Source: Petrachloros mirabilis ULC683 | GTDB lineage: Bacteria > Cyanobacteriota > Cyanobacteriia > Thermosynechococcales > Thermosynechococcaceae | Reading direction: 5' to 3' | Length of the DNA stretch: 34,693 nucleotides | Assembly (NCBI RefSeq): GCF_009939295.1 | Contig: NZ_WVIC01000043.1 | Location: 1-34,693 of the forward strand | In this document: piece by piece, positions 1 through 34,693 of the stretch | How the letters are laid out: every line of letters starts with the position of its first letter | Numbering within the stretch: position 1 is the stretch's first letter | Position numbers and translations under genes: made by a program | The notes under the pieces: generated by a model | The model's input: the letters and a program-made list of their open reading frames with translations, nothing else | Databases searched by the model: none | What the model was told of the DNA's origin: nothing

Positions 1-47
1 CGCAGGGCGTAATTCTGGGGGGAACTAGTTCTAACTTTCGGATTTCT

Positions 48-72
48 CCCCCCAAAATTGGGGGGTTGGGGG
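48..72. repeat. GC-rich palindromic intergenic repeat (partial context)
   Basis: CCCCCC-AAAATT-GGGGGG is a perfect 18-bp palindrome at 48-65, followed by a second G7 run. Similar C-run/G-run palindromes occur at 22.65 kb and 27.48 kb in this window and are typical of dispersed cyanobacterial intergenic repeats. The rest of 1-229 shows no gene I can support. Confidence 0.5.
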
Positions 73-229
73 GGCTAATGCAGCGTGGAACACGGAGAAC
101 TAGAGATGTGTGTACACCATAGCCCGATGGGAGAGGGAAACGGAAGGGTAGGGAGCCAAGTTTAACACTGAGAACCTTGAAAAGCGAGGGCGCATGACCC
201 ATTTGAAATTGCCATAGCGCTTTCGAGAT

Positions 230-1243
230 CTAGCTAAACAGCCCTGCCATCGCTTTACCCATGTTGGAAGGTTGCAGCGCATCCACCGCCGCCGTTGGCT
301 CATAGCCACAGTGAACCATGCAGTCTTGGCACTTAGGATTGCCGCTAGCCCGGCCATAGTCTTCCCAGTTGGTGTTGTCTAGCAGCTCTTGGAAGGTCTC
401 GTAATGGCCTTCATTGAGCAAATAACAGGGCTTCTGCCAGCCCAGCACGCTATAGCTAGGACTGCCCCAGGGGGTGCATTCGTAGTCGCGCTCCCCAGTC
501 AGGAATTCCAGGAACATGGGGTTGTGGTTGAAATTCCAGTTCTTCTGTCCAGCCTTGAAGGGAGCCAAAATCTCCCGAAAGAGCGCTTTGGTTCGTTCTC
601 GACCTAGAAAGCCATCCTGGTTCGGAGCCCATTCATAGCCATAGCCCGGAGACACCATCATGCCATCAACACCGAGTTCTGTAACAAAGTCAAAGAAGTC
701 TTGGATCTCTTTGGGATCAGTGCCTTCAAAAACCGTGGTGTTGGTCGTAATGCGGAAGCCTTGAGCCTTGGCTGCCTTGATCGCTTTCACTGCAATATCA
801 AACACCCCCTTGCGATCGACACAGGCATCGTGGTGCTCTCGGAGACCATCCAGATGAATGCTAAACGTCAGGTAAGGAGAGGGTTCAAACTTATCAAGGT
901 TCTGCTCTAAGAGGATGGCATTGGTGCAGAGGTAGACAAATTTACGTCGTGTCACTAGACCCGCCACGATCTGATCAATTTGAGGATGTAGCAGCGGTTC
1001 GCCACCCGGAATAGAGACGATGGGAGCTCCACATTCCTCGACAGCCTTAAAGCACTGCTCTGGCGTTAGATTTTGGCGCAAGATTTCTTTAGGATGCTGA
1101 ATTTTACCGCAGCCTGTGCAGGCCAAGTTGCAGCGAAACAGCGGCTCTAGCATCAGCACTAGAGGATACCGTTTTCGTCCCTTCAGCCGTTGCGAGACAA
1201 GGTATGTGCCAACCTCAATGGCCTGTTTTAAGTTAATAGACAT
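230..1243 (-). CDS. hpnH: Adenosyl-hopene transferase HpnH (radical SAM)
   Basis: Radical SAM enzyme of hopanoid synthesis; the family adds 5'-deoxyadenosine to diploptene to give adenosylhopane, the first step toward C35 bacteriohopanepolyols. The 337-residue protein has the usual family length. The radical-SAM cluster motif CxxxCxxC is C38, C42 and C45 (CNLACTGC), followed by the SAM-binding GGEPLL near residue 100. Further cysteines near the C-terminus ([12 protein letters not shown]) match the HpnH tail. The ATG at 1243 has a good upstream Shine-Dalgarno (AAGGAG, minus strand). No other hopanoid gene is adjacent, so it appears to be a single-gene unit here. The function is assigned from family knowledge; the identification is strong because the whole length matches the HpnH pattern. 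Confidence 0.93.
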
Positions 1244-1576
1244 TCAACCAACTCCTTACAACCACTGTCTTTGATTTGAATTCCTCGCAGAAATATAACA
1301 CTTTACAAACTGTTTCTGGTGTTGTGTGAAAGGTGGGGCATTCTCTGTTAGGGCCAGAGAATACCCCCCAGTAAATATCGAGCACTCAATGTTACTAAGG
1401 GGTGTCTCGAAAGGATTAGATATTCATCGTAACGTGTGAGTGCCTGAATCGGTAAGGATTTGCAGGCTACGCTCATTCTCGAAGAACAGGACTCAATTCA
1501 CCGTGACCCAGCGCACCTGATCTCCGCGAAGTGGATCACTAGCTTGAAGTAATTGCCACAGATCTTGTTCCGGAAG
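1244..1576. other. Intergenic region upstream of hpnH with one hairpin
   Basis: This 333-bp gap lies between divergent ends: the hpnH start (minus strand) and the stop of the minus-strand gene at 1577. It must hold the hpnH promoter. I see the hairpin listed at 1335-1367 and an A+T-rich TATATT about 45 nt upstream of hpnH as a possible -10, but no convincing -35. No gene or RNA is recognised. Confidence 0.4.
1335..1367. other. Stem-loop upstream of hpnH
   Basis: GGGG-c-ATTCTCTG, a 7-nt loop, then CAGAGAAT-a-CCCC: a 12-bp stem with one internal mismatch. It lies about 90-125 nt upstream of the hpnH start. It has no U tract, so it is not an obvious terminator; it could be an operator or a 5'-leader structure. 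Confidence 0.4.
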
Positions 1577-2170
1577 TTACCGCTCAAACTCGATGGGTTG
1601 TTTGTCTGTCAGTGGGGGTAGAGGAACTTCACCTGGGCTAGCTTCTGTGAGGCTATCGCCACTGGACTCGGAAAAAGCGAGGGTAGCGCTCAGCCCATGG
1701 GGAGTGGTCATTTCCTCTGTTGGATCTGGGTTAATTGGATCTGGGAGGCTAGCAGTGGCGAGATCAGCAGGGGTAGATGCCGGTTGCCGAGGCGAAACGG
1801 GGGGCGACGGACGGGTCAAGACCTGCCAGGCAACTCCAACGCCAGTTAGCAGGCTACGGGTGGTAATGCCAACGGACTGAACCTGTTGCTGGGTGCTCTG
1901 CAGACCTTCATCGACCTGCTTCACGACGCGGCCAGCTCGGTTGACCCCTTCACTGAGTTCATCAGCTAGGGCACTCAGGTCAGCGCCAGTGCCTCGAAGG
2001 GCCTCTAATGTGGGGGGAAGTTCTTGGGTGAGGGCGTCAAAAAGCTTTTCGGCGCTGTGTGCTGCTCGGGCCACTTCCTGTAGAACGGGTACGGCCACGA
2101 TCAGGAGCGCTGTCAAGGAAACAGCCACCAATAACAGCGAACAACCCAACCAAAACAGCGGTTCAGTCAC
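1577..2170 (-). CDS. DUF948-like membrane protein, N-terminal TM plus coiled coil
   Basis: From the chosen GTG (protein begins VTEPLFWLG) the product is about 197 residues. It has one hydrophobic segment (about residues 6-28), an alanine/leucine-rich helical region (VLQEVARAAHSAEKLFDAL... to about residue 105), and a Pro/Ser/Thr-rich, acidic, probably disordered tail. This pattern resembles the DUF948 family of small membrane-anchored coiled-coil proteins found in cyanobacteria and Firmicutes; no biochemical role is established. The frame is open back to another GTG at 2272, but the added residues are Met/Ala-rich and unlike a TM protein start, so I prefer 2170. It is the last gene of a minus-strand trio with 2317-2649 and 2674-2997. 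Confidence 0.62.
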   Translation of the reverse strand: MTEPLFWLGCSLLLVAVSLTALLIVAVPVLQEVARAAHSAEKLFDALTQELPPTLEALRGTGADLSALADELSEGVNRAGRVVKQVDEGLQSTQQQVQSVGITTRSLLTGVGVAWQVLTRPSPPVSPRQPASTPADLATASLPDPINPDPTEEMTTPHGLSATLAFSESSGDSLTEASPGEVPLPPLTDKQPIEFER

Positions 2171-2316
2171 AAATATCTCAGATTCAGGGCAGCGAGGCAA
2201 AGACATCTGCATCAGAGTGGATGCATGAATTTGCATCATCTTTGCCATCTTAGCTGCTTCGGCGAGGTGCACTTCGTCCTGGCTAAAATGGGATCATCCC
2301 TTTTTCGATGGGCTGC

Positions 2317-2649
2317 TCAGCGCTTAGGGGGCTGGGTGGGGTCATTGAGAGATTGCTGTAGAAGCTGTCGCTGCGCTTGAGCGGCTTCTGCGCCAGCGGT
2401 GACAGCTTCTCGCAGGCGCTCTAGAGTATCATCCCACCGCTTCAGGGCGGATTCGGAGAACCGATCGGCTTGGAGTTGAAGGCTGGCAGATAGATCTTCA
2501 GCTAGCTCAGGTAGGGCTTCCGCAGATTTTTTGAGCAGGTGACGGGTTTCTCGTCCGGGACGAGGCGCTAGCATCAGCCCGGTCACGGTTCCCACTGCTG
2601 ACCCAACTAATACCCCAACGACAAAGGTTCCAGAACGTGAGTTTGACAT
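2317..2649 (-). CDS. YtxH-like small protein
   Basis: The 110-residue product has a glycine-rich hydrophobic N-terminus (GTFVVGVLVGSAVGTVTG, about residues 7-24) followed by LAPRPGRETR. This is the YtxH/gas-vesicle-GvpP-like signature (short TM with a 'LxAPxxGxxtR' motif). The remainder is charged, amphipathic helix. YtxH proteins are linked to general stress or envelope functions in Firmicutes, but the biochemical role is not known. It lies 24 nt downstream of 2674-2997 on the same strand, so co-transcription is likely. Confidence 0.7.
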   Translation of the reverse strand: MSNSRSGTFVVGVLVGSAVGTVTGLMLAPRPGRETRHLLKKSAEALPELAEDLSASLQLQADRFSESALKRWDDTLERLREAVTAGAEAAQAQRQLLQQSLNDPTQPPKR

Positions 2650-2673
2650 GAATGCTTCCTTGGCTGTTTCAGT

Positions 2674-2997
2674 TTAACGGGGTGGGGATAGTCGCTGGCT
2701 CTGTCGTCGCCATAGCCCCCAGATCCCTTGGAGCAGGCTCAAAAGGGTGAGCCATTGTTGCAGTAGACGCCATTGCTGCTGGAGGCGGGTGAGTCGGCTT
2801 TGGATCGCTTCTAGGGTATGAGTCTGTTGACTCAGGGTGACTTGCAGGGTGCTCAACTCAGTTCGTAGGTCTTGTGCTTTTAGGGTTAGGCAGGCACTCC
2901 AGTCTGGCAAAACTCGATACAATTTCAGCAGTCCTAGGGTTAGGGTTAGGCACAAGAGTGCTAGCAATAGATTTAATCCTAAGACGATGAAAAGCAT
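2674..2997 (-). CDS. Small membrane-anchored coiled-coil protein, function unknown
   Basis: The 107-residue product has a very hydrophobic N-terminal helix (about residues 1-27, mostly Leu), then a long Gln/Leu-rich amphipathic helix (STLQVTLSQQTHTLEAIQSRLTR) that is probably a coiled coil, and a basic tail with WRRQSQR. No known family is recognised. It is first in the minus-strand trio whose members all share the plan of a short TM plus helical domain, suggesting a membrane-associated complex (inference). Confidence 0.6.
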   Translation of the reverse strand: MLFIVLGLNLLLALLCLTLTLGLLKLYRVLPDWSACLTLKAQDLRTELSTLQVTLSQQTHTLEAIQSRLTRLQQQWRLLQQWLTLLSLLQGIWGLWRRQSQRLSPPR

Positions 2998-3191
2998 GGT
3001 GTGATCCAGTTGGGGCAGTCAGCGGATTTGGAGGGGCGGGGTGAGGCCAGTATGATTGAGGTGTGGAACGCCCGTGATCCTCAAAGTGGCTTGCTTTTTA
3101 GTTTAGGCGGAAACGTTAGCTGGAGATCGTGAGGGTCATGGCGAGGGTCGGGTTTGAAGCAGTCATCCTTGGACAAATGATTATAGTGACC

Positions 3192-3635
3192 ATGAATACC
3201 CCCTTAGAAACCTCAATGCTGATCAACTACGTAGAAGCGATTGAAACGATTATTGCCAGCTTAGACCAAGAGAATAGTGCGTTTGTGAGTACGTCACAAA
3301 ATGGGCATCTGTGGAAGTTTAAGTATGGCAGTGTGGATGTGTTTGTCCAGTTGACAGGGGATTCGGAGGAGGACACGTTTACAGTTTGGTCTCCGATTTT
3401 GCAATTGCCTGTGGCAGAGGAGCAAAAGCTGCTGCGGCGGTTGATGGAAATGAACTGGCTGGATACGCTGGAAGCGCGATTTGGCATCTTTAAGCAGCAG
3501 GTGGTGGTGGTGACTAGCCGCACGGTGGCGGATCTGTCGGCGGGGGAACTGACGCATTTGATTACGATTGTGGCTGCGATCGCAGACGAACATGATGAGT
3601 CGCTGCAAGCTGAATTTCCCACCTTCCAGGCTTAG
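3192..3635 (+). CDS. YbjN-domain (CesT/T3SS-chaperone-like fold) protein
   Basis: About 147 residues from the ATG at 3192. The pattern (WKFKYGSVDVFVQLTGD...DTFTVWSPILQLPV, then an LLRRLMEMNWLDTLEARFGI segment) matches the YbjN family, whose fold resembles type III secretion chaperones. YbjN-type proteins are conserved in cyanobacteria; molecular function is unclear. In-frame ATGs at 3177 and 3129 could give N-terminal extensions; the extra residues are not family-like, and no start has a clear Shine-Dalgarno. It is followed after 12 nt by the lipoate ligase gene. Confidence 0.7.
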   Translation: MNTPLETSMLINYVEAIETIIASLDQENSAFVSTSQNGHLWKFKYGSVDVFVQLTGDSEEDTFTVWSPILQLPVAEEQKLLRRLMEMNWLDTLEARFGIFKQQVVVVTSRTVADLSAGELTHLITIVAAIADEHDESLQAEFPTFQA

Positions 3636-3647
3636 CCCATCAGGCTG

Positions 3648-4370
3648 ATGGGGGCAATCTGGCGTTTAATCCCGCCCTTTGAAGCACCGGGCTGGCAACA
3701 CATGGCCGTGGATGCCTGGCTCTTGCGCCAATGTGCCCAGGGGCGTCATCCTCCCGTTCTGCGATTTTACACCTGGTCACCGGCAGCGCTGTCTCTGGGC
3801 TACCATCAACAGCATTGGCCCCCGCACTGGCACCAGTTACAGTGGCAGGGTTGCCCTCTGCCATTGGTGCGCCGCCCGACGGGGGGACGGGGGGTACTCC
3901 ATCAGGGGGACTTGACCTATGCGGTGGTCTGCCCTAGTCCAACCGGTCACCGCCGTCAGACCTATGAATTTATCTGTGAGTTTTTAATTCGCGGCTGGCA
4001 AACCCTGGGCTTTTCCCTGGACTATGGCCAAGGGGGGCGAGGCTATGCTCAACAGCCCCATTGTTTTGGAACGGCGACGACCGCTGATCTAGTTTTGAGC
4101 AATGGCACCAAATGGATCGGCAGTGCCCAAGCCTGGAGCCGCCAGACCGTATTGCAGCATGGATCCATCCGCCTCAATCCCGATCCGCACCTGTGGCAGC
4201 AGGTCTTTTGTGAACCCCTGCCCCCCCCTCTGGATTCAGAAATTCCGCACCGATCCGAGGTGAGCAGCACCCTCACGGCGGCGGCTGAAGATTGGTTTCA
4301 GGTGCAGTTTCAGATTCAGCCGTTGTCAGTGGCTGAACTGGCGGCCACCTCAGTGGGTGCTTTGGATTGA
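3648..4370 (+). CDS. Lipoate-protein ligase / octanoyltransferase family protein (LplA/LipM type)
   Basis: The 240-residue protein belongs to the biotin/lipoate A/B ligase fold. Visible motifs are RRPTGGRGVLHQGDLTYAVV (about residues 74-93, the family RRxtGGgavxH), HCFGTATTADL (about 138-148, with a Cys at the position where LipM-type octanoyltransferases carry the nucleophile), and GTKWIGSAQ (the conserved Lys with GSAQ). The enzyme probably attaches an octanoyl or lipoyl group to E2 or GcvH domains. LipM versus LplA cannot be decided by eye, although the CF motif favours acyltransfer. Its last 55 bp overlap, on the opposite strand, the 3' end of the M50 protease gene. Confidence 0.78.
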   Translation: MGAIWRLIPPFEAPGWQHMAVDAWLLRQCAQGRHPPVLRFYTWSPAALSLGYHQQHWPPHWHQLQWQGCPLPLVRRPTGGRGVLHQGDLTYAVVCPSPTGHRRQTYEFICEFLIRGWQTLGFSLDYGQGGRGYAQQPHCFGTATTADLVLSNGTKWIGSAQAWSRQTVLQHGSIRLNPDPHLWQQVFCEPLPPPLDSEIPHRSEVSSTLTAAAEDWFQVQFQIQPLSVAELAATSVGALD

Positions 4371-5602
4371 TCTGAAGCCTGCAAATCGGACATGACCGTG
4401 CGTGCGATCGCAGGCAGGGGCAAGTTAGCCGGATAGTCTCCCTCTTCCTTGATGCGCCGAATATCACCATCGGTGATCGCCCACTTCATTTGCTGAGCCA
4501 GGGCACGCACCGTATCGCCGCGATCCACGATCCCTGAAACAGCCCCAGCGGGAGATAACACGGTCAGAAAAGGCAGCTTTTCTTGCTGGAGGCGATCAAT
4601 CACCTCAATGAGGGGCGTGGGTTCGACCACCGCCGCAATGTCCGGCAGGGGGGACACAATGGCTTGCAGAGGCTCGGTTTCCCAGCGGCTGCGCTCTACG
4701 GTGCTGAGGTCATCTACCCGCACAAGGCCGCGATAGCGCCCATCAGACGCAGCAAAGTAGGCGGGGGCACGAGTTGTGGCCAATAAAAACTCATCGGCAA
4801 ATTGGCGCAGGGTTTGCTCAGCATCCACCACCCGAAATTCGCGGGTCATGGCATCTTTGGCCTGGAGTTGCAGCAGCCCTTCTTGCAAATCGGTAAAGCG
4901 ATCATAGTTAGAGGCATTGCGAAGGCCAAACCACCCCAACAGCGCAATCCAATACCCACTAAAGTTTCCGGTTAATAGGGCTGAGCCAATGCCCAAGATC
5001 ACCGCTGTCCAGCCCAAGACTTGGCCAACGCGTGCCGCCCAGTGGACGCCCTGAAATCGATTGCCCGTAAACTTCCAGACCGCAGCTTTCAGAATTTGTC
5101 CCCCATCAAGGGGCAGTCCTGGAATTAGATTAAACAAAGCCAGGACCAAATTGATCTGAGCCAGGTCTGTGCCTAAAACGCGCCCTGGGGTGCCGGTGGC
5201 AGCCAATCCGGCTAATATCCCGAGCAGTACAAACAAAATAAAACTGACCGCAGGCCCAGCAATGGCCACCTGAAAGGCTTTTCCGGGCGTCTTGGCCTCT
5301 TCGTCGATGGAGGCAATCCCCCCAAACAAAAACAGCGTGATTGAATTGACCTTCGTCCCTTGGGACAGGGCAACCAGGCTGTGTCCGAGTTCATGGAGCA
5401 AGACTGAACCAAAGAGCAGCAGCGCCATGGCAAACCCAATCAGCCAGGCCAAGCCCGTCCCCCAATTGGGATAGGTTTCTTGCCAAGCTAACCCGTTCAC
5501 GAAGGTCACTAGACCGACAATAAACAGCCAGGACGTGTCGATATACAGGGGAATACCGAACAGAGAACCGACCTGCCAACCTTTATGAGATCGTTGTTGC
5601 AT
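4316..5602 (-). CDS. M50 site-2 protease with C-terminal CBS-domain pair
   Basis: Intramembrane zinc metalloprotease of the S2P class with CBS domains. From the ATG at 5602 the protein is 428 residues and starts MQQRSHKGWQVGSLFGIPLYID, a conserved start for this family. The zinc motif HELGH is at about residues 70-74, and the second ligand motif NLIPGLPLDGGQIL is about 90 residues later. Several TM segments precede a C-terminal half (from about residue 240) with two CBS-like repeats (LQAKDAMTREFRVVD..., LQAIVSPLPDIAAV...). Family members cleave membrane-bound anti-sigma or regulatory proteins; CBS domains often sense adenine nucleotides. The frame is open to a TTG at 5683, abutting the stop of the ABC gene, so an extended start cannot be excluded. 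It is probably co-transcribed with 5684-6430. Confidence 0.88.
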   Translation of the reverse strand: MQQRSHKGWQVGSLFGIPLYIDTSWLFIVGLVTFVNGLAWQETYPNWGTGLAWLIGFAMALLLFGSVLLHELGHSLVALSQGTKVNSITLFLFGGIASIDEEAKTPGKAFQVAIAGPAVSFILFVLLGILAGLAATGTPGRVLGTDLAQINLVLALFNLIPGLPLDGGQILKAAVWKFTGNRFQGVHWAARVGQVLGWTAVILGIGSALLTGNFSGYWIALLGWFGLRNASNYDRFTDLQEGLLQLQAKDAMTREFRVVDAEQTLRQFADEFLLATTRAPAYFAASDGRYRGLVRVDDLSTVERSRWETEPLQAIVSPLPDIAAVVEPTPLIEVIDRLQQEKLPFLTVLSPAGAVSGIVDRGDTVRALAQQMKWAITDGDIRRIKEEGDYPANLPLPAIARTVMSDLQASDQSKAPTEVAASSATDNG

Positions 5603-5683
5603 AGGGAGCAGTTGAGGGCTGTGATGGCGCGGCAAACCTGTGCCAACACCGTTGACTGTCTCTATGGTAACGGCTCTGCTCAA

Positions 5684-6430
5684 CTAGAAGACAGCCTGAT
5701 GCAGTTCGCTGGGGGGCAAGTGGGTGTGGATTGCCTGTCCATCCCGGAACCAGACAATGCGATGGGTGCGACGGGCTACTTCGGGTTCGTGGGTGACCAT
5801 GACCACGGTCATGCCGCTGGCATTGAGCTGATCAAAAATACTGAGAATTTCTGCGGTGGTTTTGGAATCAAGGGCCCCGGTGGGCTCGTCTGCCAGGAGC
5901 AGAATGGGCTGATTGACAATGGCGCGGGCAATGGCAACCCGCTGTTGCTGGCCGCCAGACAACTGGTTGGGGCGGTTGTGAATGCGGTTGCCCAGACCCA
6001 CCCGCTCTAGGGCTGCGATCGCACGATCCCGTCGGTTCCGGTAGGGCACATTGGCATAGACCATGGGCAGCATCACATTTTCCAGGGCACTGACTTGGTG
6101 CAATAGGTGAAACTGCTGAAACACAAAGCCAATGTTGCGATTGCGAATGTGAGCCAGGTCGTGATCGTCCATCTGCGCCACATCAGCGCCATTGAGAAAA
6201 TACTCTCCTGCCGTGGGCCGATCCAAGCAGCCAATCATATTCATCATGGTAGACTTGCCGGAACCCGACGCCCCCATGATGGCGCAGTATTCTCCTGGGT
6301 CAACCACCAAATTGACGCCATCCAACGCTCGCACCTCAGTTTCGCCCTCCCCATAGACCTTGGTGATGTGCTCTAGGCGAATAATCGGGGGTATCTTTGC
6401 AGCAGACTGCGTTTCAAGTGGCCCAAGCAT
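5684..6430 (-). CDS. ABC transporter ATP-binding protein, MacB/LolD/DevA type
   Basis: The 248-residue ATPase has Walker A GASGSGKS (residues 53-60), Q-loop FVFQQFHLLHQ, signature LSGGQQQR (about 157-164), Walker B LLLADEPTGALD, and switch His in VTHEPEVA. The LDxxTAGEYxLxG and 'FQqFhLLhqvsAlENV' wording is that of the MacB/LolD/DevA branch, which works with a separately encoded four-TM permease to power envelope export or lipoprotein extraction. No permease or membrane-fusion gene is in the window. Its neighbour downstream on the same strand is the site-2 protease. Confidence 0.87.
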   Translation of the reverse strand: MLGPLETQSAAKIPPIIRLEHITKVYGEGETEVRALDGVNLVVDPGEYCAIMGASGSGKSTMMNMIGCLDRPTAGEYFLNGADVAQMDDHDLAHIRNRNIGFVFQQFHLLHQVSALENVMLPMVYANVPYRNRRDRAIAALERVGLGNRIHNRPNQLSGGQQQRVAIARAIVNQPILLLADEPTGALDSKTTAEILSIFDQLNASGMTVVMVTHEPEVARRTHRIVWFRDGQAIHTHLPPSELHQAVF

Positions 6431-6560
6431 TAAATTTGCCGTAATTTTAGCAGGACTTGTCCAGCCCTATCCTACTCCCACTATCAGAAAACTTTGCAGT
6501 ACTCCAACCATAGCTAAAAGCTGGGTTGGGGGTGTAGCGGAGCGCGACCGGAGAGAGCAA

Positions 6561-6587
6561 TCTACAAAGTTTATTTTACAATGTAGA
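6561..6587. promoter_or_regulatory. Dyad and probable -10 in front of tnpB
   Basis: TCTACA (6561-6566) and TGTAGA (6582-6587) form an inverted repeat ending 1 nt before the tnpB ATG. The spacer contains TACAAT, a good -10 hexamer. If used, it gives an almost leaderless tnpB transcript. It may also be part of the left end of the element. Confidence 0.35.
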
Positions 6588-6588
6588 C

Positions 6589-7854
6589 ATGCTCAACATG
6601 ACGTGGGAATTCAAGCTAGAGCCAACTGTCGATCAGGTTTCAGAGATTGAGGACATCTTAGAGGTGTGCCGCAATGTCTGGAATTTTGCCCTGCGGGAAC
6701 GCAAAGACTGGCTAGATTCTCGCAAGTGTCTTGTGAATGCTTGTTCAATTCGGCAAGAGTTTATCCTGCCTGTGGAAGCGCCGTTCCCGAACTACCCCGT
6801 TCAGGCGAAGCGGTTAACACTAGCCAAGACTGAATTTCCTAGACTCAAGACCGTTAACGCTCAGGTACTCCAGCAGGTGCTTAGAAAGCTGGAAACATCC
6901 TGGGAGTCATGGCGGCTAAAGCGCTCAGGGCTGCCACGGTTTAAAAAGCCAAAGCGGATGCGGTCATTTGTGTTCCCTCAGATGCTCAAGAATTGCGTCA
7001 CCCCTGAGGGAATCAAGCTGCCTCAACTGGGGTTAGTCAAGGTGAGGTGGTCACGGGAGATCCCAGATCTGTTTGAGGTGAAGCAAGCCCGGATCGTGCG
7101 CAAGGCATCTGGGTACTTTGTCATGCTGAGCCTTGAGGCTGATGTTGATATTCCTGCTGTTGCGCCCCATGGGCACCCGGTAGGGATTGATGTGGGGCTA
7201 GAGTATTTCCTTTCCACTTCAGATGGAGAACAGGTGAAGCGACCGCGCTTTTTTGATAGTCTGCACCGCAAGCTGCAATTGCTGCAACGCCGACTCAAGA
7301 AGAAAGTAAAAGGGTCAGCTAACTGGCTAAAGCTCCAAAAGAAGATTGCCAGAGTGCATCAACGTATCGCTGATACCCGCAAGGACTGGCACTTTAAGTT
7401 GGCCCATCATCTGTGCGACAACGCCGGAATGGTGTTTGTGGAAGATTTGGACTTTCGGATCATGGCCAAGGGAATGCTAGGGAAGCACACTCTAGATGCT
7501 GGGCTAGGTCAATTTACGAACCAGATTCTTCCCTGGGTGTGCTTCAAGCGGGATGTATATTACGGCAAGGTGGATGCTCGGGGCACCTCTCAGGAATGTC
7601 CGGATTGTGGGGCAGCGGTCAAGAAAGACCTCTCAACTCGAGTCCATCACTGCTACAACTGCGGGTCAATCAAGCCCCGTGATGTGGCAGCAGGACAAGT
7701 GATTCGTACCCGTGGGCAACGGGGAATAGAAAATGCCTGTGGAGCTGATCTAGCGGGGATGGCGGTCACGTCATCTAGCCAAGTAGCTTTGAAACAGGAA
7801 ATCTTTGGGGTGACTCAAAGAATCTTCACCCATTCCGCTAGGTTGGGTGGATGA
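6589..7854 (+). CDS. tnpB: TnpB, RNA-guided nuclease of IS200/IS605-type elements
   Basis: The 421-residue TnpB has an N-terminal HTH_OrfB region and a RuvC-like nuclease split by a zinc ribbon. Catalytic acidic residues are visible: D201 (GIDVGLE), E285 (VFVEDLDF) and D365 (PRDVAAG). The zinc ribbon is C337/C340 (CPDC) and C355/C358 (CYNC), with the usual DLSTRVHHC spacing. The third motif differs from the common DRDxNAA: Pro replaces the first Asp and Ala the Asn, but the catalytic Asp is kept. TnpB proteins are guided by a right-end (omega) RNA and cut DNA next to a target-adjacent motif. No tnpA lies nearby, so this is a stand-alone copy. ATG 6589 and ATG 6598 are both possible. The gene ends 39 nt before gmd. 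Confidence 0.92.
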   Translation: MLNMTWEFKLEPTVDQVSEIEDILEVCRNVWNFALRERKDWLDSRKCLVNACSIRQEFILPVEAPFPNYPVQAKRLTLAKTEFPRLKTVNAQVLQQVLRKLETSWESWRLKRSGLPRFKKPKRMRSFVFPQMLKNCVTPEGIKLPQLGLVKVRWSREIPDLFEVKQARIVRKASGYFVMLSLEADVDIPAVAPHGHPVGIDVGLEYFLSTSDGEQVKRPRFFDSLHRKLQLLQRRLKKKVKGSANWLKLQKKIARVHQRIADTRKDWHFKLAHHLCDNAGMVFVEDLDFRIMAKGMLGKHTLDAGLGQFTNQILPWVCFKRDVYYGKVDARGTSQECPDCGAAVKKDLSTRVHHCYNCGSIKPRDVAAGQVIRTRGQRGIENACGADLAGMAVTSSSQVALKQEIFGVTQRIFTHSARLGG

Positions 7855-7892
7855 GTATGTCAAAATGCCTAGGAATTGAGTTCCATTTGACA
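7827..7892 (+). ncRNA. Possible right-end/omega-RNA structure of the tnpB element
   Basis: Two small hairpins lie at the tnpB 3' end: CACCCA/TGGGTG (7827-7849, inside the last codons) and TGTCAAAATG/CATTTGACA (7858-7892, imperfect, just after the stop). Omega RNAs of TnpB elements overlap the 3' end of the gene and end in such structures, so this is the place to expect one. The exact element boundary cannot be set by eye. Confidence 0.3.
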
Positions 7893-7899
7893 GGTGAAC

Positions 7900-8985
7900 A
7901 TGAGCAAAGTCGCACTAATTTCAGGGATTACGGGTCAAGATGGTTCATATCTGGCAGAATTTCTGCTCGAAAAGGGCTACCAGGTTCATGGCATTAAACG
8001 GCGAGCCTCCCTTTTCAACACCGACCGCATTGACCACCTGTATCAAGACCCCCACGTTCAAAATCAGCGTTTTTTCTTGCACTACGGCGACTTGACTGAC
8101 TCCACTAACTTAATTCGCATCATTCAACAGGTGCAGCCAGATGAGATTTATAATCTGGCGGCTCAAAGTCATGTAGCGGTTTCTTTTGAAACCCCAGAAT
8201 ATACCGCCAATGCCGATGGCATCGGTACCCTGCGGATGCTAGAAGCCATTCGGATTCTGGGACTAACCCAAAAAACCCGCTTCTATCAAGCCTCCACTTC
8301 AGAACTTTACGGATTGGTTCAGGAGGTGCCACAGACCGAGAAAACGCCTTTTTACCCCCGCTCTCCCTATGCAGTCGCCAAGCTCTACGCCTACTGGATT
8401 ACGGTCAACTACCGCGAAGCCTACAATATCTATGCCTGTAACGGCATCTTGTTTAACCACGAGTCGCCTTTACGGGGAGAAACCTTTGTGACCCGAAAAA
8501 TCACCCGTGCGATCGCGCGGATTAAGTTGGGCTTGCAAGAGAAGCTGTACCTAGGCAACCTAGATTCCTTGCGGGATTGGGGTCATGCCCGAGACTACAT
8601 TGAAATGCAATGGCTGATGTTGCAGCAAGAGCAGCCCGAAGACTTTGTGATTGCCACCGGCATTCAACACAGCGTGCGCCACTTCGTAGAGGTCGCTTGT
8701 CATGAAGTGGGTCTACAGATCACCTGGGAGGGCAAAGGGCAAGACGAGAAGGGCTACGATCAACAGGGTCGCTGCATCGTTGAAGTCGATCCGCGCTACT
8801 ACCGTCCCACGGAAGTAGAAACCCTCTTAGGGGATCCAGCTAAGGCCAAAGAACGGCTGGGGTGGGTGCCTCGGGTGACGTTCACAGAGCTAGTGGCAGA
8901 GATGATGCGTGAAGATCTGAAAACTTCAGAGCGGGATCAACTGGTACAGAAGTATGGATATACCGTCTTTAATTACCACGAATAG
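7900..8985 (+). CDS. gmd: GDP-mannose 4,6-dehydratase
   Basis: Converts GDP-D-mannose to GDP-4-keto-6-deoxymannose, the precursor of GDP-fucose, GDP-rhamnose and related sugars for surface glycans. The extended-SDR features are the N-terminal NAD(P)-binding [15 protein letters not shown], the catalytic STSELYG (Ser/Thr and Glu), and [15 protein letters not shown] (Tyr-xxx-Lys). It is full length at about 361 residues and ends FNYHE, as typical Gmd proteins do. ATG 7900 is preferred to GTG 7894 (AGGTG sits only a few nt upstream of either). The usual partner (GDP-fucose synthase or other nucleotide-sugar gene) is absent; the flanks are tnpB and an Rpn-like gene, so it is an orphan in context. 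Confidence 0.94.
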
Positions 8986-9197
8986 CAGGGTGACTCACCG
9001 TGAATTCGACGACTTATCCGCCCTCGCTCCCCTCGCGCAGCGTGCCTGCAAGGCGTAACATTGGGCTACGGTGACACAAGTCTTCGATTGTGTTATCTAG
9101 TCTGTCTAGTGCCGGTTGGCGTAAATCTCCATAGTGATCGGAGCACGGGCTTCTAGCCTGTGGTCAGCGAGGCGCTGGTGCAAACAGTTGGCATATT

Positions 9198-10031
9198 TCA
9201 GCCAAGCTGTACTAGCCAAGCCTGCAAATCCTCAGGCGATTGAAAATCCAACAGCGCCTCACCCAATGCCTCCAATTGGGTCAGTTCTAATGCTTCAATA
9301 CGCTGGTGCATTTCGGGCGACAAGATGCCCAGCCGCCGAGTCAATAACCGCATCACCAAAGCCCTTTCACCTTCGGTTCGACCCTCTACTCGACCTTCGG
9401 CACGTCCTTCCGCCAAAATTTCTTGATAGATTACCGACTCTCGCATCACATCTCTCCGCAAAATCTGCCCGATTGTCTCTTGATTCAATACTAACCCGGC
9501 CAGAACTGCTGTTGATGCTGCTACCGCACCCCGCTGTCCCTGTGGCAATGTCTCGATGACGGCTGCCGTTGACCGCAGCATTGACTCGCGATCGCTGGTC
9601 TGCCCCAACACCGCTAAGGGCATCAATCCCGGTGAGTGCAAAAACACCTCAGCCGGTTGCTCCCACAGTCGCACCACCTCAAATACATGCCGCGTTCCCG
9701 GTATCTCAAACGCTGACTCATACACCAAAGCCGACGTAGATGGCTTCAGATAAACCACCACCTGTCGCATGGCTTTGGCCGGATAGCGGCGATACACCCG
9801 CGTGCGATAGTCCAACATCCGAAACGGCATCGACGGGTCAGGCGCTGTCTGAAATTCCATATGTAATACCAGTTCCTCAGCCGCTAATAGCAGCAGTGCA
9901 TCCGCTCGAATGGGTTCAAGTAACAGCTCTGACGGTTCTAATTGCGAGAGCGGTACGGCCTCTCCCAGTAGCCAAGTAGCAAAGTCTTCGGGATAGCTTT
10001 GAACCAGGTACTTGCAGATATTGTCAAACAT
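9198..10031 (-). CDS. Rpn-family PD-(D/E)XK nuclease-like protein with DUF4351-type C-terminus
   Basis: The 277-residue protein is of the Rpn/'putative transposase' family, common in many copies in cyanobacteria. The N-terminal half carries a PD-(D/E)XK-like core: RADALLLL (Asp, about residues 42-49) followed by LVLHMEFQT (Glu-x-Gln, about 54-62) and a later basic segment. The middle is helical. A Glu/Gly/Arg-rich repeat (AEGRAEGRVEGRTEGERA, about residues 207-224) links to a C-terminal helical DUF4351-like segment (LLTRRLGILSPEMHQRIEALELTQLEALGEALLDF). E. coli Rpn proteins are DNA endonucleases that promote RecA-independent recombination; activity of this copy is unproven. The EGR repeat is encoded by imperfect direct repeats and may vary in length. 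Confidence 0.8.
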   Translation of the reverse strand: MFDNICKYLVQSYPEDFATWLLGEAVPLSQLEPSELLLEPIRADALLLLAAEELVLHMEFQTAPDPSMPFRMLDYRTRVYRRYPAKAMRQVVVYLKPSTSALVYESAFEIPGTRHVFEVVRLWEQPAEVFLHSPGLMPLAVLGQTSDRESMLRSTAAVIETLPQGQRGAVAASTAVLAGLVLNQETIGQILRRDVMRESVIYQEILAEGRAEGRVEGRTEGERALVMRLLTRRLGILSPEMHQRIEALELTQLEALGEALLDFQSPEDLQAWLVQLG

Positions 10032-10126
10032 ATAGCTATACTTAGCCGCTCAACCCCGCAGACACTCACAACCCCTAAGACCCCTAAGTGTCAAGACTAA
10101 CCTGTTGCACCTATTACCGGGAGACC

Positions 10127-10172
10127 CATTGGTCTAGCCAGGTTTCACAGGTGACTCCTGACTAGACCAATG
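10127..10172. repeat. Strong imperfect hairpin (16-bp arms)
   Basis: CATTGGTCTAG (10127-10137) pairs perfectly with CTAGACCAATG (10162-10172). After one mismatch the stem continues CAGG/CCTG, leaving a 14-nt loop. It is followed immediately by a second hairpin at 10177-10199. The pair is not next to any gene that explains it, and is best viewed as a mobile-element end, MITE or structured RNA. Confidence 0.6.
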
Positions 10173-10176
10173 AGCC

Positions 10177-10199
10177 CCCACCTACTTAGGCGAGGTGGG
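10177..10199. repeat. Second hairpin, CCCACCT/AGGTGGG
   Basis: CCCACCT (10177-10183), a 9-nt loop, then AGGTGGG (10193-10199). It lies 4 nt after the larger hairpin. Read on the minus strand it stands upstream of the Rpn-like gene; read on the plus strand it lies past the end of the minus-strand pentapeptide gene. It has no U-tract on either strand. Confidence 0.5.
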
Positions 10200-10224
10200 A
10201 GTTCTTGACCAAACTTATAACAGC

Positions 10225-10884
10225 TTACTGAGAAAATATTGTCCCATCTGGGAGATGAACCCCTTTCATCATGGTATCCTGGAGCGCGGCGCGACAGAGA
10301 TTAGCTCGCTCAAGGGTGGCTCGGCAAAGATTGGCCTTGCGTAAGTTGGCTTCTAGCAGACTTGCCCATTGGAGGTTGGCTTCAATCAGGTTGGCACTTT
10401 CGAGGTTGGCGTGACTGAGGTTGGCCATTTTGAGATTAGCTCGCATCAGGCTTGCGTGCAGAAAGTCGGCATGGCTGCATTCGGTGGCTTCGAGGTTAGC
10501 ATGGGCCAAATTGGCGCGACGGGCAATGGCCTTAGAAAGCTTTGCCCGAAAAAAGTTGGCTCCACTGAGGTTGGTCTTGTACAAATCTGCCCCAGTGAAG
10601 TTGGCGCGCTGAGCCTGAACATTTTCTAAGTTGGCACCCACTAAATCGGCCATGAGTAGGTTTACCTTCTGGAGACAAGCGTCGCGCAAAACTGCATTGC
10701 GCAGATCCGCGCCCGTGAAATTGGTGCCGGTTAAGTCCGCACCGCTCAAGTCAATGAATTCGAGGCTACCACCACTCAACTCAGTGTGGCTCAAGTCAGG
10801 CCGAATGCTCAGGTGATCATTGCGCCAGGTATTCCAGGCCATCACGCCCTGCTTTAAGATCTGAAGATGTTCAAAATGAGCCAT
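10225..10884 (-). CDS. Pentapeptide-repeat protein
   Basis: In this 219-residue protein almost everything from residue 30 onward is A(D/N)LxX-type pentapeptide repeats, for example LSGADLTGTNFTGADLRNAV and ANLSHANLESANLIEANL. These build a right-handed quadrilateral beta-helix. The first ~30 residues (MAHFEHLQILKQGVMAWNTWRN) are a short helical cap common in cyanobacterial members. There is no TM segment or signal peptide, so it is probably cytoplasmic. Cyanobacteria hold dozens of these proteins; some mimic DNA to block gyrase, but most have no known role and nothing here points to a target. Confidence 0.88.
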   Translation of the reverse strand: MAHFEHLQILKQGVMAWNTWRNDHLSIRPDLSHTELSGGSLEFIDLSGADLTGTNFTGADLRNAVLRDACLQKVNLLMADLVGANLENVQAQRANFTGADLYKTNLSGANFFRAKLSKAIARRANLAHANLEATECSHADFLHASLMRANLKMANLSHANLESANLIEANLQWASLLEANLRKANLCRATLERANLCRAALQDTMMKGVHLPDGTIFSQ

Positions 10885-11031
10885 GGGGTTCAGGTCGTGA
10901 CCTTGGAACGGAAATTAGCAATCCTAAATCAGACTGCTCTTTGCCATCCTATGCGGTCATGTTTGAGGGACAACGATAGGATCAGCATAGGCTGTTCTTT
11001 ATGATTTGTAACCCCAGGAGAAACTCATAAA

Positions 11032-11541
11032 ATGCTCTGGCTCTACTGGTCTTTGGTGGCTCTGATGGGCGTCGGTGTGTTTGGGGCGGTGATTCCAGGG
11101 GTTCCTGGTACAAGCATAATTGTGGTTGCGATCGCACTGTGGGGATTCACCCATGGTTTTGCGGGGGTATGGCTGCCCCTGGGGGTGGCCATCGCCATTT
11201 TTATCCTCAGCTCGGCGGTAGATTTTCTGGCCACGTTTTGGGGACTCAAAAAAGCAGGAGCGAGTCACTGGGGTCAAGTGGGTGCCATCCTGGGGCTGAT
11301 TGCTGGGGTATTGGGTTTCCTGCCCGCCTTGCCCGTGGGGGGCCCCTTACTGGGACTCTTGATTGGTCCGTTTCTAGGGGCGTTGATTGGGGAATTTCTC
11401 TACTGTCGGGATCTACGCATTGCCCTCAAAGCTGCCATTGCCGTCATTGTCACCACCTTGATTGGCAATATCATTCAAGGCTTTCTGGCCTTGGGAGCTG
11501 TGATCGTGTTCTTGGTCACGACTTGGCCGCTCGGGTCGTAA
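11032..11541 (+). CDS. DUF456 family membrane protein
   Basis: The 169-residue, very hydrophobic protein has about four to five TM segments and the glycine-rich DUF456 pattern: [20 protein letters not shown] near the N-terminus and [28 protein letters not shown] in the middle. The function of the family is unknown. The start ATG lies after AGGAGAAACTCATAAA, a usable Shine-Dalgarno. Its last 129 bp overlap the opposite-strand queG 3' end. Confidence 0.82.
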
Positions 11542-12507
11542 AGCTTGGGGTGGCAGGCTCTTTGATTGCTGAGCCTCTAGATTGGCTTGGGCATTGCGAC
11601 GCAGCATCCTAGGCTGGATGCGGCGCAGGGCTGAGGCTCGGAATCTGCGATCGCGCTCGGCCTCTGAGATCTGTGCCAACTCCGTTAGAGTCGGAGCCAC
11701 ATTCCAGGCATAGGGCTGAAAATCCACCACATCCGTTTCCTGAGCAAAGCGCTGATTCCAGGGACAGACATCCTGACAAATGTCACAGCCTGCCACCCAG
11801 CCCTCCAACCGTGCCGCTAGCTCTGGGGGCAGCAGCTCCGCTCGGTTTTCAATGGTGTGGTAGGCAATACAGCGATTAGCATCCACCACAAAAGGTTCCG
11901 TAATCGCCGCAGTGGGGCAGGCATCCAAACAGCGCCGACAGGTGCCGCAGTGTTCCAGATGGGGTTGATCGGGTGCCAAAGCCAGATTAGTTAGTACCTC
12001 CCCCAGAAATATCCAAGAACCGTAATCACGAGTAATCACATTGCTGTGCTTGCCAATCCACCCTAGCCCCGCTCGCTGTGCCCAAGCCTTTTCCTGAATA
12101 GGCCCGGTGTCCACATAAAACCGGGCTTGAATCTCCTCCCCCTGAGCCTCTAGCCAAGTCACCAGACGTTTTAGGCGGCGCGTTAGCACCTTGTGGTAGT
12201 CGCGCCCCCAGCCATAGCGAGAAATCTTCGCTCCTCCAATCTTTTCAGGACGCTCTACCGAAGTGTAATAATTTAGCCCCACACAAATGACCGAACGCAC
12301 GTTCGGCATTACCTGGCGAATATTCTGGCGACGTGGATCCTGCATCCAGGCCATATTGGCCTGATAGCCCTGAGCCAACCACCGCTGGAGTTTTTCGGCA
12401 TCAGCCTGCTCTGCAACTGGTGGGTCGGGATGCACAGCAGCAATACCCACCTTATGGAAGCCCACAGCCAACGCTTGATGTTTCACCGTCTCAGCAGTTA
12501 GGGACAT
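11413..12507 (-). CDS. queG: Epoxyqueuosine reductase QueG
   Basis: Cobalamin- and Fe-S-dependent enzyme that reduces epoxyqueuosine to queuosine in the wobble position of GUN-anticodon tRNAs, the last step of Q synthesis. Visible features are the catalytic-region [26 protein letters not shown] and two ferredoxin-like clusters, [12 protein letters not shown] and [13 protein letters not shown] 12507 is preferred to GTG 12528 because GGAG lies about 8 nt upstream of it. The protein is 364 residues. The family core ends near [13 protein letters not shown]; the final ~55 residues (Ser/Gln/Asp/Gly-rich) are encoded mostly opposite the DUF456 gene and look like a run-on tail rather than a domain. 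Confidence 0.93.
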
Positions 12508-12656
12508 TGATTCACTCCAGGAACTCACTCCAGGGATTCATTCGCAGGGAGGACTCCATCAGCAAGGAATTTCCGGCATGATCCAAGTAGGGCTCACACC
12601 GAGATCTTCCGGTTTACCCTGTGAGCCACCTTGCCACATCAGTCAGGAGTCTCTTC

Positions 12657-13739
12657 ATGGTTGTTGCTGAATCCTCCCACACCTCATTTCTCGATTGGCT
12701 CGACGCTGACGGCGAAGCCTTACTGAGCTACTCCGCCAAAGTCTCCCAAGATTTGTTGCACTTGCCGGGGCCAGACTTCGTGGATCGCTGTTTTGGCCTT
12801 AGCGATCGCTCGCCCCAAGTGCTGCGCAGCCTCCAGCAGCTTTATGGCCATGGCCGCCTCGCCAATACCGGCTACCTCTCCATTTTGCCCGTAGACCAGG
12901 GAATTGAACATTCAGCGGCGGCGTCTTTTGCCCCCAACCCCCTCTACTTCGATAGCGAAAACATCGTCAAGCTTGCCATTGCTGGGGGCTGTAATGGCGT
13001 AGCCACTACGGTAGGTGTCTTGGGATCCGTAGCTCGCAAGTATGCCCACAAAATCTCCTTTATTGTGAAGCTTAACCACAATGAGCTGCTGACGGTTCCC
13101 AATCAATTCGACCAGCTTTTATTCGCCTCGGTAGACCAGGCTTGGGACTTAGGAGCGGTAGCCGTGGGTGCCACAATTTACTTTGGCTCGCCAGAATCCG
13201 GTCGTCAAATCCAGGAAATCAGTGCCGCCTTTGCCCATGCCCACCAGTTGGGGATGGCCACAATTCTGTGGTGTTACTTGCGCAATTCGGCCTTCAAGCA
13301 AGACCAAGATTATCATGTGGCCGCAGATTTGACCGGACAGGCCAATCATTTAGGCGTCACCCTAGAGGCCGACATCATTAAGCAAAAGCTACCCGAGTGC
13401 AACCGAGGCTATGCCGCTGTTAAAAAAGGCATCGGCGAATCCTATGGTCGTACCGATGAGCGAGTGTACACTGAACTCACCTCAGATCATCCCATTGATC
13501 TGACTCGCTATCAGGTGCTCAATTGCTACAGTGGCCGCATTGGTCTAATCAATTCAGGGGGAGCCTCGGGAGAGCATGACTTTGCCGATGCCGTTCGTAC
13601 TGCCGTGATTAATAAACGAGCCGGGGGCTGTGGCCTCATTTCTGGTCGCAAAGCCTTTCAGCGTCCCTTTGCCGAGGGCGTAAAGCTTCTGAACTTGATT
13701 CAGGATGTTTATCTGAGCGATGGGGTGACGGTGGCCTGA
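12657..13739 (+). CDS. fbaB: Class I fructose-bisphosphate aldolase, FbaB/DhnA type
   Basis: Schiff-base aldolase splitting fructose-1,6-bisphosphate to DHAP and glyceraldehyde-3-phosphate, for glycolysis, gluconeogenesis and the Calvin cycle. The 360-residue protein follows E. coli FbaB closely over its length: [110 protein letters not shown] 12657 is chosen because AGGAG lies 7 nt upstream; a GTG at 12621 would add 12 residues. This is the archaeal/DhnA-type class I enzyme, distinct from the class II aldolase that most cyanobacteria also use. Confidence 0.95.
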
Positions 13740-14022
13740 TCCGAGGAGAGTGCGGTCTGGCTGATCGGTACATCGCAGAACGCGGTTGACCCATCCCGGT
13801 CGAATTTGAAAAGCACCACTCCAGAAGAAGCGGTAGATTCTCGGGTCGTCTCTCTCTAATTGCTTGACCAACAAATTCATCACAGACCGCTGAACCGTCA
13901 TCCAGGCTGAGATAATCGGCTCAGGAAAAGTTGGGTGATATCCCTAGCCTGACGGGATCCTTATGTTTTCACAGGTATTCTTCATTTCCTCGTCCTGCTT
14001 GAGTCCCTTTGTTCCCGCCTTT

Positions 14023-14925
14023 ATGACGCTTTTTCAGCTCACAAGCCTGTTCCTGCAAACGCTATCCACCTGGGAAGCGCTCATACCTGACCCTATCGCC
14101 CCTATCGCCCCTACCGCCATGATGTTTACTTCCCCAGGCTCAGACTTACGCCTGGGGCCGCTGACGCTCCGTTGGTATGGTCTACTGATTGCTCTGGCGG
14201 TTTTAATTGGGCTGAAGCTGAGTCAAACCCTGGCTAAACGGCGTCATGTCAAGCCGGACGTGATCACCGATTTGGCCATTTGGCTCGTGCTTGGGGCTAT
14301 TCCCGCCGCCCGTCTCTATTACGTTTTATTCCAGTGGGACTATTACCGCCAAAATCCAAGCCAGATTATAGCGATTTGGCAGGGGGGTATCGCTATCCAT
14401 GGCGCTATTCTGGGGGGAATGCTGGCCACCTGGCTTTTTTGTCGTATCTACCGGCACTCCTTTTGGGGCATGGCCGATCTCTTGGCACCATCCCTGATCT
14501 TGGGGCAGGCCATCGGTCGTTGGGGGAATTTCTTTAACTCAGAAGCCTTTGGTCGCCCCACCGATCTCCCCTGGAAATTGCTGATTCCATCAGGGCATCG
14601 TCCCCCTGGCTTGGCCGATGTGGCTTACTACCACCCGACGTTTTTGTACGAGTCTCTTTGGAATCTGCTGGTACTGGGGCTGTTGCTGCTGCTGTTTTTC
14701 CGTTTTCCCCAGGCGAAGCGGGGGACGCTGTTTTTGGTTTATGGGGTGGCCTATAGTGCTGGGCGATTCTGGATTGAAGGGTTGCGCATGGACAGTCTCA
14801 TGCTGGGGCCGCTACGGGTGGCTCAATTGGTCAGCGTTGGGGGCATTATTTTGGGTTTATTGGGGCTGGGGTGGCTTTATTTGCTCCAGCATCGTTTGCC
14901 AGATGTGGGTACTGTCAAAGAGTGA
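14023..14925 (+). CDS. lgt: Prolipoprotein diacylglyceryl transferase Lgt
   Basis: Integral inner-membrane enzyme that transfers diacylglyceryl from phosphatidylglycerol to the lipobox cysteine of prolipoproteins, the first step of lipoprotein maturation. Seven TM segments are expected. Conserved features are [23 protein letters not shown], the Lgt signature [20 protein letters not shown], and [13 protein letters not shown]. The family core starts at MMFTSPG (ATG near 14119); the extra ~30 residues from ATG 14023 form a hydrophobic leader seen in some cyanobacterial Lgt proteins. An ATG at 13963 would add 20 more residues, and I do not favour it. Confidence 0.93.
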
Positions 14926-15044
14926 CCTCGTGCTTACAGGAGCGCGCCAGATGACGCTTGAACGAACCTTTATTGATTCCTTGGTATTTAGCAAACGATA
15001 TACTTCGAGAGGCGGTTGACAGTGCTGCATCAAGAGAGCGGTTA

Positions 15045-18000
15045 ATGATTACCCTGCCTGGAGTCGCTATCCACAGCAAAATCTATGAGAGCGCGGCTTC
15101 TCTAGTGTATCGAGGCATCAGAGAGCAAGATAATTGTGAAGTGATTGCCAAAGTTCTCAAGCAGGATTATCCCTCTCCTCAAGAATTAACGCGCTATCTG
15201 CAGGAATATGAAATTACTTGCTCCCTCAACATCGAAGGCGTAGTTAAGGCATACACTCAGCAGAACTACCAACGCACATTGGTTATTCTCTTGGAAGACT
15301 TTCATGGAGAGTCTTTAGAATACTGGATGCGGCAGCAATTAGACTTCTGTCCCATGCCGTTGTCGATTTTTTTGAATGTGGCGATCGCCATTACGGATAC
15401 CCTAGGCAAAATCCATGCGGCTCATGTCATCCATAAAGATATTAATCCTGGCAATATTGTCTTTAATCCGAAGACTGGCGTTGTCAAAATCATCGATTTT
15501 GGCATTGCCACTCGCTTCAGTCGCAGCAATCCCACATTCAAAAGTCTCCATCTTCTAGAAGGAACCCCCGCATACCTGTCGCCAGAGCAAACCGGGCGGA
15601 TGAACCGGATGCTCGACTATCGCACTGATTTTTATTCGCTGGGCGCAACTTTTTACGAACTGTTGACGGGACAGTTGCCGTTTCCCACCCAAGACATCCT
15701 GGAGCTAGTTCACAGTCATATTGCTAGACTCCCGATTCCTCCGCATAACGTTGAGGGTGTGGGGTGTGGGGTGTGGGGTGTGGGGACGGATGGTTCATCA
15801 TCTGCTAGGCATACAATTCCTAAAGGGGTTTCTGACATTGTGATGAAACTGATGGCGAAAAATGCCGAGGATCGCTATCAGAGTGCTTGGGGCATCAAAG
15901 CGGATCTAGAACGCTGCGCTCAACAACTGGCAGAAGTGGGTCAGATTAACGCCATATCGTTGGGACTGCAAGATGTTTCCGAGCAGTTCCGCATTCCTCA
16001 AAAGCTGTATGGGCGAGCAGCAGGGATTGAAGCATTATTGGTGGCGTTTGACAGAGTGACGGGGAATCGGGAATCGGGAAAAACACCCCACACCCCACAC
16101 CCCACACCCTCACGTAGCGAAATGATGCTGGTCTCCGGTTACGCTGGTATTGGCAAAACGGCATTGGTGCAGGAACTCTATAAACCGATCACCGCAAAGC
16201 ATGGCTATTTCATATCGGGGAAATTTGACCAATTTGGGCGCAATATTCCCTATAGTGCGATCGTCGATGCCTTACAAAAGTTAGTACAACAACTGCTGGG
16301 TGAACCCGATGAGCAGTTGCAACAGTGGCGATCGCACCTGCTGGCGGCATTAGGGAGTAACGGACAGATCATTATTGATGTGATTCTCGAAGTAGAACTG
16401 ATTATCGGCAAGCAGCTACCCGTTCCAGAGGTGGGAGCCACGGAAGCTCAAAATCGTTTTAATCGAGTTTTCCAGCAGTTTATTCGAGTATTTTGTTCAA
16501 AAGAACATCCTCTGGTGATCTTTTTAGATGATTTGCAGTGGGCGGATTCAGCCACGCTGAAGTTAATCGAACTGATGATGCTTGACGAGCAAACCCAATG
16601 TCTATTTCTGATTGGAGCCTATCGAGATAATGAAGTGAATCCAGCGCATCCACTGGCTTTAACGCTGGAGCGATTGAGCAAACAAGGGGCAGTGCTGCAA
16701 GAGATCATTCTGGCACCCTTAACGCTAGAGCCGTTGAGTCAATTGATTGCCGAGACGTTGCATCAAAATACTGACACTGTGCGTTCCTTAGCTGAGTTGG
16801 TGTTGCGTAAAACGGAGGGGAATCCTTTCTTCGTTAACGAATTTTTGAGAATGCTGCATAGCGAAAATCTGTTGACCTTTGATGTGGCACTCTCAAGTTG
16901 GCAGTGGAATATGGCGCAGATTCAAGCCCAGAAAATAACTGATAATGTGGTGGAGTTGCTACTGCTGAAGTTGCAGAAACTACCAGAGGGCATCCAGCAA
17001 ATGCTCCGCTTAGCTGCTTGTGTTGGGGCTGAATTTGATTTAGAGACGTTGGCGATCGCTTGTGAGCAGTCTCCTCAAGCAATTTCTTTGGATTTGCTGG
17101 CAGCGATTCAAGCTGATATAATTCAGCCTCTCTCTGAATTAGATGAGAACTTGTTAGTTCAAGAGTATAAGTTTATGCACGATCGCGTGCAGCAAGCAGC
17201 TTATGCCCTAATTGATGAGTCGCAGAAACAAGTGGTTCATCTGCAAATTGGTCGCAATCTTCTCAAAAAAACGTTGCCAGAACAGCTATCAGAGCGGTTG
17301 TTTGAGATTGTTGATCATTTCAATCATGGAATTGAACTTGTTTCTGATCAAGCCGAACGTAATGAGACTGCTCGATTGAATTTAATAGCAGGTCAGAAAG
17401 CTAAAGCAGCAACAGCTTATGAAGCAGCTTTTAAGTATTTCACTACAGGGATTCAACTCCTTAATCCAGAGAGTTGGCAGAGTGAGTATGACCTCACCTT
17501 AGCGCTGTACTCAGAAGCAGCAGAAGCGGCGTATCTCCAGGGTTGCTTTGATGAGATGGAACACTTCGTAGAAGTGGTACTCGATCGTGCCAAAATAGTG
17601 GTTGACAAAGTTCAGGTTTACGATAGCAAAATTCAAGGATATTTGTCACGAGGCAATCTGAAAGACGCACTAAAAACTGGATTGGAAGCGTTAAAGCTCT
17701 TGGGAATAGATTTAATAGAAAATCCAAGTCAGGTAGATATTCAAAGGGAATTGGAGTCAACGGCTGCATTACTCGCTGAACGAGAAATCGAAGACTTGAT
17801 TAATTTGCCAGAGATGACTGCACCAGAACCGCTGGCAGCTATGTCAATCCTAGCGAATATGGGGTCTGCTCCATTTATAATTTCACCAGCACTGTGGATA
17901 TTGATTACTTTCAAAACGGTAAATTTATCAATCAACTACGGGAATGCTATCTGGTCATCACTGTATTATGCTTGCTACGGGTTTGTTTTATGTGGAGTTG

Positions 18001-21000
18001 TTCAAGACATTGAACTCGGTTATGAGTTCGGTAAATTGGCTCTCAGTTTGGCAGAACGATTGAATACCAGAGGAAATACCATAACATTAATGTTTTCGAG
18101 TGTCCATATCATGCACTGGAAGGTGCATCTTAGGAACACAATACCCATGCTGGCTGATGCCTATCAAAATGGAGTGGAAACTGGAGACTTTGAATCTGCT
18201 GGTTATGCTGCATATCACATGTGCTATAACTCGTTTCTTGCTGGAGAGGAACTCACCCAACTGGAACAAAAAACAGCAACTTACAGCAAAGCGATCGACC
18301 AAATAAGACGAGAAATCCCCTCGAATTGGCTTGCAATATTGTGGCAGACAATTCTTAATTTGCTAGATAGGTCTCTTAATCCCAGATGCTTAATTGGTAG
18401 GTTATGTAATGAAGAGCAGGCGCTACCACACGCTATTGCAGTTAAAGATGGAACTGCAATTCAAATGCTCTATTTACACAAAGTTATATTATGCTATCTA
18501 TTTGGAGAATATCATCAAGCTGTACAAACTGCTGTTTCGGCAAGGCAATATTTTGAAGAGGTGACAGCAATAACGGTCTTACCTGTATTCTGTTTCTACA
18601 ATTCTCTGGCGCTTTTGAGCCTATCGCTTGAGGCTTCAAACTCTGAGAAAGCAGCTTGGCTAAGTTGTGTTAGCTCCAACCAAGAAAAGATGCAAAAATG
18701 GGCGAGTCATGCCCCAATGAATTATCTCCATAAATTTTATTTAGTCGAAGCAGAGAAAGCGCGAGTCTCAGGGCAATTCTTTGAGGCTGAGGAACTTTAT
18801 GAAAGAGCGATCGCAGGTGCTGCTGAAAATGAATTTATCCAGGAAGAAGCACTCGCGTATGAATTAGCGGCTAAACATTATCTAGCGCGAGGCCGAGGAA
18901 AAATTGCTCAGACCTACATGAAAGAAGCGCACTATTGCTACGATCGCTGGGGCGCGATCGCTAAAGTTAAAGACTTAGAAACTCGCTATCCACAGTTCTT
19001 TTCTCAGTCATCTAGAGCCGCTTCCGCATCAATTCCTATTGCTGCGGAAACTATTACTAATCCCTTCCATACCGATTTCGATTTAGCAGCAGTGATGAAA
19101 GCTTCACAGGCGATTTCTCGTGAAATTGAACTGAAGCAATTGCTGCGATCACTGCTGCAAACTTTAATTGAGAATGCTGGCGCACAAACCGGATATTTAA
19201 TTTTAGAAAACTCAGGAGAATGGTTGATTGAAGCGGCTTGTGAACTCAATACCGATGAAAATGCTTGTGCGGCTCAGGTGTTACCGTCTATTCCCATTGC
19301 CGATCAATTGCCAGAATCAATCATTCAATATGTGATTCGGACTCTGAAGCCTGTCACCTTAAATGATGCGACTCGTGAAGGTGCTTTTATTAATGAGCCA
19401 TACATTCAACAGAACCAACCTCAATCCATTTTCTGTTTGCCGCTGCTGAATCAAGCCAAGCTGGTCGGTGTATTGTATTTAGAAAATCGGTTAGCAACTG
19501 GAGTATTTACACCAGAGCGATCGCAGGTCTTGCAGCTACTATCGACTCAAGCGGCGATCGCCATCGAAAATGCCAACCTTTACTCAGAATTACAGGCTAA
19601 GGAAAGCAAGATCACCCAGTTCCTCGAAGCGATTCCGGTGGGAATTGGGATCGTGGATGCGACGGGTCGCCCTTACTATACCAACCAATGCGGCAATCAA
19701 CTCACGGGCAAAGAAACTGATACTTCCATAGCACCGGAGCAGATCTCAGAGGCTTATCAGCTTTATGTAGCAGGAACGGATCAAATCTATCCAGCGGAGA
19801 ACTTGCCTGCTGTGCAGGCATTAAGGGGCGAACGCATTAGGACTGAAGATATAGAAATTCGTCGAGATCATGGCTCAATTCTAATTGAGGCACGGGGAAC
19901 ACCAGTTTTTGATCAACAGGGCAATATCACTTATGCGATCGCTACCTTTCAGGACATTACAGAGCGCAAACAAGCCGAGAAACTCCTAGCCGACTACAAC
20001 TGCACTTTAGAGCAACAGGTCGCAGAACGAACTGCTGCGTTACGACAAAGTGAGGCCAATTACCGCAACCTGCTACAAACTGCGAATTCAGTCATCATTC
20101 GCTATGATCCGCAAGGACGGATTCATTACATCAACGATTATGGGGTAAAACTCCTAGGTTATGAAGAACATGAGATTTTAGGGCAAACCTTATTTGAAAC
20201 CATCATTCCAGAAGCCGAACTCTCTGGACGCGATGTGAGACCCATGGTCCACGATTTACTTCGTAATCCTCAATCGTACCCGCAAGGCGAGGGGGAAAAT
20301 CTGTGTCGAGACGGACGGCGAGTTTGGATGACCTGGTCAAATCAAGCCATCTTCAATGAACAGGGAGAGGTCGTTGAGATCTTATCAGTGGGCAACGACA
20401 CCACCCAACGCAGACAAGCAGAAGAGGCATTACAACGCAGTGAAACTAAGTTCCGCAATATCTTTGAAAACTCACAGGTTGGCATCTTCCGAAACCGCAT
20501 CTCGGATGGATTAATTCTCAATGCCAACCAACGCCTTGCCAACCTGTTGGGCTTTGATTCACCAGAGGAGATCATTGGGCTAGAACACAGCATCGACTAT
20601 TTTGTAAATCCCAGCGATCGCCAATACGCCATTGAGGTGATGAAGCGGGATGGGGAAATGCGCAACTTTGAAGCACAGCTGCGAAAACGAGATGGGACAG
20701 TGTTTTGGGGGCTTACCTCTTCTTATATGAATGCAGCCGATGGATACGTCGAAGGGGTGGTTGCGGATATTAGCGATCGCAAACAAGCAGAAGCCGCTCT
20801 ACAAATAAGTGAAGAACGACTACGCTTGGCATTAACCGCGTCAAATCAAGGACTCTACGATATGAATCTCAAAACTGAAGAAATCGTGGTTAACCCAGAA
20901 TACGCTTTAATGCTGGGCTACGATCCGGCAACATTTCACGAAACCAAATCTAGGTGGGTTGAGAGTTTGCATCCTGACGACAGAGAATCAATGGTTGCAG

Positions 21001-21800
21001 TTTACAGTGGTTTTATGACTGGAGAAGCCCCCAACTATCGAGCAGAGTATCGCCTGCGTACCAGGGATGGTCAGTGGAAATGGATTCTTTCTGTCGGCAA
21101 AATTGTTGCCTGGAATGAATCCGGTGAACCCCTCCGAGCACTGGGAGTTTATACCGATATTGATAATCTCAAACGTGCTGAAGCCGCTTCAATTTTAGAA
21201 GAACGCAACCGCATGGCCCGTGAAATTCACGACACACTTGCTCAGGCGTTTACAGGCATTCTGGCTCAGGTAGGAGCAGCAAACCAGGTGCTAATGGATG
21301 ATTTGGAAGCAACTCAGGCACACCTAGACCTGATCAAAGAATTGGCACGAACTGGACTGACTGAAGCGCGGCGATCGGTCGTTGCACTCCGTCCTCAGCT
21401 TTTGGAGGAAGGTAGTCTACAGAGCGCTCTCCACCATCTCGTCGCTCAACTCAGAACTGCCGCATTGGATACCACTTTATATTATGAGACTGAGGGTGCA
21501 GTGTATGCTCTACCCACTGGAGTTGAGAGTAATCTACTGCGGATTGGGCAGGAAGCCTTAACCAATGCGATTCGACACGCCAATGCTGACGAAATTCGAG
21601 TGCAGTTAGTCTACGATCGCGATCGGTTTTGCCTGCGCGTGCAAGACAATGGACAGGGCTTTGGCGTTGGGAGTATTCCATCCTCTGAAGGATTTGGCTT
21701 ACTCGGCATGAGCGAACGGGCAGAGCGCATTGGCGCACAACTCACGATTCGGAGTCAACCTGGGCAGGGAACAGAGATTATTGTTGTGGTTGGGGTGTAG
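15045..21800 (+). CDS. Giant hybrid Ser/Thr protein kinase - AAA ATPase - GAF - PAS - histidine kinase
   Basis: The 2,251-residue signalling protein is of a multi-domain cyanobacterial type. Domain order: Ser/Thr kinase (residues ~5-280; Lys36, HKDINPGN at ~130, DFG at ~151, SPEQTGR); AAA/Orc-like ATPase (Walker A GYAGIGKT ~365-372, Walker B VIFLDDLQWAD ~490); long helical/TPR-like region (~620-1310); GAF (~1345-1515); four PAS/PAC units (~1520-2045, each ending DITERKQAE-like); NarX-type histidine kinase with phospho-His about 2062 (AREIHDTLAQAFTG) and an intact ATPase (NAIRHA, DNGQGFG, GFGLLGM). All key catalytic motifs look intact. ATG 15045 matches the family start; a TTG at 14958 would add 29 residues. 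Its probable output is the response regulator encoded 4 nt downstream. Two low-complexity inserts from heptamer repeats sit in the kinase C-lobe and before Walker A. Signal and target are unknown. Confidence 0.92.
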   Translation: MITLPGVAIHSKIYESAASLVYRGIREQDNCEVIAKVLKQDYPSPQELTRYLQEYEITCSLNIEGVVKAYTQQNYQRTLVILLEDFHGESLEYWMRQQLDFCPMPLSIFLNVAIAITDTLGKIHAAHVIHKDINPGNIVFNPKTGVVKIIDFGIATRFSRSNPTFKSLHLLEGTPAYLSPEQTGRMNRMLDYRTDFYSLGATFYELLTGQLPFPTQDILELVHSHIARLPIPPHNVEGVGCGVWGVGTDGSSSARHTIPKGVSDIVMKLMAKNAEDRYQSAWGIKADLERCAQQLAEVGQINAISLGLQDVSEQFRIPQKLYGRAAGIEALLVAFDRVTGNRESGKTPHTPHPTPSRSEMMLVSGYAGIGKTALVQELYKPITAKHGYFISGKFDQFGRNIPYSAIVDALQKLVQQLLGEPDEQLQQWRSHLLAALGSNGQIIIDVILEVELIIGKQLPVPEVGATEAQNRFNRVFQQFIRVFCSKEHPLVIFLDDLQWADSATLKLIELMMLDEQTQCLFLIGAYRDNEVNPAHPLALTLERLSKQGAVLQEIILAPLTLEPLSQLIAETLHQNTDTVRSLAELVLRKTEGNPFFVNEFLRMLHSENLLTFDVALSSWQWNMAQIQAQKITDNVVELLLLKLQKLPEGIQQMLRLAACVGAEFDLETLAIACEQSPQAISLDLLAAIQADIIQPLSELDENLLVQEYKFMHDRVQQAAYALIDESQKQVVHLQIGRNLLKKTLPEQLSERLFEIVDHFNHGIELVSDQAERNETARLNLIAGQKAKAATAYEAAFKYFTTGIQLLNPESWQSEYDLTLALYSEAAEAAYLQGCFDEMEHFVEVVLDRAKIVVDKVQVYDSKIQGYLSRGNLKDALKTGLEALKLLGIDLIENPSQVDIQRELESTAALLAEREIEDLINLPEMTAPEPLAAMSILANMGSAPFIISPALWILITFKTVNLSINYGNAIWSSLYYACYGFVLCGVVQDIELGYEFGKLALSLAERLNTRGNTITLMFSSVHIMHWKVHLRNTIPMLADAYQNGVETGDFESAGYAAYHMCYNSFLAGEELTQLEQKTATYSKAIDQIRREIPSNWLAILWQTILNLLDRSLNPRCLIGRLCNEEQALPHAIAVKDGTAIQMLYLHKVILCYLFGEYHQAVQTAVSARQYFEEVTAITVLPVFCFYNSLALLSLSLEASNSEKAAWLSCVSSNQEKMQKWASHAPMNYLHKFYLVEAEKARVSGQFFEAEELYERAIAGAAENEFIQEEALAYELAAKHYLARGRGKIAQTYMKEAHYCYDRWGAIAKVKDLETRYPQFFSQSSRAASASIPIAAETITNPFHTDFDLAAVMKASQAISREIELKQLLRSLLQTLIENAGAQTGYLILENSGEWLIEAACELNTDENACAAQVLPSIPIADQLPESIIQYVIRTLKPVTLNDATREGAFINEPYIQQNQPQSIFCLPLLNQAKLVGVLYLENRLATGVFTPERSQVLQLLSTQAAIAIENANLYSELQAKESKITQFLEAIPVGIGIVDATGRPYYTNQCGNQLTGKETDTSIAPEQISEAYQLYVAGTDQIYPAENLPAVQALRGERIRTEDIEIRRDHGSILIEARGTPVFDQQGNITYAIATFQDITERKQAEKLLADYNCTLEQQVAERTAALRQSEANYRNLLQTANSVIIRYDPQGRIHYINDYGVKLLGYEEHEILGQTLFETIIPEAELSGRDVRPMVHDLLRNPQSYPQGEGENLCRDGRRVWMTWSNQAIFNEQGEVVEILSVGNDTTQRRQAEEALQRSETKFRNIFENSQVGIFRNRISDGLILNANQRLANLLGFDSPEEIIGLEHSIDYFVNPSDRQYAIEVMKRDGEMRNFEAQLRKRDGTVFWGLTSSYMNAADGYVEGVVADISDRKQAEAALQISEERLRLALTASNQGLYDMNLKTEEIVVNPEYALMLGYDPATFHETKSRWVESLHPDDRESMVAVYSGFMTGEAPNYRAEYRLRTRDGQWKWILSVGKIVAWNESGEPLRALGVYTDIDNLKRAEAASILEERNRMAREIHDTLAQAFTGILAQVGAANQVLMDDLEATQAHLDLIKELARTGLTEARRSVVALRPQLLEEGSLQSALHHLVAQLRTAALDTTLYYETEGAVYALPTGVESNLLRIGQEALTNAIRHANADEIRVQLVYDRDRFCLRVQDNGQGFGVGSIPSSEGFGLLGMSERAERIGAQLTIRSQPGQGTEIIVVVGV
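15755..15785 (+). repeat. In-frame heptamer tandem repeat (GGGTGTG)4 inside the kinase gene
   Basis: Four exact copies of GGGTGTG plus GGG. It encodes the odd segment EGVGCGVWGVGTDG in the kinase C-lobe, between HNV and the conserved PKGVSDIVMKLMAK. Heptamers of this sort are the short tandemly repeated repetitive (STRR) class described in cyanobacteria. Confidence 0.85.
16062..16109 (+). repeat. In-frame heptamer repeats (GGGAATC then CACCCCA) inside the kinase gene
   Basis: GGGAATC occurs about 2.5 times (16062-16079), followed by CACCCCA repeated about 3.7 times (16084-16109). They encode NRESGKTPHTPHPTPSRS, a linker insert just before the Walker A loop. The second array is the reverse complement of the array at 15755-15785, so the two are inverted. 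Confidence 0.85.
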
Positions 21801-21804
21801 GGTG

Positions 21805-22443
21805 ATGACTACTCCACACCCCACACCCCAAATTCGGGTTCTAATCGCAGACGATCACGCCATCTTCCGGCAAGGATTAGCCACGATTATTAACCGTGAC
21901 CCAGAGATGCAGGTGATTGCCCAAGCCGAAAATGGGGAACAGGCGATCGCTCTATTTGAGGCACATCAACCGGATGTCACGCTCATGGATCTGCGAATGC
22001 CGGGCGTGGAAGGAGTCGCTGCTATCGGTGCAATTTGTGCGGTTGCCAAATCGGCTCGGATTATTGTCCTGACCACCTATGACAGTGACGAAGACATTTA
22101 TCGGGGATTGCAGGCAGGCGCAAAAGGATACCTGTTGAAAGAAACTGAACCGGACGAGCTTCTGAATGCGATTCGTACCGTTCATCAAGGTCAGCAGTAT
22201 ATTCCGCCCGATGTGGGAGCAAAGTTGGCACAGCGCCTCAGCAATCCAGAACTGAGTGAAAGAGAACTAGAAGTCCTCCGTTCACTGGCACAGGGGATGA
22301 GTAATGCCGAGATTGCGACTGCTTTGAGTATTGGTGAAGGCACGGTTAAATCTCATGTCAATCGGATTTTGAATAAGTTAGATGTTAGCGATCGCACTCA
22401 AGCTGTGATTGTTGCCGTTAAACGCGGCATTGTCAGTTTGTAG
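21805..22443 (+). CDS. NarL/LuxR-type response regulator
   Basis: 212 residues. The receiver domain has the acidic pair ADDHA (~16-20), phospho-acceptor Asp62 (TLMDLRMPG), Thr in VLTTYD and Lys in YLLKE. The C-terminal LuxR HTH starts at ~149 (LSERELEVLRSLAQGMSNAEIA...GTVKSHVNRILNKL). It begins 4 nt after the stop of the giant kinase, so it is almost certainly co-transcribed and is the likely phospho-acceptor of its NarX-type kinase domain. Codons 4-8 (TPHPTP) come from a CCCCACA heptamer array at 21814-21830, as in the kinase gene. Its target promoters are unknown. Confidence 0.92.
   Translation: MTTPHPTPQIRVLIADDHAIFRQGLATIINRDPEMQVIAQAENGEQAIALFEAHQPDVTLMDLRMPGVEGVAAIGAICAVAKSARIIVLTTYDSDEDIYRGLQAGAKGYLLKETEPDELLNAIRTVHQGQQYIPPDVGAKLAQRLSNPELSERELEVLRSLAQGMSNAEIATALSIGEGTVKSHVNRILNKLDVSDRTQAVIVAVKRGIVSL
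21814..21830 (+). repeat. CCCCACA-type heptamer array at the response-regulator start
   Basis: CCACACCCCACACCCCA lies in codons 4-9 of the response regulator, upstream of the conserved IRVLIADDH. It has the same heptamer and orientation as the array at 16084-16109. Confidence 0.75.
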
Positions 22444-22465
22444 GGTGTACTTTCGATCGAGTTCG

Positions 22466-22590
22466 GATTCTAACTTAAGTTATAACTAGCTTTCTACTCC
22501 GCAATGGAATGGTTACTCTATCAATTTGTACTGTAAAAAATTTAACTTGCTATAGACGACGATCTGAAGGCGATCTCCTATATTGAACTT
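22466..22590 (+). promoter_or_regulatory. Regulatory block, copy 1, with dyad CTAACTTAAGTTAT and putative promoter
   Basis: A ~125-bp block is repeated at 25034-25158; by eye about 80% of positions match without gaps. It starts with a near-perfect dyad (22470-22483). Identical in both copies is a core containing TTGTAC (22526-22531) and, 19 nt later, TATAGA (22551-22556), a possible though wide-spaced sigma-70 promoter. Copy 1 stands upstream of the YcaC-like/pirin operon. Confidence 0.6.
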
Positions 22591-22608
22591 ATTCAGAAAT
22601 GATGCTGA

Positions 22609-22749
22609 GAGGCGGTTTGAAAAGTTTCTAACGTCTTGGATCCGCCCCCTAAATCCCCCATTCTGGGGGACTTAAGAGTGATCAAAGCCCCCCAGAATGG
22701 GGGGCTGGGGGGCGAGTGCAGAGCATGGGAAGACTTTAAAAACAGCCTC
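22609..22749. mobile_element. MITE-like palindromic element, 141 bp, flanked by TGA
   Basis: Terminal inverted repeats GAGGCGGTTTGAAAAGT (left) and ACTTTAAAAACAGCCTC (right) match at all but about three positions. The inside is a large GC-rich palindrome (22644-22713: CCCCCATTCTGGGGG and CCCCCAGAATGGGGG arms). TGA occurs directly outside both ends (22606-22608 and 22750-22752), as expected for a 3-bp target duplication. No coding capacity. It separates the regulatory block at 22466 from the gene it would serve. Confidence 0.65.
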
Positions 22750-22830
22750 TGAGTACTAGAACTGGACACGTTCCAGATACCTAGGAAAGAATGGCATTGA
22801 CTTAATTTGCATCAAAAAGGAGATAAACCC

Positions 22831-23508
22831 ATGAGCAACACCATCGACACAATGATCGATCCCAACGACGCCGTGCTGCTGCTGATCGATCATCAGAGCG
22901 GACTCTTCCAACTGGTGCGTGACATCGAACTCCCAGTCCTCCGCGCCAATGTCACGGCGCTCGCCAAGACTTCCCGACTCGCCAAGATTCCGACCTTCAC
23001 GACTGCTTCGGTGCCCGATGGCCCTAATGGTCCCCTGATTCCCGAAATCCACCAGCACAATCCTGAGGCGGTTTACATTCCGCGCACAGGGCAGATTAAC
23101 GCCTGGGATAATCCGGCTTGGGTAGACGCGATCGAGAAGACTGGGCGAAAGACTCTTCTCATCGCCGGAACGCTCACCAGCGTCTGCATGGCGTTTCCGA
23201 CGCTGAGCGCACTGGACGCTGGTTACAAGGTCTTCACGATCATTGACGCTTCCGGCAACTGGAGCCAGATGGCGACCGACCTCACTCTGGCCCGCGTCGT
23301 CCAGGCGGGAGCCATGCCCATCGACACTTACGCAGTCATCGGCGAACTCATGAACACGTGGAACCGTCCGGACGCAATGGAGTTTGCCGCTGTCATGGTT
23401 GACCTGATGCCGATTTACCGCGCCGTGATGGAGAGCTATGACAAAGCTCAATCCGTGCAACGAGATGGACGGGAGACCAAGCTCGATCGGCAAATGGCAC
23501 ATGTGTAA
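22831..23508 (+). CDS. Isochorismatase-fold hydrolase, YcaC type
   Basis: The 225-residue protein follows E. coli YcaC over its length: [10 protein letters not shown] (Asp20), [42 protein letters not shown] (nucleophile Cys119), and DASGNWSQM. The cysteine hydrolase superfamily acts on amide or ester bonds of small molecules; the YcaC substrate is not established. ATG 22831 has a strong Shine-Dalgarno (AAGGAG). Base use is clearly more GC-rich and third-position C/G-rich than the flanking genes, suggesting transfer from a high-GC donor. It is first in an apparent unit with pirin (gap 114 nt) and the gene at 24509. Confidence 0.88.
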
Positions 23509-23528
23509 AAGCACCTAATTACAACGCG

Positions 23529-23560
23529 CACGCGCAAAATAAAACACGCGCAAAATAAAA
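23529..23560 (+). repeat. Exact tandem duplication of 16 bp
   Basis: CACGCGCAAAATAAAA occurs twice head to tail (23529-23544 and 23545-23560), in the gap between the YcaC-like gene and pirin. Confidence 0.8.
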
Positions 23561-23568
23561 AAAGTGAA

Positions 23569-23597
23569 GGCGAGGAGTTGGCTATCAGTTCCTCGCC
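23569..23597 (+). other. Hairpin in the pirin leader
   Basis: GGCGAGGA (23569-23576) and TCCTCGCC (23590-23597) form a perfect 8-bp stem with a 13-nt loop, 25 nt before the pirin ATG. There is no U tract; it may be an intra-operon processing or attenuation structure. Confidence 0.45.
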
Positions 23598-23622
23598 CCG
23601 CCTTCGCAATCAGGACAACTGT

Positions 23623-24516
23623 ATGACCACTCAAACTCAAACACATCGAACCGTTGCTGGAATCATTAATAGTGTAGAAACGCTTGAAGGAGCAGGCTTT
23701 CTGGTGCGTCGTCCCTTTCCCAAGAGTAGTTTCTCTGAGTTTGACCCCTTTCTCCTCCTCGATGAATTGGGTCCTGTGAATCTGAAGCCCGGTCAAGCAA
23801 AGGGCGCACCGGATCATCCCCATCGTGGCTTTGAAACCGTCAGCTACGTCCTGGATGGACGACTGGAACACAAGGACTCGGTCGGTCATGCAGGACTGCT
23901 CAATCCCGGTGATGTGCAGTGGATGACCGCTGGGGCAGGCGTAGTGCATTCCGAAATGCCAGAAGCTGAGTTTACCCGCACGGGTGGGCGACTGCACGGC
24001 ATTCAACTCTGGGTTAACTTGCCGCAGCAAGACAAGATGATTGCGCCTCGCTATCAGGACATTCCAGCGGCGCAGATTCCGGTGGCTCAGACTAAAGATG
24101 GGTCTGTGACAGTGCGAGTGATTGCGGGAGAAGCGTTGGGGGCGAAAGCGGTGATTGAAACCCGCACCCCGATTATCTACCTGCACTTCACGCTCCAACC
24201 GGGGGCAAGCATGGCTCAACCAATACCGAAAGAGTACAACGCCTTTGCCTATGTCCTCGATGGGTCTGGTTTGTTTGGCACTGAGCAGGAACGGGGTGAG
24301 GATGGGCAAATGGTAATTTTTGCACCGGATGGTGAGGAAGTGGCGGTCGCCAATCCTGCGGATGCCGCCCAACCCCTTGATCTACTGCTGATTGCTGGAA
24401 TGCCGCTGAATGAACCTGTGGTGCGCTATGGACCCTTTGTGATGAACACTGAAGCCGAAATCCTGCAAGCGATCGACGATTACCGAAATGGAAGGATGGG
24501 ACAGATTCATGCTTAA
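23623..24516 (+). CDS. Pirin family protein (bicupin)
   Basis: The 297-residue bicupin has metal ligands in the N-terminal cupin at H65, H67, H109 and E111 (DHPHRGFETV ... VVHSEMPE), the same spacing as in human pirin and E. coli YhhW. Some pirins are iron-dependent quercetin 2,3-dioxygenases, while others are redox sensors or transcription cofactors; which applies is unknown. The start at ATG 23623 matches the family; the upstream extension in the frame reads through a hairpin and is unlikely. It overlaps the next gene by 8 nt. Confidence 0.93.
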   Translation: MTTQTQTHRTVAGIINSVETLEGAGFLVRRPFPKSSFSEFDPFLLLDELGPVNLKPGQAKGAPDHPHRGFETVSYVLDGRLEHKDSVGHAGLLNPGDVQWMTAGAGVVHSEMPEAEFTRTGGRLHGIQLWVNLPQQDKMIAPRYQDIPAAQIPVAQTKDGSVTVRVIAGEALGAKAVIETRTPIIYLHFTLQPGASMAQPIPKEYNAFAYVLDGSGLFGTEQERGEDGQMVIFAPDGEEVAVANPADAAQPLDLLLIAGMPLNEPVVRYGPFVMNTEAEILQAIDDYRNGRMGQIHA

Positions 24517-24925
24517 CATGCTGCAACATCGCATTACCCAACATCAACTGCTGACCGATATACCCATCAAGTTATTGCATTTGCATAAACTGTTGTTGGA
24601 TACAGAGCGTATTCGTTACGAACAAGTGCGCGGACAGATCTCTAACGGTGAACTGCTGCAACTGGTGATCAATCACGATCAATTTGCCTGGTTGCGTCGC
24701 CTTTCAGAATTGATTGTGCAAATTGATGAGTTAATCTACTCAGATGAGCCTACCACCTCCGAGGCGATCGCTGCTCTCATTGCTGATGTTCGGATTCTAC
24801 TCACACCTGATGAAGTTGGAAATGACTTTGCTGTGAAGTATGATGCGGCGTTTCAACGCAATCCCGATGTGGTATTAGCTCATGCTGATTTGGTCACACT
24901 GCTAGCGACTAAAATTCAACTCTAA
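24509..24925 (+). CDS. Conserved-looking helical protein, function unknown
   Basis: The product is about 138 residues, all predicted helix: LLTDIPIKLLHLHKLLLDTERIRYEQ, NGELLQLVINHDQFAWLRRLSELIVQIDELI, then a C-terminal segment with AVKYDAAFQRNPDVVLAHADL. No signal peptide or TM. I do not recognise the family with certainty. It overlaps the pirin stop, so it is translationally coupled and probably works with pirin. ATG 24488 is an alternative start, embedded further in pirin. Confidence 0.65.
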   Translation: MLNMLQHRITQHQLLTDIPIKLLHLHKLLLDTERIRYEQVRGQISNGELLQLVINHDQFAWLRRLSELIVQIDELIYSDEPTTSEAIAALIADVRILLTPDEVGNDFAVKYDAAFQRNPDVVLAHADLVTLLATKIQL

Positions 24926-24931
24926 ATTGAG

Positions 24932-24966
24932 CAGTTTGTCCAGATTAAATTAATCTAGACAAACTG
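24932..24966. terminator. Perfect-armed palindrome after the pirin operon
   Basis: CAGTTTGTC-c-AGATTAA, one central base, then TTAATCT-a-GACAAACTG: 16 paired bases per arm with one mismatch. It starts 7 nt after the last stop of the operon. There is no clear U tract, so it may be a terminator of the non-canonical cyanobacterial sort or a 3'-end stabiliser. Confidence 0.5.
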
Positions 24967-25033
24967 AATTTATACATTGTATTTACCGATTCGCAAGCAT
25001 TCGTGATGTATTAAAGTATTTATTGATGTCTCC

Positions 25034-25158
25034 GGTTCTAACTTAAGTTAGAGCTAGCCTTCCACTCTGCGATCGCATCGTTACTCTATCAATTTGTACT
25101 GTAAAAATTTCAACTTGCTATAGACGACAGCTTGAAGGTGATCACTTACATTGAATAT
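25034..25158 (+). promoter_or_regulatory. Regulatory block, copy 2, with perfect dyad CTAACTTAAGTTAG
   Basis: This is the second copy of the block at 22466-22590. Here the 14-bp dyad (25038-25051) is perfect. TTGTAC (25094-25099) and TATAGA (25119-25124) are again 19 nt apart. It lies about 70-190 nt upstream of the DsbA-like gene at 25230, in the 304-bp gap 24926-25229, which otherwise holds only the palindrome at 24932-24966. Confidence 0.6.
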
Positions 25159-25229
25159 ATGCAAACAGTCATGCAGTCAATGGATTGAGCAAGTAAATTG
25201 CAAGATTCCCTTGATGCAGATGTAGAACC

Positions 25230-25787
25230 ATGAACGACGATCGTAACCACAGTTCCTTACTTATCCCACCTTCAACTCAAGATTGGATGCAAGGTGTGCT
25301 GAATGCCAAGGTCGTGCTGGTGATGTATGGAGACTATCAAGGCTCTAGAAGTGCGGACACTTACAAGCTGATTAAAGCGATCAAACAAGAGCTTAGTGCT
25401 TCTTTTGGACAGGATTATTTATGCTTTATCTTCCGTCATTTTCCGCAAGCACAGATTCATCCTCATGATCAACGGCCCGCTCAAGCTGCTGAAGCCGCTG
25501 CTGTCCAAGGACATTTTTGGTCAATGCATGATACTTTATTTGCCCATCAACAAAGGTTGGAGAATGGTTATCTTGTCGAGTACGCCAATGATTTAGGACT
25601 GGACATTCCTCAGTTTCTGAAAGAGTTGGCTAAACAAGTGCATGTCGATCGCATCAGAGAAGATATCGAAGGCGGAATGCAGAGTGGAGTGACGACTGCT
25701 CCAGCCCTGTTTATCAATGGAAATCGATATACCGGGCACTGGAACATGACGGAGTTGATGGCAGCCATGATTGCTGCAAGTCATTAA
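25230..25787 (+). CDS. DsbA-family thioredoxin-fold protein lacking the active-site cysteines
   Basis: The 185-residue DsbA-like protein has beta-strand VVLVMYGDYQ (~28-37), a helical insertion (residues ~90-140), and the cis-Pro loop TTAPALFINGNRYTG (~164-178). The usual CxxC (or CPxS) after 'DYQ' reads GSRS (residues 38-41), so both redox cysteines are missing; the only Cys is in DYLCFIFRHFP. There is no signal peptide, so it is cytoplasmic. Disulfide chemistry is therefore unlikely; a binding or glutathione-transferase-like (DsbA/HCCA2 relative) role is possible. It sits behind the second copy of the shared regulatory block. Confidence 0.82.
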   Translation: MNDDRNHSSLLIPPSTQDWMQGVLNAKVVLVMYGDYQGSRSADTYKLIKAIKQELSASFGQDYLCFIFRHFPQAQIHPHDQRPAQAAEAAAVQGHFWSMHDTLFAHQQRLENGYLVEYANDLGLDIPQFLKELAKQVHVDRIREDIEGGMQSGVTTAPALFINGNRYTGHWNMTELMAAMIAASH

Positions 25788-25837
25788 GCTCCCCGATCCC
25801 TACTCCCAATTCATATTTCAATTAGTCCAGTCAATTA

Positions 25838-25945
25838 TATAGCGGTTTACAGATCAATGGAGTACATGGGGTGCAGGGGGCACTGCCCCCTGCGTGGGGG
25901 TGGAACCCCCACACCCCGTATCTCACTCAGGTGAGAACCGCTATA
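25838..25945. mobile_element. MITE-like palindromic element, 108 bp (TATAGCGGTT ends)
   Basis: Ends TATAGCGGTT (25838) and AACCGCTATA (to 25945) are perfect inverted repeats. The interior is a long GC-rich palindrome (GGGTGCAGGGGGCA-CTGCCCCCTGC, then GGGGGTGGAACCCCC). Such TATAGCGGTT-bounded repeats are frequent in cyanobacterial intergenic DNA. No coding capacity. Confidence 0.65.
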
Positions 25946-25972
25946 AATCAGTCTTTCATTGAGGATAGTTCT

Positions 25973-26293
25973 ATGACGCATTTACTGGTACAAGGCAAGA
26001 ATGATTCTGAGCATGAAAGTACACCTCAGACCGATTCTCTTTGCAACTCCTCAGTTAATCATGCCCTGATTGCGATCGCACAAGAAGTCACTGAGTTGCT
26101 GAAACAAGCTTACCCGGTACAAGTTGACGAAATCGATCGCATGGGATTAATAGACGAGAATAGTGAGAGTTTCACCACATCAGTACGTGATTCAACAGCA
26201 GATAAAACAGGCGAAATTGATGCTGTTGAAAACGGAATTTGGCGATCGCAGACATCGCTCTACAAGTTATTTTCTCCAGCCAGAGCTATTTAA
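25973..26293 (+). CDS. Doubtful ORF running into AraC sequence in the wrong frame
   Basis: This open frame of 106 residues begins at ATG 25973 behind GAGG. The first ~63 residues (MTHLLVQGKNDSEHES... to GLIDENSE) resemble nothing I know. After about 26160 the DNA is that of an AraC-type HTH, read here out of frame (RSQTSLYKLFSPARAI). It is probably a remnant fused to the AraC tail by deletion; a functional product is doubtful. Confidence 0.3.
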   Translation: MTHLLVQGKNDSEHESTPQTDSLCNSSVNHALIAIAQEVTELLKQAYPVQVDEIDRMGLIDENSESFTTSVRDSTADKTGEIDAVENGIWRSQTSLYKLFSPARAI

Positions 26294-26343
26294 CACAACA
26301 GTTCAAGCGCATCACTGGAATGACTCCCAAACAGGTGCACTAA
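26163..26343 (+). pseudogene. Frameshifted C-terminal HTH of an AraC/XylS-family regulator
   Basis: The frame from 26163 reads VSPHQYVIQQQIKQAKLML (the SPxxYxxxxRxxxAxxLL helix of AraC). The frame from 26242 reads AIADIALQVIFSSQSYLTQ and then QFKRITGMTPKQVH, ending at TAA 26341. Joining them needs deletion of one T in the TTT at 26238-26240, giving KTE-LAIADIAL. The two halves are otherwise excellent AraC HTH sequence. The N-terminal ligand-binding part is missing, and stops block the frame just upstream. It is therefore a truncated and frameshifted relic. Confidence 0.85.
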
Positions 26344-26387
26344 CACAAACAAAAACTCACCATCGATTTACAAAGGAGAAACCTCTC

Positions 26388-27224
26388 ATGCCTTACATTA
26401 GCGTTGGTCAAGAAAACTCTGCAAACATTGATATCTACTACGAAGATCTGGGAACAGGTCAACCTGTTGTACTGATTCATGGATTTCCATTGAACGGACA
26501 TTCCTGGGAAAAGCAGGTCTTGGTTCTGCTGAACGAAGGATATCGGGTGATTACCTACGATCGCCGAGGATTTGGTGCTTCTAGCCAACCCTCATTTGGC
26601 TATGACTACGATACCTTTGCAGCAGATTTGAACGTGCTGATCACCCAGCTTGACCTGCAAAATACCGTGCTGGTCGGCTTCTCAATGGGAACAGGCGAAG
26701 TCACGCGCTATCTCGGCAAATATGGGTCAGAGCGGGTGCAGAAAGCCGTACTGATGGCGACCGTGCCGCCCTTTCTGCTGAAGACTGATGATAATCCTGA
26801 AGGCGTTGACCAAAGCGTTTTTGATGGCATTATGAAAGCGATCGTTGACGATCGTCCAGCCTACTTTTCTGCATTCTTTAGAGAATTTTTCAATGTGGAT
26901 GTCTTGCTGGGTGACCGTATCAGCAATGAAGCGATTCAGGCAAGTTGGAACGTGGCAGCAGGGGCTTCTGCGAAAGGGACTTTAGATTGTGTGCCATCCT
27001 GGCTCACCGATTTCCGCGATGATTTGCCCCACATTGATGTACCAACCCTGATCATTCATGGCGATGCCGATCGCATTTTACCGATTGAGTCTACCGCAGC
27101 CAGACTCCCGAAGCTGATTAAAAACAGTCAACTTGTTGTCATTCCTGGCGGGCCACACGCCATCAACTGGACTCACGCTGATCAGATCAATCCCGTGTTA
27201 CTGGACTTTCTTCAGCAGGAATAA
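26388..27224 (+). CDS. Alpha/beta hydrolase, non-haem chloroperoxidase/esterase-like
   Basis: The 278-residue alpha/beta hydrolase has oxyanion HGFPLNGHSW (~31-40), YDRRGFGASSQP, nucleophile elbow GFSMGTGE (Ser99), acid Asp in IIHGDADRILP, and catalytic His in GGPHAINW. This is the pattern of cofactor-free haloperoxidase/arylesterase-type enzymes. The substrate is unknown. ATG 26388 has AAAGGAG upstream; a longer frame from 26163 would include the AraC relic and is rejected. It directly follows the AraC relic (gap 44 nt), suggesting the lost regulator once controlled it. Confidence 0.9.
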   Translation: MPYISVGQENSANIDIYYEDLGTGQPVVLIHGFPLNGHSWEKQVLVLLNEGYRVITYDRRGFGASSQPSFGYDYDTFAADLNVLITQLDLQNTVLVGFSMGTGEVTRYLGKYGSERVQKAVLMATVPPFLLKTDDNPEGVDQSVFDGIMKAIVDDRPAYFSAFFREFFNVDVLLGDRISNEAIQASWNVAAGASAKGTLDCVPSWLTDFRDDLPHIDVPTLIIHGDADRILPIESTAARLPKLIKNSQLVVIPGGPHAINWTHADQINPVLLDFLQQE

Positions 27225-27367
27225 GCTGTTAAGCATCTAAACTGCATGTTGATCGCTCTCAAGCCCTTGCTACAAGGGGATTGACCTGGAAATTTAAATG
27301 CCGATCAGCTTAATCAGTGACCTGCTACATTTCTAATTTGTGAAAAAACTCTGTGATTCACCTCGTT

Positions 27368-27549
27368 GAGCTGATTGACTGACAAAAGTTGTACGCCCTC
27401 ACCCGAAACCCCTCTCCCAAAGGGCTTCGGTGTAAACACAAGTCTGAGAAAAACGACTTCACCCTGCATTCGCCCCCTACATCCCCCATTCTGGGGGACT
27501 GTGAGATAGTCAGAACCCCCCAATTGAGGTTTTGTCAGTCAACCAGCCT
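27368..27549. mobile_element. MITE-like element with 20-bp inverted ends
   Basis: Left end GAGCTGATTGACTGACAAAA (27368-27387) and right end TTTTGTCAGTCAACCAGC-CTC (27529-27549) are inverted repeats that match except for one gap and one base. Inside is the 30-bp block 27471-27500, which is identical at 29 of 30 positions to 22643-22672 in the first element, and a 'CTCTCCCAAAGGG' segment also common in cyanobacterial repeats. It lies in the 434-bp gap 27225-27658. A clear target duplication is not visible. Confidence 0.5.
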
Positions 27550-27601
27550 CATTGAGTCAGATTTGCCTAAGTACAGGACAAAAATTGGGAGTGTCGCAGA
27601 T

Positions 27602-27634
27602 ACGATTAGAATCGTTTTTCTGTTCTGAACAGAA
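27602..27634 (+). promoter_or_regulatory. Two adjacent dyads upstream of the ABM monooxygenase gene
   Basis: ACGATT-AG-AATCGT (27602-27615) is a perfect 6+2+6 palindrome. TTCTGTTC-T-GAACAGAA (27618-27634) is a perfect 8+1+8 palindrome. They lie 25-57 nt before ATG 27659, the usual place for a repressor site (TetR or MarR style). Neither resembles the 22470/25038 dyad. Confidence 0.55.
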
Positions 27635-27658
27635 CCTTAATTGGGAGGGACAAATTCG

Positions 27659-28237
27659 ATGTTGGAAGAATCTTTAACCATTGGCACAGACGAAGACTCT
27701 CAAGTCACGGCAATTATCTCTCATGTCGTGCGACCCGGACGCGAACAAGGCTACGAAGAGTGGTTTCATGGCATCGCCGCCGATGCCCAAAAATTTAAGG
27801 GGCATCTTGGGGTTAGCACGATTCGCCCTTCCGAGCACGCCCATCCTGAGTATGTTGTGATCCTCAAGTTCGATCGCTACGACAACCTTAAAATCTGGCT
27901 AGAGTCGGATGTCCGCCGCGAATGGATTGAGCGATTGCAGCCATTAATTGAAAAACCAGAGTCAATTCAAACTCTAACCGGATTAGAAACCTGGTTTAGC
28001 CTACCGAATAAATCCTTTAAAGCCCCTCCACCGAAGTACAAAATGGCGATCGTGACCTGGTTAGGAGTCTTCGTTACTCTGGCGATCGTCAGTCGATTGC
28101 TCACTCCGATTCTATCTAGCCTACCCATTCTACTCAATCAACTGATCACTACTGGACTCGTAGTCGCCCTGCTCACTTACTTGATCATGCCCCGCCTAAC
28201 CCAGCTATTTAAGCACTGGCTCTACCCTAAGCCCTAA
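27659..28237 (+). CDS. Antibiotic-biosynthesis-monooxygenase (ABM) domain protein with C-terminal membrane tail
   Basis: 192 residues. The N-terminal ABM/dimeric alpha-beta-barrel domain (~10-105) has TAIISHVVRPGREQGYEEWFHGIAADAQKFKGHLG, EYVVILKFD and WLESDVRREW. The C-terminal ~65 residues hold two TM helices (WLGVFVTLAIVSRLL and LITTGLVVALLTYLIM). This fusion is recurrent among membrane-bound ABM proteins; the domain binds or oxidises quinone- or haem-like compounds in characterised relatives, but no reaction is assigned here. ATG 27659 follows GGGAGGGA; an upstream start would add six residues. Confidence 0.85.
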   Translation: MLEESLTIGTDEDSQVTAIISHVVRPGREQGYEEWFHGIAADAQKFKGHLGVSTIRPSEHAHPEYVVILKFDRYDNLKIWLESDVRREWIERLQPLIEKPESIQTLTGLETWFSLPNKSFKAPPPKYKMAIVTWLGVFVTLAIVSRLLTPILSSLPILLNQLITTGLVVALLTYLIMPRLTQLFKHWLYPKP

Positions 28238-28336
28238 CCTTTGCTCTACCTCTGAAGGATCGCAACCATGACTGACCACGCTCAATCGTCGCAGCGAAAT
28301 TTCTTGAAGCTAGCTGCGGCAGCAAAGGAGACAAAT

Positions 28337-28789
28337 ATGAAGATCAACGCAATCAAAGGACATCTGGGAATCAGAACGGCAGTGCAAGACGCGACTTACG
28401 TGGAGGCTGCCGGGTGGGGTAAGTATCGGTGGTGGCGGTATCTGCTGGGGCTGATGATCATCCTCTTTGCCTGGATGGTCGCCGCCAACGTCGCCAGTGC
28501 GCTCGTCGCGCTCACACTCGGCGGCAAGGAGGGTATCGCGGCACTCACTCGGCTGGATTACGCCGCGTTCGGTTCCGTGGGGGGCTTCGTTGTGGTCATG
28601 GCGGGTTTTCCGGTATTTCTCGCGGGAATTCTCATCGCCGTCACCTTCATCCACCAGCGTCATCCCCGGACGCTCGTCACGGCACGGGAGAAGATCAGTT
28701 GGACTCGCGTCGGTCACGGCTTCGTGGCTGGGTTCGTGCCGTGGGTTTTGGTCGGTTGCAGCTCTTGCACTTCCAACAATGCGGATTGA
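28337..28789 (+). pseudogene. Truncated CPBP-type membrane protein (catalytic part missing)
   Basis: From ATG 28337 (strong AAGGAG) 150 residues can be read. WWRYLLGLMIILFAWMV, a second TM (GGFVVVMAGFPVFLAGILIAVTFI), then HQRHPRTLVTAREKISWTRVGHGF is the N-terminal layout of CPBP intramembrane proteases. The frame ends in GCSSCTSNNAD, and the catalytic EExxxR...FxxxH half is absent from all frames before 28930. The coding style is GC-rich, unlike its neighbours. An in-frame ATG at 28268 with its own Shine-Dalgarno would add 23 residues of different character (MTDHAQSSQRNFLKLAAAA), perhaps the start of another lost gene. Confidence 0.5.
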
Positions 28790-28933
28790 GATCCGCGTTA
28801 CTGCAATTGTTCCGTGAGTTTTGCACAAGCGGCAACGGGGTGATTCGGTGGCTACGCTAAGGAGAAGGACGCGCCAATAGAGAAACCGCTTTCGCTCCGT
28901 TAAAGCATCCACTTAAACACAGGAGAGATGCAA

Positions 28934-29311
28934 ATGTCAGAGAACAATAAAGCAATCTTAGAAGCGGCAAACGCGGCGATCGCTGGAGGCAACTATGAAG
29001 GATTCTTGTCATTCTGCGCCGACGACACGCAATGGACATTTGTAGGTGACAAGACCCTTAACGGAAAAGCAGCCGTTCGCCAATGGATGGCAACGACATA
29101 CGTAGAGCCGCCAAAGTTTATGGTTGCTCACTTGATCGCTGAGAGTGATTTCGTCACGGCACTCGGCGACATCACGATGAAGGACGAAGACGGGAAAGCG
29201 GCTCATTACTCGTACTGCGATGTCTGGCGCTTTCGCGACAGCAAGATTGTCGAATTAAGGGCTTTCGTCATCAAAACCGAGGTCAAGAATGAAACCAGCA
29301 GCGCAGTGTAA
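28934..29311 (+). CDS. SnoaL-like (NTF2-fold) protein
   Basis: The 125-residue NTF2-like alpha+beta protein reads NNKAILEAANAAIAGGNYEGFLSFCADDTQWTFVGDKTLNGKAAVRQWM, then strands with YSYCDVWRFRDSKIVELRAFVI. The SnoaL/ketosteroid-isomerase-like fold binds small hydrophobic molecules; members include cyclases, isomerases and hydrolases. The substrate is unknown. ATG 28934 is placed 6 nt after AGGAGAG; ATG 28928 is too close to it. Confidence 0.85.
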   Translation: MSENNKAILEAANAAIAGGNYEGFLSFCADDTQWTFVGDKTLNGKAAVRQWMATTYVEPPKFMVAHLIAESDFVTALGDITMKDEDGKAAHYSYCDVWRFRDSKIVELRAFVIKTEVKNETSSAV

Positions 29312-29370
29312 ATAATCTGCAAAACTCAGGATGTATTTTTGCAAAACAAGTTGTTCCCAAGGAGGCTGAT

Positions 29371-30336
29371 ATGGAGTACATGGAAGCTGCGGTACTGACC
29401 GCTTTTGGTAGCGCTGAGGTATTTGAATTTCAAACCATACCGAAGCCAGTTCCAAAAGCAACTCAAGTTCTGGTAAGAGTATATGCAACCTCGCTCAATC
29501 CCCTTGATTATCAAACTCGTCGAGGTGACTACAAAGATTTAGTTCGTCTCCCTGCAATTATCGGAGTTGACGTTTCGGGTGTGATTGAAGCGATTGGAGA
29601 GGCAGTCACCCATTTCCAGGTCGGAGATGAAGTTTACTACTCACCCCAGATTTTTGGCGAGTTTGGTAGTTATGCTCAATACCACGTTGCAGAGGAAAGT
29701 ATTGTTGCAGTTAAGCCGATTAATTTGACCCATGTTGAGGCAGCTTGCTTGCCGTTGGCAGGAGGAACCGCTTGGGATTGCCTTGTAACCAGAGGGAATT
29801 TACAAGTCGGTGAAACAGTTCTAATTCATGCTGGAGCGGGTGGAGTCGGTTCGATCGCAATTCAACTGGCGAAAGCAATGGGTGCTTATGTGTTTACAAC
29901 ATGCAGTGCAGAAAACTTTGACTTCGTTAAGAAACTGGGTGCAGATTATCCCATCGACTACAAGCATGAAAATTATATTGAAGTGATTGGGCGAGAAACA
30001 AATGGTCGGGGTGTTGATTTGGTTTTAGACACAGTTGGAGGAGACACGATTGGACGTAGCTCAGAGGTGATTTGTCCATTTGGCAACCTTGTCACAATTG
30101 TCGATACTGCAACTCCTCAAACACTTCTTGATGCCTGGGGTAAGAACTTGACAATTCACTTTGTTTTCAGCCCTCAATATAGGGACAAATTGGACGCACT
30201 GAGGAACCTGATTGAACGCGACCAGATTCGACCCATCATTGATTCAGTTCTGCCTTGGAGCGACATCGTTCAAGCTCATCAACGTTTAGAAAAGGGAAGA
30301 ATGCGAGGCAAGATTGTCCTGCAATTGACTGAGTGA
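29371..30336 (+). CDS. Zinc-free medium-chain dehydrogenase/reductase, quinone-oxidoreductase type
   Basis: The 321-residue NADP-dependent oxidoreductase has an N-terminal GroES-like domain (PAIIGVDVSGVIEAIGEAVTHFQVGDEVYY) and Rossmann motif HAGAGGVGSIAIQLAKAMGAYV (~150-171). There are no zinc-binding Cys/His clusters, as in the QOR/enone reductase branch. It is likely to reduce quinones or alpha,beta-unsaturated carbonyls. Good Shine-Dalgarno (AAGGAGG). It lies 59 nt after the SnoaL-like gene on the same strand. Confidence 0.9.
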   Translation: MEYMEAAVLTAFGSAEVFEFQTIPKPVPKATQVLVRVYATSLNPLDYQTRRGDYKDLVRLPAIIGVDVSGVIEAIGEAVTHFQVGDEVYYSPQIFGEFGSYAQYHVAEESIVAVKPINLTHVEAACLPLAGGTAWDCLVTRGNLQVGETVLIHAGAGGVGSIAIQLAKAMGAYVFTTCSAENFDFVKKLGADYPIDYKHENYIEVIGRETNGRGVDLVLDTVGGDTIGRSSEVICPFGNLVTIVDTATPQTLLDAWGKNLTIHFVFSPQYRDKLDALRNLIERDQIRPIIDSVLPWSDIVQAHQRLEKGRMRGKIVLQLTE

Positions 30337-30398
30337 TAAAAACGCACTGCTATTTTTCTCTGTTCTGATGCTACGAGCTACATCACAGGTCAGTCTTT

Positions 30399-30434
30399 GG
30401 CGATTCTCCTGTAGGAGAGGCTAAGCCAACGATG
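30399..30434. repeat. Dispersed palindromic repeat with TCTCCT-GT-AGGAGA core
   Basis: A perfect hairpin (30405-30418) lies inside TGGCGATTCTCCTGTAGGAG followed by AGGCTAAGCCAACGA. Repeats of this kind (CGATTCTCCT...AGGAGAGGCT-cGCCAACG) are scattered through filamentous cyanobacterial genomes. The SDR frame runs back through it, but that is not evidence of coding. Confidence 0.5.
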
Positions 30435-30530
30435 GCGGATATACAGCGAGTTAATTTTCGATGGTGGACTCACAGTGAATCGATCCATTTCAAGAGAGAA
30501 AAACCGGACTTAGATTTTAGGAGAAATAGA

Positions 30531-31286
30531 ATGATACTTCAGGATAAAGTGGCGTTAGTCACTGGTGGAACTTCGGGAATTGGTAGAGCTACCGCGATCG
30601 CGTATGCCCAACAACAAGCAAAGGTGGTGGTGGTGGGTCGTCGAAGGGATGAAGGAGAAGAAACGGTTCGATTGATCAAAGAAGCTGGCGGAGAGGCGAT
30701 TTTTGTGCAAGCCGATGTCACGAAAGAAGCCGATGTTGAAGCAATGGTTGACAAAGCGGTTGGCGTGTTTGGTCGGTTAGATATTGCCTTTAATAATGCA
30801 GGAACGGTCGGCGAAAACCCCTCATTGATTGAGCAAACAGAAGCGGAATACGATCGCACGATGAATGTCAATGTTAAAGGCATTTGGTTGTCGATGAAAT
30901 ATGAAATTGCTCAGATGTTGCAGCAGGGAAGTGGTTCCATCGTCAATACGGCATCTGCGAATGGAGTCGTTGCACTTCCTACCTTCCCCCTCTACACCGC
31001 GAGTAAAAGCGCGGTAATCGGTTTAACAAAAGCGGCTGCGCTCCAATATGCCAAAGCGGGGATTCGCATCAATGTCGTTGCACCAGCAGTAATCGAAACA
31101 GATATGTTTGAAGCAGCTACAGGTGGGCAGGATGAAGCCAAAGCTTACATGGCAGGACTTCACCCGATCGGACGAATTGGAACACCGCTTGAAGTTGCAA
31201 ATGCAGTCCTGTTTTTATCATCTGACCTGGCATCGTTCACAACAGGTGAAACATTGATGGTCGATGGTGGGTTTGTAGCGCAGTAG
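30531..31286 (+). CDS. Short-chain dehydrogenase/reductase (classical SDR)
   Basis: 251 residues. Cofactor motif TGGTSGIG (~12-19), NNAG (~90), Ser of VNTASANG, catalytic YTASK, and C-terminal GETLMVDGGFVAQ are all intact. The VVVVGRRRDE after beta-2 suggests NADP(H). The reaction is probably oxidation or reduction of a small alcohol or ketone; substrate unknown. ATG 30531 has AGGAG at the right distance; the frame is open to 30432 but that part overlaps a dispersed repeat. Confidence 0.92.
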   Translation: MILQDKVALVTGGTSGIGRATAIAYAQQQAKVVVVGRRRDEGEETVRLIKEAGGEAIFVQADVTKEADVEAMVDKAVGVFGRLDIAFNNAGTVGENPSLIEQTEAEYDRTMNVNVKGIWLSMKYEIAQMLQQGSGSIVNTASANGVVALPTFPLYTASKSAVIGLTKAAALQYAKAGIRINVVAPAVIETDMFEAATGGQDEAKAYMAGLHPIGRIGTPLEVANAVLFLSSDLASFTTGETLMVDGGFVAQ

Positions 31287-31423
31287 TCGATTGACCGCGT
31301 ACTGAATGTGATCGGCGGATTTCAAATTTGGGCATCGAAGCTCAGACCGAATGCGGTTTGAGCGCGGCGAAGGTGGCGACAGGAACACACTAGATTTCTC
31401 TGAAAGATAGAGAGGGTTGCATA

Positions 31424-32302
31424 ATGAAAATACGCTACGGGTTTCGACAGGTCGGCGATGTCGAAGTGTTTTACCGCGAGGCGGGGTCAAGCGATGCGCC
31501 AGTGATACTGCTGTTGCATGGCTTTCCGACTGCTAGCCACATGTTCCGCGACCTGATTCCTCTCCTTGCCGATCGCTTTCGGCTAGTTGCGCCGGATCTG
31601 CCTGGTTTCGGACAGACCAAAGCGCCGCCGCGCGGGACATTTGACTACACGTTCGATCGCCTTACCGACGTGATCGAGGGCTTCACTGATACGTTGTCGC
31701 TCGATCAATATGTGCTCTACATCTTCGACTACGGTGCGCCGGTGGGTCTGCGTCTGGCAATGCGCCATCCTGAACGGATATCTGCGATTGTCTCGCAGAA
31801 CGGCAACGCCTACCTTGAGGGGTTCAGTGGCGAATGGGGTACGTGGGAGTCCTATTGGCGCGAGCCGAGCGCAGCGAACCGGGAAGCCTGCCGAACCTCA
31901 CTCGCACCGGACACAATCCAGAACTGGCAGTATGGTACCGGAGCCGATCCAAACCTTTTGTCGCCCGACGGCTACGAACTCGACATCGCCTACATGGGGC
32001 GACCGGGCGCGGAAGAGATCCAGCTCGATCTAATCCTCGACTACCGCAGCAATGTTGCGCTCTATCCGGTTTTCCAGTCCTACTTTCGCAAGCACCGTCC
32101 GCCACTTCTCGCCGTTTGGGGCCGTCATGATCCGGCGTTTCTGCCTGCTGGTGCCACTGCTTATCAGCGAGATCTCCCGGATGCAAAGATTCATCTGCTC
32201 GATGCCGGACATTTCGCGCTGGAGACACATGCGGAGAAGGTGGCAACTTTGATCCGCGCATTCCTCGACAGCGAGATCAGTTCCACCACGGTGAAAATCT
32301 AG
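31424..32302 (+). CDS. Alpha/beta hydrolase with Asp nucleophile (epoxide hydrolase/haloalkane dehalogenase-like)
   Basis: The 292-residue enzyme has oxyanion HGFPTASHMFRDLIPLLAD (~32-50), DLPGFGQT, Asp102 in the nucleophile elbow IFDYGAPVG, acid Asp in WGRHDPAFLP, and His in DAGHFALETH. An Asp nucleophile places it with epoxide hydrolases and dehalogenases rather than esterases. Tyr follows the Asp where haloalkane dehalogenases have a halide-binding Trp, which favours the epoxide hydrolase side. Codon use is strongly GC-rich compared with the SDR before and DUF5996 gene after, so a separate acquisition is likely. Confidence 0.88.
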   Translation: MKIRYGFRQVGDVEVFYREAGSSDAPVILLLHGFPTASHMFRDLIPLLADRFRLVAPDLPGFGQTKAPPRGTFDYTFDRLTDVIEGFTDTLSLDQYVLYIFDYGAPVGLRLAMRHPERISAIVSQNGNAYLEGFSGEWGTWESYWREPSAANREACRTSLAPDTIQNWQYGTGADPNLLSPDGYELDIAYMGRPGAEEIQLDLILDYRSNVALYPVFQSYFRKHRPPLLAVWGRHDPAFLPAGATAYQRDLPDAKIHLLDAGHFALETHAEKVATLIRAFLDSEISSTTVKI

Positions 32303-32416
32303 CACTGACAAGATTTTAGTCCCGCTTGGAACCTTACCCTTTGTTGCCACATTGGATTTAAGTTGAATAGAACAACGGATACGCGACAGGTAAATACTTG
32401 ATTAATTTGGAGTTAT

Positions 32417-32596
32417 ATGAGTTGCAACCATCTCAATGATCTGACTGCTGAAACCCTCATTTCTAAAGCAAACTATCCCATGTTTCGCTGTGAAGAATGC
32501 ATACGGATCAATAGTCGCTGGGTACACCTCCGCATTTGCCAAACCTGTGGAGAGATGCTGTGTTGTGAAGGAAAAGGACTATTGAAGCGATTTTGA
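32417..32596 (+). pseudogene. Truncated UBP-type zinc-finger protein (59 codons)
   Basis: ATG 32417 (after GGAG) reads MSCNHLNDLTAETLISKANY, then FRCEECIRINSRWVHLRICQ and TCGEMLCCEGKGLLKRF. This matches the bacterial UBP zinc finger (CxHL...CeeC...WVHLRxCqxCGxxxCC) through its first six zinc-ligand-type residues. The essential His-rich end (HATKHF...HP) is missing: the frame diverges after CC and stops at 32594-32596. Nothing in the other frames restores it. It may be a short relic or an odd mini-protein; I favour relic. Confidence 0.6.
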
Positions 32597-32644
32597 TATC
32601 ATTTAGCTCTCTTCCGATATCTTTCCTCAAATGGAGGTTTTTTC

Positions 32645-33592
32645 ATGACAGTTTCTATTCAAAGTACGACCACCGAAAGCATTTGGCCCAGTTTATCGCT
32701 AGCAGCATGGCAGGATACCTATGCAACTGTCCATCGGTGGACACAGATTGTCGGTAAAATTCGCCTTGCACTCGCTCCCAATCTCAATCACTGGTGGCAA
32801 TCTACCCTTTATGTCACGCCACGCGGATTGACAACCTCTGTCATTCCTTACGGCACTCGAACCTTTCAAATTAGCTTTGATTTTCTCGATCATCAATTAC
32901 AGATTGAAACGAGCGACGGCATGATCAAAAGAATTCCACTCACTCCACGCTCCGTTGCAGAGTTCTATCAAACTGTGATGACTGCACTGAGCGAGATCGG
33001 GATTGAAGTCCGAATTTGGCCAATGCCGCAAGAAATTGCAGAACCACTCCGGCTTGATCAAGATGATCAACATAGTGCTTATGACCCAGAGTATGCCCAG
33101 CGGTTCTGGCGAATCCTTGTGCAAGTCGATCGAGTCATGACCCTGTTCCGCTCACGATTTATGGGTAAATCCAGCCCTGTCCATTTCTTTTGGGGTAGTT
33201 TTGATCTCGCTGTAACTCGTTTTTCGGGTCGTCGTGCGCCAGAACATCCAGGTGGAGTGCCGAATATGGCAGATTGGGTAACACGAGAAGCCTATTCCCA
33301 TGAGGTCAGCAGTTGTGGTTTTTGGCCAGGGGGTGGAGCAGTGGTAGAGCCTGTTTTTTATGCTTACGCTTACCCTGCACCAGAAGGGTTTCAAGATTAT
33401 CCTGTCCAGCCCCAAGCGGCATTCTATAGCTCAGAGATGCAAGAGTTTATCCTACCCTATGAAGCCGTGAGACAGGCTGATGATCCAGATGCAGCGCTGC
33501 TGACTTTTCTGCAAAGCACCTATGAGGCAGCAGCCAATTTGGGTCATTGGGATCGAGCCGCACTGGAGCGTAACCCGCATCTACAAGGGTAG
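32645..33592 (+). CDS. DUF5996 family protein
   Basis: The 315-residue soluble protein matches the DUF5996 pattern: WQDTYATVHRWTQIVGKIRLA near the start, HWWQSTLYVTPRGLTTS, FFWGSFDLAVTRFSGRRAPEHPGGVPNMADWVTREAYSHEVSSCGFWPG in the middle, and FYAYAYPAPEGF toward the end. The function is unknown. The Trp/His-rich core and the GFWPGG motif suggest ligand or cofactor binding, which is inference. It starts behind GGAGG at the expected spacing. Confidence 0.85.
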   Translation: MTVSIQSTTTESIWPSLSLAAWQDTYATVHRWTQIVGKIRLALAPNLNHWWQSTLYVTPRGLTTSVIPYGTRTFQISFDFLDHQLQIETSDGMIKRIPLTPRSVAEFYQTVMTALSEIGIEVRIWPMPQEIAEPLRLDQDDQHSAYDPEYAQRFWRILVQVDRVMTLFRSRFMGKSSPVHFFWGSFDLAVTRFSGRRAPEHPGGVPNMADWVTREAYSHEVSSCGFWPGGGAVVEPVFYAYAYPAPEGFQDYPVQPQAAFYSSEMQEFILPYEAVRQADDPDAALLTFLQSTYEAAANLGHWDRAALERNPHLQG

Positions 33593-33672
33593 CAAGTACT
33601 TGCACCATCGCATTTGGGTATCCGAACCTTTCCTTGTCAGAGAGTACACTAGTAAATCCTAAAAGAAGAGAG

Positions 33673-34431
33673 ATGTCTGAACAACTGACCAAAATCACTG
33701 AGCATCAATGCCAAAATGCTCCTGCCAAATATGATGATTTGAAGGCACTATTCCTTAACTGTACCCTCAATCGAACCCCTATACTGTCCCACACCCAAGG
33801 GGTAATTAATATTGCTAAAGGTATCTTTGAAGCCAATGGTGTACAAACTAAGGTAATTCGTCCGGTTGACTATGAAATCCCTGCGGGCTTGGGAATAGAC
33901 ATGTCCCAGACGGATGAATGGGACAGGGACGATTGGCCGCAAATTCAGGCCGAGATTGACGCCACCGATATTTTGGTTCTATGTACCTCAGTCTGGTTGG
34001 GTGAAAAAAGTTCAGTTTGTAACCGAGTCCTAGAGCGGATGTATGGTTATACCCATCTACTTAACGAAAAGGGTCAGTATCGAGACTATGGGAAGGTGGG
34101 AGCCACTCTGATTACTGGCAATGAAGATGGAGTCAAGCACTGTGCCATGAATATTCTGTTTTCCCTATCACATATTGGCTACACAATTCCGCCTCAAGTG
34201 GACGCTGGATGGTTAGGAGAAGTGGGTCCAGGACCATCCTATCTAGATCCAGGATCAGGGGGGTCAGAGAATGATTTCACCAATCGCAATACCACCTTCT
34301 TGGCCTGGAATTGTATGCATATGGCCCGTCTACTGAAAGACAATGGTGGCATTCCCGCTCATGGGAATCAGCCTGAGGTCTGGGATGCAGGCTGTAAAAC
34401 AGACTTCAATAACCCAGAACATAAGCGATAG
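33673..34431 (+). CDS. Flavodoxin-fold NAD(P)H-dependent oxidoreductase
   Basis: 252 residues. It has a flavodoxin-like start (LKALFLNCTLNRTP, FMN-phosphate loop), DILVLCTSVWLGEKSSVCNRVLERMYG (about residues 98-124, the FMN-isoalloxazine loop and following helix), and VGATLITGNEDGVKHCAMNILFSLSHIGYTIPP. This is the 'NADPH-dependent FMN reductase/flavodoxin family' type that reduces quinones, azo or nitro compounds. ATG 33673 follows AGAAGAGAG. No partner gene is visible downstream; a transposase relic follows. Confidence 0.88.
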   Translation: MSEQLTKITEHQCQNAPAKYDDLKALFLNCTLNRTPILSHTQGVINIAKGIFEANGVQTKVIRPVDYEIPAGLGIDMSQTDEWDRDDWPQIQAEIDATDILVLCTSVWLGEKSSVCNRVLERMYGYTHLLNEKGQYRDYGKVGATLITGNEDGVKHCAMNILFSLSHIGYTIPPQVDAGWLGEVGPGPSYLDPGSGGSENDFTNRNTTFLAWNCMHMARLLKDNGGIPAHGNQPEVWDAGCKTDFNNPEHKR

Positions 34432-34453
34432 TGTCACCAAAAGCAGTTCTAGG

Positions 34454-34693
34454 CTAGAGATTCAGAAGTAACAGGCAGTACATGCCCAACCATGCCCCCA
34501 TTTGGACAGAGGTCGGAGTTGCAGCGCTTGCGCTTCCAAACAAATTTAGGGTTAGATTTCGAGCTATAGCCAATATATTCGGTAGTGGCTCAACCCGTAT
34601 TCTCGATGCATCTTCTCCTTGGGTGACATCGCGTACATAGCAGCCCATTCCTGGGCACCGGGAAGTAAGTCAACCTCACGAAACACGCTGACA
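34454..34693 (-). pseudogene. Decayed ISAs1-type transposase fragment
   Basis: On the minus strand, the frame from 34648 reads YVRDVTQGEDASRIRVEPLP then NILAIARNLTLNLF, the conserved C-terminal block of ISAs1-family transposases (RDVTfxEDxSRIR...RNLalNL). Just upstream, in another frame that runs to the window edge, VSVFREVDLLPGAQEWAAM resembles an earlier part of the same protein (RxVxVF...eW). So there is an internal deletion plus frameshift, and the C-terminus is also abnormal. The fragment continues beyond the window. Confidence 0.65.

Follow-up and report, generated by a model that had tools for sequence, protein, structure and literature searches.

The IsrB element type, terminal-only derivatives of IS605 elements and template switching are each already known. 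IsrB is an HNH-less relative of IscB from the IS200/IS605 superfamily, and a guide adaptor region consisting of S1, SL1 and SL2 has been described for its omega-RNA. In Haloquadratum, 52-bp terminal-only IS605 derivatives that may be mobile were described in the available part of the source (PMC3119063). The available parts of two further sources describe template switching as a process that inverts hairpin spacers and homogenises hairpin arms, with one case in which arms of 5 bp became arms of 16 bp (PMC8604942), and as a process able to create RNA hairpins (PMC8794818). No report of template-switched IsrB ends was found among literature titles and abstract openings, in a survey that was not aimed at proving absence.

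The locus described here lies in the genome of Petrachloros mirabilis ULC683, within the window (the whole stretch of DNA that was analysed, 34,693 nucleotides). Its two neighbouring hairpins resemble the IsrB guide adaptor in that the S1 5' strand, SL1 and the segment comprising SL2 and the S1 3' strand (SL2/S1') are present, piecewise 93-100% identical to the omega-RNA left end of another genome of the class, G209. The locus differs from that adaptor in that the spacers and the native S1 3' strand are inverted and the SL2 arm is replaced, and also in that the remainder of the scaffold is not recognisable in the tested flank and an IsrB gene is absent at the locus. The region is probably the relic of a scrambled IsrB left end, from a minus-strand element that followed the pentapeptide gene and was reshaped by template switching.

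The pentapeptide-repeat gene (10225..10884; Pfam Pentapeptide, 1e-41) and, downstream of it, an Rpn-family/DUF4351 gene (9198..10031; TIGR01784, 3e-16, above its cut-off; DUF4351, 2e-24) share a minus-strand orientation, and the gap between them measures 193 nt and holds both hairpins, where the sequence-only reading had placed them. Hairpin 1 (10127-10172) has the arms CATTGGTCTAGCCAGG (10127-10142) and 10157-10172, with 15 of 16 pairs Watson-Crick, and hairpin 2 (10177-10199) has the exactly complementary arms CCCACCT (10177-10183) and AGGTGGG (10193-10199; 7/7). The two strong hairpins stand side by side, separated by the 4 nt of 10173-10176. The lack of terminator features that had been claimed for them was borne out, as there is no T-tract and no terminator-like site within 9950-10400; no promoter-like site was found in the same interval. 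Folding of 10105-10215 gave a z of -3.5 for plus-strand RNA (1 of 200 shuffles as good), -5.25 for minus-strand RNA (0 of 200) and -3.8 for DNA (0 of 200), and the stability of the hairpin pair exceeds that of shuffled sequence on both strands. On the minus strand, hairpin 1 with its extended arm (10119..10181) forms an unbroken stem of 23 pairs between 10120-10142 and 10157-10179, longer than the 16-bp arm first noted. The stem includes four G-U pairs, and the same four positions are C-A mismatches on the plus strand; this four-of-four preference for the minus strand is weak evidence for selection on RNA. From the pentapeptide stop codon (ORF end 10225) the distance is 13 nt to the S1-like flank and 25 nt to hairpin 2. 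Elsewhere in the window, a longer inverted repeat, CCCCTAAATCCCCCATTCTGGGGGACTT, with 28-nt arms that are 82% complementary, was observed at 22646-22712.

Judged by sequence comparison, the hairpin region is derived from the S1-SL1-SL2 guide adaptor of an IsrB omega-RNA, which is the left end of an IsrB element, and the homology of its three pieces (S1 strand, SL1 and SL2/S1' segment) to RRXRR left ends is established together with their scrambled orientation. When the G209 left end was searched against 378 class genomes, the plus-strand segment 10135-10176 ranked first among the matches outside G209 (40/42, 95%; E 2.1e-12 for one genome). Plus-strand 10172-10199 matched the SL1 of G209 at 93% (E 7.9e-5), minus-strand 10211-10127 matched the left end at 74% (E 1.9e-6), and 9 of the 378 genomes had a match at E<=0.001. 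The sequence-only reading had taken such paired hairpins for ends of IS200/IS605-type elements or for structured RNAs, and that idea was partly right: the region derives from an IS200/IS605-superfamily end that is also a structured RNA, the 5' region of an IsrB omega-RNA by its homology to RRXRR left ends. The version of the idea that pointed to a TnpB right end did not stand.

The S1 5' strand, or left-end flank, TGGTCAAGAA (10202..10211, minus strand), is 10/10 identical in the jump alignment to the copy of the G209 left end at locus L058; its GTCAAGAA also occurs in the other G209 copy, and its TCAAG start is common to the RRXRR left ends of genome G018. It lies close to where the element presumably inserted behind the pentapeptide gene, and its first bases may fall outside the element. 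The SL1-derived hairpin is hairpin 2 (10177..10201, plus strand), with arms present at 7/7 and a 9-nt loop that runs opposite to the S1 flank (ACTTAGGCG, native GCTTAGGCG; 8/9 against the inverted G209 loop). The SL2/S1 3'-strand/junction segment, TAGCCAGG...GAGCC (10135..10176, plus strand), is also inverted relative to the S1 flank. A new arm, GGGAGACCCATTGGTC (10119..10134, plus strand), recognised from rearrangement models, jump alignment and pairing, replaces the native SL2 5' arm; its part 10127-10134 is the exact reverse complement of 10165-10172, and its outer part pairs on the minus strand only, where G-U pairs are needed. The SL2 stem-loop, the pseudoknot partner within the adaptor, is not retained, its 5' arm CGTGAAA being replaced by the extended stem. 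Of the S1 pairing, the CTGAC strand of native position is inverted, and TCTTGAC at 10096-10090 could pair with the TCAAG strand as a substitute.

Other identities were tried and rejected. A tRNA identity did not hold, and an Rfam microRNA match (E 0.18) was attributed to a generic long hairpin. Rfam gave no gathering-score match; since the native IsrB left-end region of L035 also gave none at E<=1, this carries little weight. A psbA-like origin of 10202-10221, which overlaps the S1 flank, is probably a chance resemblance (19/20; E 0.075) to a gene, presumably psbA, with two copies, on contigs 2 and 4.

The hairpin region occurs as a single copy, and the further copies in its own genome that the sequence-only reading had proposed to look for were not found among the six matches examined at E<=10. 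Only one RRXRR match exists in this genome, on contig 51, with a left end whose SL1 differs in sequence. Among 28 family relatives searched, only G018 gave a match; it covers 25 nt of hairpin 2 and lies directly upstream of an RRXRR gene. The pattern TCAAGAACTCCCACCT-N9-AGGTGGG, with <=3 mismatches, was found at 12 places in 7 of the 378 class genomes, while the control with the pattern backwards also gave a match in 1 of 378. One of the 12 places is the locus itself, five are upstream of a visible RRXRR ORF, one (L058) is cut off at the contig end before the ORF, three are solo hairpins at loci without an RRXRR ORF (L055, L056 and L062) and two are unrelated palindromes (L053 and L054). Among GTDB genomes, a 20-base pattern from the 10135-10176 segment was found on three contigs, two of RU_5_0 and one of Cyanobacteria bacterium UBA11371, the last upstream of an RRXRR ORF. 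Copies in viral contigs (exact patterns), plasmids and phages were not found.

In three RRXRR ORFs tested (363, 363 and 384 aa), RRXRR was the only Pfam match at E<=0.001, with no HNH family, and their scores fell under the cut-off of the IscB model; the best match of the UBA11371 ORF among solved structures was IsrB 8dmb (E 3e-51). In the proposed covariance analysis of homologues, fifteen left ends, hand-picked from RRXRR loci with a recognisable S1 start, other loci being left out, align as S1 around SL1 plus SL2 (alignment A1), with pairing kept through changes on both sides at 10 of 18 pairs. This S1-SL1-SL2 arrangement of RRXRR left ends is the guide adaptor region described for IsrB. 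A covariance model built from the 15 left ends (R1) scored 27.4 bits on the minus strand and 19.1 bits on the plus strand of the locus; five of its own building left ends scored 62.9-74.1 bits. Weaker R1 matches were obtained at L078 1312-1387 beside another RRXRR frame (31.3 bits), at L075, L066 and L069 (17.8-20.5 bits) and at L020 (14.1 bits), and a match at 2305-2349 of the window (15.2 bits) is probably due to chance.

Several related remnants were seen during these searches. A search of the family of G209 (36 genomes) yielded only G161 in addition, a genome already known from the class scan, in which L066:1400-1600 holds a shortened omega-RNA left end (81% over 58 nt) with no RRXRR ORF listed for the locus, another relic. 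The solo hairpins of G018, G022 and G070 (L062:1501-1560, L056:1501-1560 and L055:1501-1560) are IsrB-type left-end hairpins joined straight to a right-end-like tail, TCTCGGAGG... or CTCGGAGG..., as terminal-only derivatives of ~55 nt; the one in L055 adjoins a tRNA-like gene (by eye). A stretch of at least 110 nt occurs at two distant sites of G050 (L069 and L074), with a CCCCCACCTGC...GCGAGGTGGGGG hairpin and the end TTGTTCAA, and is likely a repeat family.

Read along the minus strand, the order of the pieces is the S1 flank (10211-10202), SL1 with an inverted loop, the reverse-complemented SL2/S1' segment and then CTAGACCAATG in native orientation; compared with the S1 flank, the spacers of both hairpins are in inverse orientation. 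The jump alignment to L058 scored 60 with strand switches and 38 without, and 40 shuffles scored 11.1 +- 2.2 (maximum 16); its optimum includes a fifth piece of 13 nt (10126-10114), which is of doubtful meaning. Switching scores against other natives were lower (L078, 47; L080, 48; G018, 32). Among six rearrangement models, the switch model with inverted SL1 was best, with 81 identities against 65 for the native order, one segment boundary being one base off in a way that touches the inverted-segment models.

Replicative template switching is the most likely cause of the scrambling. An IsrB-type element would once have been present just after the pentapeptide gene, on the minus strand like the gene, and the recognisable remainder would be the 5' guide adaptor module of its omega-RNA, the transposon left end. 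Replicative switching at quasi-palindromes may have inverted the SL1 spacer, a switch within the SL1 palindrome giving the inverted SL1 loop, and a second switch may have inverted the SL2/S1' spacer and copied GACCAATGA to the other side. The native segment contains a 7-of-8-bp inverted repeat, TAGCCAGG/CCTGACTA, which the second switch would have turned into the stem of 23 continuous pairs. Strand-switched copying that started after the SL1 arm, at the shared GGC, and returned between CTA and GACC would invert the spacer and add the arm in a single event. No unrearranged state was found at the locus, so the order of events is only inferred. Insertion of a whole element is not established because 10032-10134 has no significant local match to 6 native omega-RNAs, and this holds for the downstream scaffold (S2-SL7); an apparent match to L080, as if the omega-RNA continued to the left, was rejected as not significant (p 0.19-0.98; 6 natives, both strands).

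The likeness to the switch product at the yeast REG2 quasi-palindrome, as given in the available part of PMC8604942, lies in the inverted spacers and in the lengthening of a short imperfect repeat. The present locus differs from the yeast cases in that part of the source in that two neighbouring hairpins are affected, the spacers are longer (9 and about 14 nt) and the native arms are mostly shorter, and also in that its ancestral state is known only from distant relatives. The difference in arm length, together with the likeness of the hairpin 2 arms to right ends, slightly lowers the confidence in the main reading.

Alternatively, the same sequence could be read as a plus-strand end that carries an additional SL1 and an inverted flank. 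Here S1 would be GTCAAGA at 10090, followed by a decayed SL1 (10097-10134) and SL2/S1' (10135-10176), with a second SL1 and inverted S1 flank (10177-10210) added by duplication and foldback copying. The origin would be the same, with a different history and orientation, and the reading is weaker than the minus-strand one and judged unlikely. It draws on the full-length plus-strand R1 match (10090-10173, weak at 19.1 bits), which makes GTCAAGA (10090..10096, plus strand) a possible second S1 strand; the chance of finding this motif or its complement in shuffled flank is 0.0086. When 10090-10134 was aligned globally with the S1-SL1-SL2 5' parts of five natives, p was 0.0115-0.034, and the junction of 10176 with hairpin 2 falls at a shared GARCC. 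Against these points, the R1 score is higher on the minus strand, local alignment of the flank to 6 natives reached significance on neither strand, and the history would take more events and very uneven decay, with an unrecognisable SL1 beside a 95% conserved segment. A short non-autonomous element of PATE type on the plus strand is more improbable still. In that case a core deletion would have joined 10135-10176 to hairpin 2 as its right-end hairpin, or the unit from GTCAAGA to TCTTGAC, 120 nt long, would have moved in trans; GTCAAGA with 10203-10209 would close both hairpins, and the S1-like ends of the unit can pair. The right-end hairpins of intact elements have similar arms (CCCCCACCTGC...GCGAGGATGGGGG), and the solo hairpins of G018, G022 and G070 combine a left-end start with an apparent right-end tail. 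Left-end pieces were found at the locus, and the arms of hairpin 2 resemble those of right-end hairpins, whereas its loop and tail are closer to left ends (by eye) and the flank matches a left end at 10/10. Mobility would be expected to leave several copies, and the genome has one. An IS200-type TnpA that is clearly intact was not seen either; the genome holds two Y1_Tnp matches, one with an internal stop and the other a 181-aa Y1 transposase ORF (G000:C64:31323-31496), which is presumably RAYT-like. The locus shares with the PATEs of Haloquadratum, as far as the available part of PMC3119063 describes them, a transposase-free remnant with palindromes from IS605-type ends, and differs from them in having no clear right end, in its single copy and in its rearrangement.

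It is very improbable that the hairpins have no mobile origin and are simply a terminator or 3'UTR pair belonging to the pentapeptide gene. The hairpins do lie on the strand of that gene, beginning shortly past its stop codon, and the long stem has G-U pairs instead of mismatches on that strand only; the similarity to IsrB left ends (E 2e-12) speaks against a purely local origin, an intrinsic terminator's T-tract is absent, and 11 loci with relatives of the pentapeptide gene gave no R1 match at E<=10. Least credible of all is a TnpB right end, that is, an omega-RNA 3' hairpin usable by the TnpB encoded nearby. A TnpB gene is indeed present (6589..7854, plus strand; NF040570 guided_TnpB, 6e-73) and, as first noted, its ORF ends 2.3 kb from the hairpins, at 7854; it was set aside as a partner. 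The TnpB ends of this genome also carry a G+C-rich hairpin near the ORF 3' end. Comparison with three of them (L013, L014 and L018) showed a different hairpin followed by the tail TGTCAA (by eye), and the six own-genome matches at E<=10 all fall outside TnpB loci. A TnpB right end is refuted as far as sequence comparisons tell, and the suggestion that the TnpB acts in trans on the hairpin end found no support. Relatives of this TnpB occur in the same genome at G000:C34:46054-47319, G000:C36:26619-27881 and G000:C16:103473-103604; one is 86% identical with an internal TAG, one is 84% identical without stops and one is a C-terminal fragment.

Taking the region as a scrambled IsrB left end, a working IsrB guide RNA is unlikely today because SL2 is gone and the scaffold could not be traced further into the flank. 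Neutral debris, an inert relic in the putative 3'UTR of the pentapeptide gene, is the most likely state, and is the default reading because guide function is unlikely, there is no clearly intact TnpA and R1 has no match in the loci of pentapeptide relatives. Minus-strand RNA would form two stable stem-loops in this putative 3'UTR, and an effect on the pentapeptide mRNA is possible. That the template-switched guide-RNA end now serves the host as a 3' end element of the pentapeptide mRNA, with the S1-closed 120-nt unit perhaps still suiting an IS200-type transposase, is doubtful; if it were true, co-option of such stem-loops would let mobile omega-RNAs give rise to new RNA structures in their hosts. 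Paired hairpins of unexplained origin beside Rpn or TnpB genes can be scrambled IsrB omega-RNA ends, which in this case were missed by Rfam. The locus offers a bacterial case of a transposon end apparently reshaped by hairpin template switching, and if the switching is right, new long hairpins may arise especially often at the left ends of IS200/IS605 elements.
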